Shown here: positions 1 through 64,000 of the stretch, piece by piece | How positions within the stretch are numbered: position 1 is the stretch's first letter | How the letters are laid out: each line of letters opens with the position of its first letter | DNA from: Pseudanabaena sp. FACHB-2040 | GTDB lineage: Bacteria; Cyanobacteriota; Cyanobacteriia; Phormidesmidales; Phormidesmidaceae | Reading direction: 5' to 3' | NCBI RefSeq assembly: GCF_014696715.1 | Contig: NZ_JACJQO010000001.1 | Span: 186,001-250,000 of the forward strand | DNA: 64,000 bases | Notes under the pieces: model-generated | Told to the model about the DNA's origin: nothing | The model's input: only the letters and a program-made list of their open reading frames with translations | Databases searched by the model: none | Made by a program: the position numbers and the translations under genes

Positions 1-1
1 A

Positions 2-283
2 ATGGACTTTGCCACGGAACTCAAAAACTATTTGGATGACCAAGGACGACTCAAGACATGGCCTTCTAAGAGCCGTAAAGGACGGCTTCAGCAGATAGCG
101 CTAGAGTATCTAGCGGCTAAGTTTGAGCCAGACTTCTTATACAACGAACGTGAGGTCAATGCCCTCTTGAATCAGCACCACACGTTTGGCGATCCAGCCC
201 TGCTACGCCGAGAACTCTTTGAGCGGGGAATGGTGGATCGGGTAAAAGATGGGTCTGCCTACTGGCTAAAACAGGCATTTTGA
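2..283 (+). CDS. DUF2087 domain protein, possibly 5'-partial
   Basis: The 93-residue product matches the DUF2087 pattern: an opening KNYLDDQGRLKTWPSK segment, then the LEYLAAKFEP and YNEREVNALL blocks, and a C-terminal RRELFERGMVDR...YW motif. This small winged-helix-like domain is often fused to ArsR/MarR-type regulators or stands alone. Its biochemical role is not established. The first ATG lies at base 2, so the true start and any N-terminal regulator domain may lie outside the window. The gene converges on the topoisomerase gene with only 5 bp between the two stop codons. Family assignment is fairly safe; function is unknown. Confidence 0.75.
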   Translation: MDFATELKNYLDDQGRLKTWPSKSRKGRLQQIALEYLAAKFEPDFLYNEREVNALLNQHHTFGDPALLRRELFERGMVDRVKDGSAYWLKQAF

Positions 284-288
284 TTCAT

Positions 289-2523
289 TCAAGTTTGATA
301 CTCTGGCAGCTTTAGAGTGCCAAAATTGGGTGACCAAAATTCGCCTCGGCTCTGAAAGAAAGCGACATCTTTGCACTTGCCCCGACGATTTTCTAGCAGC
401 GAGCAGCGCAGCATCACCTTGTCTTGACCGTCTCGGGTGTAGGTGTAGCGCTCTAGCAGCGCACCGCAGACAGGGCAGGGATAATCGGTAAATTTTTCGG
501 GGTCAGGCGTGGCCTGGTGCTGGCGGTAGGGTAGTTCATAGCGCTTGGCTTTGTCATTCCAAAACATGACGGTGCCGCAGCCTGTTGCTGAACACTTGAG
601 AAAGTGCTTGGCTTTGAGCTTGGCAGAGCGGGAGGGAATCTTGGCCATAGCCTCACTGCAGGTGGGGCATTTGGTTTTGGTGAGTTTTGCGTTAGAGGGC
701 TTTGAGACGGTTTTAGGGGGCTTTGAGGCAGTCTGGGGCTGGGGCTGGAGAGTTACTGCTGTCTCGGGGGAGGGGTTGCGGGCTGGGGTTGGAGTTGGGG
801 CTGGGGTTGGGGGTTGCGATCGCAACTGCCGCTGCGCCTGACTCAAAGCTGGGGCAAAATAGCTCTGATACCAGCCATTGAGGTAAGCCTGCCACTCTTG
901 CTCTCCGGTGGCTATAGCATCTAAAGCAGCCTCCATTTGAGCTGTAAATTCTGGCTGAATTAGATCTGGCAGCAGCGTTTCTAGAGCACCGTCTAGATCC
1001 AGTCCCAACGGAGTTGGCTTCAGTTTGCCCTGCAGCAGCTCAACGTATTCCCGCTGTCTCAGCGTTTTGATGGTGGGCGCGTAGGTGCTGGGGCGGCCAA
1101 TGCCCTTTTGCTCCATCAGCTTCACTAGGGCTGGTTCACTGTAGCGAGGCGGGGGCTGGGTTTGCTTTTGGTCAGCCTGAGCCCTTTGGAGTTCTAGGCT
1201 TTGCCCTACGGTGAGAGCCGGTAGCACCGAGTCTGAGCTGATGTTGTTCCAGTAGCGGGTGTAGCCTGCAAATTCCAGTACTTGGCCTCGCGCCTCCCAG
1301 TAGGCTTCACCAGACTGGGTCACAATGCGGGTTTTTCGCAGCTGGGCTGGCGCACATTGGGAGGCAACAGCGCGATTCCAAATCAGCTCATACAGGCGGG
1401 CTTCATCGGCTGAAAGCTCTCGCTGGAGCTGCTGAGGCAAGTGATTTACGTCTGTGGGCCGAATCGCTTCGTGGGCTTCTTGGGAGCCCTTGATCGCCCG
1501 GTGTTGGGTGGTTTTGCGCGGCAGGTTAGTGGGGTCGTGCTGCTGCAGGTATTGGCGCACCGATTCACAAAAAGGGGCAGAGAGAATGACCGAATCAGTC
1601 CGCATGTAGGTGATGTGGCCCTTTTCATAGAGCGACTGGGCCACCTTCATGGTCTGCTCGGGGCTAAAGTGCAGCTTGGAACCGGCAGACTGCTGCAGCG
1701 TGGAGGTAACAAAAGGGGCAGGCGGCGATTGCTTGGTCTGCTTACCCTCAATCTCAATAACTCGGTGAGGGTGGGACTGTGCGATCGCAACTAGCGCGTC
1801 GGCCCGCGCCTGAGAGGTCACCCGCTCCGACTCCTTCTCAGTACCTTGCTCTTGGGCAATATCTTTGGCTGCTTGCCTCTGGGGTTTGGGGCTGCTGCGG
1901 TAGAAGGCTTTGAAGCCCTCACGGTAGTCTACCCAAACGCTCCAGTAGTCCTGCGGGACAAATGCTTGAATGTCTCGCTCGCGCTTACACAGCAGATGCA
2001 GCGTAGCACTCTGCACCCGCCCCATAGACTTTGCTCCGTTATTAAGGGGCCAGACCACATGGCGACTGCCCTTGTAGCCCACCAGCTTATCAAGGCAGTC
2101 ACGGGCTCGTCCGGCAGCGACCAAATCGGAGTTCAGGGTGCGGGGCTGTGCGATCGCAGCGCGAACCGCCTGCGGCGTAATCTCGCTATAAACCACCCGC
2201 CGAGGATTTTTCAGATGCAGGGCTTGCTGCAGGTGCCAGCCAATCGTTTCCCCTTCTCGATCTGGGTCGGTAGCGATGTAGACGCTATCGGCTTTTTTGA
2301 CGGCCTGCCGCAGGTCAGAGAGCACCTTTTTAGAGCGTGCATCGCGAGGCTGGTAGCGGCACTCAATGGCGTTAGCGCCTAGGTCAAAACCAAGGGCGTC
2401 TTCGCCATCATTCGCGAGTTCACGCACATGGCCCATGCTGGCTTTGATAATCCAGTTTGGCCCTAGGATCTGTCCTAGCTTTTTTAACTTGCCGGGGCTC
2501 TCAATCAGGAGCAGGTTGGGCAT
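289..2523 (-). CDS. Type IA DNA topoisomerase (zinc-ribbon, short form)
   Basis: This 744-aa protein would relax negatively supercoiled DNA by transient single-strand cleavage. The N-terminal TOPRIM domain shows IESPGK (residue 8 on), GHVREL and the acidic DPDREGE metal-binding motif (about 86-92). The catalytic tyrosine is Y306 in ITYMRTDSV, and a GIGRPSTYAPT motif follows further on. After about residue 585 comes a proline-rich linker and then Cys-rich zinc-ribbon motifs (CPTC...C...C and CPVC...C...C). The usual GEAIAWHL is GETIGWHL here. The tail differs from the topoisomerase at the other end of the window, which has basic repeats, so these are diverged paralogues. ATG start at 2521-2523. 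No second-strand partner gene is visible. Confidence 0.9.
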   Translation of the reverse strand: MPNLLLIESPGKLKKLGQILGPNWIIKASMGHVRELANDGEDALGFDLGANAIECRYQPRDARSKKVLSDLRQAVKKADSVYIATDPDREGETIGWHLQQALHLKNPRRVVYSEITPQAVRAAIAQPRTLNSDLVAAGRARDCLDKLVGYKGSRHVVWPLNNGAKSMGRVQSATLHLLCKRERDIQAFVPQDYWSVWVDYREGFKAFYRSSPKPQRQAAKDIAQEQGTEKESERVTSQARADALVAIAQSHPHRVIEIEGKQTKQSPPAPFVTSTLQQSAGSKLHFSPEQTMKVAQSLYEKGHITYMRTDSVILSAPFCESVRQYLQQHDPTNLPRKTTQHRAIKGSQEAHEAIRPTDVNHLPQQLQRELSADEARLYELIWNRAVASQCAPAQLRKTRIVTQSGEAYWEARGQVLEFAGYTRYWNNISSDSVLPALTVGQSLELQRAQADQKQTQPPPRYSEPALVKLMEQKGIGRPSTYAPTIKTLRQREYVELLQGKLKPTPLGLDLDGALETLLPDLIQPEFTAQMEAALDAIATGEQEWQAYLNGWYQSYFAPALSQAQRQLRSQPPTPAPTPTPARNPSPETAVTLQPQPQTASKPPKTVSKPSNAKLTKTKCPTCSEAMAKIPSRSAKLKAKHFLKCSATGCGTVMFWNDKAKRYELPYRQHQATPDPEKFTDYPCPVCGALLERYTYTRDGQDKVMLRCSLLENRRGKCKDVAFFQSRGEFWSPNFGTLKLPEYQT

Positions 2524-2644
2524 TGTGTCTTCGCCTTGACCATCAAGATCGCTAACTCCTATTTTAATAGTACATCTGAACTTGACGAGAAAATATTACC
2601 TAAAGACAAAATGCGATCGCAGGTTGAACGTGAAGGAACTAGCC

Positions 2645-3286
2645 CTACTGCTGAAATTGGTTCAACAGCCAGGTTCCCACCTGGGATTGGTCGGTTTCTC
2701 GGCTGCGTCGCAGCGCTTCTTCTACAACCGCCAGGGTTAGCCCCGGCAATACCTGGGATGTCTGAATCCGCTGACTGCCCTGATCAGCCACAGCGTAAGC
2801 GAGCAGCTGAGCATTTTGCACATCCACCATCCAATATTCACTCACACCCAACTCCTCATACAAGGCCCGCTTGGTACCCACGTCATCCAGTAACGAAGTC
2901 CTAGCAATCTCAATCACTAAATTGGGTGCGGGATATTGATCTAGATTCACAATCCCCGTTCCAGACGGGATAGCTTGAGCGCGATCGCTAAGGTAATAGG
3001 ACACATCCGGCTGACATTCGCGCACACCTGTTTTACGCAGCGTTGTCGTATCTAGCCCAGTCGCCGGAATTCCTTTGAGTGCCGCAAATAAATTCACCGC
3101 AAAAATGATCACCACCTGATCTTTGTCGTGATCAAAGCTAACTGGCGACATTTCGATCCTCATGTGTCCCTTGTAGTAATACCCCTTTGCCTGTTCATAA
3201 GTTGGATTTGAGATTGTATGAACATACTCATTCCAGGAGGCAACAATCCAGTTATTGATGAGTGATTTAGTTTGTAAATTATTCAC
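2645..3286 (-). CDS. Uma2-family (DUF820) putative endonuclease
   Basis: A 213-aa member of the Uma2/DUF820 family, which has a PD-(D/E)XK nuclease fold and is strongly expanded in cyanobacteria, with unknown substrates. Recognisable features are the early YEQAKGYYYKGHMRIEMSP block, QPDVSYYL (first acidic residue), and PNLVIEIARTSLLDD followed by K...YEELGVSEYWMVD, which supplies the E-x-K core and the conserved tail. Translation would start at a GTG (3284-3286) preceded by a GGGAGG ribosome-binding sequence about 8 bases upstream. The stop lies about 120 bp from the divergent start of the topoisomerase gene. Nuclease activity is a family prediction only. Confidence 0.88.
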   Translation of the reverse strand: MNNLQTKSLINNWIVASWNEYVHTISNPTYEQAKGYYYKGHMRIEMSPVSFDHDKDQVVIIFAVNLFAALKGIPATGLDTTTLRKTGVRECQPDVSYYLSDRAQAIPSGTGIVNLDQYPAPNLVIEIARTSLLDDVGTKRALYEELGVSEYWMVDVQNAQLLAYAVADQGSQRIQTSQVLPGLTLAVVEEALRRSRETDQSQVGTWLLNQFQQ

Positions 3287-3616
3287 CCCTTAATCCTCCC
3301 GTCAAAATGAGAAGTTCTGCTTTCTAAGCAGATGCGCCTTATTACAACTATTACACTCAGAATTGGGCGCTGACCCTAGTGAAGAGAGATAACGCGGCTT
3401 TATTGAAACTCACGACTAATCAAATTGTTGTGAACGGATTCTACCAGGAGCATTATCTAGACCAGAGCGAATGACAGCAGCAGACGCTGGAGCGAGCTAG
3501 AGACGCCTGTGCTGTACCGAAGGCCAGCGTTGGGAGAACGTCACGAAGTAGATCTTTCTGAAGGTGGACGGGCACTTCCTCCAACAGATAGAGAATTATA
3601 ATTATCAAATGCCCAG
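3287..3616. other. 330-bp intergenic region between Uma2 gene and hybrid kinase
   Basis: This divergent gap must hold promoters for the Uma2 gene (-) and the large hybrid kinase (+). A small perfect hairpin (TCTGCTT, 3-base loop, AAGCAGA) lies at 3316-3332. I see no convincing coding sequence and no clear -10/-35 pair. Confidence 0.4.
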
Positions 3617-6600
3617 TTGCTAAACTTCATTGATGCCTTGCCCAACTCATCCGCTAACCCTGCACCCTTTCCAGAGAACGAAGTTGATAGATTAGCTGCC
3701 CTGCGCCGCTATAGCATTCTTGATACTCCGCCAGAAGCAGCTTTTGACCGCATTACTGCCCTGGCAGCTCGCCTGTTTAATGTGCCGATCACCCTGGTTT
3801 CGCTGGTAGATGAGTCGCGAGGTTGGTTTAAGTCGGCCTATGGCTTTGACCTACAGGAGGTGGAGCGAGATGCGACCATCTGCAGTCTGGCTCTGCTATC
3901 GGATGAGGTACTGGTTATTCCCGACACTCGGCAAGATGAGCGCTTAGCCTGCAATCCCTTTGTCCAGAGCGAATCAGGTTTACGCTTCTATGCAGGTGCG
4001 CCCCTGCTGACCCAGGATGGCTTTAACCTAGGCACCCTTTGCCTGATCGATACCCAACCCCGCCCTGCCTTGAGCGATGAGCAGGTAAGCATCTTGGCAG
4101 ACTTGGCAGCCATGGTGATGGATGAGCTGGAATTGCGGCTGGCAGCCCGTAAGATAGCCCAGCTAGATGCCGCCCTGCTGGAGGTGACGCAGGGTGTCTC
4201 TACCGCGACGGGGGAAGCTTTTTTGGCAGCATTGGCGCAGCACTTTACAAAGGCGCTGGGGGTTGATTACGCCTATATTGGCCTGATAGATGGCGACAAC
4301 CTAGAAGCGATTACTACCGCTGCTGCCTGCGCTAAGGGTGAAATCATCGAAAATTTTGGGTACTTGCTGCAAGATACGCCCTGCCGGGAAGTGCTGCTGC
4401 AGCGCAAGCTCTGCTGTTACCCCAGTGGAGTACAGGCGCTCTTTCCCCATGCGCCGCTGCTGGCCCCCTTAGGGGTAGACAGCTATGCGGCCATTCCGTT
4501 TTTTGACTCAGCTGGCACGCCGATTGGGCTACTGAGCGTGATGAACGGTAAACCTCTGGAACACGTTCAGCTAACTGAATCTCTGCTGACCATCTTTGCC
4601 CTGCGAGTGGCCACCGAGCTAGAACGGCAGCAAACCGAGGCTGCCCGACAGCAAGCGCAGCAAACGCTAGAAACCCTGATTGAACAGCGCACGAGTGAAC
4701 TCTCTCAGGCAAACCAGCAGCTCCAGCTAGAGGTGACTGAGCGACAGCAGGCCGAAGCTGCCCTGTATCAGGAACAAGAACTGCTTAAGGTGCTGCTCGA
4801 CAACGTGCAGGCGGGCATTGTAGCCTGCGACGCCGAAGGCCGGTTGACCCTGTTTAACCGGGTTGCCCGAGAGTTTCATGGCTTGCCGCCGCAGCCTTTG
4901 CCGCCAGAGCGATGGGCGGCCCACTATGATCTGTATCGGCCCGACGGCAAAACGCCACTGCCCCTAGACGAAATTCCTCTGTTCCAAGCGCTGCAGGGAC
5001 AGAGTGTGAAGAATGTTGAGATGGTAATCGCGCCGAAGCAGGGCGCTCCGCGCACGCTGCTGGCTAGCGGTCAGGTGATTGTCGATGCCCAGGGCCAGCA
5101 GCAGGGGGCTGTGGCCGTGATGCACGACATTACAGAGCGCAAGCAGGCAGAAGCAGAGCGGGCTCGGCTGAATCGGCAACAAGTTGAAGAGCAAGTTGCT
5201 CGCTTGGAGGCCGAAACTGACCAGCGCCGCTCAGCCTTTTTAGCTGATATCAGTACGGCTCTGGCGTCGTCTTTGAAATATGAGCAAACTCTGGCTAATG
5301 TAGCCGATCTGGCGGTTCCGTTTTTTGCCGACTGGTGTGCAATTGATCTGCTGCAAGACAATCGGATCATTCAACGGGTTGCAGTGGCTCATCACAACCC
5401 CGAAAAGGTTCAGCTAGCTTGGGATCTGCATCAGCGATATCCTAAAAGGCTGGAGGAGGCGGAGGGCATTGCTAAGGTTTTGCGAACCGGGCAGCCTGAA
5501 GTTATGCCGATCGTTTCCGATGCTGCATTGGCGAGCGTAGCTCAAGATGCTGAGCACCTGCGGATTTTGCGCGAACTGGGCTTAAAGTCTGCCATCGTCT
5601 CGCCCCTGATTGCCCGAGGTCAGATTTTGGGGGCTATTACCTTTGTGACAGCCGAATCGGAACGCCGCTACAGCGAAACTGACTGCATATTGGCTGAAGA
5701 TGTTGCCCATAGAGCTGCGATCGCAATTGACAATGCCCGCCTCTATCAAGAAGCCCAAAAGGCCCAGCAGGCGGCAGAACGCTCAGCCGAGCGCATTACC
5801 CGGCTGCAGTCGGTAACAGCCGCTTTATCGGAATCGCTCACCCCGGCTGAGGTGTCTGAAGTCATTGCCGATCAGGGCATGGCGGCCCTAGGGGCTGAAT
5901 TTGCCATGGTGGCCCTGCTAGATGAACGCGCCCGTGAACTGGAGGTAGTGCGGTCGGTGGGAGTTGACTCTCGTCAGCTCGAAGGCTGGCAGCGGTTTCC
6001 CCTAAGTACGGCAGTGCCTTTGGCAGAGGCCGTACGCACCGGGCAACCGATCTGGGCCGAACCGCCAGAGGTTCGAGCTGCTCGCTACCCCCACCTGGCA
6101 GCATACTATGAGCAGCACCCTCTCAAGACCTGGATCTCGGTGCCGCTGATGACCGAGGGGCGGGCAGTGGGGGGCATCTCCTTTGGGTTTATGAAGCCGC
6201 CCTATCTGGTAGAGGAGCAGCAGGCGTTTATCCTGTCGCTGGCGCAGCAGTATGCCCAAGCCATTGTCCGCACCCACCTTTACGAGGCCGAACGCGAGGC
6301 CCGCACTCAGGCTGAGTCGGCCAATCGAGTGAAAGATGAATTTCTGGCAGTTTTGTCACACGAGTTGCGATCGCCCCTCAACCCGATCATGGGCTGGGCT
6401 AAGCTACTGCGCACCCGAAAGTTAGATGCGGCCAAAACAGACCACGCGCTAGCCACGATCGAGCGCAACGCTAAGCTGCAAACCGAACTGATCGAAGACT
6501 TGCTGGATGTCTCTCGCATTCTGCAGGGCAAGCTCAGTCTCACGATGAGCCCGGTCAATCTAGCTGAGACCATTCAATCGGCCCTCGAAACCATACGATC

Positions 6601-7582
6601 TACAGCCGCCATCAAGTCCATAGAAGTCAGGAGTGAGGGGATAGGAGATAGAAGTACAGATCTGGCAGACTCTTCTCTCCTCTCTCCTCCCTCCTCCCCC
6701 CTCTTCGTCCTGGGAGATTCGGCTCGGCTCCACCAAGTTTTGTGGAACTTGCTGACGAATGCCGTTAAATTCACGCCAGCCGGCGGCCGGGTTGAAGTGG
6801 TGCTGTCTTTAGTCACAAGTCAGGGGGCCCAGGTAGAAGAGGCTGCAGCTAATGATTTAAGTCTCAAGCGCCAAGACACATTTGCTCAAATTACCGTCAG
6901 CGACACTGGCAAAGGCATTGCTTCAGAATTTTTGCCCCATGTCTTTGACTACTTCCGGCAGGCAGATTCGACGACGACGCGGCAGTTTGGGGGGCTGGGT
7001 CTGGGGCTAGCAATTGTTCGACACCTGGTAGAGCTGCATGGCGGCACCGTGCAGGCAGAGAGTCCGGGAGAGGGCCAGGGAGCGACTTTTACCGTTCGCT
7101 TACCAGCGCTCAAAGATGAGAGGATCGGGGTAAAGAATGACCCTGTCAGCCCTCTGCCTACCGCCCCCGGCCTACAGCCGCTGCCGGGGGTGCACGTTTT
7201 GCTTGTAGACGACGAGGCAGATGCCCGAGACTTAATGGCTTTTGTGCTAGAAGAAGCGGGCGCAACAGCCACAATCGCAGCCTCGGCTGCTGCGGCCCTA
7301 ACCCTCCTGCCCCAGGTACAGCCCGATATCGTGATCAGCGATATTGGCATGCCGGAGATGGATGGCTACATGCTAATTCGAGCCATTCGGCAGTTGCCGC
7401 CAGAACAGGGCGGCCAGGTTCCAGCCATTGCCTTGACGGCCTATGCAGGAGAGATTGATCGCCAGCAGGCGATCGCTGCCGGATTTCAGCGTCACCTGGC
7501 AAAACCTGTAGTCCCCAACGACTTGGTAGAGGCCATCAAAGCTTTAGTCGAAGAGACTGCTCTGCAAAGAGCCGTGACCTAA
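3617..7582 (+). CDS. Hybrid sensor histidine kinase (GAF-GAF-PAS-GAF-GAF-HisKA-HATPase-REC)
   Basis: A 1321-aa multi-sensor hybrid kinase with no evident membrane segment, so probably cytosolic. Approximate order: GAF 43-178, GAF 183-340, coiled coil 340-385, PAS 388-510, GAF 545-710, GAF 735-880, HisKA with phospho-acceptor H915 in LSHELRSP, HATPase_c, and a C-terminal receiver with D1242 in VISDIGMP. The N box (WNLLTNAVKF) and G boxes (DTGKGI, GGLGLGLAI) are intact, so it should autophosphorylate and pass the phosphate to its own receiver. The start is a TTG: an in-frame stop lies just upstream and no in-frame ATG is near. A low-complexity stretch interrupts the HATPase domain (see the repeat entry at 6629-6706). 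The gene ends 7 bp from the convergent sensor kinase. The GAFs lack obvious bilin-attachment evidence, so the signal is unknown. Confidence 0.92.
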   Translation: MLNFIDALPNSSANPAPFPENEVDRLAALRRYSILDTPPEAAFDRITALAARLFNVPITLVSLVDESRGWFKSAYGFDLQEVERDATICSLALLSDEVLVIPDTRQDERLACNPFVQSESGLRFYAGAPLLTQDGFNLGTLCLIDTQPRPALSDEQVSILADLAAMVMDELELRLAARKIAQLDAALLEVTQGVSTATGEAFLAALAQHFTKALGVDYAYIGLIDGDNLEAITTAAACAKGEIIENFGYLLQDTPCREVLLQRKLCCYPSGVQALFPHAPLLAPLGVDSYAAIPFFDSAGTPIGLLSVMNGKPLEHVQLTESLLTIFALRVATELERQQTEAARQQAQQTLETLIEQRTSELSQANQQLQLEVTERQQAEAALYQEQELLKVLLDNVQAGIVACDAEGRLTLFNRVAREFHGLPPQPLPPERWAAHYDLYRPDGKTPLPLDEIPLFQALQGQSVKNVEMVIAPKQGAPRTLLASGQVIVDAQGQQQGAVAVMHDITERKQAEAERARLNRQQVEEQVARLEAETDQRRSAFLADISTALASSLKYEQTLANVADLAVPFFADWCAIDLLQDNRIIQRVAVAHHNPEKVQLAWDLHQRYPKRLEEAEGIAKVLRTGQPEVMPIVSDAALASVAQDAEHLRILRELGLKSAIVSPLIARGQILGAITFVTAESERRYSETDCILAEDVAHRAAIAIDNARLYQEAQKAQQAAERSAERITRLQSVTAALSESLTPAEVSEVIADQGMAALGAEFAMVALLDERARELEVVRSVGVDSRQLEGWQRFPLSTAVPLAEAVRTGQPIWAEPPEVRAARYPHLAAYYEQHPLKTWISVPLMTEGRAVGGISFGFMKPPYLVEEQQAFILSLAQQYAQAIVRTHLYEAEREARTQAESANRVKDEFLAVLSHELRSPLNPIMGWAKLLRTRKLDAAKTDHALATIERNAKLQTELIEDLLDVSRILQGKLSLTMSPVNLAETIQSALETIRSTAAIKSIEVRSEGIGDRSTDLADSSLLSPPSSPLFVLGDSARLHQVLWNLLTNAVKFTPAGGRVEVVLSLVTSQGAQVEEAAANDLSLKRQDTFAQITVSDTGKGIASEFLPHVFDYFRQADSTTTRQFGGLGLGLAIVRHLVELHGGTVQAESPGEGQGATFTVRLPALKDERIGVKNDPVSPLPTAPGLQPLPGVHVLLVDDEADARDLMAFVLEEAGATATIAASAAAALTLLPQVQPDIVISDIGMPEMDGYMLIRAIRQLPPEQGGQVPAIALTAYAGEIDRQQAIAAGFQRHLAKPVVPNDLVEAIKALVEETALQRAVT
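6629..6706. repeat. Purine/pyrimidine imperfect palindrome inserted in kinase ORF
   Basis: A purine-rich arm (6629-6654) is followed 16 bases later by a pyrimidine-rich arm (6671-6706) that is roughly its reverse complement. Translated, it adds about 24 low-complexity residues rich in S, P, D and L to the HATPase domain, between IKSIEV and the conserved LGDSARLHQ. The reading frame is kept. It resembles an intergenic repeat that landed in a gene without breaking it; that origin is inference. Confidence 0.5.
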
Positions 7583-7589
7583 TGAATGC

Positions 7590-9008
7590 TCAGACAGCCT
7601 GATAGGGCAGGCAAAGGGTGAAAGTCGCTCCCTGACGGGTTTCGCTGTCGACAGTAATGCTGCCGCCGTGGGCTTCGACAATTCGTTTTGCGATCGCAAG
7701 CCCCAAGCCAACCCCACTGCCCTTGCGGGAAGGATCGGTGGTATAAAACTGCTCAAAAATACGGGGCAAATCAGAGTCGGCGATGCCCTTTCCCTGGTCT
7801 TGAATGGTTAGGTGTGCCTGCTTGCCCTGCCTGCGGGCGACAATCAAAATCTCAGAGTCTGGGGGAGAATGTTTGAGGGCATTGTCCAGTATGTTCAAAA
7901 TCGCCTGCAGCAGACGCTCTGGATCTCCGTGAATTTTTAGGTCAGCTGCCTCGACCTGAACTGAAACTTTGGCCGATTGAGCGCGAGAACTAATGGCTCT
8001 AACAGCTCGATCAACTAGGTCAGGGAGAAAAACAGTTTGCTTTTCGAGCTGAGTTACCCCTGCTTCTAGCCGCCCTAGATCTAGCAGATCGTGAATCAGC
8101 CGCGACAAACGCTTAGTTTCGTCTTCAATAGTTTGAAAGAAGCGATCGCGCAGTTCCGGTTCTTCGTAGGCCCCACTTTTGAGCGCTTCAACCGTAACCT
8201 GAACATTGCTAATGGGGGTGCGCAGCTCGTGAGAAACGTTGGCCAAAAAGGCTCTGCGCTCCTGATCGAGAGAGGCTAGGCGCTCACTCATGCGGTTGAG
8301 CTCTACCGCCAGCTGATCCAGCTCATTGCTCTGGCGAATGACGAGTGTATCGCCAAAGCGACCGCTACCCATGCGAATGGCGAAGGTACGCATTTTTTCT
8401 ACGGGTCTAGACAGGCTGCGGGCAAAGCGATCGCTAATCAGAGCACACAGCAAAATGGTCAGCAGCAGGGTGCCAACGACGGTCCAGATCACCGTGGCAA
8501 ACTGCCGCTGGAACTGCTGTAGCGTAATCGACATCCGCAAAATGCCGAGCAGCTGATTATTGCGAATAATTGGGCGGGCAATGTAAAGACGGTCTTCGTC
8601 AGAGAGAACCCCCTTAGCAACGCCTCTCACCAGCTGACTTTGCTGTGCCTCCTGCATTCCAGGAATCTGGAGCCAGGCCGTAATCTGCTGATCGCGCGGA
8701 TCGGAGGTTGCCAAAAGATCGCCCTGAGGATCAAACACCCGCAGCGTGACGGTTTCTGGGGCTCCAAAGCGCTGCACGATCAGGTCTACTTCCTGAAGGT
8801 CCTGCGCTTCTAAGGCGTCAGCAACATCTTCCCCAACAGCATCTGTCAAACTTTCTAAGTCGGCCTGCCGGGTTCGCATAAAATACTGGTGGAACGACCA
8901 CATGATGTAGCTTCCCAGGAAAGTCGTTCCCAAAGCTGCCACTAGCAGGTAGGTGACAAACAGCTTGGCATGGATCGAGTTCCAGTAGGTGTGACGCTGC
9001 TCCCCCAT
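7590..9008 (-). CDS. Membrane sensor histidine kinase with HAMP domain
   Basis: A 472-aa classical sensor kinase. A first membrane helix lies near residues 16-38 and a second near 172-193, bracketing a periplasmic sensor loop of about 130 residues that has no recognised fold. A HAMP domain (about 190-245) leads into HisKA with H260 in NVSHELRTP. HATPase_c carries ILDNALKHS, DQGKGI and GVGLGLAI, all intact. It is the second gene of a pair: the receiver gene upstream ends 7 bp before this start, so the two are almost certainly co-transcribed and probably partners. The ligand is unknown. ATG start at 9006-9008. Confidence 0.92.
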   Translation of the reverse strand: MGEQRHTYWNSIHAKLFVTYLLVAALGTTFLGSYIMWSFHQYFMRTRQADLESLTDAVGEDVADALEAQDLQEVDLIVQRFGAPETVTLRVFDPQGDLLATSDPRDQQITAWLQIPGMQEAQQSQLVRGVAKGVLSDEDRLYIARPIIRNNQLLGILRMSITLQQFQRQFATVIWTVVGTLLLTILLCALISDRFARSLSRPVEKMRTFAIRMGSGRFGDTLVIRQSNELDQLAVELNRMSERLASLDQERRAFLANVSHELRTPISNVQVTVEALKSGAYEEPELRDRFFQTIEDETKRLSRLIHDLLDLGRLEAGVTQLEKQTVFLPDLVDRAVRAISSRAQSAKVSVQVEAADLKIHGDPERLLQAILNILDNALKHSPPDSEILIVARRQGKQAHLTIQDQGKGIADSDLPRIFEQFYTTDPSRKGSGVGLGLAIAKRIVEAHGGSITVDSETRQGATFTLCLPYQAV

Positions 9009-9015
9009 TGCAATA

Positions 9016-9393
9016 TTAGGGTGTAGCCGCGTGACGTCGCAGCACTGAACGAATGCGGGCTACGAGTTCGCGGGTGTTGAAAGGTTTGGTCATGTAGTCG
9101 TCGGCCCCAGCTTCCAAGCCCCGGATTTTGTCACTGTCATGGTCTTTGGCTGTCAGCATCACAATCGGCACGTTGGAGAAAGCTCGAATTCGCCAGCAGA
9201 CTTCCATGCCGTCGACTTCCGGCAGCATTAGGTCGAGCAGAATAATATCTGGAACTCGCTTGTGAAATTGCTTGATTGCGCTTTGCCCGTCTTCCGCTGT
9301 AGTGACCTCAAAGCCTTCCTTTCTCAAGGTATACGTTAGGCTTTCCCGCAGGGGTGCTTCGTCATCAACCAGCAGAACATGAGGAATTTCCAT
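9016..9393 (-). CDS. Stand-alone response regulator receiver (OmpR-type REC without DNA-binding domain)
   Basis: This 125-aa protein is a single receiver domain: acidic pair D10-D11, phospho-acceptor D54 in ILLDLMLPEVDG, conserved T and the K in MTKPF. Its sequence is that of an OmpR/PhoB-family receiver, ending in the characteristic ELVARIRSVLRR, but it stops where the linker to the winged-helix domain would begin. Only 7 bp separate it from the downstream kinase, so no DNA-binding remnant is left. It therefore probably acts through protein contacts or a phosphorelay rather than by binding DNA. Its likely kinase partner is the HAMP sensor kinase immediately downstream. Confidence 0.9.
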   Translation of the reverse strand: MEIPHVLLVDDEAPLRESLTYTLRKEGFEVTTAEDGQSAIKQFHKRVPDIILLDLMLPEVDGMEVCWRIRAFSNVPIVMLTAKDHDSDKIRGLEAGADDYMTKPFNTRELVARIRSVLRRHAATP

Positions 9394-9592
9394 AACCCTT
9401 TGCCTGATCTGAAAAGCAGTGACCGAGACTCTACTGTGGAGGCACGTTAAAGCCCGCTTGATGCAGCGTTCGCTTAGTCAATTCAGCCAGTATGGTTCAA
9501 CGAGGGGGCTCGGCACCTCTCTCTAGGGAAAGAATCTTATTTCCTCATAAAAGAAATACCGCAAACGGCTCAAAAACCGCTTTCTATTGCTT

Positions 9593-11653
9593 TTACAAGG
9601 GCAGCACTGAGCCCTTTTCTGGGGCTGTCGCGCCACTGACCTGAGCGACGACAGCCACTAAAGTATCGGGCTCAACGGGTTTTGTAATGTATAGCAAAAA
9701 TCCTGCTGCTAAAGCCTGTAGCCGATCCTCTTGTCGGCTATGAGCTGATAGTGCGATCGCAGGAATGCTCACCTGGCGCTCAGCCTCAAGCACTTTGACT
9801 TGACCAATTAGCCCATAGCCATCGGCATCCGGCAAGCTAATATCGCTAATCAAGACATCGGGGATAGACTGCTCCAAACACTGAAGCGCCTCCTTGACTG
9901 AGGCGGCTGCCATGACCTGCGCCCCCGCCCCTTCTAAAACCGTTGCAATAAAGTCTCGATTATCGTCATGATCTTCAACCAATAGCACCTGAGTATGCGC
10001 CAGGGAGGGAAGCACCCCCGGTAAATCAGTTTGGGGAGCACAAGGTCCAGCCTCAGCTGGCTGCAGAGAATTTGGCGTCAGGGCAAGGGGCAGGCGAACG
10101 GTGAAGGTTGAGCCTTGCCCCTCGCCCTGGCTATCGGCACAGATCTTGCCACCATGCAGTTCGACTAGGTGATATGCGATCGCAAGTCCCAGTCCCAATC
10201 CCCCATAGACGCGAGTGGTGGTGCTATCCGCCTGACGAAAGCGATCAAACACGTGCGGCAAAAAATCAGCCGGAATGCCAATCCCCGTATCAGTAACCGT
10301 CAGCTCAGCAAACCCTTTATCTCTGACGGCTCCATCGCTAACCGCTGACAACCCTACCGTCACTCGCCCCCCTTCAGGGGTGAATTTAATGGCATTAGAG
10401 AGCAGATTCAGCATAACTTGCTGAAGCCGCTCCGGGTCGCCCAAAACTTTGCCCATTGCCGCATCGAGCTGAGTTTCAACGTGAATCGATTTGGCATCAA
10501 CCAATGGCCGGATCGTCTCCAGCACAAAGCCCAGCAAAGTCGTTAAACTCACAGGGCAAATTGCCAGCCGCAGTTTACCCTGCATCAGTTTAGAAACGTC
10601 TAGCAGATCTTCGATCAGCTTGGCCTGGGAGCAGGCATTGCGATTAATCGTCTCCAAGGCCCGAGTGATCGTTTCTTCATCCAGTTCTCGGGTGAGCAGT
10701 AAGCGAGACCAGCCCAAGGTTGCATTGAGTGGCGTGCGCAGCTCGTGGGAGACCAGCATCAAAAATTCATCTTTCATGCGGTTGGCAGCTTCAGCCTGCT
10801 GCCGCGCAGCCTGTTCCCGAATCATCTGCTCATGGATAGCTTCAGCCTGCTTGCGCTCAGAAATATCCTCAATCGTGCCAACCTGACCCAACAGCTGCCC
10901 ATTATCCGACAGCATCGGGGAGGTGCGCACCTGCACCCAGCGCACATCCCTATCGGGCGTACAAATGCGAAACTCGGTGGAATAGGCCCAGCCCTTGTGC
11001 ATAAAGTCGAGCCAGTCTGGCAAAACGCGATCGCGATCTTCAGGATGCATAAACATGGACCAGCCCAACTTCCAGTTATCCTCTAACCGAAAGCCGCAGA
11101 TCGCTTGACAGCTGGGATTGGTGTAGGTGCAGCGACCGTTTGTATCGGTGAGAAAAATGCCGATGGGAGAACAGGCACTCAGAGAGCGAAACCGTTCCTC
11201 GCTGCGTCTCAACTCATCGTTAATCAGCGTCAGCTGAGCCGCCTGACGCTGCACCTCCATCGTCTTTTTAAACAGGTCTACAAAAACGGCCACCTTAGAG
11301 GTGAGAACGGCTGGATTAATCGGCTTGAGCAGGTAGTCTACTGCCCCCAATGCATAGCCCGTAAAGGCTGACGTTTCGCCCGTACTAAAAGCAGTCAGAA
11401 AAATAATAGGCGTATGGCATGACCGCTCTCGCTGACGAATCAAGGTTGCTGTTTCAAACCCATCAATGCCCGGCATCTGCACATCCAGCAAAATTACGGC
11501 AAAGTCTTGATTCAACAAGCACCGTAGCGCTTCTTCGCCTGAGCGCGCCTTGACCAAATTTTGACCCGGCCGTTCGAGCATGGCCTCTAGGGCAGCCAGG
11601 TTTTCTGGATGATCGTCTACCAGGAGCACATTTACAGTAAAGTCTGACAGCAT
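9593..11653 (-). CDS. Hybrid histidine kinase (REC-PAS-HisKA-HATPase-REC)
   Basis: A 686-aa soluble hybrid kinase flanked by receivers. The N-terminal REC has D57 (ILLDVQMPGIDG). A PAS domain with PAC tail spans about 150-270 (RSLSACSPIGIF to EDISERKQAEA). HisKA carries H303 in LVSHELRTP, followed by HATPase_c (LLSNAIKF, DTGIGI, GGLGLGLAI) and a C-terminal REC (VLLVEDHDDNRD, LISDISLPDADG, and K in YITKPV). REC-first hybrids usually take input from another kinase's phosphotransfer. The gene is third in a run on the minus strand behind the poly-HAMP kinase and CheR, with an 82-bp gap from CheR, so a shared pathway is plausible but unproven. Confidence 0.92.
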   Translation of the reverse strand: MLSDFTVNVLLVDDHPENLAALEAMLERPGQNLVKARSGEEALRCLLNQDFAVILLDVQMPGIDGFETATLIRQRERSCHTPIIFLTAFSTGETSAFTGYALGAVDYLLKPINPAVLTSKVAVFVDLFKKTMEVQRQAAQLTLINDELRRSEERFRSLSACSPIGIFLTDTNGRCTYTNPSCQAICGFRLEDNWKLGWSMFMHPEDRDRVLPDWLDFMHKGWAYSTEFRICTPDRDVRWVQVRTSPMLSDNGQLLGQVGTIEDISERKQAEAIHEQMIREQAARQQAEAANRMKDEFLMLVSHELRTPLNATLGWSRLLLTRELDEETITRALETINRNACSQAKLIEDLLDVSKLMQGKLRLAICPVSLTTLLGFVLETIRPLVDAKSIHVETQLDAAMGKVLGDPERLQQVMLNLLSNAIKFTPEGGRVTVGLSAVSDGAVRDKGFAELTVTDTGIGIPADFLPHVFDRFRQADSTTTRVYGGLGLGLAIAYHLVELHGGKICADSQGEGQGSTFTVRLPLALTPNSLQPAEAGPCAPQTDLPGVLPSLAHTQVLLVEDHDDNRDFIATVLEGAGAQVMAAASVKEALQCLEQSIPDVLISDISLPDADGYGLIGQVKVLEAERQVSIPAIALSAHSRQEDRLQALAAGFLLYITKPVEPDTLVAVVAQVSGATAPEKGSVLPL

Positions 11654-11735
11654 AGAGACATGGGAGCAGGAATGGGATTGGAGTGTGTTTTGTTGACCTA
11701 GGCAGAGGTTTAGTCTAGCCTGAGCTGAGATGGCA

Positions 11736-12632
11736 TTAGGCTACCCTCTGGTAAAGCTTTTCAGACCCATCTAATGTTTTGTAATACGGCGCGCAGGGCG
11801 TGTTAAGCAGCGTTTCTCCTTTCCCCAGTCCTACAATGCCAAATGGGGCCAGGCTCTCGTATAGAAGCTTGTGCACCTGATTTTGGAGCTGCCGATTAAA
11901 GTAAATCAACACGTTACGACACAGAATCACGTTGAACTCATTAAATGACGTATCTGTAACCAGGTTGTGCATCGAGAAAACAATCTTTTCCTTGAGAAAA
12001 GAGCGAAAGATGACGCTGTCATAGGCCACTGTGTAATATTGCGAAAATGACTGCTTCCCTCCGGCTTTGAGATAGAGCTGCGTGTATTTCTGCATGACCT
12101 CTAGCGGGAATACGCCTGTCTTAGCTTGCCGCAATACCTGTTCATTCATATCTGTTGCGTAGATACGGCAGCGAGAATACAGCCCTTCTTCATGCAGCAA
12201 AATGGCCAGGGAATAAACTTCTTCTCCTGTTGAGCAGCCTGCATGCCAAATGCGAATGAAGGGACAGCTTTTTAGGAGCGGCACGGCCTTGGCCCGAAAA
12301 GCCCGATAAAACTCCGGATCGCGAAACATCGACGTAACGTTTACGGTTAACCCCAGAAGAAATCGCTCCATACAGTCTGGTTCATGCAGCAATCGCGCCA
12401 GCAGCTCAGAAATCGTACTGAGCCGCTCGGCCCGAACCACATTCCAAATCCGTCGTTTTAGAGAAGCCATTGCATAGTTTCGAAAGTCAAACCCGTAGTA
12501 GCGGTAGATGCCCTCCAAGAGAAGCTGAATTTCGATGTCTTCGAGTTCCTGCATGAGGGAATTGAAATTGGGAGCAGTTGGCTTGAGGCTAGGGCTGGTT
12601 TCTACAGCCCTAGCCGCTATTGGTAAAGCCAA
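11736..12632 (-). CDS. CheR-type protein-glutamate O-methyltransferase
   Basis: A 298-aa CheR homologue, expected to methylate glutamate side chains using S-adenosylmethionine. The N-terminal CheR helical domain ([21 protein letters not shown]) precedes the SAM fold with motif [20 protein letters not shown], the acidic IYATDMN motif and the family signature [12 protein letters not shown] start at 12632 overlaps the end of the poly-HAMP kinase gene by 16 bp; an ATG at 12554 (residue 27) is an alternative that keeps all domains. The overlap implies translational coupling. No methyl-accepting chemotaxis protein, CheB, CheW or CheA lies nearby, so the target may be the HAMP-rich kinase itself; that is inference. 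Confidence 0.9.
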
Positions 12633-15600
12633 ACCCGCAGCAGCGACAGCAGCTGCTCGGTGTCTACAGGTTTGGTGATGTAGTCTGAGGCCCCCGCTTC
12701 AATACACTTCTCGCGATCGCCTTTCATCGCCTTGGCCGTTAAGGCAATAATGGGCAAATTGCTGAACTGTTCGACCTTTCGGATGTGACCAATGGTTTGA
12801 TAACCGTCCATTTCGGGCATCATCACGTCCATAATGACAAGATCGACGTCCGAATTATTCTGCAGCAGGGTGATGCCATCTCGCCCATTTTCGGCGTAAA
12901 CAACCTGCATTTGATGACGCTCCAACAGACTCGTCAGAGCAAAAATATTGCGAACATCGTCATCGACAATTAGAACTTTTTTCTCCGCTAGCACAGGATC
13001 GCTTTGCTGCAGATGCTCTAGCATCATCCGCTGGGGGGCAGGTAAGTTGGTCTGCATCCGGTGCAAAAACAAAGACGTTTCATCTAGCAGACGTTCGGGA
13101 GATTTAACGTCTTTGATGATGATGGTGTCTGAAATCCGGCGCAGCTCGGTTTCCTCTTCTGGCGTCAGTTCTTTGCCGGTGTAAACAATGATCGGCAGGT
13201 GCCTCAGCTGAAGTTCCTGGTGGATTCTCTCGATTAGCTCAAAGCCCGTCATGTCAGGCAGTCCGAGATCGAGCACTAGGCAGTCATAGGGTCTGGTGCG
13301 CAGAGCCTCTAGCGCTTCTGCTCCTGTACCGACAGCCGTACTAGCAACATCGGTGTTACCGATCAGCTCGGCAATACTGTGGCTTTGGGATTGGTCGTCT
13401 TCCACAATAAGCAGGTTTCTGACTGGACGCTCAATGAACTGCTTGATGTCGGTTAGGGCTTGAGAAATAGATTCACTGCTGATGGGTTTTTGCAGAAACG
13501 CCAGAGCACCCTGCTGCAGACCCCGTCTCTGACCATCTTCAATAGACATCAGGTGAACCGGAATATGGCGGGTTGACAGCTCATGCTTGAGCCGATCTAG
13601 AACCATCCAGCCATCCATCATGGGCAGGCGAATGTCGAGCATGATGGCGGAGGGTTTGAACTCTCGAGCTAAAGCCAGGCCAGCATCACCTCGGGTAGCC
13701 ACGATGCCCTTAAATCCATTTTGTCGGGCCATATCTAGCAAAATGCTAGCAAAGTTGAGATCGTCCTCCACAATCAGCAGTGCATGATCACCGGGCTGCA
13801 GCGTATCGCGATCGTCTTCGATTTCCTGCTCTAGCAGCAGGGTCGAGAGGGGCTCGGAAGGTGCGGGGCTGACAGCAGGTTGCCAGCTGGTTCCGGGTAG
13901 AGCTAGAGGCTGCCGTTGCGGCTCTATAGAACCGTCTAGCCATCGCGTGTCTCCACTGCCCTGGTATGAACGCTCCATCAAACTGCGATCGCCTTCGCGA
14001 CCTCGGGGATGGGGGTGGGGCAGATAGAGCGTGAACGTGCTGCCCCGGTTGAGTTCGCTGACCAGCTTAATTTCACCCTGCAGCAGACGGGTAATCTCTC
14101 GGCTAATCGATAGGCCGAGGCCAGTGCCGCCATAGCGGCGGCTGGTGGTGCCGTCTACCTGCTGGAAGGCTTCAAAGATGATCTGCTGCTTGTCAACCGG
14201 AATACCAATGCCCGTATCTGTAACGGCAAAGGTAATCACCTGCTCAGCGTTACTCAGGGCCTCGTTGTTGGGGCTCCATCCCTGAGCGGCTACACCAATA
14301 TCGAGCTGCACCTGACCCTGATCCGTGAACTTAAAGGCATTTGCCAGCAGATTTTTCAGCACCTGCTGCAGCCGCTTCGAATCGGTGTACAGGGCCTTGG
14401 GTAGCCGCTCATCTAGGCGAATTGCGAAGTCTAGCTGCTTGTCTTGAGCCACTTGGTGGAAGGTACGCTCGATATGGCTGCGCAGATCTGTAAAGGTCAA
14501 AGGCTCAATCTCGACCGATAGGGTGCCTGACTCAATCTTGGCTAGATCGAGGATGTCGTTGATTAACTCCAGCAAATCCGCCCCCGAAGAATGAATCGTG
14601 CGGGCATACTCAACCTGTTTCTGAGTCAGATTACTCTCGCTGTTGTCGGAGAGCAGCCGCGCCAAAATCAGCAGACTGTTGAGCGGCGTTCGCAGCTCGT
14701 GAGACATGTTGGCCAGAAATTCTGACTTGTATTTGGAGGTGAGCGCTAGCTGCTCTGCCTTGTCTTCTAAAGAGAGACGAGCTCGCTCGATTTCCTGGTT
14801 TTTACGCTCCACTTCCCGTTTTTGCAGCACCAGTAGCTCTGCTTTTTCCTCTAGCTCCTCGTTGGTCTGCTGTAGCTGTTCTTGCTGGTTCTTGAGCAGT
14901 TCCTCCGAGGCCTTGAGCGATTGGGCCTGCTGCTCTAGCCGCTGGTTGGTCTCGGTCAGCTCTTTTTGCTGAGTTTGCAGCTCTTCTGCCAGAGATTGAG
15001 ACTGCTTGAGCAGTTCCTCAGTTCGCATGCTGGCTGCAATCGTATTGAGCACGATCGCAATGCTCTCTGTTAGCTGATCGAAGAAGGTCAGGTGGATTTC
15101 ACTAAAGCGATGGAAGGAGGCCAACTCAATCACCGCCGTGACCTGCCCCTCAAACAGCACGGGCAGCACAACCACATTGAGCGGGCTGGCTTCACCGAGC
15201 CCCGAGCTGATTTTGATGTAGTCTGACGGGACTTCGGTGAGCAGAATGCGCTCTTTTTCTAGGGCGCACTGGCCGACCAGCCCTTCGCCCAGGTGGAAGC
15301 GGTTGGCCAGGTGCTTGCGCTCCCGGTAGGCGTAGGTGCTGATCAGCTTGAGGTAGGAGGATTGGCTGTCACTCGCCTCCATCAGGTAAAACATGCCGTG
15401 CTGGGCAAATACCAGCGGGGCTAGCTCAGAGAGGATGAGCTTGGACACCGTTTCGAGATCGCGCTGGCCCTGCAGCATGCGGGTGAACTTAGCCAGGTTA
15501 GTCTTGAGCCAGTCTTGCTCGGTGTTCTTCTGGGTTGTTTCCCGCAGGTTGGCAATCATCTGGTTGATGTTGTCTTTGAGGGCGGCCACTTCCCCTAGGG

Positions 15601-18600
15601 CTTCGACTGAAATGGAGCGCGTAAGGTCACCCTTGGTTACAGCCGTGGCGACTTCTGCGATCGCACGTACCTGAGTCGTCAGGTTGGCCGCCATCGCGTT
15701 TACGTTGTCGGTCAGGTCGCGCCAGGTGCCTGCTGCGCCAGGGACTTTGGCCTGTCCGCCCAGCTTGCCTTCAATACCCACCTCGCGGGCGACCGTCGTC
15801 ACCTGATCGGCGAAGGTGGCAAGCGTGCCGATCATCTCGTTGATCGTATCGGCCAGGGTTTCGATTTCGCCCTTGGCATCTAGCATTAGCTGGCGTTTTA
15901 GGTCGCCGTTGGCAACTGCCGTTACAACTTTGGCGATGCCTCGCACCTGGGCTGTGAGGTTGCCCGCCATTGAGTTCACGTTGTCGGTCAGGTCTTTCCA
16001 GACTCCGGCCACGCCCATGACGTTGGCCTGCCCGCCCAGCTTACCTTCAGTGCCCACTTCCCGAGCCACACGGGTCACCTCAGAAGCAAAGGAGCTGAGC
16101 TGGTCCACCATCGTGTTGATCGTGTTTTTCAGGTCTAGAATCTCACCTTTGACGTCAACCGTGATTTTCTTGGAGAGGTCGCCACCTGCGATCGCAGTTG
16201 CCACCTCAGCAATGTTCCTCACCTGAGCCGTGAGGTTGCCCGCCATTAGGTTCACGTTGTCGGTCAGGTCCTTCCAGGTGCCCGCTACGCCTTTTACATA
16301 GGCTTGCCCACCTAGCTTGCCTTCGGTGCCCACTTCCCGAGCCACCCGAGTCACCTCCGAGGCAAACGAGTTGAGCTGATCCACCATCGTATTGATCGTG
16401 TCTTTTAGCTCTAGGATCTCGCCTTTGACATCAACGGTGATTTTTTTAGACAGGTCGCCATTAGCGACTGCCGTAGTCACTTCGGCGATGTTCCTCACCT
16501 GGGCTGTTAGGCTGCCCGCCATGAAGTTTACAGAATCGGTTAGGTCTTTCCAGGTGCCTGCCACGCCTCGAACTTCGGCCTGCCCACCCAGCTTGCCCTC
16601 AGCCCCTACTTCTCGAGCCACCCGAGTCACCTCGGAGGCAAAGGAGTTGAGCTGGTCCACCATGGTATTGACCGTGTTCTTCAGCTCTAGGATCTCGCCC
16701 TTCACGTCAACCGTGATCTTCTTCGAGAGATCACCGTTAGCTACCGCCGTAGTCACTTCGGCAATATTTCGCACCTGCCCCGTCAGGTTACCTGCCATCG
16801 AGTTCACGGAATCAGTCAAATCCTTCCAGGTGCCTGCCACACCTCGGACATCGGCCTGCACGCCCAGCTTGCCTTCAGTGCCCACCTCACGGGCGACCCG
16901 AGTCACCTCCGAGGCAAACGAGCTGAGCTGATCGACCATCGTGTTGATCGTGTCTTTTAGCTCTAAAATCTCGCCCTTGACATCAACCGTGATTTTCTTG
17001 GACAGGTCGCCGTTAGCTACAGCCGTAGTCACCTCAGCGATGTTCCTCACCTGGGCGGTCAGGTTACCCGCCATTGAGTTCACAGAATCGGTCAGGTCTT
17101 TCCAAGTACCCGCCACACCTCGAACTTCGGCCTGCACGCCTAGCTTGCCTTCGGTGCCCACCTCGCGAGCCACCCGGGTCACCTCGGAGGCAAAGGAGTT
17201 GAGCTGGTCCACCATGATGTTGATAGTGTTTTTCAGCTCTAAAATCTCGCCTCTAACATCAACCGTGATTTTCTTGGACAAATCACCGTTAGCTACCGCC
17301 GTAGTCACTTCAGCGATGTTCCTTACCTGGGCTGTCAGGTTGCCCGCCATCGAGTTCACGGAATCGGTCAAGTCTTTCCAGGTGCCCGCCACGCCTCGCA
17401 CATCGGCCTGCACTCCCAGCTTGCCTTCTGAGCCTACCTCACGAGCTACGCGGGTCACCTCAGAAGCAAACGAGCTAAGCTGGTCCACCATCGTATTGAT
17501 CGTGTCTTTTAGCTCTAAAATCTCGCCCTTGACATCAACCGTGATCTTCTTAGACAAATCGCCGTTAGCTACCGCAGTAGTCACCTCAGCGATGTTCCTT
17601 ACCTGGGCCGTCAGGTTGCCCGCCATGAAGTTCACAGAGTCAGTCAGATCCTTCCAAGTGCCTGCTACCCCCGGCACCTGAGCCTGGCCGCCCAACTTAC
17701 CTTCGGCCCCTACTTCTCGGGCTACCCGAGTCACCTCTGAGGCAAACGAGTTGAGCTGATCCACCATGATGTTGATGGTGTTTTTCAGCTCTAGGATCTC
17801 GCCTTTCACATTCACTGTAATTTTCTTCGAGAGGTCGCCGGTTGCGATCGCAGTTGCTACCTCAGCGATGTTCCTCACCTGTCCCGTCAGGTTGCCTGCC
17901 ATCAGGTTCACGTTGTCGGTCAGGTCTTTCCAGGTGCCTGCTACGCCTGGCACTTCGGCCTGTACTCCGAGCTTACCTTCGGTGCCTACTTCGCGGGCCA
18001 CCCGAGTTACCTCCGAGGCAAAGGAGTTGAGCTGGTCCACCATCGTGTTGATCGTGTCTTTTAGCTCTAAGATCTCGCCTTTGACATCGACGGTGATCTT
18101 TTTAGACAGGTCGCCATTAGCTACCGCAGTAGTCACTTCAGCAATGTTCCTCACCTGGGCTGTCAAGCTGCCCGCCATGAAGTTCACAGAATCGGTCAGG
18201 TCTTTCCAAGTGCCTGCCACGCCTCGGACTTGGGCTTGTCCGCCCAGCTTGCCCTCAGCCCCCACTTCTCGGGCGACCCGAGTCACCTCGGAGGCAAAGG
18301 AGTTGAGCTGGTCCACCATTGTGTTGACCGTGTTTTTCAGCTCTAAGATCTCGCCTTTGACATCGACGGTGATCTTCTTAGACAGGTCGCCATTAGCCAC
18401 TGCCGTGGTCACTTCAGCGATGTTCCTCACCTGGGCCGTCAGGTTGCCTGCCATCGAGTTCACGGAGTCGGTCAGGTCTTTCCAGGTGCCCGCCACGCCC
18501 CGGACTTCGGCCTGCACGCCCAGCTTACCTTCGGTGCCTACCTCGCGAGCTACGCGGGTCACCTCAGAGGCAAAGGAGTTGAGCTGATCCACCATGATGT

Positions 18601-19315
18601 TGATGGTGTTTTTCAGCTCTAAAATCTCACCTTTAACATTCACCGTGATTTTCTTAGACAGATCGCCATTGGCAACTGCCGTGGTCACTTCGGCGATGTT
18701 CCTCACCTGGGCTGTCAGGTTGCCCGCCATCAGGTTGACAGAATCGGTCAGGTCTTTCCACGTGCCTGCAACCCCTGGCACCTCGGCCTGCACGCCTAGC
18801 TTGCCTTCGGTGCCTACCTCGCGGGCCACGCGAGTCACTTCTGAGGCAAAGGAGTTGAGCTGCTCCACCATCGTATTGACGATATGGGCCGTTTGCAGAA
18901 ACTCTCCCTGCAGCGGCCTGCTCTCGATTTCGGTCGCAATTGTTTGAGACAAGTCGCCATTAGCCACCGCTCGAATCACGCGGGCCGTTTCTGCTGTTGG
19001 CTGCACCAAGTCTGTGATGAGCGCGTTCACAGATTTAAAGCAGGCATGCCAGGAGCCTTTGGCACCGCTCAGCGAGGCCCGTTCGTTCAGCTTGCCCTCT
19101 TTGCCCACAACCGTACTAACGCGCTCTAGCTCTGCTGCGGTGCGCTCGTTGATCTCAATGATGTCGTTGAGCGTGTCCGCGATTTTTCCGGCAATGCCTG
19201 TTTGGTCAATTGGCATCCGAGCTGAAAAATTGCCTTTCTTGACCTCTGAAAGCACATGTAAGAGTTGTTTAAGATCGAGAGAATCGGCATCACTCGCGAC
19301 TCGTGCAGTTGGCAT
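12617..19315 (-). CDS. Giant soluble poly-HAMP hybrid histidine kinase (HAMPx13+, GAF, HisKA, HATPase, RECx3)
   Basis: A 2232-aa hybrid kinase. After an N-terminal HAMP-like segment and a divergent repeat (residues 1-153), twelve 92-residue HAMP units occupy 154-1257. A GAF domain (about 1275-1425) and a long Gln/Glu-rich coiled coil (about 1430-1525) follow. HisKA has H1539 in NMSHELRTP; HATPase_c shows [14 protein letters not shown] and GGTGLGLSI. Three receivers end the protein, with acceptor motifs [16 protein letters not shown] and VIMDVMMP. No membrane helix is visible, so it is cytosolic. The layout recalls group III fungal kinases (Nik1/BOS1 type, osmosensing, 5-9 HAMPs) and other bacterial poly-HAMP kinases; the input here is unknown. 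ATG start at 19313-19315. It overlaps cheR downstream. Confidence 0.93.
15545..18856 (-). repeat. Twelve tandem 276-bp coding repeats (poly-HAMP array)
   Basis: This 3312-bp block is twelve in-frame 276-bp units with no spacer, encoding HAMP modules with the recurring sequence [12 protein letters not shown]...EGKLG...[12 protein letters not shown] and [13 protein letters not shown]. Units 1-10 are very alike; units 11 and 12 (C-terminal side) diverge. Third-position differences between units argue against a recent single expansion. The array is a likely site of recombination and of assembly collapse. Confidence 0.95.
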
Positions 19316-19610
19316 TGCTTAATCCTCTGAAAACGAGTTCAGTGCTAGACGGAGCGTTACAAAACATAATCTCTGCCGGGCAAACGAGGCAGAGGCAATT
19401 CAAGCCATTATTCTGCAGTACGGCAGCCTGCAACTTCTATCTATCGATAGAGGCCAAGTTAAACTTACATGCGGTACTAAACAGGTTTTACTTCCCACTT
19501 TTGGTTGAAGGAGATTGGATTAACGTCCGCCTTAAACCCTGATTAAAACGGTTTTGAAACCAGTTTTCAGCTCGTTCGGCCCAATTTGAAAATTTACGTA
19601 GAGGCATTCC
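19316..19610. other. 295-bp divergent intergenic region
   Basis: The gap lies between the poly-HAMP kinase (-) and the small 107-aa gene (+) and should contain both promoters. I see no ORF and no strong hairpin. An ATCGAT palindrome lies within TATCTATCGATAGA near 19439-19452. Confidence 0.35.
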
Positions 19611-19934
19611 TTGCAAAATAACGCAGAAGAAATCAAAAAGCTGTTGGGGATTGACTTAGGCAGCTTAACCAACGCAGTGGTTCAGGCTGTGGTTCGGGCA
19701 GAGCAAACCCAGTCGAAGGAAGACGCCCTCTTAATTCGAGACGAGCTGCACCGCTTACCAGACTACCTGATGACGGAAGTTTTAAATGACGTAATTATTG
19801 GGCTGGTGAAAGTTGATCCAAATTTGTGCCGCTGGTTTATTTTAGACGTCTTTTTACAGGATGCCGAGCCTGAAGGAAGGGCTGATGTCGCAGAACGAAT
19901 CAACTTACTGCTGGCAGATTTACAGTCTTCCTGA
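19611..19934 (+). CDS. Hypothetical small protein, 107 aa
   Basis: I do not recognise this acidic, soluble protein. It begins at a TTG (19611) and reads NNAEEIKKLLGIDLGSL, with a helical middle and a C-terminal FLQDAEPEGRADVAERI segment. It has no cysteine-rich motif, signal peptide or membrane helix. It sits alone, divergent from the poly-HAMP kinase and convergent with the GST-like gene 72 bp on. Coding character is supported by the long open frame and by codon use like its neighbours. A link to the kinase is possible from position only. Confidence 0.6.
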   Translation: MQNNAEEIKKLLGIDLGSLTNAVVQAVVRAEQTQSKEDALLIRDELHRLPDYLMTEVLNDVIIGLVKVDPNLCRWFILDVFLQDAEPEGRADVAERINLLLADLQSS

Positions 19935-20006
19935 TTGGACCAGCGGCAGAGTTGAACTCTATGAGTATTGGAGCACCGCTACTGCTCGCTAGATTGGAGA
20001 AATCCC

Positions 20007-21227
20007 TTAACTCCGCACGAAGTTCAGCGGATCTTGGTCGCGGCGATGCCGAACGGGAATAGGAGCGCCCTGACGATCACCCACTAACGCAGCGGTTTTT
20101 TCTAAGGCGTCTCTTAGCCGCTTGGCTGCGTAGATCGACATATCGCGGGGCACGTTGATGCGATCGCACAAATACCTCAAAGCTGTATCCGATCCAGACG
20201 GCGGCGGGCACACCTGGCCGGTCATCATGTGAGTGAGGGCACAGCGCAGCGCCTGATCAAACAGATCGTCATCGGCAGGGTTGACCTTAACAATGTTGTC
20301 GCGGTGCCGAATCACGCGGTGAAGGGCTTCCATGCGAGAGGTTTCCGGCTCAGGGTAGGTCACATCGGGCAGACCGAACCAGGGGCCTCTATCTACCCGC
20401 TGCTTGTTGAGCAGCATTTGAGGCTCGCCGTTTTCGTAGCAGCCTCCCATCTGGGGCGGTAAGTCGTGAACGTGAGTGTGGAAGTCGCTTTGGGTGCCGC
20501 AATAGGTGGAGCGGCTCTCCATGCCATCAAACCAGGCCGCCATGCGGGGGTTCTCCTCTCGCAGAGAATAGCCTTTGTAGTAGTAAAGGCTGGCATTCAT
20601 GCGTTCGACATAGGGCGTGAAGACGACATCGGCAGTGCTAAACTCCTCCAAGAAATAAGGGCCGGGCGTGCGGCCCAGGGCTTCTTCAACCTTGGCCATA
20701 ACCGCTGTAAACTGCTCTCGGCTGCGCTGTTCCTCACTCGCAGAGCGGGCCGGATAGCAAAGCCAAGTACACCAAGCTCTAAACAACAGCCGCTCTAGCT
20801 GCCGCAACGGCACGACCTTAGGATCGCCCATGCCCCAAGTTAAGGGGCCAAAGACCTGCTCCAGGGCGATCAAAATGTCATCGCTTTCGGTAATCAGGCG
20901 ACCGTCTAACTCTAGGGCGGGCAGCATTCCCGAAGGCACCTTGCGCTTGTACCAGCTCTCTTTCTGCCCGTAGCAGAACATGGTGACTTTTTCGATGCGG
21001 TAGGGAATCTGCTTTTCCTCCAGCCACAGCCAAATTTTTTGGCAGTAGGGGCACCAGGCATGGTTGTCGCGGTACAGCGTCACCCGCACATCAGATTCGG
21101 ACTGGCCAAAGAGACGCAGCCGGGCCTGAGCATTGGTTGGCCCATTGACGGTATCGAGCTGAAAATGGTCGAGAGCTTCAAGCTCTGACCAGCTTAGGGG
21201 CGCAAGGGTGGTGGAGGCGGATGTCAT
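20007..21227 (-). CDS. Glutathione S-transferase-like protein (long cyanobacterial/plant form)
   Basis: A 406-aa protein with an N-terminal thioredoxin-like GST domain: [16 protein letters not shown] (a CPYC redox motif), [13 protein letters not shown] (the cis-proline region) and ITESDDIL. An all-helical GST C-domain follows, and the last 120 residues are an extra segment. Such long GSTs occur in cyanobacteria and plastids; substrates are generally unknown. The frame is open up to an ATG at 21287, but the 20 extra residues look unconserved, so the ATG at 21225-21227 (reading [18 protein letters not shown]) is preferred. The CPYC motif favours a glutaredoxin/omega-type Cys mechanism over a Tyr/Ser type; that is inference. 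Confidence 0.85.
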
Positions 21228-21343
21228 GGTTAGCTCAGAATTACCGGCAAGGCATATCCAAAAATCGTAAACCATTGGCACCCCCATTGCCCCAAGGTGA
21301 CCTTACTCCGGTCACTTACAGCCAGCCTCTACGGAGGTGGTAG

Positions 21344-21880
21344 TTGCGATCGCAACAGCAGCAAGATTTTGAAGCGATTAAAAACAATCTCTATGCGGCA
21401 GGAGTTTCTACAGTAAAGGCCGCAAAAGCTCAAGAGGAGATGTTTACCACCACGTTAGAAGCGCTGTCAGAAGCCTACGAGGGTATGGGTGTAAACCAAA
21501 TTGAGGCGGGCGAGGAGCCAATGACTGACGTGTCGCCTCTTGTAGAGAACCTGTTAGCCCAGCGGCAGGCTGCTCTAGCCAAACAGGATTATGACGCCTA
21601 CGTAGCGGCAGAGGAGAAGCTGCAGCGGCTAGACGAGTTGGCTGTGGTGCGCCTGGAGCGTCAGGTGAGGCTGTTGGTGGCGCAGCAGCAGCTATCCTCA
21701 GTCGAGCAGCAGCCAAAACCTGGAGGCGAGCAGCCAAAATCTGGGGGCAAGCAGCCGTGGACAGAGGCGACTCTGAAAGCGAAGTACAAAACATTAGAGC
21801 AAGTGCGGCAGGCATTTGGCATTAGCGCCCGCACCTGGAAAGAGGCTGTCAAACAAATCAGCAGCGCTACAGAGCGCTAG
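21344..21880 (+). CDS. Hypothetical coiled-coil protein with Gln-rich linker
   Basis: A 178-aa protein I do not recognise. The start is TTG 21344, inside a HIP1 site, with GGAGGTGG a few bases upstream as a strong ribosome-binding sequence. Residues 1-120 are largely helical and charged with heptad-like segments. A low-complexity linker holds imperfect repeats of QPKPGGE/QPKSGGK. The C-terminal 45 residues (ATLKAKYKTLEQVRQAFGISARTWKEAVKQ) look like a small helix-turn-helix-like module. It is divergent from the GST-like gene. No function is proposed. Confidence 0.65.
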   Translation: MRSQQQQDFEAIKNNLYAAGVSTVKAAKAQEEMFTTTLEALSEAYEGMGVNQIEAGEEPMTDVSPLVENLLAQRQAALAKQDYDAYVAAEEKLQRLDELAVVRLERQVRLLVAQQQLSSVEQQPKPGGEQPKSGGKQPWTEATLKAKYKTLEQVRQAFGISARTWKEAVKQISSATER

Positions 21881-21934
21881 CCGGGGGTGCGTTTCTGTTA
21901 AAGCTGTTTGAGAAATAGCAGAGCTTACTCAAAA

Positions 21935-21970
21935 CCCCCAAATCTTCTCTAAAAAGGGAAATTCGGGGGA
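21935..21970. repeat. Imperfect inverted repeat, possible terminator
   Basis: A CCCCCAAAT-type left arm and a matching AAATTCGGGGG-type right arm form an imperfect hairpin about 55 bp after the stop of the coiled-coil protein gene. C-rich/G-rich hairpins like this are common between cyanobacterial genes. It lacks a following T run, so a terminator role is uncertain. Confidence 0.4.
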
Positions 21971-22025
21971 TCTTTACTAAGTAAGCGCGCTGAAAAGAAC
22001 TTCTCAAACGGCCTTGGAAGATCGC

Positions 22026-22139
22026 TCAAGAAATAACTTGCGACACCAGCTCCATCAGAGAGGTGAACAGTTCTTCCAGCCAGGTGCAGCCCCAGCGGGT
22101 GCAAAATTCTGTGGTTGCAAGCAGTAGCAAAACATTCAT
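22026..22139 (-). CDS. Possible 37-aa small ORF
   Basis: Lies in the 400-bp gap between the coiled-coil protein gene and the DUF4440 gene. An ATG at 22137-22139 opens a frame starting MNVLLLLATTEFC that runs to a TGA at 22026-22028. The peptide is hydrophobic with an amphipathic C-terminal half. A GAGAG stretch sits about 8 bases upstream of the ATG. Nothing besides composition and that weak ribosome-binding sequence supports it; it may be chance. Confidence 0.2.
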   Translation of the reverse strand: MNVLLLLATTEFCTRWGCTWLEELFTSLMELVSQVIS

Positions 22140-22280
22140 AGCTAGCTCTCTAAGACATCTAGCTACGGATACTTCAGTTACCCCGCTTAGTCCGGCAGAG
22201 CCCGGTGAAGATCCAATGAAGCCTTAGCCCTTTTAATCATGAAGCACGAAAGGCTTCTCTCTGTTCCAGTTGGGCAGCAA

Positions 22281-22646
22281 TCACACTGGCGTTTGCTGGT
22301 GAAGAACCAGCTGCCAGGTTCCCTCACGCCTTACATACGTGCTGTTGATGAGAGCTACGTATGGATCGCCCCCTTCGCGTTGGGCCGTGACTTTATAAAC
22401 GACTGCGCTGGCATTCTCCGAAAACGAAATCACCTGCGACTCTTCTATCTGAAACGATTGCCAGGGTTGAGCGGCTAGAGCTGCCAAAATCTTCTCCTTG
22501 CCATCTAGGCGCATGCCGCCTGGGAAAAGCATAACTGCATCGTCACGGAGAACAGAACTATAGAACCTTTTGCCTGCCTCTCCTGCTGATGAAAGGGCTT
22601 GCCATCCCTGTTCTTCGAGGGCAATTAGATCTTGCGTCATGGTCAT
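22281..22646 (-). CDS. DUF4440 / SnoaL-like (NTF2-fold) protein
   Basis: A 121-aa NTF2-fold protein of the DUF4440 group. It shows the typical early EEQGWQAL...AGKRFYSSVLRDDAVMLFPGG, then LDGKEKILAAL and the late V.R.GTWQLVLHQQTP strand pair. Members bind small ligands or isomerise them, or are non-enzymatic, so the substrate cannot be named. The ATG at 22644-22646 follows GGGAGGT with a good 6-base spacing. The gene lies 67 bp downstream of the alpha/beta hydrolase on the same strand and may be co-transcribed with it and the SDR. Confidence 0.8.
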   Translation of the reverse strand: MTMTQDLIALEEQGWQALSSAGEAGKRFYSSVLRDDAVMLFPGGMRLDGKEKILAALAAQPWQSFQIEESQVISFSENASAVVYKVTAQREGGDPYVALINSTYVRREGTWQLVLHQQTPV

Positions 22647-22713
22647 TGTTTTACCTCCCTACGGAGCCCTCGAGAGCAGCCGGGCTTTTAGGTATTCGCA
22701 CCCTCACAATAAC

Positions 22714-23466
22714 CTATGCAATCTGCCGCAGTCGGTCTGCTACCCAGTCTGCCGCCTCAAGCGGCAATAAATGTCCGACCCCTTGGGTAGCTATCAAATT
22801 GGCACCGGGAATGATGCCCAGAACATCGCTTTGAATCGTTTCAAAGGAAATCACCGGATCATCTTTGGAGGCAAAGACGGTTACCGGCACACGGAGCTGC
22901 GGCAGCTGATCTACCAGGGAATGATTCATGCCCTCTAGTAGCCACCAGCGCCAAGCCGTTTCGCTTACGGCCATGTGGGTTTTAATTGCCAGAGCCTGCT
23001 GGTCTTTGTTCAAGGGCTGATGGGTAGCGTTTGCAACCGTTGTTTTTGCATTGTCTTGGCTGGGATGGTTGCTGAGTAGCCGCTCCTTTTCCTCATCGGG
23101 CATAGGCTCTTGTGAGGGCGGTGAGGGCGCAATTAGAACAACGTGCTGAGGGGGGCGATCGCTGCTTATGGCAACCTGCAGTGCAATCTTGCCTCCCATT
23201 GAGTGCCCTACTAATGTGTAGTCCTCAATATTGAGACGAGCTACCTCCTCAGATACGGCATTGGCGTACCCCTTTAAAGAGGGCGGCTCAAGCGCGGGTG
23301 CCCCACCAAACCCTGGCAAGTTGATAGCCACACAGCGATAGTCCTGCATCTGGGCAGCGACCCATTGCCAACTCATTGCAGCACCGCCAAAATAGTGCAA
23401 AAACACAAGAGTTTGATTGCCGCCGCCCCACTCAAGGGTGGGCGCAGCGGTGTCTGCAATCGCCAT
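22714..23466 (-). CDS. Alpha/beta-fold hydrolase
   Basis: A 250-aa alpha/beta hydrolase. The oxyanion-hole region reads VFLHYFGG, and the nucleophile elbow GHSMGGKIAL holds the catalytic Ser. An acidic residue in VFASKDDPV and a His in GVGHLLPLEA complete the expected triad. A cap region lies between about 125 and 180. Substrate is not predictable (ester, lactone or haloalkane-like). The frame is open to an ATG at 23592 inside the SDR gene, but the ATG at 23464-23466 has GGAGAT about 6-8 bases upstream and gives a family-length protein, so it is chosen. It starts 25 bp after the SDR stop, indicating an operon. Confidence 0.88.
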   Translation of the reverse strand: MAIADTAAPTLEWGGGNQTLVFLHYFGGAAMSWQWVAAQMQDYRCVAINLPGFGGAPALEPPSLKGYANAVSEEVARLNIEDYTLVGHSMGGKIALQVAISSDRPPQHVVLIAPSPPSQEPMPDEEKERLLSNHPSQDNAKTTVANATHQPLNKDQQALAIKTHMAVSETAWRWWLLEGMNHSLVDQLPQLRVPVTVFASKDDPVISFETIQSDVLGIIPGANLIATQGVGHLLPLEAADWVADRLRQIA

Positions 23467-23491
23467 AAATATCTCCGGTGTAGGACAGGTT

Positions 23492-24295
23492 TTAGTGGTG
23501 TACGGTTGCAACTGAGCCGCCATCAACGCGGTAGTTGGAGCCGACAACAAAGCTCGACTGTTCGGAGCAGAGGAAGGCAATGACGGATGCAACTTCTTGC
23601 GCTTTACCTCGCCGCTTGAGGACGAGATGGGGACGATTTTCCTCTAAGAAGCTATCGATTGCTTCATCAAAGCCAACCCCTAGCTTTTGCGATCGCTTAT
23701 TCATCATCTTGTCTGTCATCGGGGTTGCAATGAATGCCGGGGAGACAGAATTGACGAGTATGTTGTCCTGAGCGTAGGCTTTAGATAGGTTTTTGGCAAA
23801 GTTGAGAATGGCAGCTTTTGCAGCACAGTACGGCATTTCTTCTACATAAGGCTGCACAGCGTCTTCTGAACCGATTAAAACAATGCGGCCCCAACCAGCT
23901 TGCTGCATGGCTGGAATGAATGCCCGACAGACTCGCACAGCGGCCATGAAGTCTACTTCAAGGGACTCGTACCAGTCGTCGTCGCTCAGCTCTAAAAATT
24001 CTTTTTGGGCACCCGTGATGCCTGCGGCATGTACCAGAATGTGAACGGAGCCAAACTGGTCAAGAATGTGCTGTTTCGCAGCTTCAACCTCTTCTAACTT
24101 CGTTAGATCTGCCTGGACTGAAATCGCTTCCCCAACTTTTCTAATCTCCTCGACAGCCTGATCGAGCTTTTCTGATGTCTGGTCGAGCAGGGCAATTTTG
24201 ACGCCTTCAGCAGCTAACAGTTTGGCTGTCGCCTGACCGATACCTGAATCTCCTCCCGTGATAACTGCAACCTTGCCTTTGATTCCAAAATCCAT
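23492..24295 (-). CDS. SDR-family NAD(P)-dependent oxidoreductase
   Basis: A 267-aa classical short-chain dehydrogenase. The Rossmann glycine motif is GGDSGIG, HAAG replaces the usual NNAG, and the active site has YCAAK with an upstream Ser in IGSEDA. The acidic D in LLDQTSEKL at the end of strand 2 favours NAD(H). The C-terminal motif VVGSNYRVDGGS is standard. The start ATG (24293-24295) is preceded by GAGGA. First gene of a probable operon with the hydrolase and perhaps the DUF4440 gene; substrate unknown. Confidence 0.9.
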   Translation of the reverse strand: MDFGIKGKVAVITGGDSGIGQATAKLLAAEGVKIALLDQTSEKLDQAVEEIRKVGEAISVQADLTKLEEVEAAKQHILDQFGSVHILVHAAGITGAQKEFLELSDDDWYESLEVDFMAAVRVCRAFIPAMQQAGWGRIVLIGSEDAVQPYVEEMPYCAAKAAILNFAKNLSKAYAQDNILVNSVSPAFIATPMTDKMMNKRSQKLGVGFDEAIDSFLEENRPHLVLKRRGKAQEVASVIAFLCSEQSSFVVGSNYRVDGGSVATVHH

Positions 24296-24550
24296 GATTT
24301 CCTCAAGTAGTTAGTGCTGTGTGGGCTGAAGCTGTAGAGATAGCCACTGAAGCTCGCCCAAACAAGCCCACTCAAGCCCTAAGGCTCGTGAGTGCTTTTG
24401 TTTAGTTTTGTTAACTACCTTAAAAGGATGCTAGCCTGAGCCGCTCTATCAAAAGTAAGACAACAGGCAAGCTCTTGATCTACAGGATATGCAGGACGAG
24501 CGTGGCGCAAAGGAGCCTAATGGGTGATTTCACAATACCTGCAGCAAGAC

Positions 24551-25162
24551 TTACGTTTTCTTGGTCGCTAGAACAATTCCGCTCGCCCAAGCCAGTTTAG
24601 TAAGAACTAAATCCTGCCTGTTCTCTAGATCTAGTACCAACGCCTCGACGTTAGCTTCATGGCCTGTAATCCAGTTTATTTGGGGCAGCATATCATCGAT
24701 TACGTACAGGCCAGCGGAATTGAGGAGATTCAGGGTGTCTTCAAGTCGAGCATATTTTCCTATCCAGGTATCCGCAAAAATTAGATCAAATCGTTGGTTC
24801 TGCTCTATAAAATGCTCAATTAAAGCACCCGCATCTTCAACTCTAAAGCTGACTCGTTGATCATGCCCTAAGTACTTTTGAGCGATCGCTGCGGCAGCGC
24901 TATCATTGTCGACTGTAAACAGCTTAGATCCTTCATCCATTCCATCCAATAACCAGGCTGTGGCAATTCCTGTGCCTGTCCCCAGTTCTAAAAAACATCC
25001 AGATGGCTTACTTGCAACCAGGGTTCTGAGGAGGCAACCTGTTTGTGGCTCCGATGCCATTTGAAAATCTGCTGCTACTGTTGCAGACAAAATTTGTTCA
25101 AGGACAGCTGGAGCCTGAAGATTCTCTTTATCACTACCTTTTCGTATCATGAGGTTCTCCAT
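24551..25162 (-). CDS. Class I SAM-dependent methyltransferase (O-methyltransferase-like)
   Basis: A 203-aa methyltransferase with motif I FLELGTGTGIATAWLL, the acidic strand-2 end LFTVDNDS and FDLIFADTWIGKY, which resembles the catechol-type O-methyltransferase DxxK/Y region. YVIDDMLP follows. The layout matches the small cation-dependent O-methyltransferase fold, but the acceptor is unknown. ATG start at 25160-25162; an internal ATG four codons later is equally possible. It stands apart from the SDR operon by 255 bp on the same strand. Confidence 0.82.
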   Translation of the reverse strand: MENLMIRKGSDKENLQAPAVLEQILSATVAADFQMASEPQTGCLLRTLVASKPSGCFLELGTGTGIATAWLLDGMDEGSKLFTVDNDSAAAAIAQKYLGHDQRVSFRVEDAGALIEHFIEQNQRFDLIFADTWIGKYARLEDTLNLLNSAGLYVIDDMLPQINWITGHEANVEALVLDLENRQDLVLTKLAWASGIVLATKKT

Positions 25163-25650
25163 TTCTCAACAAGTTATTATTCCTGTTTGAAGGGATTCGT
25201 TGCCTGTCGCAGTTTGCCTGCGGGTCAAATTTTAGGATTTATATCGGGTCATCCTGAAGCCGCAAAAGGTCTTGTGTTTTTGATGGCTCTTGCGGGTGTC
25301 TCGCCTTCCAGTGTGAGCTAAGCAGGGGCTGGCAACTGACAACTCTCCCGCCACTGCTACCCTCGCTCAAAAAAAATGCTCGATACAGTTGACGCCTGCT
25401 TAGCTCACACCGTATTCTCAGTCATTAAGCTGTCAAGTCTGACAGTTGAGACACAGAACTCATGGACTTAGCGCCGCCTGCAAGTGTTAGCAGCACAAAC
25501 AGGCGACTATTCCCCCAAGCTGTCGTAGGCAGTTCGGAGGCTTGGAGGTCAGTTTACCTCCCCTGCCGCCCCGATTGCACACATCTAGGGGCTGCTAGGA
25601 AAGTGAGTTCTGGTTTCCTAAACCACACCACATAGGAACCCAGAACCACC
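25163..25650. other. 488-bp intergenic region with structured elements
   Basis: The gap precedes the 83-aa gene. It holds a long inverted repeat (25311-25410, listed separately) and a short perfect hairpin at 25430-25445 (CTGTCA, 4-base loop, TGACAG). An open frame at 25184-25321 reads hydrophobic but matches nothing I know and shares its stop region with the inverted repeat. No convincing gene is seen. Confidence 0.4.
25311..25410. repeat. 100-bp element with 16-bp perfect terminal inverted repeats
   Basis: GTGTGAGCTAAGCAGG at 25311-25326 is exactly complementary to 25395-25410. A second, inner pair (CAACTG near 25334 and CAGTTG near 25386) extends the stem. The size and perfect ends fit a MITE-like remnant or a structured RNA leader. 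No clear target-site duplication flanks it. Confidence 0.55.
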
Positions 25651-25902
25651 ATGTTTCAATCCAACGATCCGGATGCTCAGGCATCCACAAATGGGCCTGC
25701 CCAACCGCCCAAGAGCCAACGCCAGCCTCGACGCGACAAAATTCGCGTGCTGCTCTACGGCAGCCTCGAAGGCATCGATCGCAACATCAAGCAGCTGCAC
25801 ACCCTCAACTATGCCGATGCTGGTAACTGGAGCGACCCCATTCCCACAGGCCGCCTTGGCGAGTGGATGGTAATTACCACCAAGCACCTTTTAATCGAGT
25901 AG
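25651..25902 (+). CDS. Hypothetical 83-aa protein
   Basis: An 83-aa protein with a polar, Pro/Gln/Arg-rich N-terminus (about 1-28). A compact C-terminal part reads KIRVLLYGSLEGIDRNIKQLH, then LNYADAGNWSDPIP, GRLGEWMVITTK. I do not recognise the family by function. Its coding nature is supported by the second, decayed copy of its last 35 codons at 61544-61648, where most changes fall at third positions. The antisense open frame over the same bases is discarded for that reason. It precedes the RarA-fusion gene by 138 bp on the same strand. Confidence 0.7.
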   Translation: MFQSNDPDAQASTNGPAQPPKSQRQPRRDKIRVLLYGSLEGIDRNIKQLHTLNYADAGNWSDPIPTGRLGEWMVITTKHLLIE

Positions 25903-26040
25903 CGTGTTTATCCAAGGTTGCAGACAGCCAGATACCCGTTTTGCAGTAAATATGCACTAACAAGCCGTCTGATAGGGGCGCAATCTCTTGCGCCCTAATA
26001 AATTCAGTGCATCTCCAGAACAAACTCCCGGTTTGCCGAA

Positions 26041-28275
26041 ATGGATTTGTTTGACCACAACCGCCAGAGCCAGATCGACCAAGAAGCGCCCCTGGCAGCG
26101 CGGATGCGGCCTCGCACCCTAGATGAATTTATCGGCCAAGATGCCGTAGTCGGGCCGGGGCGGCTTCTGCGGCGAGCAATTCAGGCCGATCAGCTTTCGT
26201 CGCTGATTTTTTACGGGCCGCCAGGAACTGGCAAGACCACCCTAGCCCGCATCATCGCCAACACCACCAGCGCCCACTTCATCGCCATTAATGCCGTATT
26301 GGCCGGGGTAAAGGAAATTCGAGATGCGATCGCAACTGCCCAAGAAATTCGCGGTCTCTACAGCCGCCGCACCATCCTCTTTGTGGACGAAGTCCATCGC
26401 TTTAACAAAGCCCAGCAAGACGCCCTGCTGCCCTGGGTCGAAAACGGCACCGTCATTTTGATTGGAGCCACCACCGAAAACCCGTATTTTGAGGTCAACA
26501 AAGCCCTAGTTAGCCGTTCCCGCGTGTTTCAGCTCAAGCCCCTAGAAGCCCCTGATCTATACCGAGTAGCAGAGCAGGCCATTAAAGACCCAGAGCGAGG
26601 CTACGGCAATCGCCCCATTCAGGCCCAGCCCGAAGCCCTTGATCACCTAGTTAACGTTGCCAATGGCGACGCCCGCGCCCTGCTCAATGCTCTAGAACTA
26701 GCTGTCGAAACCACCCAACCCGCCGCAGACGGCACCTTAGTCATCACCCTCGCAGTTGCCGAAGAATCAATTCAGCAGCGGGCAGTGCTCTACGACAAAG
26801 AGGGCGATGCCCACTTTGATACCATCAGCGCCTTCATTAAGAGCGTGCGCGGCTCCGACCCCGATGCGGCCCTCTACTGGCTGGCCCGCATGGTCTACGC
26901 CGGGGAAGATCCTCGCTTTATCTTCCGGCGACTGGTCATTTTGGCGAGCGAAGATATTGGCCTAGCCGATCCTCAGGCCGTAAGCGTAGCGACCAGCTGT
27001 GCCGCCGCCTTCGACCGGGTGGGCATGCCAGAGGGGCGCTATCCCCTAGCTCAGGCCACGCTGTATCTAGCAACGGCTCCCAAGTCGAACAGCGTCATGG
27101 GCTTTTTTGATGCGTTGGCCGCCATCGAGCAAGAGCGCGAAGAAGATGTGCCCAACCCCCTGCGCGATGCCACCCGCGACAAGAAAGGCTTCGGCCACGG
27201 CCAGGGCTACCTCTACCCCCACTCCTACCGCGAGCACTGGGTAGCTCAGCAGTACCTACCCAATGGTCTACAGGGACAGGTGTTTTACCAGCCCTCCGAG
27301 CAGGGCTACGAAGATGCGATTCGGGTGCAGGTGGCGCGGCGACGCGAGGCTCAGCTAGCGGCGATGGTTGATGGCGGCGGAGCCTTGCCCGAAACCCTCA
27401 CCTACAGCCCCAATGACCCGGCGCGCGATCGCTGGCTGCAGCGCACCCTGGGACAAGTCGGGCAGCAGGTGGGGCAGGTGCGCGATCGCATCTTCGCCCT
27501 GGCCGCGCCCCAACGCCACCACCGCATCCTCGATCTCAATGCCCGCACGGGCCTGCTCACCTGGGAAGCGGTGCGGCGGGTACCCGAAGGTGGCGTCTAC
27601 TCACGAGTGCAGAGCCTGCAGGATCAGTCAGCGCTGACAGAGCAGGCGGCGCGGCTGACAGAGTTGTCTCGGCCCATCGTGTTTCAGGCAACCTTGCAAG
27701 ATTTGCCCAAAGCATTGCAGGCGCTGACGCCAGAGATTCACTTTGACCAGATCGTGGGCCGCAACGTGCTAGGCCCAGAACCTGACAAGGCAGGGATAAT
27801 TGCAATTCTACAAGCCCATTTGAGCCGGGAAGGAGCCATTGTTTTAGCAGAGTCACTCCCCCGACACAGTCAGCGAATCTCGGCGCTCATTAGCCCTGGT
27901 ACCCTAGAGCCTTCGCTTTGGCAGCAGTGGCAGCAGGCCGAAGCAGCGATGTTTGACGCAGCCACCCCTCCGTTTGACTGGGATGGGGAAGATTTGCGAT
28001 CGCACTTCATCGCCGCCGGATTCACCGTAGATCTGCAGAGCGAACCCATTGCTGCCGATCTGCTGATCACCCCCAAACTACTGCACCGCTGGTTTTCCCA
28101 GGCGGAAGACAGACGCCCCAGCTATGGCGAACAGCTCAAGCAACACCTAGGGCCAGATGAGGTGCTGCAGATTCAGCAGAGTTGCGATCGCCAGCTGTCA
28201 AACCAGACCGTTCGCTGGCACAGCCGCATCACCTACCTCAAAGCCCTTCTGCCCAACCCTGAAAGAAAAAGGTAG
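26041..28275 (+). CDS. rarA: RarA/MgsA AAA+ ATPase fused to a methyltransferase-like domain
   Basis: A 744-aa fusion. Residues 1-430 are RarA/MgsA, a clamp-loader-like AAA+ ATPase acting at stalled replication forks: Walker [10 protein letters not shown] (58-66), Walker [12 protein letters not shown] (111-121), sensor 1 IGATTENP (141-148) and the C-terminal tetramer region ending GYLYPHSY. Residues about 470-744 carry a Rossmann-like start ([19 protein letters not shown]), which resembles SAM-binding motif I with a degenerate glycine pattern. This matches the known cyanobacterial RarA/unknown-domain fusion. Whether the C-domain binds SAM is unknown. The ATG at 26041 has no strong ribosome-binding sequence. 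Confidence 0.9.
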
Positions 28276-28458
28276 ATCCCGGTCTTTTGCCGCAATTCTC
28301 GATTAGTAGTGAGAAAGCCTATATCGATTGGTGGAACTCAAAACGACGCAACACTGATAAATTGTGCGGCAAGATCGCCTCACAAAGTCTTTTCGGCTAG
28401 CAGTGCGATCGCTTAATTAGAGCCTTTCTTTAATTGAAGATTAGCCTCCAGCTATTGC

Positions 28459-29563
<1,105 letters not shown>

Positions 29564-29579
29564 AAAGCAGCCCTCGTAG

Positions 29580-29610
29580 GATGGGCAAAGGGCAATAGCC
29601 CATGCCCATC
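29580..29610 (+). terminator. Hairpin downstream of gap
   Basis: GATGGGCA and TGCCCATC form an 8-bp stem, with an inner GGGC/GCCC pair around an AATA loop. It starts 16 bases after the gap stop. No long T run follows, so it may be an mRNA 3'-end stabiliser or a terminator. Confidence 0.5.
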
Positions 29611-29679
29611 TTAAATATGCTTACGAAAGTTAATAAGCACGCTTTGCTTTGCTGCTAGGAGCGTAAATTCCACGCATCT

Positions 29680-30639
29680 CTAGAATCTGTGAATCGAGTG
29701 CTCCACTGTAGGTATTTGCCAGCGTCGCACACAGGGAGCCAGCGTGATCAAGTCCTCAATATTGCGGTACATGGTCAGGCAGATAGCGTCTAAAGGTAAG
29801 TCATTGGCATCGGTGCCAAAGGGATTTTCAATCTCAATGCCGATCTCTTCAATGCCAAATACCGCAAAGCTAATCAGCCCCACGATCAGCGCCGTCCACC
29901 ACTCCAGCTGATCCACCACTTGAAAGGGCAGAGCAAAGCAATAGAGCAACAGCAGCTGCTTTAGGTGAATTGAATAGGCCAAGGGAATGGGCGTTTTGAG
30001 AATGCGCTCGCAGCCGCCCAAAGCGTTAATCATGTCATCCAAGCGCCCGGTCATGGCGGTCATCTCATAGATGCTGAGTTTGCCGTAACCATGCTGTAGC
30101 TGCAGGTAGTCGGCAATCCAAAAAGCCACCTCAATGGGGGGGTTGTTCATGCTCTGTAGCTTGTCAAACTGCTCCGGCGTGAGTAGTTTGCTCAGTTCAG
30201 CCTGGTTAGGGGGCTGGCATCGCAGGTGCAGCTTGGTTGCGATCGCAAATGCCACCAGCAGCTTCAGGGTCTGCACCTTGCTAGCCCGATCCTCCGGGCT
30301 AGTCTCTTGAATCGCTACCCACATATGTCGAGCCAGGTTACGCGACGTATTGACCAACTGGCCCCAGAGCTTGCGCCCTTCCCAAAACCGCTCATAGGCC
30401 GTATTCGTGCGAAACACCAGCAGCAAACCCAAGACAATGCTGGGCACCAGCGTTCCCAGCACCGGCCAAGATACCCGCCAGCCCAGTTCATGCAGCCCCG
30501 CAATCAGCACACTAAACCCAACACAAAGCAGCACCCTAGGCCAAATCGAGGGAATGACCGACCCCTGCAGCCTAAACAAGATGCGAAACCACTGACGCTT
30601 GTAGCTCTGGGTCAGATCATCGAGGACGTGCCTAGACAT
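29680..30639 (-). CDS. Bestrophin-family (UPF0187) ion channel
   Basis: A 319-aa bestrophin-like membrane protein, expected to form a pentameric anion channel in the plasma or thylakoid membrane. Two hydrophobic hairpins are visible (about 30-75 and 205-250), with the family motif LVFRTNTAYERFWEGRKLWGQLVN between them and the late GIEEIGIEIENPFG signature. A start ATG follows AGGAGG with a 9-base gap. Related proteins in algal thylakoids are linked to bicarbonate or chloride movement, so a role in ion or carbon balance is possible; the ion is not known. It lies 141 bp downstream of the Rieske gene on the same strand. Confidence 0.92.
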   Translation of the reverse strand: MSRHVLDDLTQSYKRQWFRILFRLQGSVIPSIWPRVLLCVGFSVLIAGLHELGWRVSWPVLGTLVPSIVLGLLLVFRTNTAYERFWEGRKLWGQLVNTSRNLARHMWVAIQETSPEDRASKVQTLKLLVAFAIATKLHLRCQPPNQAELSKLLTPEQFDKLQSMNNPPIEVAFWIADYLQLQHGYGKLSIYEMTAMTGRLDDMINALGGCERILKTPIPLAYSIHLKQLLLLYCFALPFQVVDQLEWWTALIVGLISFAVFGIEEIGIEIENPFGTDANDLPLDAICLTMYRNIEDLITLAPCVRRWQIPTVEHSIHRF

Positions 30640-30780
30640 TAAGCTGAGCCTCCTGCCTCACCAAACAGCCTCTCCTTTTTACTCTTTTTAGCCTAGATTG
30701 GCCTTGTGTAGAACACCGCCACACTCCTTAGCCAGGCTACCCAGACTTGTGTAGCGGGCACACAGGCCCCAACCTCAACC

Positions 30781-31188
30781 CTAGGCGTCAATCAACACTT
30801 CCGTCCCCTCAACGCGCACAGAGTAAGTCTCAAGCGCATCTCCCGCCGGGCCCTGCAGCACTTCACCGTCTGGGGCATAGCGGGCACCGTGGCAAGGGCA
30901 CAGAAATTCCTGCTCTTGAGCCTGCCATTTTACTGCACAGCCCTGATGGGTGCAGGTCGCGTTGACAGCCCTCAAGCTCTCTGGGTTAGCTGCATCGCCC
31001 GTCACCAGCACCGGACCCAGAGCCGTATTACGCTCTAGCACCCCTGCCCCCGCCAGGTCACTCACCGAGCCCACAACCACCCTCTCAGCTGATGCCCCCT
31101 GACCACCCCCCAAACGGGCAAAACAAGCCTGCACAGCTACGACCAGCCAGCCCAGCCCCATCCACTGCAAAAAACCGCGACGCTTCAT
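30781..31188 (-). CDS. Rieske [2Fe-2S] protein with N-terminal export/anchor signal
   Basis: A 135-aa Rieske domain protein. The cluster motifs are CTHQGC (C79, H81) and CPCHGARY (C97, H100), with C84 and C99 placed for the usual disulfide. The N-terminus has KRRGFLQWMGLGWLVVAVQAC: a twin-Arg-like basic start, one hydrophobic helix and a Cys that could be lipid-modified, implying export as a small membrane-anchored protein. This is shorter than PetC and lacks its long anchor region, so it is likely an accessory Rieske protein. The frame is open to 31269, but ATG 31188 with AGGTGAAGGA just upstream is the best start. Confidence 0.85.
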   Translation of the reverse strand: MKRRGFLQWMGLGWLVVAVQACFARLGGGQGASAERVVVGSVSDLAGAGVLERNTALGPVLVTGDAANPESLRAVNATCTHQGCAVKWQAQEQEFLCPCHGARYAPDGEVLQGPAGDALETYSVRVEGTEVLIDA

Positions 31189-31349
31189 TCCTTCACCTCG
31201 ATCCATGCCAAAATTCAAGACAGATTCGCCCTCCATTATGAGGATCATCCAAAGAAGCGGCCACAGCACATCAGAACAGCTGCCTCAGCTCAACATACCG
31301 CCTCGGCTGCCTCAGTAAAATTGACGTGATTTTTTTCTCCGGGTTCGCC

Positions 31350-32150
31350 ATGTCCCCGTCTTTTAAAGACAACCTCACTCAAAACCTCCCAGCATCTGAG
31401 TGGAGCGGTCGCCACACCGCCAAAGATGCCTTGAGAACCCAAGTATGGGCCACATTAAAGGCGCAAAAAGCGGTGCGCCGCGACCCCTTCGGCCACATCC
31501 CCGACTTTTTAGGGGCCGACCTAGCCGCCCAACGGCTAGCCGCCCTGCCAGCATGGCAGCAGGCCCAGGTGATCAAGTGCAACCCCGACTCGCCCCAAAA
31601 ACCAGTGCGGCTGCAGGCTTTGCAAGACGGCAAAACGCTCTACATGGCCGTTCCTCGGCTCACCCGCCAGCAGTGCTTTGTCGAACTCAAGGCTGCTGCC
31701 CTAGCTGCCCAGGGAATTTCTCTAGAAACCGCTGCCACCCTACGCAACGCCCTGATCTACGGACGGCCCATCAGCTTTGATGAGATGGAGCCAATTAATC
31801 TCGTGGTGGTTGGCTGTGTGGCAGTTAACCCCGACGGAGGCCGCACCGGTAAAGGCGCTGGGTTTGCCGATTTAGAGCTGGGCATGATGGCTCAATTTGG
31901 CCTGGTCAAGCCCCAAACGCCGATTGTCACAACGGTTCACTCGTTACAGGTCATAGCCTCTGACCCGCTGCCCATGCAGCCCCACGACTGGCCCCTCGAC
32001 TGGATTGCGACGCCCGATGCAGTCATTGCAACGCAGACCCGCTATGCTCGCCCGCAGGGACTAGATTGGCACAGCATCCAACCAGAGCAATATCAGAAAA
32101 TTCCTATTTTGCGATCGCTTCGCCCCGCATCAGACTCAGCAGAGTCCTAG
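31350..32150 (+). CDS. 5-formyltetrahydrofolate cyclo-ligase-like protein
   Basis: A 266-aa protein with the 5-FTHF cyclo-ligase/MTHFS-like fold seen in longer divergent members. The segments AKDALRTQVWATLK, KTLYMAVPRL, NLVVVGCVAVNPDGGRTGKGAGFADLELG and a late T.V H...V dyad fit that family. The G.R.GKGAG.AD phosphate-binding loop is clear. Typical cyclo-ligases are about 190 aa, so the specific activity is uncertain; many such proteins are annotated MTHFS-domain. An upstream GTG at 31326 is possible, but the ATG at 31350 fits better. It is divergent from the Rieske gene. Confidence 0.78.
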   Translation: MSPSFKDNLTQNLPASEWSGRHTAKDALRTQVWATLKAQKAVRRDPFGHIPDFLGADLAAQRLAALPAWQQAQVIKCNPDSPQKPVRLQALQDGKTLYMAVPRLTRQQCFVELKAAALAAQGISLETAATLRNALIYGRPISFDEMEPINLVVVGCVAVNPDGGRTGKGAGFADLELGMMAQFGLVKPQTPIVTTVHSLQVIASDPLPMQPHDWPLDWIATPDAVIATQTRYARPQGLDWHSIQPEQYQKIPILRSLRPASDSAES

Positions 32151-32579
32151 GTGAAGCATTCACACAGACAACCGACCTAGCCAAAGCTAAATCATGCAAA
32201 CAGGGAACGCCGTGCGAATGCCTCATTCCTAACCTACATCAGTCCTGCATCCTTCCGATCTGATGAGTCTGTCAGTTTGAGAAAATTAATGAACCAGCCC
32301 GCAAACTAGCGCCCGGCTCTGAGCTACCCTTGCTTTATGAAGATTTCATGTTTAAACGCTCTACTTTAACAAGCTTTGATGAAGCTCTAGTTTGCGAATC
32401 TCGATCCCGGGAACTTTCAAGATTTCATTACATCATGGAGCAATTTTGGCTGCTATGGCTGATAGGTCAGCAAACTGTTAAACCAGTGGGCTGTATCTGG
32501 TCGGTTGCAGTGCCCAGTTAGACAGCTCCAGACAAATCTCTTCAGTAAATTCCCAGCCCCCCACAATCAGGAGATACGC
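32151..32579. other. 429-bp intergenic region
   Basis: Lies between the cyclo-ligase-like gene and the PEP-CTERM esterase gene, both on +. A 63-codon frame at 32330-32521 has no ribosome-binding sequence and no recognisable product. I see no hairpin of note or repeat. It probably carries only the esterase promoter. Confidence 0.4.
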
Positions 32580-33647
32580 ATGTCCCACCTCAATTTTCTG
32601 CATCCCCTCACCAGGATTTTGTGGGGCAGCGCCCTTTCCCTTTCCCTAGCAACTCTAGTGCCTGCTGCTGCCGAAGCCGCTAGTTTTGGCCGACTCTTTG
32701 TCTTTGGCGATAGCCTTTCCGATACGGGCAATACCGCTGCTGTCACGGGTGGAATTGTGCCGCCGCCCATTTTGCCAGGAATTGACCTCAGCACTGGTTT
32801 TTTTGGAGCCCTGCCTGCCTACACCCAGCAGCGATTCGCTGACGAGCTGATCTGGCTAGATTTCCTTGCACCCCAGTTAGGGGCCACTTCTGGCCAAAAC
32901 TTCGCCTTTGCCGGGGCCACGACCGGTTTCTTAAACACAACCTCGCCAGCCTTGCCAGGTCTGCAGCAGCAGATTGGACAATATCTTTCGCTTAAAATCC
33001 CAGCCGCCACAGATGACCTGTTCGTTCTTTGGGCGGGGAATAACGATTATTTAGAAGTTGCTGGGCAAACCGATCCCACAGTGCCAGTTAGCAATCTAGA
33101 GTCTGCCATTCGGACACTGGCAGGCGTGGGGGCTGAGAACTTTTTGGTCGTGAACCTGCCTGATCTGGGCCAAACACCTCTGGTCAAAAACAGGCAAAAT
33201 GCCCCCCAAGTCACGGGACTGGTGGAGCAACACAATGCCCTGCTGGCATCCACTCTCGCCTCTCTCGACCAGGATCCAAGCTTTGATGGCGTTGATCTAA
33301 TCTCCCTCGATGTTTTTTCGCTGATTGAGTCAGCGCTAGTTTCACCGGGGCAGTTTGGCTTTACCAATGTCAGCGATCCCTGTCTGACGACTTCCCCTTT
33401 GTTCTTCCCGCCTGACACTAAAAACCCGCCTATCACTCGCTGTGCCAATCCCGATGAATACCTGTTTTGGGACAGCCTGCACCCGACGTCTAAGGCCCAT
33501 CAGATTGTTGCCTCGGCTGCTCTACAGGCCCTTGATCAGGCTCCTGCTTCTGTGCCAGAACCTAGCTCTGGCGTAGCGCTCATGGTCTTGAGCGGAGGGC
33601 TGGCACTGGTGCGAACCCGGCGACAAAAAAAGTCTGATGTTGCCTAG
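32580..33647 (+). CDS. Secreted SGNH/GDSL esterase-lipase with PEP-CTERM sorting signal
   Basis: A 355-aa exported hydrolase. A Sec signal peptide (about 1-34, ending VPAAAEAAS) is followed by block I FVFGDSLSDTGNT with nucleophile S45, a block III-like GNNDY, and the catalytic D and H in FWDSLHPTSKAH. The C-terminus has VPEPSSG, a hydrophobic helix and RTRRQKK, a PEP-CTERM signal recognised by exosortase. It is likely anchored or released at the cell surface and acts on esters of lipid or polysaccharide. The start ATG 32580 has AGGAG about 7 bases upstream; 25 codons of open frame before it are ignored. Confidence 0.9.
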   Translation: MSHLNFLHPLTRILWGSALSLSLATLVPAAAEAASFGRLFVFGDSLSDTGNTAAVTGGIVPPPILPGIDLSTGFFGALPAYTQQRFADELIWLDFLAPQLGATSGQNFAFAGATTGFLNTTSPALPGLQQQIGQYLSLKIPAATDDLFVLWAGNNDYLEVAGQTDPTVPVSNLESAIRTLAGVGAENFLVVNLPDLGQTPLVKNRQNAPQVTGLVEQHNALLASTLASLDQDPSFDGVDLISLDVFSLIESALVSPGQFGFTNVSDPCLTTSPLFFPPDTKNPPITRCANPDEYLFWDSLHPTSKAHQIVASAALQALDQAPASVPEPSSGVALMVLSGGLALVRTRRQKKSDVA

Positions 33648-33801
33648 AAGCAGCTCTGGGCGCAGGGTTTCAAGGCCAAAACTCGGCAAAAAAACTGTAG
33701 GCTCCGAGATTTGTCCGAGGTTTAGAATATTTTAGGATGTTCGAACGTATCAACCCTGCCACGGCTGGTAAGATGGCACTGTAACAGCTCTAACTGTTTT
33801 T

Positions 33802-34563
33802 ATGAATTCTCTGGAGCTTTCTCCCCAGGTTCAGCCCAATTTAAGAGTTGGGCTAGGGCGAGTGCTGATTGTTGAAGACGAAGAACTGATTCGGGAAACG
33901 GTCGCCCTGGGTCTGGCTGAAGAAGGATTTGAGATTTTAGTTGCAGAAGATGGGTTGACTGCCCTAGAAATGCTCGGCGGCACATCTAACGCCAGTCGAG
34001 TCAACCACCCGGAAGTCAATTTGGTCATTCTTGACCTCATGCTTCCCGGCATGAACGGGCTTGATCTGTGTCGCCTGTTGCGTCACCAGGGCATTGACGT
34101 GCCTATCCTCATTCTTAGCGCCAAAGGCACTGAGACCGACCGGGTTGTCGGCTTAGAGATTGGAGCAGATGACTATCTGACCAAGCCTTTCGGTATGCGA
34201 GAACTCATTGCCCGATGTCGAGCGTTGCTGCGGCGGCATCGGGGGGTAGCCCGCCAGGAGTCTGATCCGGTTCTGCGCTTTCAGGAGATTTCCTTGCACC
34301 CTAAAGAGTGCCGGGCATTTTTGAGAGGAGAAGAGCTGAGCCTGTCTCCCAAAGAATTCCGTATTCTGGAGCTATTCATGAGCCAGCCCCGACGGGTTTG
34401 GTCTCGTGACCAGATTATCGATCAGGTCTGGGGGCATGACTTCATGGGCGATAACAAGACGGTGGATGTACATATCCGCTGGATTCGAGAAAAGCTGGAG
34501 ATCGACCCCAGCAATCCGCAATACCTCAAAACCGTGCGAGGGTTTGGGTATCGTTTAGGCTAA
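33802..34563 (+). CDS. OmpR/PhoB-family response regulator
   Basis: A 253-aa transcription factor. Receiver: VLIVEDEE, phospho-acceptor D78 in VILDLMLPGMNG, LSAKGTETD and the K in YLTKPF. The C-terminal winged helix shows LSLSPKEFRILELFMSQPRRVWSRDQII and the wing region KTVDVHIRWIREKLE...VRGFGYRLG. The N-terminus has about 18 extra residues before the receiver. No kinase is adjacent, so it is an orphan here; the nearest neighbour, 136 bp on, is gamma-glutamyltransferase. A strong terminator follows directly. Target genes are unknown. Confidence 0.92.
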   Translation: MNSLELSPQVQPNLRVGLGRVLIVEDEELIRETVALGLAEEGFEILVAEDGLTALEMLGGTSNASRVNHPEVNLVILDLMLPGMNGLDLCRLLRHQGIDVPILILSAKGTETDRVVGLEIGADDYLTKPFGMRELIARCRALLRRHRGVARQESDPVLRFQEISLHPKECRAFLRGEELSLSPKEFRILELFMSQPRRVWSRDQIIDQVWGHDFMGDNKTVDVHIRWIREKLEIDPSNPQYLKTVRGFGYRLG

Positions 34564-34596
34564 GTGCATCTACCGCCAAATCCATCGAGATATCAG

Positions 34597-34630
34597 AGCA
34601 GGGCACAAGAAATTGTTGCCCTGCTTTTTT
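34597..34630 (+). terminator. Rho-independent terminator
   Basis: AGCAGGGC and GCCCTGCT form a strong stem extended by ACAA/TTGT around a GAAA loop, and six T residues follow. It lies 34 bases after the OmpR-type regulator stop. This is the clearest intrinsic terminator in the window and separates that gene from gamma-glutamyltransferase. Confidence 0.85.
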
Positions 34631-34699
34631 GGCTGCTTAAACACAACCCGATGTGTACAACCTGCTACCTTAAGAAGGCTTTTCTCGCATGACCTTTGC

Positions 34700-36307
34700 A
34701 TGACTGCCTACCCTACGCGCCCGGTTGTTGTTGCTTCCTCTGGTTTAGTGGTTTGTCCCCATCATCTGGCGTCTCAAGCTGGGCTGAGCATTCTTCAGCA
34801 GGGCGGCAACGCGATTGATGCTGCGATCGCAACCAATGCGGCTTTAGGAGTCGTCTATCCGCACATGACAGGGCTGGGGGGCGACGCCTTCTGGCTAGTC
34901 CACCACGGAGCCAGCGGGCAAATCTACGGGCTAAATGGCTCTGGCCGATCTGCCCAGGCCGCCAGCCAGGAGCGCTACCTACAATCTGGGCTAACGAGCA
35001 TTCCTCAGCGGGGGCCGCTTGCCGCTGTAACTGTGCCTGGGGCAGTCGATTCCTGGTGGCAGGCCCACCAGCGGTGGGGGCAGCTCCCCTGGGCACAGGT
35101 TTTGCAACCCGCGATTGATCTGGCCCAGCAAGGCTATCCAGCCTCGGCTTCTCAGTGCCGCTGGACTCGACGGGATGCAGCAGCGCTAATGCGCTACTCT
35201 GGTACATCCAGTCCCTTTCTGCCAGCGGGCGAAGTCCCAAAGCTCGGGCAGCAGCTAGTCAACTCAGACCTGGCCACTACGCTGCAGCGGCTGGCGGCTG
35301 GGGGGCGAGATGAGTTTTATAAAGGTGCGATCGCAGCCCAGATCACCGCGCACCTCCAGACCATCGGCGGTCTGCTCACGCTGGCCGACTTTGCCCAACA
35401 CACCTCAGACTGGGTCGACCCCATCACCACCTCCTACCGAGGCTACACAGTCTGCGAGCTGCCGCCCAACTCCCAGGGCTTTGCCCTACTGCAAATTCTC
35501 AACTTGATTGAGCCGTTTGACCTGCAGCAACTCGGCCACGGCACCGCCGATTACTATCACCTGCTGGTCGAAGCCACCAAACTAGCTTTTGCAGATCGCG
35601 ATCAGTGGTTGGGCGATCCCGCCTTTATCGAGATTCCAGTCGCCGAGCTAATCTCTAAAGAATATTGCGATCGCCGTCGCGCCCAAATTAACCTCACCCA
35701 AGCCCAGCCCTACCTGCCAGGCAGCGTCGGTGGCGACACCGCCTACTCAGCTTTTGTAGACAATCAGGGCAATGCCGTTTCCCTAATCCAAAGCCTGTAT
35801 TTTGATTTCGGCTCAGCAGTCGTCCCCCCTAGCACCGGCATCGTGCTGCAAAATAGAGCCCACTGCTTTAGCCTCGATCCCAGCCACCCCAACAGCCTCG
35901 CCCCCAACAAGCGCAGCTTCCATACCCTAATGCCAGGACTAGTCCTGCATCCAGATGGCAGCCCCCATCTCGTCATTGGCACCATGGGCGGCGAAGGCCA
36001 ACCTCAGACCCAAGCCGCTCTGCTCACCCGCATCCTGGACTTTGGCTTCGACCCCCAAACCGCAATTGACCTACCCCGTTGGGTGTGGGGCCGTACCTGG
36101 GGCGATGCCAGCATCCAGCTCAACCTGGAAGGCAGAATTCCTCCAGAGGTGGTCAAAACACTCAGCAGCCAGGGGCATCATGTCAACCAAGTTCCCGACT
36201 GGACCGACCAAATGGGTCATGCCCATCTAATTCTGACTGATCCTGAATCTGGCAGATTCTACGGTGGCTGCGACCCTCGCAGCGATGGGATAGCACTGGG
36301 TTGGTAA
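34700..36307 (+). CDS. ggt: Gamma-glutamyltransferase family protein
   Basis: A 535-aa Ntn-hydrolase precursor that cleaves gamma-glutamyl bonds (glutathione and related peptides) after self-processing. N-terminal part: GGNAIDAAIATNAALGVVYPHMTGLGGD. The small subunit should begin at the Thr in GSVGGDTAYSAFVD, the acylase-like GDT variant of the usual THxS processing site. The C-terminal GTMGGEGQPQTQAALL is conserved. No signal peptide is seen after the chosen ATG (34700), so it may be cytosolic; an extra 29-codon extension upstream to 34613 is not convincing. The specific substrate is uncertain. Confidence 0.9.
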   Translation: MTAYPTRPVVVASSGLVVCPHHLASQAGLSILQQGGNAIDAAIATNAALGVVYPHMTGLGGDAFWLVHHGASGQIYGLNGSGRSAQAASQERYLQSGLTSIPQRGPLAAVTVPGAVDSWWQAHQRWGQLPWAQVLQPAIDLAQQGYPASASQCRWTRRDAAALMRYSGTSSPFLPAGEVPKLGQQLVNSDLATTLQRLAAGGRDEFYKGAIAAQITAHLQTIGGLLTLADFAQHTSDWVDPITTSYRGYTVCELPPNSQGFALLQILNLIEPFDLQQLGHGTADYYHLLVEATKLAFADRDQWLGDPAFIEIPVAELISKEYCDRRRAQINLTQAQPYLPGSVGGDTAYSAFVDNQGNAVSLIQSLYFDFGSAVVPPSTGIVLQNRAHCFSLDPSHPNSLAPNKRSFHTLMPGLVLHPDGSPHLVIGTMGGEGQPQTQAALLTRILDFGFDPQTAIDLPRWVWGRTWGDASIQLNLEGRIPPEVVKTLSSQGHHVNQVPDWTDQMGHAHLILTDPESGRFYGGCDPRSDGIALGW

Positions 36308-36974
36308 TAGAATACAGCTTCGCTTGATCAGTCTTGAGGAGGATGACTATAGCGTTCAGATTTATTGAAAAAGTCATTTCCTCTATAAAATTCAATTTTC
36401 CTTTAAAGGAAAAACCGAGATTTATAAAGCTTCAATAAAGCGACCAATCCCCTCCTAACTTTATCTTTATGAAGGAACTAATCTTCATAAAAGGGAATCA
36501 CTAATACCAGCTTTACTAACGTTGCTTTTTTTTGAGAAATGCATGAAGAGTAGAGCCTAGAGTCTTCCCTTACATTCACGGAAGGAGTAACTTTATCCCA
36601 AGTAAGGCAAACTACAGACCAAATCTTCTAACTCACTTAATGGGTAGGGATTCCAGCAGAATTTCTCAAAAAGCGTCTTTCCCAAGCTGTAGTTATTCTC
36701 TCATCTTAATTTGGGTGATAGGGGTTCAGCAAAATTTCTCAAGAAATGTCTTCCCCAAACCGTAGCCATTTATCCCGACTAAAGCAGCCTATTTGTCTAA
36801 AGGTGCTAAAGCAGTTGGTAGTTTTTTAGTGACTTGATTCAGGAATATGTTAGGGAGAAGCAAATTCGACTAAAGTCGGTTTCCTAAAGCTTTAGATATT
36901 TAAATGTCCTAGGCTAAGTTGCAGAAGCTGAGACCGCAACTGTTAATGGCTGTCCTTTATGCTTGAGGTAAATC
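36308..36974. other. 667-bp AT-rich leader of the polysaccharide cluster
   Basis: This is the longest gene-free stretch in the window and is noticeably more AT-rich than its surroundings. It contains a degenerate direct repeat (36642-36777, listed separately) and several runs such as ATTTATAAAGCTTCAATAAAG. It lies immediately upstream of a nine-gene exopolysaccharide cluster on + and is the likely site of its promoter. No ORF is convincing. Confidence 0.5.
36642..36777. repeat. Two-copy degenerate direct repeat
   Basis: Copy 1 (36642-36704) and copy 2 (36713-36777) share the order GGGT..AGGG.TTC.GCA.AATTTCTCAA, a CTT.CCCAA.C.GTAG block and a TAT.C end, offset by about 71 bp. The match is clear by eye but imperfect. 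It lies about 200-330 bp before the first glycosyltransferase start. Confidence 0.55.
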
Positions 36975-38030
36975 ATGCCCCAAACTTCGCATGGCGAACC
37001 ATTGATTTCCATCGTCATTCCAGTTCACAACGGTGGTAATTTATTCCATCAGTGCCTGATTCATCTGAAGCAATATGTGCCCGCTTACGCAGAAGTAATT
37101 GTGGTTGCAGACGGTGAATCCGACGGTAGCTGGCAATTAGTCGAACCCTTTGGCTTCAGACTCATTAAATTGCCCCAATCTGGTGGCCCAGCCAAAGCTA
37201 GAAATGCTGGTGCTAGAGCAGCCCAAGGCGACATTCTCTTCTTCGTCGATGCCGATGTATTAATCCACGCAGAAACGGTTGAGAGAGTCTTAAGCGCTTT
37301 CCAAAACCACCCTGAAATCTCTGCCTTAATTGGCTCCTACGATGACGCACCAGGAGCCCCCAACTTCCTCTCTCAGTACAAGAATCTGTTTCACCACTAC
37401 ACCCACCAGCAGGGCAAGGAAGATGCTTCCACCTTTTGGGGAGCCTGCGGAGCCATTCGGCGCGACGTATTCTGGGCTGTCGGCGGGTTTGACGAGCGCT
37501 ATCGCAAGCCCTGCATTGAAGACATCGAACTAGGATATCGCCTAAAGCAGGCGGGCTATCCCATTCGGCTCTGCAAAGACGTACAGGTGAAGCACCTGAA
37601 GGAATGGAAAACAGTTTCACTCCTAAGAGCTGAGGTTTTTTACCGAGCTTTGCCATGGACAGCCCTCCTGCTAAGAATCCGGCAGGCCAGCGTGCAAGAT
37701 TACCAAAGCTTTACCAGCGATTTAAACCTGCGTTTTTCTAGCCGTCTGAGCGTTATTCTAATTTTCGCAGCGGTTCTAATGCTCTTTAATACCCTATGGC
37801 TTCCGCTGCTTTGGCTGCCAATGAGCGCTTTAAGCATTGTTCTGCTGGCAATTAATCTTCCCGTATACCAGTTTTTCTATCACAAGCGGGGTCTGCTCTT
37901 CGCGCTCAAGGTGATTCCTTGGCACCTGCTCTACTACTTTTACAGTGGGTTGGCGTTTGCCATCAGCCTGGGTCGCCACCACCTGCAACCCTATGAATTT
38001 GCACCCATGAAGGTAAGAACCATCGATTAG
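36975..38030 (+). CDS. Glycosyltransferase family 2 with C-terminal membrane helices
   Basis: A 351-aa GT2 enzyme. The GT-A fold begins ISIVIPVHNGG, with the nucleotide-binding ADGESDGS, GGPAKARNAGARAA and the DxD-type FFVDADV. An acceptor-side WGACGAIRRDVF...GGFDER and CIEDIELGYRLKQAGY complete the family pattern. Two or three hydrophobic helices near residues 250-310 imply membrane attachment. It transfers a sugar from an NDP-sugar to a lipid or polysaccharide acceptor; sugar unknown. It has a GAGGT ribosome-binding sequence 6-7 bases before the ATG and opens the exopolysaccharide cluster. Confidence 0.9.
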   Translation: MPQTSHGEPLISIVIPVHNGGNLFHQCLIHLKQYVPAYAEVIVVADGESDGSWQLVEPFGFRLIKLPQSGGPAKARNAGARAAQGDILFFVDADVLIHAETVERVLSAFQNHPEISALIGSYDDAPGAPNFLSQYKNLFHHYTHQQGKEDASTFWGACGAIRRDVFWAVGGFDERYRKPCIEDIELGYRLKQAGYPIRLCKDVQVKHLKEWKTVSLLRAEVFYRALPWTALLLRIRQASVQDYQSFTSDLNLRFSSRLSVILIFAAVLMLFNTLWLPLLWLPMSALSIVLLAINLPVYQFFYHKRGLLFALKVIPWHLLYYFYSGLAFAISLGRHHLQPYEFAPMKVRTID

Positions 38031-38117
38031 ACAGCGCCTCGATTGACCTCATGGTTTGGTCAACAGGTATAGGCTGCACTGTGATTGAGACCCTATTCTT
38101 TTAAGAGAATTCTGCCC

Positions 38118-39584
38118 ATGTCTTCTGAAACCGTTGTTATTGGGGCTGGCCCAGCTGGCTTGACTGCTGCTTATGAGCTCGTCAAGCATGGCATCAAACC
38201 TGTTGTCTTGGAACAAGCCGACAAGGTGGGCGGCATTTCCCGGACAGAAACCTACAAAGGATACCGCTTCGACATTGGAGGGCATCGCTTTTTTACTAAA
38301 ATTGGCGAAGTCGAGCAGCTCTGGAAAGAAGTTCTCGAGGATGACTTTATTAAAGTTCCTCGGCTCTCCCGCATTTACTACCAAGGCAAGTTCTTTGACT
38401 ATCCGCTTTCTGTCTTCAATACCCTGCTCAACCTAGGGCCATTCGACAGTTCCTTTATCGTTTTGAGCTACCTCAAAGCCCGCCTAAAAACCAGGCTACA
38501 GCCAGGACCAGAGGCAGAAAACTTTGAAGATTGGGTTACAGAACGCTTCGGTTCCCGGCTCTATCGGACATTCTTCAAAACCTACACCGAGAAAGTGTGG
38601 GGCATCCCCTGCGACAAGATTCAGGCTGAGTGGGCAGCCCAAAGAATTAAGGGTCTATCCCTCAAAAAGGCAGTCATTAATTCGCTCTTTGGTGGTAACG
38701 ATACCAAGACCTTGATTAAGGAGTTCGACTATCCCATTCTCGGCCCTGGCATGATGTGGGAGCGGTTCCAGGAACGGGTTGAGGAGCAGGGTGCTCCCGT
38801 TCACCTCAATACCCGAGTTGTTCGTATTGAGCACGATGACAACCGCATTAAGCAGGTGATTGCTCAGCGAGGCGACGAAATCATGACGCTGTCAGCCGAG
38901 CAATTTATCTCAAGCATGCCGGTTACCGCACTGGTCAAGTGCTTGTCTCCGGCCCCTCCCGAGGCAGTAATGAAGGCAGCCTTTAGCCTCAAATACCGCG
39001 ACTTCTTGATCGTCTCGCTGATTATCAACCGAGAAAAGTTGTTCCCAGACAACTGGATCTATATTCACAGCCCTGAGTTTAAGGTAGGCCGGATCCAAAA
39101 CTTCAAGAACTGGAGCCCAGCAATGGTGCCCGACCCGAGCAAGACCTGCTTAGGCATGGAGTATTTCTGCAGCGAAGGCGATCCGGTTTGGGAAATGTCG
39201 GACGAAGATCTGATTCGCCTAGCTAGCCGCGAAATCAAAGACCTAAAGCTGGTAGATCCCGAGGCTGTAGTAGAAGATGGCGTAGTGATTCGACAGCGCA
39301 AGGCATATCCTGTCTACGATGGCGAGTATCGCCAGCACTTACAGGTATTGCGCGACTATCTAGAGCGGTTTGAAAACCTGCAGACAGTAGGCCGTAACGG
39401 CATGCACCGCTACAACAACCAGGATCACTCCATGTTAACGGGCCTACTAGCGGCCAAAAACATCCTAGGAGGACAGCACGACCTCTGGAATGTCAACACC
39501 GAGCGCTCCTACCACGAAGACTTCACCAAGGAACAGTGGAGCCAGGTTAAGGGGCAGGTACAACAGGCTGTTCCCGCTGCCTAA
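38118..39584 (+). CDS. FAD-dependent oxidoreductase, UDP-galactopyranose mutase/protoporphyrinogen-oxidase-like
   Basis: A 488-aa flavoprotein. The N-terminal dinucleotide motif is [16 protein letters not shown] ending in the acidic VLE, then [22 protein letters not shown], and a C-terminal FAD segment reads [23 protein letters not shown]. The layout matches UDP-galactopyranose mutase-like amine-oxidase-fold proteins found in polysaccharide clusters. The exact reaction (mutase, desaturase or other) cannot be named. ATG 38118 is preferred over a TTG at 38085. It follows the first GT2 by 87 bp, and a perfect hairpin ends it. Confidence 0.88.
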
Positions 39585-39596
39585 GGCAGCATAGCT

Positions 39597-39624
39597 AGGA
39601 GGGTTTGAGCTTTCAAACCCTCCT
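39597..39624 (+). terminator. Perfect 11-bp hairpin after the flavoprotein gene
   Basis: AGGAGGGTTTG and CAAACCCTCCT pair fully around a 6-base loop, 12 bases after the stop at 39584. A T-poor tail follows, so it could act as a partial terminator or processing site inside the cluster, lowering expression of later genes. Confidence 0.6.
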
Positions 39625-39742
39625 GCACTCAGGTTTTAGTGGCATCTGTTTTGTGGCATCTACTGTGTAAGCAGTTAAGCCAAATTCTTTGTTCCAACAC
39701 TGATGTTTTTCAATGTACCCGTTAATGGGAGGCTGATTCTCT

Positions 39743-40801
39743 ATGACGGAACCAAAAGTGACGCTTATTGTCTCTCCTCGGGAACGGTTTAGCTGTTCTC
39801 GCCAATCGTTGGAGAGCATTTATGAGCAGACCCAAATTCCCTTTAAGCTGATCTATCTAGACGGTAATTCTCCCCCCGACGTCAAACAATACCTTGAGGA
39901 GAAGGCCCAAGATAAGGGGTTTACGCTGCTGCGGTTCAACCACTTTTTGTCTCCTAATCAAGCTCGAAACCTAGGTTTGGAGCATGTTGATACACCCTAT
40001 GTTGTGTTTGTTGACAACGATGTTATCGTTTCTCCCGGCTGGCTCGAAGCCCTCATTCAATGTGCCGAAGAGACTGGTGCAGCCGTTGTAGGGCCTTTGA
40101 TGTGTCATCACGAGCCGGTTCACGAGTTTGTCCACTTTGCAGGGGGTGAATCCCATGTTTTTGTGGATGTGCTGGGCAGACGCCGCTTGCGAGAGAAGAT
40201 GTACCTGCAGGGGCATCGGGTCGCGAACGTGAGATCACGGCTAAAGCGAACCGAAACTGAGCTGTGTGAATTTCACTGCATGTTAGCCCGAACGGCAGTT
40301 TTTGAAGAAACAGGCCCCCTCGACGAAATGATGCTCAATACCAAGGAGCATGTTGATTTCTGTATGGAAATCCGCCAGCGGGGAAAAGCCGTTTATTTTG
40401 AACCCGACAGTGTCGTCACCTATGTGCCTGGGCCACCCCGCAACTTGGCCGATCTGCACTACTACATGCTGCGGTGGAGCAATGACTGGGAACTGACCAG
40501 CTTAAATCGTCTTCGGCAGAAATGGAACTTGGCGGAAGACATTTACTTTAAGCATAAGTACAAGGCGCTGGGTTGGCGGCGGAGAAACAGCATTCTGTTT
40601 CCTTTGATCCGTCAAGCAACTTTGGGCTTGAGCCAGAAGAACAGGTTTTTTGAGAAGGTTCTAATGTACGGGCTTGTAGCCCCAATCGAGCGGCAGCTAA
40701 ATCGGTATTTGACCTGGCGGCATGCCCGACGTCAAGGGTTGCCTCAGCAAGTTAGTTCCCTAGAAAGTTCTATAAAGTCTGAAACTGCCACGATTAGCTA
40801 G
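39743..40801 (+). CDS. Glycosyltransferase family 2
   Basis: A 352-aa GT2 enzyme: VTLIVSPRERFSCSRQSLESI, LDGNSPPDV (nucleotide side), NQARNLGLEHVDTPYVVFVDNDV (metal-binding VDND) and a later FHCMLARTAVFEETGPLDE acceptor region. No membrane helix is obvious. The C-terminal third is basic and of unknown role. It is followed almost directly by the GT4 gene, so the two are probably co-translated. The sugar is not predictable. Confidence 0.9.
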   Translation: MTEPKVTLIVSPRERFSCSRQSLESIYEQTQIPFKLIYLDGNSPPDVKQYLEEKAQDKGFTLLRFNHFLSPNQARNLGLEHVDTPYVVFVDNDVIVSPGWLEALIQCAEETGAAVVGPLMCHHEPVHEFVHFAGGESHVFVDVLGRRRLREKMYLQGHRVANVRSRLKRTETELCEFHCMLARTAVFEETGPLDEMMLNTKEHVDFCMEIRQRGKAVYFEPDSVVTYVPGPPRNLADLHYYMLRWSNDWELTSLNRLRQKWNLAEDIYFKHKYKALGWRRRNSILFPLIRQATLGLSQKNRFFEKVLMYGLVAPIERQLNRYLTWRHARRQGLPQQVSSLESSIKSETATIS

Positions 40802-40863
40802 CTACCTCCTTGGCAAAGCTTGAACAAAATGTTGGCGCGATTGCCCCTGCAGAGAACCGTGGC

Positions 40864-42108
40864 ATGAAGATCTTACTAGTCAATGACTATGCAACACTGA
40901 CCGGTGGCGCAGAGATGATGATGCAAACCCTGCAAACTCATCTGCGGAGCCGGGGGCATGACGCTCGTCTTTTTGCTAGCACAGCCCAAAAAGACAAAGC
41001 TGAGAGCATTGCCGATTATGAGTGTTTTGGAACGACTTCTCGATTTCGGACTCTACTGCAGACGGCAAACCCCTGGGCAGCCCATCGACTCCATCAGGTT
41101 CTCACAGAATTCCGCCCAGACGTAGTACACGTACGTCTTTTTCTGACTCAGCTATCCCCGCTGATCCTGAAGCTGCTGCAGGCAGTTCCCAGCATCTTGC
41201 ACATTGCTTGGTACCGTCCGATTTGCCCGGTTGGCACCAAAATGCTGCCGACAGGGGCGAGCTGTCACCACTCGGTAGGGGTCGCCTGCTATCAGAAAGG
41301 GTGTCTGCCGTTAAGGGATTGGGTTCCTCTGATGGCGCAGCATCGACTGTGGCAAGCCTGGCAAGACAGCTTTGATGTCGTTGTCTCTAATAGTTTTTCG
41401 GTACATGAGTCTCTACTCCAGGCAGGTATCGCGTCTACCCAGGTAATTTGGAACGGAGTGCCTGTAAGACCTCAGCGCCCACTGTTGACTTCAGCGCCAA
41501 CGGTAGCTTATGCCGGACGACTAGCCTCCCCAAAGGGGGTAGATGTCCTGCTCCAGGCGTTTGCCAAAGTAGTTTCCCACAGGCCCGAAGCAACTCTGCT
41601 GATCGCAGGCCAGGGAACGGAGAAAGACAGCTTAACGGCCCTGACGCAATCTCTCAATCTGCAAGAAAACGTGCTGTTTCTGGGTCACCTCTCGCGGGAG
41701 GAGATGGAACGCCGTTTTGCATCTGCTTGGGTGCAGGTCATTCCCTCTCGCTGGGCTGAGCCGTTTGGGATTGTTGCCACAGAGGCCATGATGCGAGGAA
41801 CTGCGGTGATTAGCTCAGATACTGGTGGGTTAGCAGAAATTGTTGCGGACGGTCAGTCTGGATTTTTAGTTCCACCAGGTGCGGTTGAACCTCTGGCAGA
41901 TAAACTCTTGCTCCTGCTGCAGGACCGCGACTTAGCGGAGCAAATGGGCCAAGCAGGGCGCGATCGCGCCCTGCTTAAGTTTAGCGAATCAGCTTGTGTC
42001 AACCAGTTCGTTGAGCTATATCAGACTCTCCTAGCCTCAAAGGAGCAAGGATCGCTGGCGGCTCCACCCTATTCGGTATCTTCTTTAGGCTCTTTCCATG
42101 GTTCGTAA
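40864..42108 (+). CDS. Glycosyltransferase family 4
   Basis: A 414-aa GT-B-fold enzyme. N-terminal MKILLVNDYATLTGGAEMMM, middle VIWNGVPVRPQ and the donor-binding core VAYAGRLASPKGVDVLLQAF, then VIPSRWAEPFGIVATEAMMRGTAVISSDTGGLAEIV, which contains the E(x7)E motif. It retains its sugar's anomeric configuration; donor unknown. A TTG at 40810 could add 18 residues, but the ATG at 40864 starts exactly at the conserved strand. The stop overlaps the flippase start by 11 bp. Confidence 0.9.
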   Translation: MKILLVNDYATLTGGAEMMMQTLQTHLRSRGHDARLFASTAQKDKAESIADYECFGTTSRFRTLLQTANPWAAHRLHQVLTEFRPDVVHVRLFLTQLSPLILKLLQAVPSILHIAWYRPICPVGTKMLPTGASCHHSVGVACYQKGCLPLRDWVPLMAQHRLWQAWQDSFDVVVSNSFSVHESLLQAGIASTQVIWNGVPVRPQRPLLTSAPTVAYAGRLASPKGVDVLLQAFAKVVSHRPEATLLIAGQGTEKDSLTALTQSLNLQENVLFLGHLSREEMERRFASAWVQVIPSRWAEPFGIVATEAMMRGTAVISSDTGGLAEIVADGQSGFLVPPGAVEPLADKLLLLLQDRDLAEQMGQAGRDRALLKFSESACVNQFVELYQTLLASKEQGSLAAPPYSVSSLGSFHGS

Positions 42109-43633
42109 GCTTCCAATCGATAACTTTCAGTATTGGGAGAGTGATGTGCTGCGCTCTGATCTAAAGCAGCGATCGCTACACTCTGGCTTAATCACTTTTG
42201 GTGCACAGCCCGTCAAGGTTCTGATCGGTGTTAGCACAACAGCTATTCTCGCTCGTCTCTTGACGCCCGCTGATTTCGGTTTGGTAGCGATGCTCCTGCC
42301 GCTGCTCGCCATAGTCGATAGTGTGAGCAATTTAGGATTGGAAACTGCTACGGTGCAGCGTGAGGGTATGGATCACCAGCAGGCTAGCGCTGTGTTTTGG
42401 ATCTCCCTCAAAATCAATGTCCTCATCATTGCCGCTATGGTGTTAGTGGCTCCTCTACTCGCCCGGTTTTATGAGGAGCAAAGCCTAACAGCGATGGCCA
42501 TTGTAATGGCCATTGGGGTAGCTAGTGTCTGCCTATCCTTTCAACACAAGTCGCTGTTGAAAAGACAGATGCAGTTTGGCGTACTGACATCAATTGAAGT
42601 CGTATCGCTCGTTGTAGGCGCAGGAGCTGCCATTGCGGTAGCCTGGATGGGTTGGGGGTATTGGGCGCTGGTGCTACAGCTTGTGGTGCCTCAAATCGTT
42701 CAGGGAGTTGCTTACTGGCTATTTTGCGGATGGCGACCAACAAAATATGTCAAGCCTTCACAGGCTGACACCAATGTTCGCGCAATGCTTTCCTACGGTC
42801 TTAACCTCAGTGGTTTTCGCCTCATTACCCGCATCGGGATGAAGCTGGACCAGGTTTTGATCGGCTACTTGAGTGGAGCCAGCGCCTTGGGTCTGTATTC
42901 GATGGCTTATCAGTGGGCCTACTTCCCTTTTAACCAGATCTACCCTGCCCTGTTTGACGTGGCTGTCTCTAGCCTCAGCCGGGCAGCCTCTGATCCTCAG
43001 CAGTACCGAAACTACTGTCGTCAATCTCTGACGCTGATGTTTGGTTTTTGCATGCCGGCTATGGCCCTCTTATTTGTATCAGCACGAGATTTCATGCTGC
43101 TGCTGCTAGGAAGCCAGTGGCTTGTAGCCGTTCCTATTTTTCAGGTGCTAAGCGTTGCTGTTTTTATTGGCAGCCTGTACCGAGTGACAAAGTGGATCTA
43201 TGTCTCAGTTGGCCACACCCAACGCCAACTGCAGTGGGGCTTAATTCATACCCCTGTCATGATTACGGCTGTTGCTATTGGCTCTCATTGGGGAGCCTTA
43301 GGCGTCGCTATAGGCTACGCCACAGGAATAAGTTTACTAACTTATCCTTCAGTAGCTTTCTGCCTCCAGCTTTCCCCCCTTACAATGGGGGATTTCATGA
43401 GCACCTTTCTGCGACCGGCTACTGCATCTATTGCCTCAGGTTTTCTTCTATTTCTTAGCCGACTGATGCTGACCGCTCCTGGAGTGCTAATTTTAAGCTT
43501 GATTCTAAACTTGGTGATATTTGGGGTGCTGTATATTGGCATCTATGTTCTTTTGCCGGGTGGCCTAAACGAAATTAAAAGCCTCTATTTGGAGCTAAAA
43601 AATCTGCTTGCTGCGAGAAAAAAGAAACAGTAA
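42098..43633 (+). CDS. Polysaccharide flippase (Wzx-like, MOP superfamily)
   Basis: A 511-aa polytopic membrane protein of about 12-14 helices, beginning RSDLKQRSLHSGLITFGAQPVKVLIGVSTTAILARLLTPADFGLVAM, which is typical of the Wzx/MATE-related lipopolysaccharide and O-unit flippases. It should move a lipid-linked sugar repeat across the membrane. The start codon ATG 42098 overlaps the GT4 gene. Lys/Arg-rich ends (RKKKQ at the C-terminus) fit cytoplasmic termini. The presence of a flippase but no adjacent Wza/Wzc or Wzy-like gene leaves polymerisation and export unassigned. Confidence 0.92.
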   Translation: MVRKLPIDNFQYWESDVLRSDLKQRSLHSGLITFGAQPVKVLIGVSTTAILARLLTPADFGLVAMLLPLLAIVDSVSNLGLETATVQREGMDHQQASAVFWISLKINVLIIAAMVLVAPLLARFYEEQSLTAMAIVMAIGVASVCLSFQHKSLLKRQMQFGVLTSIEVVSLVVGAGAAIAVAWMGWGYWALVLQLVVPQIVQGVAYWLFCGWRPTKYVKPSQADTNVRAMLSYGLNLSGFRLITRIGMKLDQVLIGYLSGASALGLYSMAYQWAYFPFNQIYPALFDVAVSSLSRAASDPQQYRNYCRQSLTLMFGFCMPAMALLFVSARDFMLLLLGSQWLVAVPIFQVLSVAVFIGSLYRVTKWIYVSVGHTQRQLQWGLIHTPVMITAVAIGSHWGALGVAIGYATGISLLTYPSVAFCLQLSPLTMGDFMSTFLRPATASIASGFLLFLSRLMLTAPGVLILSLILNLVIFGVLYIGIYVLLPGGLNEIKSLYLELKNLLAARKKKQ

Positions 43634-43815
43634 AGAATTAATTCAACTCAAGAATTCGCTAGATCTCAGCCGCCTAAAAGCAAACTGGGCTTAACAATTT
43701 AAAGCTGATCTATTCCTAACTAGCCCAAGTTAACAAGTGAGAAGCTAACAGCAACAAGTGTCGCCTGGGTCATCCATCTAAAAAAATCTAGAAATGAACC
43801 CAAGATGAGTTAAAA

Positions 43816-44730
43816 ATGAGCAATCCTTCAATCAGTATTATTATTCCCACCTATAATCGGCCCTACTTATTGCCACGGGCCGTTCAAAGCGTGTTAGACC
43901 AAACGGTGGACGACTATGAGATCGTCGTCGTCGATGACGGCTCACCAGAACCTGTCAAGTTGGCAGAGCATCCTCGCCTTCGAGTGATTCACTTACCAAA
44001 AAATCAGGGCTCTGCAGCTGCTCGCAACGCTGGGGCCAGGGCTGCTCGGGGCCGCTGGATCATGTACCTAGATGATGACGATCGGCTTCTGCCCCACATG
44101 CTGGAAGTTTCGCTAAAGGGATTGACGAACACTAACCTACCCCAGCCAGTGGCTGTGCTGTCGGGTTTAGAAGTTGTCAATGTAGCAGGTCAAGTTATTG
44201 ATACTCGCTGCCCCCCCACGCTGCCGAAAGGTTCTCACTTTTTTCTTGAAGAAATTGAGCCTGAAAAGTCCTTTCTCTCTAAGCAGACGTTGGTAGTTGA
44301 GCGAGAGCTTTTTCTAAGTATTGGTGGGTATGACGAAACTTTTCAGTCCCGCGTTCACACTGAGCTATTTTTGAGACTAAACCCCGTTTGCTCAATTGTT
44401 GGTTTACCCACGGTAACCTATCAGCTGATAGCTCATGAGGGGCCTCGAATTTCCTACAATCCGGCTTTACGTCAGGTTAGTTTCCGTCATCTAATCAGCA
44501 AGCACCAGGCTATTTTTAGAGCCCATCCTAAGATGTTTTCAGATTTTGTATACCAGCATGCTCGGACATCTTATCAGTTGGGGCAGAAGCGGGCGGCTTT
44601 TGCTAGCCTGCTATGGGCTCTCAAACTTCATCCCGTTCATATTTTGAGTAAAGCGAGCCAGTTTCTCAAACTGAAGTTAGGCCTGAAAAATAGCGCTGCT
44701 GCAACAACGCTATCAGAAAATCTTCCTTGA
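43816..44730 (+). CDS. Glycosyltransferase family 2
   Basis: A 304-aa soluble GT2 enzyme: ISIIIPTYNRPYLLPRAVQSVLDQT, VVDDGSPEPV, NQGSAAARNAGARAARGRWIMYLDDDDRLLP and a later acceptor-side ELFLSIGGYDETFQ. It lacks membrane helices. It begins a second sub-operon after a 182-bp gap that has no strong ribosome-binding sequence (only GATGAGTTAAAA before the ATG). Sugar unknown. Confidence 0.9.
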   Translation: MSNPSISIIIPTYNRPYLLPRAVQSVLDQTVDDYEIVVVDDGSPEPVKLAEHPRLRVIHLPKNQGSAAARNAGARAARGRWIMYLDDDDRLLPHMLEVSLKGLTNTNLPQPVAVLSGLEVVNVAGQVIDTRCPPTLPKGSHFFLEEIEPEKSFLSKQTLVVERELFLSIGGYDETFQSRVHTELFLRLNPVCSIVGLPTVTYQLIAHEGPRISYNPALRQVSFRHLISKHQAIFRAHPKMFSDFVYQHARTSYQLGQKRAAFASLLWALKLHPVHILSKASQFLKLKLGLKNSAAATTLSENLP

Positions 44731-44797
44731 CTGCTAAATCAGCCTCATCTACCCTTTGCACAGTGTTACGCAGTAGTTATCTGTAAAGGAGGTAATT

Positions 44798-45886
44798 TTG
44801 AAAAAAGCGTCAATTTTTTATATCATCCGAGGGTATCCTCAAATTTCTCAAACCTACATTAAGTCAGAACTTGAGGCTGTCTATGATGATTATGAAATCA
44901 CTATTGTCTCGCGCCAACCCTCAGATATTCCTTATCAAAATAGCTACCCCTATCATGCCCTGGTAGAGCTGGACGCGATTCAGGCATTAATTGAGCAGGT
45001 TAAGCCTGATGTCCTCCACACTCATTACCTCAATCAGCTGCAGTTTGTAGGGCCGCTAGCCGAGCGAACGGGTACTCCGTTCACGGTGCGATCGCACTCT
45101 TACGACACCCTCTCGCTCCGGCCCAAAAAGCGTCTAGGAAAGCTTAGACAGATCGTTGAGTGGAATACGCCTCAGTTCAAAAAGGTCAGAAACATTCGCA
45201 GTAATTTGCACTGGTCGAACCACGAACTTTGCGCTGGAATTTTGGCGTTCCCATTTGCTCGTCCCTACCTAGAGAAGGAGGGTATACAGCCAGACAAAAT
45301 CATCGACTGCTTCCCGGTCATCAACTATGACCTCTTCTATGACCGCTCACCGAATGGCGACGCCATTATGAATACTGGGGCGGCTATTCCCAAGAAAAAA
45401 ATGTCTGACTACATTCAGCTAGCGTCTTGGATGCCTGACAAGGAATTTAATCTCTATGCCTTGGGATATCGAGTAGATAAGCTCGAATCCTTTAATAAAA
45501 CTAAGCAAAATTCAGTCAATTTCATTCCGCCTGTAGAGCCAAACCAAATGCCTGCAGAATACAAGAAGCACCGTTGGTTGGTCTACACAGCTGCCTTTGA
45601 GCTAGCAACAGTGGGTTGGCCCATGGCAATTGCAGAAGCCCAGGCGGCAGGAGTAGGCGTTTGCATGCCTAGAATTCGAGCTGACCTTGAGCAATATGTA
45701 GGTCAGGGAGGGTTCCTCTACGACTCTATTAATGACGTGCCGGACATCATTTCCAAGCCCGTTCCAGAGGAGATGCGAGAAGCTGGATTTAGTCAGGCTA
45801 AGAAGTCAGATATTCGGGGACATAAACACCTTCTAACAGACCTCTGGGACAATGTGGTCAGTCGTTCTCAGACCTTTGCCTGCTAG
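44798..45886 (+). CDS. Glycosyltransferase (GT4-like)
   Basis: A 362-aa GT-B-like enzyme with a strong AAAGGAGGT ribosome-binding sequence and a TTG start (44798). N-terminal SIFYIIRGYPQISQTYIKSELEAV is typical of GT4 proteins that act on cell-surface sugars, and the PDVLHTHYLNQLQFVG segment fits. The donor half is unusual: it shows ELATVGWPMAIAEAQAAGVGVCMPR rather than a full E(x7)E motif, so the donor-binding residues are partly altered. It may be a divergent or weakly active member. Confidence 0.82.
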   Translation: MKKASIFYIIRGYPQISQTYIKSELEAVYDDYEITIVSRQPSDIPYQNSYPYHALVELDAIQALIEQVKPDVLHTHYLNQLQFVGPLAERTGTPFTVRSHSYDTLSLRPKKRLGKLRQIVEWNTPQFKKVRNIRSNLHWSNHELCAGILAFPFARPYLEKEGIQPDKIIDCFPVINYDLFYDRSPNGDAIMNTGAAIPKKKMSDYIQLASWMPDKEFNLYALGYRVDKLESFNKTKQNSVNFIPPVEPNQMPAEYKKHRWLVYTAAFELATVGWPMAIAEAQAAGVGVCMPRIRADLEQYVGQGGFLYDSINDVPDIISKPVPEEMREAGFSQAKKSDIRGHKHLLTDLWDNVVSRSQTFAC

Positions 45887-46049
45887 CTTATCTGCCCCCA
45901 AGATTGTCTTCACGCTAAACAAGGGTTGCTTATCGAAAAAAATTGCGAATTTTTTGGCGGTACCCACGGGCTCTGAGCAACACGTTTTAGATACGTCTAG
46001 CTCAATGAATTAAAGGGCTTCCTATCATTCTCTACATAGGCTTCAGATT

Positions 46050-46982
46050 ATGGACACTCCATCCGTTTTTTTATCAGTTGTTATTCCAACCTACAATCGC
46101 CCTCAGCGACTAGCGCTCTGCCTCAAGGCATTAGCTGAGCTGGATTACCCTTGCGATCGCTATGAGGTTGTGATCGTAGACGACGGGAGCCCCATGGATC
46201 TCGAGCCGGTAGTAGCCCCTTTTCGCGATCAGATGACACTAAGTCTAATCAAGCAGGCTAATGCTGGCCCTGCCAAGGCCCGCAACGTCGGTGCTTATCA
46301 TGCCAAAGGCCCGTTTCTAGTGTTTACCGACGACGACTGTATGCCTGCAGTGGGTTGGCTAACCGCTTTTGCCCAACAGCTAATGCTGACGCCTAAAGCT
46401 TTTTTGGGGGGGCACACCATCAATGCTCTACCCCAAAACCTGTTTTCGACGGCCTCGCAGGAGTTGATTGACTACCTGTACCAGTACTACAACGAGCAGC
46501 GCCAGAAGCCGCAGTTTTTTGCTTCCAACAATATTGCGGTAGCAAAAGAGCTGTTTCTGGCCTTAGGTGGATTTGATCCTTCCTTTCCGAATGCGGCTGG
46601 TGAGGATCGGGAACTTTGCGATCGCTGGCTGCAGGCAGGCTATTTAATGAAGTTTGTCCCTACAGCCCAGATTCAACATGCCCACCATCTATCCTTGCGC
46701 TCCTTCTGGAAACAGCACTTCTACTATGGTCGGGGGGCCTTCTATTTTCATCAGGTGCGGGCTAAGCGACAGGCAGCTCCCATTCGGGTAGAGCCTCTTA
46801 ACTTCTACAGCGATCTTTTAACCTTCCCGCTGCAGCGATCTTGTGCCTATCCGTGGTATTCCATCTCCATCTTGCTGCTGCTGTCTCAAGTTGCAGTTGT
46901 GGTCGGTTTCTTTTGGGAGCAGCTGGCACAGAGATCCAAAGGATCTCTAGCAATGGCAAATGAAGCTGGGTTAAGTGGGTAA
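46050..46982 (+). CDS. Glycosyltransferase family 2
   Basis: A 310-aa GT2 enzyme: FLSVVIPTYNRPQRLALCLKAL, VIVDDGSPMDL, NAGPAKARNVGAYHAKGPFLVFTDDDCMP and the acceptor-side GGFDPSFPNAAGEDRELCDRWLQAGY. A hydrophobic helix near residues 270-295 suggests membrane association at the C-terminus. It lies 163 bp after the previous gene. An inverted repeat (47031-47087) follows its stop. Confidence 0.9.
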   Translation: MDTPSVFLSVVIPTYNRPQRLALCLKALAELDYPCDRYEVVIVDDGSPMDLEPVVAPFRDQMTLSLIKQANAGPAKARNVGAYHAKGPFLVFTDDDCMPAVGWLTAFAQQLMLTPKAFLGGHTINALPQNLFSTASQELIDYLYQYYNEQRQKPQFFASNNIAVAKELFLALGGFDPSFPNAAGEDRELCDRWLQAGYLMKFVPTAQIQHAHHLSLRSFWKQHFYYGRGAFYFHQVRAKRQAAPIRVEPLNFYSDLLTFPLQRSCAYPWYSISILLLLSQVAVVVGFFWEQLAQRSKGSLAMANEAGLSG

Positions 46983-47030
46983 CTGCTTAGTAAAGTTAAG
47001 GGAGTGCATCCCAAATGTATAAATTTAGAG

Positions 47031-47091
47031 ACTGCTTCACTTCGTTCGCAGCAGCTGCACTAGCCATTGCGAAAGAAGCGAAGCAGTTTTC
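47031..47091 (+). terminator. Hairpin with 19-bp near-perfect stem
   Basis: Left arm 47031-47049 and right arm 47069-47087 are complementary over 19 bases with 2 mismatches, around an 18-base loop, and four T residues follow. It lies 49 bp after the fourth GT2 stop and about 100 bp before the next gene. It could terminate or attenuate transcription into the last gene of the cluster. Confidence 0.6.
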
Positions 47092-47192
47092 TGGTTTGAG
47101 ACAAAGGTATTTCCGTAAAATGGGGTACTTCTAAGTAAGGCTCGCAGCCCAATACTTTAACAAAGACTTAGAAAGCACGAGGTTTCCAGAAA

Positions 47193-48962
47193 ATGCAGCT
47201 CGGTATTTTAACCTTAGAAAAGGAGAGGCGAAGAGTTTTTTGGGTGTTGTGCCTATCTGCCCTTTTGGCGACGCTATTTAGGCTGCTGTCCCCTATCCAA
47301 GTTGAATGGGATTTGGGCATACAGTTAGAAGCTGCCCACCGTTTACTCCAGGGTCAGGGACTAACAAATGCGTTTTATCCAAACCTCGACCTAAATCTAC
47401 CACCAACGCCCCAAAATCTGACCCACTTCCCCCCTGGACTTTCTCTAACGGTTGCCGCACTGCTTTACCTCAAGTTGCCCTTGGCTACGGCACTCAAACT
47501 CATTTATGGAACTGCCATGCTGGTAGGTTGGGTTTGTTGGGGCCTAATGAGCAGCGCCATTCTCTCCAAGGGGATCAAGCTACATAAATCGGCTTTACCG
47601 CTGCAGTACGCCGTAGCTGTTCTGCTTCCGCTTCTCTATACGCCTTCTTGGACCCTGCAAGGCACCGACATAATTTTGTGGGGCGGAGTGCCTCTGATCA
47701 CTCTTCTACTTTTTAACACGCAGGCATCTCCAATCAAGACTCGATTGCTGATTGCCGCCGGCCTGCTGGTTGGCCTGCTGTTTTCCTTCCGTTATGCTGC
47801 CGCCTTTCTCCTAATTGGAGGATTTCTTGTTCTCCTTCAGGTTAATTTTCCGAAAATAAAGGCTTTTTTGGTTAGCTATTTAACCTTTTTCCTATCTTCT
47901 CTAGCCGTTATTGTTCCTGTATTTGCCTACGCGAAGCTGGCCTCAAATACAGAGCGAAATAATTTTCTGTCGACCCACAGAAGCAGCCTAGATGGCCGTA
48001 ATTTGTTTGAGCTGATTCAGCTTTTCTTTCTAAATACTTTTAGAAGTTTAAGCCATCTATCTGATGCTTTTGGCCCTCCTCTCAATAAGCTCTTTAGCCC
48101 GTCTATTCGAGAGATTCCCCTAGTCAACTATATTTTTGGCACTATTCTTTTACTGACTATTTTATTGCTGCCAGCCTTAATTATCAGATCTAGAAACCTC
48201 AATCAAGACACTCTCAAAAAAGATGAGCTGTTAACGTTGGCTCTTCTCGAGATCTCTTTAGTTACTTTTCTCATTCTTCTAACCTTTCCGCTTGACTATA
48301 GCCCGCTCAGCATTTCCAGATATTATGAACCCTTGAACATTGCCTTGATCCTTATTATTTATGGCATTGCCTCAGCGCGAGACTTTAGCAAGTATATTAG
48401 GGCTTTAGCTGTAGTCTTTGTTGTGGGGTTCCTGGCCTACAACCTCAACCTTTCCTTCAAAGACCTGCTTTTAGGAAGAACGCTGAGCCGTATATCGGGA
48501 GGCTATTCGGAGGTCGCCGTTCAGGCATGGCCAGGTAATCAGGTGTTTTCTAGAAGTCAGGAAACACTCTTGAGGATTAGGGAAATTCAGGAGGAATACC
48601 CGGACGCTCTTTTCTTTGTTCAAGCTTATCCGTACTATATCTTCGATGGTTCTTCTAACTTCAGAAGCATTCCCGACCCGGCATTTTGGCGAGAAGCCTA
48701 TCTCAGCCAAGACACGAAGCTATTTTGGGTACTGCAGGAGCCTGACTGCAAAGAGGTCTGTAGTTCTGTAGGCAACTTCAATGCAGGCTGGCCGAAACGG
48801 ATTGACCAGGTATCCCGCCTGCCCAATCTCGAAACTTATCTAACGATCCCGCCCGATACAGAAACGTATCGCATGGTGGCTCCCGCTCCCATCAAGATTA
48901 TGACTGCGGATCTGCCTGCGGGCTACCGCTTTGGTCAAATTCCGTCAGTGGCTAAGCCTTAA
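47193..48962 (+). CDS. Polytopic membrane protein, probably GT-C-type (GT39-like)
   Basis: A 589-aa protein with a cytosolic N-terminal stretch and about 10-11 hydrophobic helices in the first 420 residues, then a roughly 160-residue soluble C-terminus. The first periplasmic loop has QVEWDLGIQLEAAHRLLQGQGLTNAF; an acidic residue there is the expected catalytic site of GT-C enzymes that use polyprenyl-phosphate sugars. Sequence similarity is weak, so an O-antigen-ligase or unknown role is also possible. It is the last gene of the polysaccharide cluster. Confidence 0.7.
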   Translation: MQLGILTLEKERRRVFWVLCLSALLATLFRLLSPIQVEWDLGIQLEAAHRLLQGQGLTNAFYPNLDLNLPPTPQNLTHFPPGLSLTVAALLYLKLPLATALKLIYGTAMLVGWVCWGLMSSAILSKGIKLHKSALPLQYAVAVLLPLLYTPSWTLQGTDIILWGGVPLITLLLFNTQASPIKTRLLIAAGLLVGLLFSFRYAAAFLLIGGFLVLLQVNFPKIKAFLVSYLTFFLSSLAVIVPVFAYAKLASNTERNNFLSTHRSSLDGRNLFELIQLFFLNTFRSLSHLSDAFGPPLNKLFSPSIREIPLVNYIFGTILLLTILLLPALIIRSRNLNQDTLKKDELLTLALLEISLVTFLILLTFPLDYSPLSISRYYEPLNIALILIIYGIASARDFSKYIRALAVVFVVGFLAYNLNLSFKDLLLGRTLSRISGGYSEVAVQAWPGNQVFSRSQETLLRIREIQEEYPDALFFVQAYPYYIFDGSSNFRSIPDPAFWREAYLSQDTKLFWVLQEPDCKEVCSSVGNFNAGWPKRIDQVSRLPNLETYLTIPPDTETYRMVAPAPIKIMTADLPAGYRFGQIPSVAKP

Positions 48963-48986
48963 CTGGTGATTTGACAAAGCGGAAAT

Positions 48987-49010
48987 GGGAGGTTGCGATC
49001 GCAACCTCCC
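48987..49010. terminator. 24-bp perfect palindrome with HIP1 centre
   Basis: GGGAGGTTGCGA and its exact complement meet at a HIP1 octamer in the middle. It lies between two convergent genes (stops at 48962 and 49028) and could end transcription from both sides, though as DNA the palindrome has no unpaired loop and no T run follows. Confidence 0.5.
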
Positions 49011-49027
49011 GCCGCACCCGTCTCCAC

Positions 49028-49402
49028 CTAATTTTTTTGACCGCGCAGCAGTTGCTTCACCGTGTCAATCATGTCATTAGGGCGAAAGGGCTTAGCAATG
49101 TAAGCATCGGCTCCCTGCTTCATGCCCCAGTAGCGATCAAACTCTTCACTTTTAGAGGAGCAGATCACGACAGGAATATCTTGGGTGTTCGAGGTGTTTT
49201 TAATCCAGCGGCAAAGCTCATAGCCATTCATGTTAGGCATAACAATGTCGAGAACCACCAGATCGGGCGGATTGGTCTCAATTAACTGCTTGGCCTCAAC
49301 TCCATCTTTCGCCTCTACAACATTCATCCCGGCATTAATTAAAAGCCCAGCGATCATCTCACGCAGGGTTGAACTGTCATCCACAATCAAAACTGTACTC
49401 AT
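49028..49402 (-). CDS. CheY-like single-domain response regulator
   Basis: A 124-aa receiver: STVLIVDDSSTLREM (D8-D9), phospho-acceptor D52 in VVLDIVMPNMNG, CSSKSEEFD in place of the usual T/S strand-4 residue region, and the K in YIAKPFRPNDM. It has no output domain. It converges on the polysaccharide cluster and lies downstream of the DUF790 gene on the same strand, 114 bp away. The partner kinase is not in the immediate neighbourhood. Confidence 0.92.
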   Translation of the reverse strand: MSTVLIVDDSSTLREMIAGLLINAGMNVVEAKDGVEAKQLIETNPPDLVVLDIVMPNMNGYELCRWIKNTSNTQDIPVVICSSKSEEFDRYWGMKQGADAYIAKPFRPNDMIDTVKQLLRGQKN

Positions 49403-49516
49403 ACCTGTGCTTCGCCGGGAAGTGCGGGTCCTCTAAAAATTTCTTCGTTCAGTTATTATGGCCAATTTGTGACCATGCGAACACCTAGTGCCAGCAGGGC
49501 TGCAAAGTCGTCCGTC

Positions 49517-50758
49517 TTAGGCATCGAGTACCTCTAAGACAGCGCGAGGCTGCAGCTTCTCCTTAAACCATACAATTTTGACCGGGATTTGGTTCAAGCT
49601 CACCCCTGCCTTCTCCAGATTCAGGCGCTCAGAGACGGCCAAAATCAGGTTGTTGCGCTCAGCTTTTTGCACTTGGGCAAATTTTTTGCGCAGGTATTCA
49701 GGCCGCCAGTAGCCTACGATCTCCAGCAAATACTCTCGCCCATCGGGATGTACCAGACGAAAATCAGGAATCATGACGCTGCCAGGGATGGGCACCAGAT
49801 CTACCTCTCGCTCCAGCCGCCACTCGGTCTTACTGACCGGCCAGCGCTTAGCAAAAGACTCTTCTACCATGCTGTCATAGGGTTTGCCGGGGGGATAGTG
49901 AGACACTAGGCCGCAGGTAGAGTCCAGCGTAAAAGTCTTCTCCCGCAGCTGGTTGCTGTAGCTGTCTTTCCAGTGGAGAGTGGCCGTTAGGCTCCAGCGG
50001 GTAACATGCAGCAGGGCCGGAATCAGTTTGGCAATGTCCAACCCATAGCGAGTGCTGGGCTTGAACAAACTGGTAGGGCCATCAATGGTAACCGTGAAGC
50101 CCTGATCAGCATCTCCCTCAATGTAGGCCATTAGGCGAAACAGCTTGAGGTACTTGAACATGAGCTTGTACTCACCGGGGTCGTTGCGGTGCAGGTTGAG
50201 TACGACCTGGCTAGCCCGGTAGAAAACACCCTGTACCTGAGACAGGTTGTAGCGGTGAATCAGCACCTCTGGGGTAGGGGCCTCAAACTCAGTTAACATG
50301 CGGTTTTCCTGCAGATCAGCGTATAGGCCCTGCCGCAGATGGGCAACAGTAACCTCGCGCTCCAGTTCTTGGCTCAAGCCCTGGGCCAAAATATCTAGGT
50401 GCTTCTCGGTTGCCTGCAGGCTAGGAGCCGTTTGAGTCGCTAGGGCAAAAACCCGCTGACGCAGAATTTCCGGCTCTAGAGGGCTAACAATATCTAGGGT
50501 GCAGAAGTGGGTCTTGAGCAGGTGAGCCAGCCCGCGCTTGATGCGGTAGTTTGTGTCTTCGCCTTCGAGTTCCTGCAGTTGGCGGTTGAGATCACCCTGG
50601 GTCTGGCTAACATGGGCCTGAAACAGATCGATCAGGTCAGTCGCAATAGATCCATTGGCTGCATTCAACTCTAGCCGCCGGGGCTGAATCGAATCGCCCT
50701 GATACCGATGGATAAGCAGATCAGCCGGTAGCGTAGCAGTCGCCTCCCTCAGGTACAC
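49517..50758 (-). CDS. DUF790 family protein (Bax1-like nuclease)
   Basis: A 413-aa DUF790 member. The archaeal Bax1 of this family is a structure-specific endonuclease that binds the XPB helicase in DNA repair. Visible family features are the N-terminal REATATLPADLLIHRY and the C-terminal IPDFRLVHPDGREYLLEIVGYWRPEYLRKKFAQVQKAERN, which contains a PD...E-type nuclease core followed by K. Length fits the family. No XPB-like helicase lies in the window, so the partner would be elsewhere. It diverges from the Sua5/YrdC gene with a 45-bp gap. Confidence 0.85.
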   Translation of the reverse strand: MYLREATATLPADLLIHRYQGDSIQPRRLELNAANGSIATDLIDLFQAHVSQTQGDLNRQLQELEGEDTNYRIKRGLAHLLKTHFCTLDIVSPLEPEILRQRVFALATQTAPSLQATEKHLDILAQGLSQELEREVTVAHLRQGLYADLQENRMLTEFEAPTPEVLIHRYNLSQVQGVFYRASQVVLNLHRNDPGEYKLMFKYLKLFRLMAYIEGDADQGFTVTIDGPTSLFKPSTRYGLDIAKLIPALLHVTRWSLTATLHWKDSYSNQLREKTFTLDSTCGLVSHYPPGKPYDSMVEESFAKRWPVSKTEWRLEREVDLVPIPGSVMIPDFRLVHPDGREYLLEIVGYWRPEYLRKKFAQVQKAERNNLILAVSERLNLEKAGVSLNQIPVKIVWFKEKLQPRAVLEVLDA

Positions 50759-50803
50759 TCTCTCCTTAGCACTCTACACCGAAATTTTGTGGGAGGTTGG
50801 ACT

Positions 50804-51445
50804 ATGCCTCAAGTCTCGCTGGAGGAATTTGTTGCAGTCATAGCTCAGGGCCAGGCTCTGGGAAGTTTTGAGACCGATACGGTACCGGCGCTGGCCGCTC
50901 GACCTAACTCCAGCCACCTAATCTACAAAGCCAAACAGCGTGGCCAAGACAAGCCTCTAATTTTGATGGCAGCAGCCTTAGAAGATCTGCTGCCCTACGT
51001 AACCGGCACTGCCGCAGAAATTGACATTTGGCGGCAGGTGACAGAGCAGTTTTGGCCAGGGCCGCTGACTTTAGTGCTGCCCGCCAGCGACCAAGCACCC
51101 GCCGCCATGAATCCTCAGCAGACAGGGACCCTGGGGATTCGGGTGCCTAACCATGATTTGGCCCGCTACCTACTGGCTCGCACTGGTCCCTTGGCCACTA
51201 CTAGCGCTAACCCATCGGGCCAGCCGCCGCTGCAGACCCTAGCCGAGATCGAGGCTAAGTTTCCTGACGTTTTGGTGCTGTCGACCCAGGCCCAGCAGCA
51301 GATTGAGCAGTGCCTCGGCTCAGCCCCTACAGCGCCCAGTGTGTCGGGTATGCCCTCGACGGTAGCCCGCTGGCAAGGAGGAACTTGGGAAATTTTACGG
51401 CAGGGGCCGGTGCGGCTGGAACCGCCTACAGGTTCTCATGTCTAA
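50804..51445 (+). CDS. L-threonylcarbamoyladenylate synthase (Sua5/YciO/YrdC family)
   Basis: A 213-aa YrdC-fold protein, which makes threonylcarbamoyl-AMP from threonine, bicarbonate and ATP for the tRNA t6A modification. Motifs: SFETDTVPALAA (normally PTDTVYGL), the KQRGQDKPLIL lysine-rich ATP/threonine site, WPGPLTLVLPAS, GTLGIRVPNH and PLATTSANPSGQPP. Without the C-terminal Sua5 domain it is the short type. The ATG 50804, with GGGAGG about 9 bases upstream, is chosen over GTG 50789. Confidence 0.9.
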   Translation: MPQVSLEEFVAVIAQGQALGSFETDTVPALAARPNSSHLIYKAKQRGQDKPLILMAAALEDLLPYVTGTAAEIDIWRQVTEQFWPGPLTLVLPASDQAPAAMNPQQTGTLGIRVPNHDLARYLLARTGPLATTSANPSGQPPLQTLAEIEAKFPDVLVLSTQAQQQIEQCLGSAPTAPSVSGMPSTVARWQGGTWEILRQGPVRLEPPTGSHV

Positions 51446-51601
51446 GGGGCAGAGGCTCGTCAGTTCCTCGAAGACTGGATTTGTTAGACAAAAGCAAGGA
51501 AAATCGCGGAAGTATCAAAGCTTCTTGATAAAAAACCTCAACGGGGGTGTCTTTTCCTTTGAGGGCTGGCATACTCACTTAGAGTCTTCCCGAGGGAAAA
51601 A

Positions 51602-52519
51602 ATGGCAGCAGCAGCGCTCGTAGCCGGACTAACACTAGGTGGATTAGCCGGATGGTGGCTGGGCCAGCGCCGAAAAACCGCTGACGCCTCGCTGTCTTCA
51701 GCCCCAGTGGCCACCGCTCAAGCAACGTCTGAAGAGTCAGATACCGCGCTAGCCTACCAGCGAGCGCTGGCCTTGGCTCAATACCAGGCCGGCTTTTTGG
51801 CCAGCACCTCCCATGAGTTGAGATCGCCCATCAACCAGATCATCAGCCTGCATCAGCTGATTTTAGAAGACCTGTGTGATGGCCCTGAGGAGGAACGGCT
51901 TTTCCTAGGCCAGGCCCAAGAAGCTATCACTAAAGTCTTGAAAAACCTAGACCTCCTGATCTCAATCTCTAAGCTAGAAGTCGGTCGAACCATTCCTGAA
52001 CTGCAGCCGTTTTCTATAGCCGCCATTTTTTCTAAAGTGGAAAAATGGGTTGCAATGCAGGCCGCTAACCGTGGCTGCCGTCTAAAGATTATTGATCCTG
52101 ACGACGCTCTTTATGGCTACGGCGATCCTCAGTGGCTGCAGCAGGGGCTGGTGCTGCTGGTGGAGAGTGCGATCGCAGCCGAATGCGGCCAAATTTTCCT
52201 TGAGGCTTATCCAGCAGATGCTAAAACGCTCACCCTTGTCCTTAAACACGACGGTTCCCCCAACACCTGGCAGGCTACCTCCGAGCCCTCTGCAGAATCG
52301 AGCCAGCCAGCCCCAGCTGAGGTGCTACAAGGACTTTCTCCGGCATTTCGCCAGCGGTTAGCAAACCAGATTTTAGCCAGGATGGGAGGCGAGGTGACCC
52401 TCTCTCCAGTTTCTTCAAATGGGTCGGAACTGCCCCAGGAGAACGAAAACTACACCTGTTTTTACATCTCTTTGCCCAGTATTTCTCTAGCGGATTACGC
52501 CGACTCCGAAATTCCTTGA
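51602..52519 (+). CDS. Membrane-anchored degenerate histidine kinase
   Basis: A 305-aa protein. Residues 3-22 form one membrane helix (AAALVAGLTLGGLAGWWLGQ). The HisKA domain is intact with H71 in STSHELRSP. The HATPase half lacks the N box: where NLL.NA.K. is expected it reads GLVLLVESAIAA, and there is no D.G.G motif or G.GLGL box. It cannot bind ATP by the usual rules, so it is probably a phosphotransfer or scaffold protein. The start ATG has GAGGG about 6-10 bases upstream. It follows the Sua5 gene by 156 bp. Confidence 0.82.
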   Translation: MAAAALVAGLTLGGLAGWWLGQRRKTADASLSSAPVATAQATSEESDTALAYQRALALAQYQAGFLASTSHELRSPINQIISLHQLILEDLCDGPEEERLFLGQAQEAITKVLKNLDLLISISKLEVGRTIPELQPFSIAAIFSKVEKWVAMQAANRGCRLKIIDPDDALYGYGDPQWLQQGLVLLVESAIAAECGQIFLEAYPADAKTLTLVLKHDGSPNTWQATSEPSAESSQPAPAEVLQGLSPAFRQRLANQILARMGGEVTLSPVSSNGSELPQENENYTCFYISLPSISLADYADSEIP

Positions 52520-52559
52520 AGGAATAATGTAGAAAGTGGATAGACCCTACTGTGCAGAA

Positions 52560-52581
52560 CCCTGCCCTTAGAGGGACAGGG
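52560..52581. terminator. Possible hairpin terminator
   Basis: CCCTGCCCT and AGGGACAGGG can pair with one bulged base around a TAG loop. It lies 40 bases after the degenerate kinase stop and before the convergent 55-aa gene. A T-rich tail is missing. Confidence 0.4.
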
Positions 52582-52639
52582 AAACCAACCAAGCTACATC
52601 CAAAGAGCTGGCATAAGTAGCTAGCTTAGCAACTGCTTG

Positions 52640-52807
52640 TCAATCCTTGCTTCTGATGTTGATACCTTCCTTCAGGTAGGTCTTGACTGCCTCAGCAAAC
52701 TTCTCTTCAGCCGTTGGTCCTGGCTTTTCCTGAAGCAATTTATTGCCGAGCAAAATCTCGTTTGTCCAAAGAGCTAGAACAATCGCAATCAGGATGAAGA
52801 TTTCCAT
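52640..52807 (-). CDS. Small membrane peptide, 55 aa
   Basis: An ATG at 52805-52807 opens a 55-codon frame ending in TGA at 52640-52642. The product begins with a hydrophobic helix (MEIFILIAIVLALW), then TNEILLGNKLLQEKPGPT and an amphipathic, charged C-terminal helix (EEKFAEAVKTYLKEGINI). This is a convincing small membrane-anchored protein by composition, though no ribosome-binding sequence is seen. It is transcribed toward the degenerate kinase. I do not recognise the family. Confidence 0.6.
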   Translation of the reverse strand: MEIFILIAIVLALWTNEILLGNKLLQEKPGPTAEEKFAEAVKTYLKEGINIRSKD

Positions 52808-53045
52808 GGGAACCAGGATAATTTTTTATCAACACGGCATTACCCAAGAGATTGCAGAGATCCTATGTTTACGAAATGCGCATAGGGGCTGAGCACAGAA
52901 AGGACTCTATATTACTACCCAGTCTGAGCAGACAAAATTCCAGAAAGATTTGCCCTAATATACACAGCTTTTAGAGTAGTGCTTTGCAACATCACGCTGC
53001 CTTTAGCGGTGTAGCTTCTAGAGAGACCGCTTATAGAACGCTCGC

Positions 53046-53573
53046 TCAACCGGGCCTGATCGACAAGATCCAGTCCCACCGGGGCGCTATTGTTTCATAA
53101 GGTTCACCATTTGAACCAGCTGTTGTTAGATCATCAATCAGAACCTGATGACCGACCGCTTGCAGCAACCTCTTCAGCTCTTGAGCGAACTGCTGAGCTA
53201 CCGGATTAGGGCTGTGGTGGGTAATTTGGATGCGTCGGCCGTGCTGCCACTCTGGCCTTAGTCCCAGATGGAGCATCGGCAACTCTTCATAACTGTTCAT
53301 ACGACGGATAACAGCTCCCCGCACACGTTTTTTACTCACCTTTTCTGCCAGTACGTCTGAAAGCTTACGCCAGAGCTTGTAGCCTACTGATTTCTCGACA
53401 TACTGAGGGTTCAATGGATAGATCTCTTCATAGGTCTGACCGCGCCAAGAGCCTATAAATATTTGCCTTTCTAGATCATTGAGGCGATGTCCTTTTTCGC
53501 TATAGAGCAGGTTGTCAACCCAGGTAAGTGCTGCTTCAGCGGTCAATTCATGAAAAGGGCAAGGGGTATTCAT
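53046..53573 (-). CDS. vMAP N-terminal HTH-domain protein, copy A
   Basis: A 175-aa protein whose first 95 residues match the HTH domain found at the N-terminus of vWA-MoxR-associated (vMAP) and STAND-type cyanobacterial signalling proteins: LTDVE-like LNDLERQIFIGSWRGQTYEEIYPLNPQYVEKSVGYKLWRKLS and KKRVRGAVIRR. The C-terminal 50 residues (SPNPVAQQFAQELKRLLQAVGHQVLIDDL) look like the first strand and helix of a TIR-like effector that then stops at residue 175; this reading is tentative. Without a vWA, NACHT or AAA partner domain it is a shortened or regulatory version. Copy B lies about 1.07 kb away. Confidence 0.75.
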   Translation of the reverse strand: MNTPCPFHELTAEAALTWVDNLLYSEKGHRLNDLERQIFIGSWRGQTYEEIYPLNPQYVEKSVGYKLWRKLSDVLAEKVSKKRVRGAVIRRMNSYEELPMLHLGLRPEWQHGRRIQITHHSPNPVAQQFAQELKRLLQAVGHQVLIDDLTTAGSNGEPYETIAPRWDWILSIRPG

Positions 53574-53905
53574 TGGGCGATCTCGAAAGAGCCTTAGGGG
53601 GATTTAAAGCATCCTTTACTGGCAGAACAAGCTGCAGGTAAGAGATGTCTTATTTAATACAGAGGCTACGGGAGAAAACCGATATTTCTTCTGATCGAGA
53701 TCACACAAAAGACTGATCAATGTCGCCTTCTAGTATCTTCAATGCTCACAGCCAGAATCTTCTGAAGGGAGTTTAATGTTAATTACTGTACTGAGCTGCG
53801 TTTGTAGGGAAGAGCTCGAAATCTCGCGATACAGGTGTTTATTCCGCTTTTCTTGCTTCCTAAAGGCTGCTCCAATCAAACTTTTAGATGGAGCGGCTGC
53901 AGTAG
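53189..53905. repeat. Segmental duplication, copy A (717 bp)
   Basis: This block contains most of the copy A vMAP-HTH gene and about 330 bp of its upstream region. It matches 54261-54975 along nearly its whole length with small indels; I judge identity in the mid-80s percent range by eye. The first 143 bp of the copy A gene (its C-terminal codons) lie outside the duplicate. Confidence 0.85.
53691..53726. promoter_or_regulatory. Perfectly conserved 36-bp block upstream of copy A
   Basis: The 36 bases beginning CTGATCGAGATCACAC are identical at 53691-53726 and 54761-54796, although the surrounding duplicates have diverged. The block holds TGATC-GA-GATCA and a further TGATCA. It lies about 118-153 bases upstream of the gene starts (minus strand), a plausible place for an operator. 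Confidence 0.5.
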
Positions 53906-53908
53906 GGT

Positions 53909-54191
53909 TTAAGGCAGGTCTAATTCATTGTAAGAGACGAAAAATTTAGTCAACTTGGCTGGCAAGCTGACGTAAAGCGGAGGTGACTGAATCAAACCCT
54001 TCAGCCGTAGCAAATTGATTGTAATAAAGTGAAGCAGGGAGATGTTGAGTAGGGTATTTTTGCATTTGAGCCTTTCACATTTGAGCCAGTAAAGCATCTG
54101 CAGGCGCTTCTTTTGGCTTGCACTGTGGGCATATTGAAGCGATTTCTTCAACTGCTCTTGGCTCTCTGCGAGCTCAATAGCGAAGGGCCAT
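53909..54191 (-). pseudogene. Decayed N-terminal fragment of an IS630-type transposase
   Basis: Read on the minus strand, the spacer between the two vMAP-HTH copies encodes IELAESQEQLKKSLQYAHS then ASQKKRLQMLYWLK, which has the pattern of the N-terminal helix-turn-helix of IS630-family transposases (ES.EQL...A.....RLQ.LYWLK). The following TLLNISLLHFITINLLRLKGL would fit its second HTH helix in degraded form. A frame disturbance separates the best upstream ATG (54189-54191), and no DDE catalytic domain remains. The identification is by motif memory only. Confidence 0.45.
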
Positions 54192-54201
54192 CCCGTATGG
54201 G

Positions 54202-54645
54202 TTACCTCCCAGTTTTGCGGTTATCCCTATTTTGACGCAAACTCACACGTAATTGATATGACTGCTGAGCCACCGGATTGGGGCTGTGCTGGGTAATTCG
54301 AATGCGTCGACCGTGCTGCCACTCTGGCTTTAGCCCCAGATGAAGTATCGGCAACTCTTCATAGCTGTTCATGCGACGGATAACGGCTTCCCGCACACGT
54401 TTTTTACTCACCTTTTCTGCCAGTACGTCTGAAAGCTTACGCCAGAGCTTGTAGCCTACTGATTTCTCGACATATTGAGGGTTCAGTGGATAGATCTCTT
54501 CATAGGTCTGACCGCGCCAGGAGCCTATGAATATTTGCCTTTCCAGATCACTGAGGCGATGTCCTTTTTCGCTATAGAGCAGGTTGTCAACCCAGGTAAG
54601 TGCTGCTTCAGCAGTCAATTCATGAAAGGGGCAAGGGGTATTCAT
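54202..54645 (-). CDS. vMAP N-terminal HTH-domain protein, copy B (C-terminally replaced)
   Basis: A 147-aa paralogue of the protein at 53046-53573. The first 125 residues are nearly identical, with the same MNTPCPFHELTAEAALTWVD start and HTH core. It then departs exactly where the DNA duplication ends (after NPVAQQ) and finishes in an unrelated tail, SYQLRVSLRQNRDNRKTGR. So copy B looks like a truncated duplicate that picked up a random tail. It may still be expressed as an HTH-only protein. Confidence 0.7.
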   Translation of the reverse strand: MNTPCPFHELTAEAALTWVDNLLYSEKGHRLSDLERQIFIGSWRGQTYEEIYPLNPQYVEKSVGYKLWRKLSDVLAEKVSKKRVREAVIRRMNSYEELPILHLGLKPEWQHGRRIRITQHSPNPVAQQSYQLRVSLRQNRDNRKTGR

Positions 54646-54975
54646 TGGGCGATCTCGAAAGAGCCTTAGGGGATTTCAGGATCCTTTACGGGCAGAGCAA
54701 GCTGTAAGTCAGAGATGTCTCGTTTAGTACAAAGGCTACAGGAGAAAACCAATAACTTTTCTGATCGAGATCACACAAAAGACTGATCAATGTCGCTTTA
54801 TAGTATCTTCAATACTCACAGCCAGAATCTTTTGAAGGGAGTTTAATGTTAGTTACTGTACTGAATTGTGTTTGTAGGGAAGCGGTCAAAATACTCGCGG
54901 TACAGATAGTTCATCCCGCTTTTCTTGCTTCCCAAAAACTGCTCCGATCAAGCTTATAAATGAAGCGGCTGTAGT
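54261..54975. repeat. Segmental duplication, copy B (715 bp)
   Basis: Partner of 53189-53905. It covers the copy B coding region up to codon 128 and the upstream region to 54975. The 355 bp between the two copies (53906-54260) is unrelated and holds the decayed transposase fragment. Confidence 0.85.
54761..54796. promoter_or_regulatory. Perfectly conserved 36-bp block upstream of copy B
   Basis: Identical in all 36 bases to 53691-53726. It lies about 116-151 bases upstream of the copy B start. Conservation above the level of the rest of the duplicate suggests a protein-binding or promoter element. Confidence 0.5.
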
Positions 54976-54977
54976 AA

Positions 54978-55102
54978 GAATTAAGAATATTTTATGAGGT
55001 TTTGAGAAGCTTTTTTGTGGTTCATTTGGCTCGTTTTTTTAGGAAACTGCCTGAATATGAATTAAGGTCGTGAGGTTTTCTGGTTCACAAGGCTCCTTTT
55101 TT
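54978..55102. repeat. Two-copy direct repeat upstream of the HD-domain gene
   Basis: The order GAATTAAG, TGAGGTTTT, GGTTCA, GGCTC, T-run occurs at 54978-55040 and again at 55059-55102, with a shorter spacer in the second. It fills most of the gap (54976-55192) before the HD-domain gene, where no ORF is seen. Confidence 0.5.
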
Positions 55103-55192
55103 CCGGCAAGGTATGTTCATTAACTATCCGTTGTGCGACTAACCCTGTAAGAGATGCGGCCTGGATTTTGGCATTCAACGGAGGTAACAAAA

Positions 55193-56143
55193 ATGGCTGC
55201 CCAGTATTTCTCAAATTCAGCATTTTTAGAATTCCTACATCAAGAATTTTTAGCGTTATTTGGCGGGTCAGCTCGAATCTATTGGCACAGTTTCATGGAA
55301 CTGGCTGAGAGCGTGCTAGATGCGATCGCAAATTCCGATGCGCCCTACCACAACCTTGAACACACTCAGCAGGTGCTAACCGTAGGCCAATTGCTAATCC
55401 AGGGCCAGCACCTTTACAGCAGAGCCGTCAACCCTAGTGACTGGCTGAACGTGATGGTAGCCCTGCTGTGCCATGACATCGGCTATCTGCGCGGCGTTTG
55501 CCAAGGCGACGACTGCGCTAATGGCCGCTACAGCAGTGGGAAACCCGGTCAGTTCGCTGACCTGTCAACGGGCAAAACCGATGCCTGCTTGGCCCCCTAC
55601 CACGTTGATCGGGGTCAGCAGTTTATCGCCACAACACTGCACAACCACCCCCTAATAGATTTAGAGAGCGTATTGACCTACATTGAGCTGACTCGCTTTC
55701 CGGTTCCTGAAGGCGAGCTGTACCAAGACACAATGGGCTTTCCTGGCCTGTGTCGGGCGGCTGATTTAATCGGCCAATTGAGCGACCCGTGCTATCTAAA
55801 AAAGCTGCCAGCCCTTTACTGTGAATTTGAGGAAACGGGGATGAACCAAACCCTGGGCTACCGATCAGCAGCAGATCTGCGGGCCAGCTACCCCCACTTT
55901 TACTGGAGCGTGGTTTTTCCCTACGTTCGTGGCAGCCTACGCTACCTGGCAGCCACGCCTGCCGGACGGCAAACGATTGCTCGTCTCTATACCAATGTCT
56001 ACCTAGTAGAGCTAGAACAGCGCCCAGACGAAATGCCCACCGAAATCAAGCGGTTTCAGCCTGACCTCTTTGAAAGCTCTCCGGGTTCGTCTAGCTTGAT
56101 CTTTGCTGTTGACCTATTCAGGCAAAGCCTTATAAGGTGCTAA
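55193..56143 (+). CDS. HD-domain metalloprotein (Npun_R2479 family)
   Basis: A 316-aa HD-fold protein. The metal-binding set is visible as YHNLEHTQQVL (H..EH), then LLCHDIGYLRG (the HD pair), and later TLHNHPLI. A Cys/Gly-rich insertion (VCQGDDCANGRYSSGKPG) follows the HD motif. Such proteins are metal-dependent phosphohydrolases or cyclic-nucleotide phosphodiesterases, but no substrate is assigned for this cyanobacterial family. ATG 55193 has GGAGGT about 7 bases upstream and replaces an earlier possible ATG at 55154. Confidence 0.85.
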   Translation: MAAQYFSNSAFLEFLHQEFLALFGGSARIYWHSFMELAESVLDAIANSDAPYHNLEHTQQVLTVGQLLIQGQHLYSRAVNPSDWLNVMVALLCHDIGYLRGVCQGDDCANGRYSSGKPGQFADLSTGKTDACLAPYHVDRGQQFIATTLHNHPLIDLESVLTYIELTRFPVPEGELYQDTMGFPGLCRAADLIGQLSDPCYLKKLPALYCEFEETGMNQTLGYRSAADLRASYPHFYWSVVFPYVRGSLRYLAATPAGRQTIARLYTNVYLVELEQRPDEMPTEIKRFQPDLFESSPGSSSLIFAVDLFRQSLIRC

Positions 56144-56292
56144 ATCCACGGATACAAGGTATCAAAAGTGGATCAAACTTCACGCAAAAAAGTTGACACA
56201 TCGACGCTTGGGGCTGGCATGATTAGGGGGGAATTTTCCCCGTTGGGGCAGACTCCCGTCACTTCTGCACTGTCCTACCCAGTAGCCTGCCC

Positions 56293-57672
56293 ATGCTAAA
56301 TGCTTTCTGGAACCAGATCACCCTTACTCCCTTTGACCTAAGCTCCTGGCGACAGGTCAGCTTGGTGCACCAGCTGCTGGCTCCGCTGCGGCAATGGCGG
56401 CAGGGAAGCTGGCTGCTGCCGTGGGGCGACTGGATTGGGCTAGGGCTGCTGATGGCGCTTTTTGGGCTGGCCCCCTATGTCTCAACGGCCCTCATTGGCA
56501 TACTGATGATGGCGGCAGGTGCCCTCTGGGTGCTGTTGACCCTGACCGACGAGGCGGGGGAGGGGCTAACGCCCATTCACCTGATGGTCATTCTCTTTTG
56601 GGGCGTCATGGCGCTGGCAACAGCGATCTCTCCGGTCAAGGCTGCTGCGCTGCAGGGGCTGGTTAAGCTCACCTTAAATCTGCTGGTGTTTTTGCTGATG
56701 GCCCGCGTGCTGCGCCGCTCCCAAGCTCGCAACTGGCTGGTGCTGGCGCTGTTGCTGACCTCTCTACCCGTGGCCGGGTACGGCCTGCGGCAGTACTTTT
56801 TTGGCGCAGCTGCTCTAGCGACCTGGGTAGACCCCTTGTCGGCCTCGGCCACGGCTACCCGCGTCTATAGCTACCTGGGCAACCCTAACCTGTTGGGAGG
56901 CTATCTCATTCCAGCGGTGGGCCTGAGCGCAATGGCTGTTTTTGCTTGGCCCCGCTGGCTACCCAAACTGCTGGCCCTGCTGCTGGTTGGGGTCAACACC
57001 ATCTGTCTGGTGCTCACCCTAAGCCGAGGAGCCTGGATTGGTTTTCTGGTTGGCGGCTTTATTTTGTTAGCTCTGGTAGTGCATTTCTGGAGCATTCGCT
57101 TTACACCTTTCTGGCGACGCTGGGCAATGCCGCTGCTGCTGGGCAGTGCTGCTGCGGTAACGGTCTTAGGCGTGTTGGCGGTTGACCCTCTGCGGGCTCG
57201 TGTACTGAGCATGTTTGCCGGACGGCAAGACAGCAGCAACAACTTCCGGATTAACGTCTGGGCCGCTGTTATCGAAATGATTAAGGATCGACCCATCTTG
57301 GGCATTGGTCCCGGCAACGATGCCTTCAACGCTGTTTATCCGCTCTACCAACGACCCCGCTACACAGCTTTGAGTGCCTACTCTATTTTTCTAGAGACTG
57401 CGGTGGAGGCTGGGCTGGTGGGGCTAGCCGTCTTAATCTGGCTCTTGGTCGTAACTTTTAGCCAGGGCTGGGTGCAGCTGCAGCGCCTGCGGCTCACCCA
57501 GGACAATCAGGCTTATTGGCTGATGGGTGCGATCGCAAGTCAGGCCGGTATGCTCTGTCACGGGCTGGTCGATACCATCTGGTACCGGCCCCAAGTCAGC
57601 ACCCTCTGGTGGCTGATGATGGCTATTGTTGCCAGCTACTACGTAACCGCTGCTGCACCTGCTGATGAGTAG
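56293..57672 (+). CDS. ictB: IctB-family membrane protein (putative bicarbonate transporter / O-antigen-ligase fold)
   Basis: A 459-aa polytopic protein of about 10-11 helices. It follows the IctB pattern: SLVHQLLAPLRQWRQGSWL at the N-terminus, LTLSRGAWIGFLVGG in the middle, a large periplasmic-side loop with FAGRQDSSNNFRINVWAAVIEMIKDRPILGIGPGNDAFN, and YSIFLETAVEAGLVG. The family was named for inorganic carbon accumulation but belongs to the Wzy/O-antigen ligase superfamily, so true transport activity is debated. The stop overlaps the next gene by 8 bp. Confidence 0.9.
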   Translation: MLNAFWNQITLTPFDLSSWRQVSLVHQLLAPLRQWRQGSWLLPWGDWIGLGLLMALFGLAPYVSTALIGILMMAAGALWVLLTLTDEAGEGLTPIHLMVILFWGVMALATAISPVKAAALQGLVKLTLNLLVFLLMARVLRRSQARNWLVLALLLTSLPVAGYGLRQYFFGAAALATWVDPLSASATATRVYSYLGNPNLLGGYLIPAVGLSAMAVFAWPRWLPKLLALLLVGVNTICLVLTLSRGAWIGFLVGGFILLALVVHFWSIRFTPFWRRWAMPLLLGSAAAVTVLGVLAVDPLRARVLSMFAGRQDSSNNFRINVWAAVIEMIKDRPILGIGPGNDAFNAVYPLYQRPRYTALSAYSIFLETAVEAGLVGLAVLIWLLVVTFSQGWVQLQRLRLTQDNQAYWLMGAIASQAGMLCHGLVDTIWYRPQVSTLWWLMMAIVASYYVTAAAPADE

Positions 57673-58192
57673 AAAAGGGTTCCGTGGCACTCAACCCATC
57701 TTTATTTTTAGTATTGCTTTCGTTAGTGCTCTTGGGTTGACTCTTGCTGCAGCACAAACATGGTGGGGACAAGGGTTCACAAGAATTTTGTGGACATGCT
57801 TGGTTGCTGCACTGCCGGGGCTACATGGGGCGTTAGTTGCCAGCAGTGCACTCCAATACCACAGGCAAACACAATCCAGTAAGGAAAGCCTGACGGTAGA
57901 ACTTATCTGTGCTGGTTTGTTAGCGACGACTACTCTAGTGACGCTCCTCAGTTTATCGTCACTCCTGGCCTTTTACTTTGGTTGGGTTTTAGCCGCTGCC
58001 GCCGCTTTGCCGCTGGCCATCACAGGAAGCATTGAGACTCTCCAAGCAGTTAAACGCAAACGCCATCGACGCCGGAACCTGGTGAGGCTACTGCTGAATG
58101 TTTCTGCTTTGCTAATCTACTGTCTTCTTGTGTTTTTCTCGTCTTTTCTTGTCATCATGTGGCTATCAGGAGAGCCTTACATGGGTAACTAG
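57665..58192 (+). CDS. Hypothetical membrane protein, 175 aa
   Basis: A 175-aa protein with four hydrophobic helices (about 12-32, 38-60, 80-120 as a pair, and 140-168) and a very basic KRKRHRRR loop between helices. I do not recognise the family. The start overlaps the ictB stop by 8 bp, implying translational coupling and perhaps a role beside IctB. Confidence 0.65.
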   Translation: MSRKGFRGTQPIFIFSIAFVSALGLTLAAAQTWWGQGFTRILWTCLVAALPGLHGALVASSALQYHRQTQSSKESLTVELICAGLLATTTLVTLLSLSSLLAFYFGWVLAAAAALPLAITGSIETLQAVKRKRHRRRNLVRLLLNVSALLIYCLLVFFSSFLVIMWLSGEPYMGN

Positions 58193-58432
58193 CTGCAGCC
58201 TGCTGCAGTTAGGTCTAATGAGGTGAGCAGCCACTAGCCCTTCCACAGGCGAAAAAGCGCCGAAGCACCGCTACTAGGCAAGGGTAAAATCTGGCTGTGC
58301 GCTCGTTCTCTAAACCTAAGAACGTCACGAAAGTTTAAGCAACAGAGCTGCTTTGGCCGTGATTTTAGGGAAATAGTGCTCAAACACCCATAAGCGGGAA
58401 AGCTGAGGTGTGTTTGACTAAAAGTTGGCCCT

Positions 58433-58615
58433 ATGCAGCAAGACTATTGGCTCCCCCTCGCCCTGCCGGTTTCATTTGTCTCGATTTCAGCGTCTATTGC
58501 CCCTCAACAATTGCTAGAGACACTTAATCAGGGCGATCGCTTCGTTGTCCTGTTTTTTCTGGCTATTCTGGCAGTATTCACCCTGGTTGCCGCTGCCATG
58601 AATGAAGCCACTTAG
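58433..58615 (+). CDS. Hypothetical small membrane protein, 60 aa
   Basis: A 60-residue frame. Residues about 8-25 and 38-57 are hydrophobic (FVVLFFLAILAVFTLVAAA), with a charged QQLLETLNQGDR linker. The ribosome-binding sequence is weak. It converges on the SDR gene with 10 bp between stops. The composition supports a small membrane protein, but no family is recognised. Confidence 0.5.
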   Translation: MQQDYWLPLALPVSFVSISASIAPQQLLETLNQGDRFVVLFFLAILAVFTLVAAAMNEAT

Positions 58616-58625
58616 TCAACACTGC

Positions 58626-59372
58626 TTACTTACCGCCTGCAATGTCGATAAAGGCACCGGTTGTATACGAAGCCTCAGCCGATAGCAACCACAAAATTGC
58701 ATTGGCAACTTCAATCGCGTGCCCACCTCGCTTCATGGGAACAGATTCTTTTACGCGCTCAACCCGATTTGGCTCACCGCCGCTTGCGTGAATGTCGGTG
58801 TAAATAAAGCCCGGACGCACCGCATTTACACGAATACCCTCATCGGCAACTTCCTTTGCTAGCCCAATTGTCATTGTATCGATAGCTCCTTTGGAAGCTG
58901 CATAGTCTACGTATTCACCAGGGGAGCCCAGACGAGAAGCCACGGATGAAACATTGACGATAGCGCCTCCTGCTCCGCCGTGTTTGGTAGACATCCGCTT
59001 AATAGCTTCTCGGGCGCACAAAAAACTCCCGGTGATGTTCGTCGCAAAGACTCGATTGAGTCGGGCAGCATCAATATTCTCTACCCGCGTTTGCTGCTCT
59101 AAGGTTCCAGCATTGTTAACGAGGGCCGTCACCTTCCCTAATTGTTCATCCACCGTCTGAAAAAGATGAACCACATCTTCTTCGGAGGCAATGTCAGCTG
59201 CGGTTGCGATCGCACGACCACCAGCCTGTGTAATAGAGCTGACAACGCTGCGGGCAGCCTCCTGATTGCGAAGATAGTTGACGCAAATAGCATAACCTTG
59301 CTCAGCAGCTAGGCAAGCGGTAGCCGCACCAATGCCGCGACTACTGCCTGTAATAATCAGAACTTTTTCCAT
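58626..59372 (-). CDS. SDR-family oxidoreductase
   Basis: A 248-aa classical SDR: TGSSRGIGAATA, VNNAGTLEQ, catalytic S in NVSSVASR and YAASKGA, then the RPGFIYTDIH region and TTGAFIDIAGGK tail. The strand-2 end has NYLRNQEAA, with R rather than an acidic residue, which favours NADP(H). It is most like 3-ketoacyl-ACP reductase/glucose dehydrogenase-type SDRs; substrate unknown. ATG start with AAGAAG before it. Confidence 0.9.
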   Translation of the reverse strand: MEKVLIITGSSRGIGAATACLAAEQGYAICVNYLRNQEAARSVVSSITQAGGRAIATAADIASEEDVVHLFQTVDEQLGKVTALVNNAGTLEQQTRVENIDAARLNRVFATNITGSFLCAREAIKRMSTKHGGAGGAIVNVSSVASRLGSPGEYVDYAASKGAIDTMTIGLAKEVADEGIRVNAVRPGFIYTDIHASGGEPNRVERVKESVPMKRGGHAIEVANAILWLLSAEASYTTGAFIDIAGGK

Positions 59373-59560
59373 TTCTTCTTATCGGGCACTTACAAATGAC
59401 TTTCCCAAAAATACAGCATTCAACTGACTCAATCCAGATTAATGAGCAAAGCCTTCGATAACTACACAACCCAAAATATGGGCAGGTTAATAACTAAGTT
59501 GAGCGGCGACAGAACGATCTGAGGTGAAACGCGAAGACTCAGTTCGCCACTTTAAACTTG

Positions 59561-60373
59561 TTAGCTTGTGGTGTATGCCCAGATCTCAAACTTCGCTTCA
59601 GATGATAACTCTACTGCTAATGAGCCATAATGGTCATTACAAAACTCTTCAAACTCTTCCATTACACAATAGAACGTTTCATCTGGCACTAGCCAGCACA
59701 ATCCATATGCTCGCGACTTGTAGAAACCGAGTAGTTCTTCAACCGTGTTACTTACCGTCCATTCCTTAGCTATTAAGTAATTAGATCGATAACCTTTGTT
59801 GTGAAAATATTCCTCTACCTTGATTTCATCAATTGATTCATATACCTGTTTTAAGACTTGCGACCCTTCATACTTAGACAAAATAGCTCTGAAGTGGTGC
59901 TCAAATTTTCTTCGGGCAGGCAGAGTGACCCATTGAGCATTTAGGTAAAAACCTTGTAGCTTCAGAACGCGATCGATTTCATTCAGAAACATTCTCCAAT
60001 TGGAAACGGTGTGAAGCATGTGAACAGTCAGCACAACGTCAAAACTGCCATCTGGAAAAGGTAACTGTGAGGCATCTGCATGAATCAGCCTTAAATTTTT
60101 AGGAATTTCGTGCAGCTTTTGGTACAACTGCTTGAGCATTTCCTTAGAAACATCGATTCCAGTTACAGAATAGCCTCGTCTAACCAAGGGGAGAACGTTC
60201 AAACCAGTGCCAACACCTGGTTCTAAAAAAGTAGTCTCAGGTGTTGCTTTGACTAAGGTAAGAATAAAATCTGCAACTTCCTCAGCAATTGATTTTGTCA
60301 ACCAACGAGTTTGGTCATAAATCTCAGCAATGTTGTCGTAATAGTTGGATTGTCCCACCCTGTCAAACTCCAC
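59561..60373 (-). CDS. Class I SAM-dependent methyltransferase (UbiE/Methyltransf_11 type)
   Basis: A 270-aa methyltransferase: NYYDNIAEIYDQTRWLTKSIAEEVADFI, motif I TFLEPGVGTGLNVLPLVRRG, TGIDVSKEML, LIHADASQLPFPDGSFDVVLTVHMLHTV and FLNEIDRVLKLQGFYL. Both strand order and motif spacing fit the Methyltransf_11 group. Motif I has EPGVGTG in place of the usual D/E-x-GxGxG. Acceptor unknown. It starts at a GTG (60373) and is divergent from the next SDR gene. Confidence 0.88.
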   Translation of the reverse strand: MEFDRVGQSNYYDNIAEIYDQTRWLTKSIAEEVADFILTLVKATPETTFLEPGVGTGLNVLPLVRRGYSVTGIDVSKEMLKQLYQKLHEIPKNLRLIHADASQLPFPDGSFDVVLTVHMLHTVSNWRMFLNEIDRVLKLQGFYLNAQWVTLPARRKFEHHFRAILSKYEGSQVLKQVYESIDEIKVEEYFHNKGYRSNYLIAKEWTVSNTVEELLGFYKSRAYGLCWLVPDETFYCVMEEFEEFCNDHYGSLAVELSSEAKFEIWAYTTS

Positions 60374-60608
60374 AGTTTACTCTTGACTGACTTATCGCTA
60401 GCGTAAAGCAATTTAACGAGCCGGTTCAGCGGCATTAGGCACTCCTCAAGATCGCTTTGACACTTCTGTCTGCTCACTGCAGCCGAGTAGCTAGACACGG
60501 CTACTAGATCACTACTTCCCTGATTGCCGCAGCAATAGTTCTTCAGGGTGATACAGAAACTATGAATTTAGTTCAATCTATCTTAGTAAAGTGAACCTGT
60601 GAACTTGC

Positions 60609-61400
60609 ATGACGACAGCCTTGATTACCGGAGCCTCTGCCGGCATCGGTGCAGAATTTGCCCAACAATTAGCAGTGCGTCAAATTGATCTTGTACTAGT
60701 CGCTCGTTCCCAAGACAAGTTACAGGAACTCGCCAACTCACTCAAGCATCAGCATCAAATCCAAGTAGATATTATCGTTCAGGATTTGACAGCAGCAGAC
60801 GCCACAGAAACAGTCTTTCAAACTGCACAGCAGCTTGGAAGATCAATCGACATACTGGTTAACAACGCTGGAATTGGAGATTACGGTGATTTCGCTGAAA
60901 GCGATCGAGATTTTCAGCTAAAGATGGTGCAGCTCAATATGGCGACGATTGTGGATTTGACCCATCGCTTCCTACCTGGGATGCGGCAACGTCAAACTGG
61001 CGGGGTCATCAATCTGTGTTCGGTGGCCGCGTTTCACTCTATGCCCTACTTCTCGATCTACGCAGCAACAAAAGCATTTATTCTCAGCTTTAGTGAAGCT
61101 TTGTGGGCAGAGAATCGCAGTTACGGAGTGCATGTGCTGGCTGTTTGTCCAGGGCCGGTTGGCGTTAAGTTTTTCAAAGAAGCAGGATTTCCGCCGTTCT
61201 TGGTTAACGTAGCTGCAAGATTTGATACGCCGGTTGAGACCGTTGCACAAGAGGCCCTAAAAGCATTTGAAAACCGAAAGCCGCTCGTGATTCCTGGCAA
61301 TCTGATTAATCCCATTCTTGCTGTGCTGCCCCGGTTTCTGCCACGTGAGGAAGTTTCCAGCTTCTGGAAGCTGGTATTAGGAAATAACGTTGGCAAATGA
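60609..61400 (+). CDS. SDR-family oxidoreductase
   Basis: A 263-aa SDR of the DltE/YqjQ-like group: TALITGASAGIGAEFAQQLA, LVARSQDKLQELA, NNAGIGDYGDF, the Ser in NLCSVAAFHSMPYFSIYAATKAFILSFSEALW and PGPVGVKFFKEAGF. The R in ARSQ suggests NADP(H). The C-terminus carries a hydrophobic stretch (VIPGNLINPILAVLPRFLP), typical of the group. Substrate unknown. ATG 60609 without a clear ribosome-binding sequence. Confidence 0.9.
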   Translation: MTTALITGASAGIGAEFAQQLAVRQIDLVLVARSQDKLQELANSLKHQHQIQVDIIVQDLTAADATETVFQTAQQLGRSIDILVNNAGIGDYGDFAESDRDFQLKMVQLNMATIVDLTHRFLPGMRQRQTGGVINLCSVAAFHSMPYFSIYAATKAFILSFSEALWAENRSYGVHVLAVCPGPVGVKFFKEAGFPPFLVNVAARFDTPVETVAQEALKAFENRKPLVIPGNLINPILAVLPRFLPREEVSSFWKLVLGNNVGK

Positions 61401-61543
61401 TCACGCTCCCACTTTAGATCGTTGGTTTGATAGAACGAACCGATTTCGACAGAGCAAACAAAACCAATTCACTAACAACAAAACAAACGAACTGGGAGAC
61501 TTGCGATTGAGATAGACAAAGAATGATCAAGTGATAGCGATCG

Positions 61544-61648
61544 CACACCCTCAACTATGCCGATGCTGATAACTGGAGCGACCCCATTCCTATAGGCCGC
61601 CCCGGCGAGTGGATGGTGATCACCACCAGATACCCGCTAATCGAGTAG
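61544..61648 (+). pseudogene. Truncated copy of the 83-aa gene (last 35 codons)
   Basis: These 105 bases match 25798-25902 codon by codon, including the stop TAG, with about a dozen differences, mostly at third positions. The match begins abruptly inside a HIP1 site and the first 49 codons are missing, so no start codon remains in frame. It is a 5'-truncated duplicate that lies downstream of the SDR gene. Confidence 0.75.
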
Positions 61649-61705
61649 TGATCTTGACTTAGCCAGACAGGGCATTACCTGTAGGGGTGTTGTTGTTTGG
61701 GCAAG

Positions 61706-61750
61706 CGCACCAATTTGCTAGCGAAAGCTGCTTTTCGTTGGCTGGTGCGT
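61706..61750. repeat. Stem-loop intergenic repeat
   Basis: CGCACCA (61706-61712) and TGGTGCG (61744-61750) enclose an inner CGAAA/TTTCG pair. The following GCGTCACGCGCTGCGATGAC stretch and CTCTACAAAA resemble the palindromic GGTGCGTC-type intergenic repeats common in cyanobacterial genomes. Confidence 0.45.
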
Positions 61751-61789
61751 CACGCGCTGCGATGACACACTCTACAAAAATACTAACAA

Positions 61790-61822
61790 GGTGGTGTGGG
61801 CAGCGTCTACCCACACCACCTC
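61790..61822 (-). terminator. Terminator hairpin for topA
   Basis: AGGTGGTGTGGG and CCCACACCACCT form a perfect 12-bp stem around a 9-base loop. On the minus strand it begins 18 bases after the topA stop and is followed by TTGTTAGTATTTTTG. It fits a terminator for the topoisomerase gene. Confidence 0.7.
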
Positions 61823-61839
61823 CTAATCCCTAGCCTTAG

Positions 61840-64000
61840 CTACTCAGCAGCCTTAGACTTCGAGCTACGAGACTTGGTTGTACCTGACTTAGTCGTGCCC
61901 GATTTAGTTGAGCTAGACTTAGCCGTTGTCGATTTGCGAGTCGTCTTCTTTGCCGTCGTGGTCTTGCTTGCCGCAGCCGTTTTCGTCGTGCGACCAGACG
62001 ACTTGCGGGTAGTTTTCTTTTTCCCGCCCGCCTTGCTGTTTAGCCATTCAACCGCCTGTTCCAGCGTCACCGCTTCGACCTCAACCCCTTCTGGTACGGA
62101 GGCATTGGTCTTGCCATGCTTGACATAAGGGCCGTAGGGACCATTGAAAATGGCAATCGTTTCCTCATCCTCTGGGTGCTTGCCCAGATCCCGCAGCGGC
62201 TCAACTGACTTTTTGCGGCCCCGGCTCGACTTTGGCTCAGACAGCAGATCGAGTGCCCGATCTAGCGAGACAGACAACACATCGTCATCCTTTTTGAGAG
62301 AGCGATAGTCTTTGCCCTCTTTGCCCTGGTCATGAACAATGTAGGGGCCAAAGCGACCTTGGCTCGCCTTAACCGGTGCGCCAGTCTCGGGGTGAAAGCC
62401 CAAGGTGCGGGGTAGAGCCAACAGCCCAACCGCAACCTCTAGCGTCACATCGTCTGAATTCACACCTTTAGGGAGAGAGGCCCGTTTAGGATTAGGGTTC
62501 TCATCCGTTTTTTCTCCCATCTGGACAAAGGGACCATAGGGGCCAATTCGCAGGTAAATCGGTTCCCCAGTGTCAGGGTGCAGGCCTACTTTTTCAGGCC
62601 CTTCCAGCTTTTGCTTTAAGATCCGCTCAACCTGCTCAATGTCCAGATCTGCGGGGGGCACATCCTGGGGAATAGAGGCTTTGACCGGCTCGTCCTCGCT
62701 CTCCACTTCGATGTAGGGGCCGTAGCGGCCAATCCGTACCCTGGCATCTAGATCGGCTAGCTTAACTGTCCTGGCATCAGCCGGGTCAATTTGGCTCTCC
62801 CGCTCGTGTACCTGATTTTCTAACCCCTGTTCACCCCGGTAAAAAGCCTGCAGGTAGGGCAGCCATTCCACCTCGCCCGTTGAGATGTCATCGAGCGTCT
62901 GCTCCATGCGAGCCGTAAAGCCCACATCTACCAGGTCTGGAAAATGGTTTTCCAACAGCGAAGTGACAGCAAAGGCCGTAAACGTTGGCACTAGGCTATT
63001 AGTCACCAGTCGCGCATAGCCCCGATCCACAATGGTGCCGATTACGGTGGCATAGGTGCTGGGTCGGCCAATGCCCTCGCTCTCCAGCGTTTTGACCAGA
63101 GAGGCTTCGGTAAAGCGGGCAGGGGGCTGCGTTTCGTGGCCAATTGCTTCTAGATCAGAGCAGTTGATTGCATCGCCTACCGCCATTCGAGGCAAAATCA
63201 CCTCCTGATCTTCCAGCGCCGCATCTGGATCGTCTGAACCTTCAACGTAAGCTCGGAAAAAGCCCGGGAAATCAATGCGCTTACCCGTCGCCCGAAAAAC
63301 CGCATCCTCAACTTCAATGCTGACCGTAATGTGGGTTTGCCGGGCCTCTGCCATCTGAGTGGCTACCGTCCGCTTCCAGATCAGATCGTAGAGGGCAAAT
63401 TCACGGCCCGATAGGCCTGTCTCCTGCGGCGTTCTGAAGGTACTGCCGGCAGGGCGAATCGCTTCGTGAGCTTCCTGCGCCCCCTTAGACTTGGTTGTGT
63501 ACTGGCGTGGTTTGGGACTGAGGTACTCCTTGCCGTAGCGCTGCTCCACACAGGAACGAGCTGCCTCCACTGCCTGCTGCGACAGGTTTACTGAGTCTGT
63601 CCGCATATAGGTGATGTAGCCCTGCTCATAGAGATTCTGAGCTACCCGCATAGTTTCTCGGGCAGAGAGTCGCAGCTTGCGGTTAGCTTCCTGCTGGAGG
63701 GTAGAGGTGGTAAAGGGCGGCGAGGGCTTGCGAGTAGATGGGCGCTCATCCAGGTTACTGACAGTCCACGCTCCCGACTGGAGCCGCTGCTGCAGTGCTC
63801 GCGCCTGTTCCTCACCCAGCAGCAGCACATTGCGGCCATGAGCAATCTGGCCAGTAGACTCGTCGAAGTCGCTGCCGTTAGCTAGCCGAGTACCGCCTAG
63901 CGTTACCAGCTTAGCCTCAAAAGGGCTTTTCTCTTTTAGTAGAGAAGCCTTGAGATCCCAGTAGGAGCCTTTGCGGAAGGCGCGACGCTCTTTTTCCCGC
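61840..64000 (-). CDS. topA: DNA topoisomerase I (TopA), 5'-truncated by the window edge
   Basis: At least 720 residues of the main type IA topoisomerase; the N-terminal TOPRIM part lies beyond base 64000, and the frame stays open to the edge (AFRKGSYWDLKASLL visible). The catalytic Tyr is in GYITYMRTDSVNLS, then GSQEAHEAIRP-like KGAQEAHEAIRPAG and GIGRPSTYATVIG. The C-terminal third holds topoisomerase C-terminal repeats with LGxHPxTGEPI...GPYGPFVQ units (four or five). A Lys/Ser/Thr-rich basic tail of about 60 residues (KKTTRKSSGRTTK-type) ends the protein. This form relaxes negative supercoils and differs in tail from the zinc-ribbon topoisomerase at 289-2523. Confidence 0.93.
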   Translation of the reverse strand, partial: REKERRAFRKGSYWDLKASLLKEKSPFEAKLVTLGGTRLANGSDFDESTGQIAHGRNVLLLGEEQARALQQRLQSGAWTVSNLDERPSTRKPSPPFTTSTLQQEANRKLRLSARETMRVAQNLYEQGYITYMRTDSVNLSQQAVEAARSCVEQRYGKEYLSPKPRQYTTKSKGAQEAHEAIRPAGSTFRTPQETGLSGREFALYDLIWKRTVATQMAEARQTHITVSIEVEDAVFRATGKRIDFPGFFRAYVEGSDDPDAALEDQEVILPRMAVGDAINCSDLEAIGHETQPPARFTEASLVKTLESEGIGRPSTYATVIGTIVDRGYARLVTNSLVPTFTAFAVTSLLENHFPDLVDVGFTARMEQTLDDISTGEVEWLPYLQAFYRGEQGLENQVHERESQIDPADARTVKLADLDARVRIGRYGPYIEVESEDEPVKASIPQDVPPADLDIEQVERILKQKLEGPEKVGLHPDTGEPIYLRIGPYGPFVQMGEKTDENPNPKRASLPKGVNSDDVTLEVAVGLLALPRTLGFHPETGAPVKASQGRFGPYIVHDQGKEGKDYRSLKKDDDVLSVSLDRALDLLSEPKSSRGRKKSVEPLRDLGKHPEDEETIAIFNGPYGPYVKHGKTNASVPEGVEVEAVTLEQAVEWLNSKAGGKKKTTRKSSGRTTKTAAASKTTTAKKTTRKSTTAKSSSTKSGTTKSGTTKSRSSKSKAAE

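Follow-up and report, generated by a model that had tools for sequence, protein, structure and literature searches.

A cyanobacterial histidine kinase family that has lost its ATP-site motifs and kept its phospho-acceptor histidine

Introduction

RetS and DivL are pseudo-kinases known as allosteric partners and not as relays; DivL carries a tyrosine in place of the phospho-acceptor histidine, and RetS carries a large sensor region and C-terminal receiver domains. Other degenerate kinases relay phosphate themselves. ChpT, according to the accessible text of PMC3433190, is unable to use ATP; its Bergerat domain is atypical, and it shuttles phosphate on His33. The accessible text of PMC5898713 likewise describes PhyT, which has a degenerate ATPase domain, as relaying phosphate in the order SdrG-PhyT-PhyR, tested against H341A, and counts Spo0B of Bacillus, a dimeric histidine phosphotransferase, among the degenerate kinases.

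Here we analyze a window of 64,000 nucleotides from the cyanobacterium Pseudanabaena sp. FACHB-2040 (contig NZ_JACJQO010000001.1, positions 186,001 to 250,000) that encodes a degenerate histidine kinase, which we term pHK (Table 1). Judging by its sequence and a structure prediction, pHK shares with proteins of the ChpT/Spo0B/PhyT type a DHp histidine and a CA-like domain without ATP-binding motifs. With functional HisKA kinases it shares the HisKA region and the histidine, but it lacks the N-box asparagine, the DxGxG motif and the GxGxG motif.

Results

In the window pHK, HisKA is the sole Pfam match above cut-off (30.6 bits versus 26.9, residues 63-126), and H71 sits in the motif H-E-L-R-S-P. 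The Pfam scan found neither HATPase_c nor Hpt (PF01627) in this protein, and the second result rules out membership in the Hpt family. In one alignment with 20 ordinary kinases, the N-box Lys and Phe positions are occupied by Ala192 and Ala193, the G1 D-x-G-x-G position reads H216-D-G218-S-P220, and the G2 G-x-G-x-G position reads S246-P-A248-F-R250. Other database names were discarded: NCBIfam suggested CreC, LuxQ, BarA and others at scores far below cut-off, and a Pfam match to TEX13B, also below cut-off, was taken as chance.

Table 1. Features of the pHK locus, in coordinates of the window.
Feature	Position	Strand	Evidence
CheY-like receiver, candidate partner, not supported as conserved	49028..49402	-	Pfam, locus survey
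Sua5/YrdC/TsaC-like gene directly upstream of pHK; conserved family neighbour	50789..51445	+	Pfam, NCBIfam, locus survey
pHK, degenerate histidine kinase (DHp + non-canonical CA domain), 305 aa	51602..52519	+	Pfam, alignment, model
Predicted N-terminal (membrane) helix, residues 3-24; family conservation absent	51608..51673	+	model, hydropathy
DHp/HisKA region, residues 55-130; family mean pairwise identity 59%	51764..51991	+	Pfam, alignment
H71 codon, phospho-acceptor; His in 130/130 orthologues	51812..51814	+	alignment
CA domain, degenerate Bergerat-type, residues 131-293	51992..52480	+	alignment, model
N-box remnant, residues 185-193; catalytic Asn replaced by Ser189	52154..52180	+	alignment
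G1 remnant, residues 216-220, without DxGxG	52247..52261	+	alignment
G2 remnant, residues 246-251, without GxGxG	52337..52354	+	alignment

We gathered 152 pHK loci scoring 200 bits or more against a family profile (169.7 for the top-scoring ordinary kinase in the set), removed identical sequences, and aligned the remaining 130 distinct orthologues with the 20 next-best-scoring ordinary kinases. Against another, smaller family profile, built with the window pHK among its members, the window pHK scores 308.5 bits. The phospho-acceptor histidine is present in every orthologue and in all 20 ordinary kinases. In contrast, the N-box asparagine is found in 3/130 orthologues versus 20/20 ordinary kinases, the N-box Lys/Arg in 2/130 (Lys in 20/20 ordinary kinases), and both DxGxG and GxGxG are aligned in 0/130 versus 20/20. 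Counting the patterns free of any alignment, we found D.G.G in one orthologue and the G2 pattern in none. Because all 130 distinct orthologues are in the same state, the loss of the boxes is more than chance, and the identical losses rule out local decay or a pseudogene. A preliminary description of the window, made from its sequence, had proposed a HisKA protein with an intact H71 and missing ATPase boxes, and had set as conditions that H71 be conserved across orthologues and that none of these have an intact ATPase region; the histidine is invariant, no family member with intact ATP boxes was seen among the 130, and both parts of the proposal are borne out in the window protein and in the family. 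Since 80 named loci had been found with two search patterns, one of which includes the histidine, the His count in that set is biased; among 67 distinct loci independent of those patterns, the histidine was identified in 66 by regular expression and in the 67th (L153) by eye.

Conservation extends beyond the histidine within the DHp region. R74 and P76 are both kept in 130/130 orthologues, as are Q85, I87 and L91 on the DHp surface after the histidine. In this kinase class, the HExxT/N motif has at +4 a residue that serves phosphatase action; this residue is T/N in all 20 ordinary kinases, and S, A or G in all 130 orthologues. E72 is kept in 125 orthologues and replaced by valine in five (L084, L091, L094, L103 and L106) with the histidine intact. 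The acid after the histidine is needed for kinase action, so these five proteins retain the histidine although kinase chemistry is doubly lost. Mean pairwise identity, read as a pattern and not a rate because the control set differs and is smaller, is 59% in the family versus 68% in ordinary kinases for DHp, 38% versus 42% for the first half of the CA domain, 22% versus 62% for the lid, and 36% versus 66% for the G2 half. Compared with the ordinary kinases, the family has lost conservation mainly in the lid and the G2 half and much less in DHp, so that constraint is gone from the nucleotide lid and retained in DHp. The preliminary description had suggested a HATPase_c profile search; this domain has no Pfam match in the window protein but is recognized at E <= 0.1 in 36/63 orthologues, with a best value of 1.5e-6.

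Searching 59 related genomes at the protein level identified mostly one small pHK orthologue each, besides many ordinary kinases. In the organism's own family, 33 of 36 genomes (its own included) have a small-frame pHK match below 1e-30; the three that do not (G001, G007 and G029) have listed completeness of 78, 90 and 61%. Across 386 genomes of the phylum, a profile search places the family in 103, all of one class, as counted by eye: 102 places score at least 174.7 bits, and the last, a 330-aa frame in G046 at 156.9 bits, lies barely above the first long kinase (156.6), from which only a larger profile separates it (205 versus 169.7). The listed small-genome f2 genomes gave no family-grade match in this search. 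In a tree of 66 sequences, comprising 46 of the 130 family members (random picks plus the window pHK) and the 20 ordinary kinases, family and controls split at one branch with support of 100/100; for these sequences, a single branch falls short of proving one-time loss across wider kinase sampling.

The preliminary description also gave the protein one membrane helix and suggested that it is membrane-bound. For the window pHK a helix is plausible, with residues 3-24 predicted as helical and a best 19-residue hydropathy of 1.57. As a family trait, membrane attachment does not hold: a hydrophobic N-terminal stretch is found in about 68 to 77 of 130 orthologues (19-residue hydropathy of at least 1.2 or at least 1.0), and many orthologues begin just 35-40 residues ahead of the histidine. 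With the N-terminal helix optional, we rejected membrane sensing as the family function. Several loci carry longer frames. In L056, a Sua5-like protein and pHK (801-1667) share one 470-residue frame, which may be a genuine fusion or reflect loss of a stop codon, and in L028 (586 residues) and L105 (614 residues; 4484-6325) a ROK-type sugar kinase, labeled by eye, precedes pHK in one frame.

We performed an AlphaFold2 structure prediction of the window pHK with an alignment of 63 sequences (the window pHK and 62 of the 78 named orthologues). The model (mean pLDDT 86.1, pTM 0.78) places a low-confidence N-terminal helix at residues 3-24, DHp helices at 38-88 and 95-127, and then an alpha/beta domain in which residues 221-240, within the lid, are modeled at lower confidence. 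The model folds like a kinase core, with DHp and a Bergerat-like domain. The preliminary description had spoken of lost ATPase motifs; this is right for the boxes, but an ATPase-like domain persists and is predicted to fold, so the domain itself was not deleted. In Foldseek, DivL ranks first and many ordinary kinases come next. VIA-align comparisons gave Z 18.2 to CusS (rmsd 2.7, 204 aligned), 17.9 to DivL (rmsd 4.6, 211 aligned), about 17 to HK853, and 14.5 to RetS (rmsd 5.7, 194 aligned). Because they hold many ordinary kinases, these rankings do not discriminate between functions. A sequence-profile search against solved chains listed first GacS (7z8n, 2.8e-32), the RetS-GacS co-complex (7n0e, 6e-31) and RetS (about 1e-30).

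The Sua5/YrdC-like gene ends 156 bases before the window pHK. A Sua5-like gene lies upstream on the same strand in 63 of the 78 named loci that have a clear ORF, within 500 bases in 62; further upstream are PrmC in 28/78 and Tic22 in 27/78. A GNAT gene converges from downstream in 38/78, often with overlapping 3' ends; in L146 (6793-8143) and similar loci the overlap is about 30 nt. No converging GNAT gene was seen beside pHK in the window. PrmC, Tic22 and GNAT labels were assigned by eye, and Tic22 is backed by a match to Alr0114. This protein is Tic22 of Anabaena PCC 7120 in the accessible text of PMC4103569, which gives its N-terminal sequence; that sequence matches the Tic22 start in two genomes, G595 and G601, at 98% and 95%. 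Both genomes have the order GNAT-Tic22-PrmC-Sua5-pHK followed by a converging GNAT gene, so that pHK is the third gene after tic22. The pHK proteins of these two Anabaena PCC 7120 relatives (L146 and L147) are 36-38% identical to the window pHK and lack the same boxes.

From this gene order and the orthologues of the Anabaena PCC 7120 relatives, the best explanation is that the pHK family is that of Alr0117. We take hepN to be the gene name of Alr0117. What Alr0117 shares with the family is its place in these two close relatives, third after tic22 (alr0114). The window organism, in contrast, lies outside the family of those relatives (f1 versus f28), and its flanks differ: the window retains only Sua5-pHK from the order Tic22-PrmC-Sua5-pHK. 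A published title terms Alr0117 of Anabaena sp. PCC 7120 a histidine kinase, whereas the pHK family is without ATP-binding boxes. The accessible text of PMC12584617 places hepN among the heterocyst envelope genes.

The CheY-like receiver on the other strand had been put forward as a possible partner of pHK. The locus survey does not support it: a close homologue (>75% identity) lies near pHK in 2/80 loci (L044 at -2682 and L040 at +8244), any receiver match at E <= 1e-5 in 9/80, and we rejected it as a conserved partner. The genome holds 139 receiver matches, so a receiver within a few kilobases is uninformative. It also encodes one free-standing 120-aa Hpt frame and has eight further Hpt matches in larger frames. 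Adjoining the CheY-like receiver, a DUF790 gene (49517-50758, minus strand) matches archaeal endonuclease Bax1 models below cut-offs; this pair recurs only in L044 among the 80 loci. On the other side, right after pHK, 53046-53573 and 54202-54645 (minus strand) are near-copies of one ORF and its flanks, with repeats of 300, 224 and 77 nt that are 82-89% identical at a spacing of about 1071; neither ORF has a Pfam or NCBIfam match. Further on, 55154-56143 encodes an HD-domain metalloprotein that scores 332 bits against the Npun_R2479 model, below its cut-off of 400.

Discussion

We propose, with moderate confidence, that pHK represents an old, conserved cyanobacterial family derived from a HisKA-type kinase that has lost the use of ATP, kept its phospho-acceptor, and acts as a phospho-histidine transfer protein built on a DHp dimer. 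In this mechanism, pHK would dimerize through DHp, and H71 would be loaded either by a phosphorylated receiver or, in trans, by a partner kinase, and would then hand the phosphoryl group to a second receiver. pHK would be a histidine phosphotransfer protein made from a dead kinase, as in ChpT, Spo0B and PhyT. A phosphoryl relay is the simplest mechanism for a protein that has lost its nucleotide site but still has its acceptor. The suggestion in the preliminary description of a phosphotransfer or inhibitory partner fits the evidence best, apart from its being membrane-bound, which is not a family trait.

The precedents of ChpT and PhyT count in favor of a relay design. ChpT of Caulobacter, as far as the accessible text describes it, likewise joins a DHp hairpin with a phosphate-shuttling histidine to a Bergerat-like domain in which ATP is not used; it comes from another phylum, and the window pHK has an extra, optional N-terminal helix. 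The likeness proposed here is one of design. PhyT/PhyP of Sphingomonas, on a similarly partial account, are comparable to pHK as membrane-anchored histidine kinase relatives whose ATPase domain is degenerate and which relay phosphate, as pHK is proposed to do. Their DHp motif is HRxxN and they have a sensor domain that is putatively periplasmic, where pHK has HELRSP and no sensor domain. Spo0B is not among the sequence or fold matches listed for pHK, and ChpT is also absent among the fold matches listed, which does not amount to an exclusion. Several points count against a relay. No receiver gene is a conserved neighbor of pHK, the Hpt frames in the genome mean that relay proteins are not otherwise lacking, the nearest solved chains by sequence include GacS, RetS and DivL, and the conserved histidine could also serve docking.

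The main alternative, possible but doubtful, is that pHK is an allosteric partner like RetS and DivL, whose DHp would assemble with a true kinase as a heterodimer or four-helix arrangement and up- or down-regulate it, with the histidine as shared surface or phosphorylated in trans. The whole DHp-CA fold is common to all three proteins, RetS and DivL rank high in structure and profile searches, and GacS, the RetS-GacS co-complex and RetS among the best profile matches, DivL as the top fold match, and the better conservation of DHp than of CA would all fit such a role. However, the structure rankings are non-discriminating, pHK is a 305-aa stand-alone core with HisKA only and none of the large sensor and receiver parts of RetS, and unlike DivL it keeps its histidine throughout. 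The balance tips to a relay because this histidine is invariant and survives loss of the next acid.

We consider it unlikely that pHK binds a receiver without phosphotransfer and so serves one response regulator as sink, brake or phosphatase. The strong conservation of Q85, I87 and L91 on the DHp face after the histidine is as expected for docking, but the +4 phosphatase residue is lost in every orthologue and the adjacent acid in five, and this role leaves the invariance of the histidine unexplained. A still-active kinase with an unconventional ATP site is very improbable: a Bergerat-like fold is still predicted, HATPase_c is recognized at E <= 0.1 in over half of the members searched and E72 is mostly retained, but the N-box residues are nearly gone, DxGxG and GxGxG are absent throughout, and lid conservation is lost.

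The phosphotransfer reading can be carried further, though only as a speculation that we rate as rather doubtful: cyanobacteria may have evolved their own relay of the Spo0B/ChpT type independently of Bacillus and Caulobacter, and so early that it could spread across much of the class, and in heterocyst formers it may have been recruited for development, with HepN in the middle of a phosphorelay, for example HepK to DevR to HepN to HenR, mirroring Kin-Spo0F-Spo0B-Spo0A. We assume here that HepK, the stand-alone receiver DevR and the output regulator HenR have roles in heterocyst development.

The conversion of a kinase to a relay is of a kind already known, and the Alr0117 family may be a further case. 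Our literature search, mostly without subscription papers, found no publication that reads this family as pseudo-kinases, although such a reading may be in print. Going by a published title, Alr0117, a heterocyst development gene, has been presented for some two decades as the gene of a histidine kinase. If no member of the family can use ATP, the question would move from what the protein senses to who phosphorylates pHK, or whom it holds. If true, the family would add one more independent instance of a kinase that became a relay protein, and its 130 orthologues would show which residues were kept.
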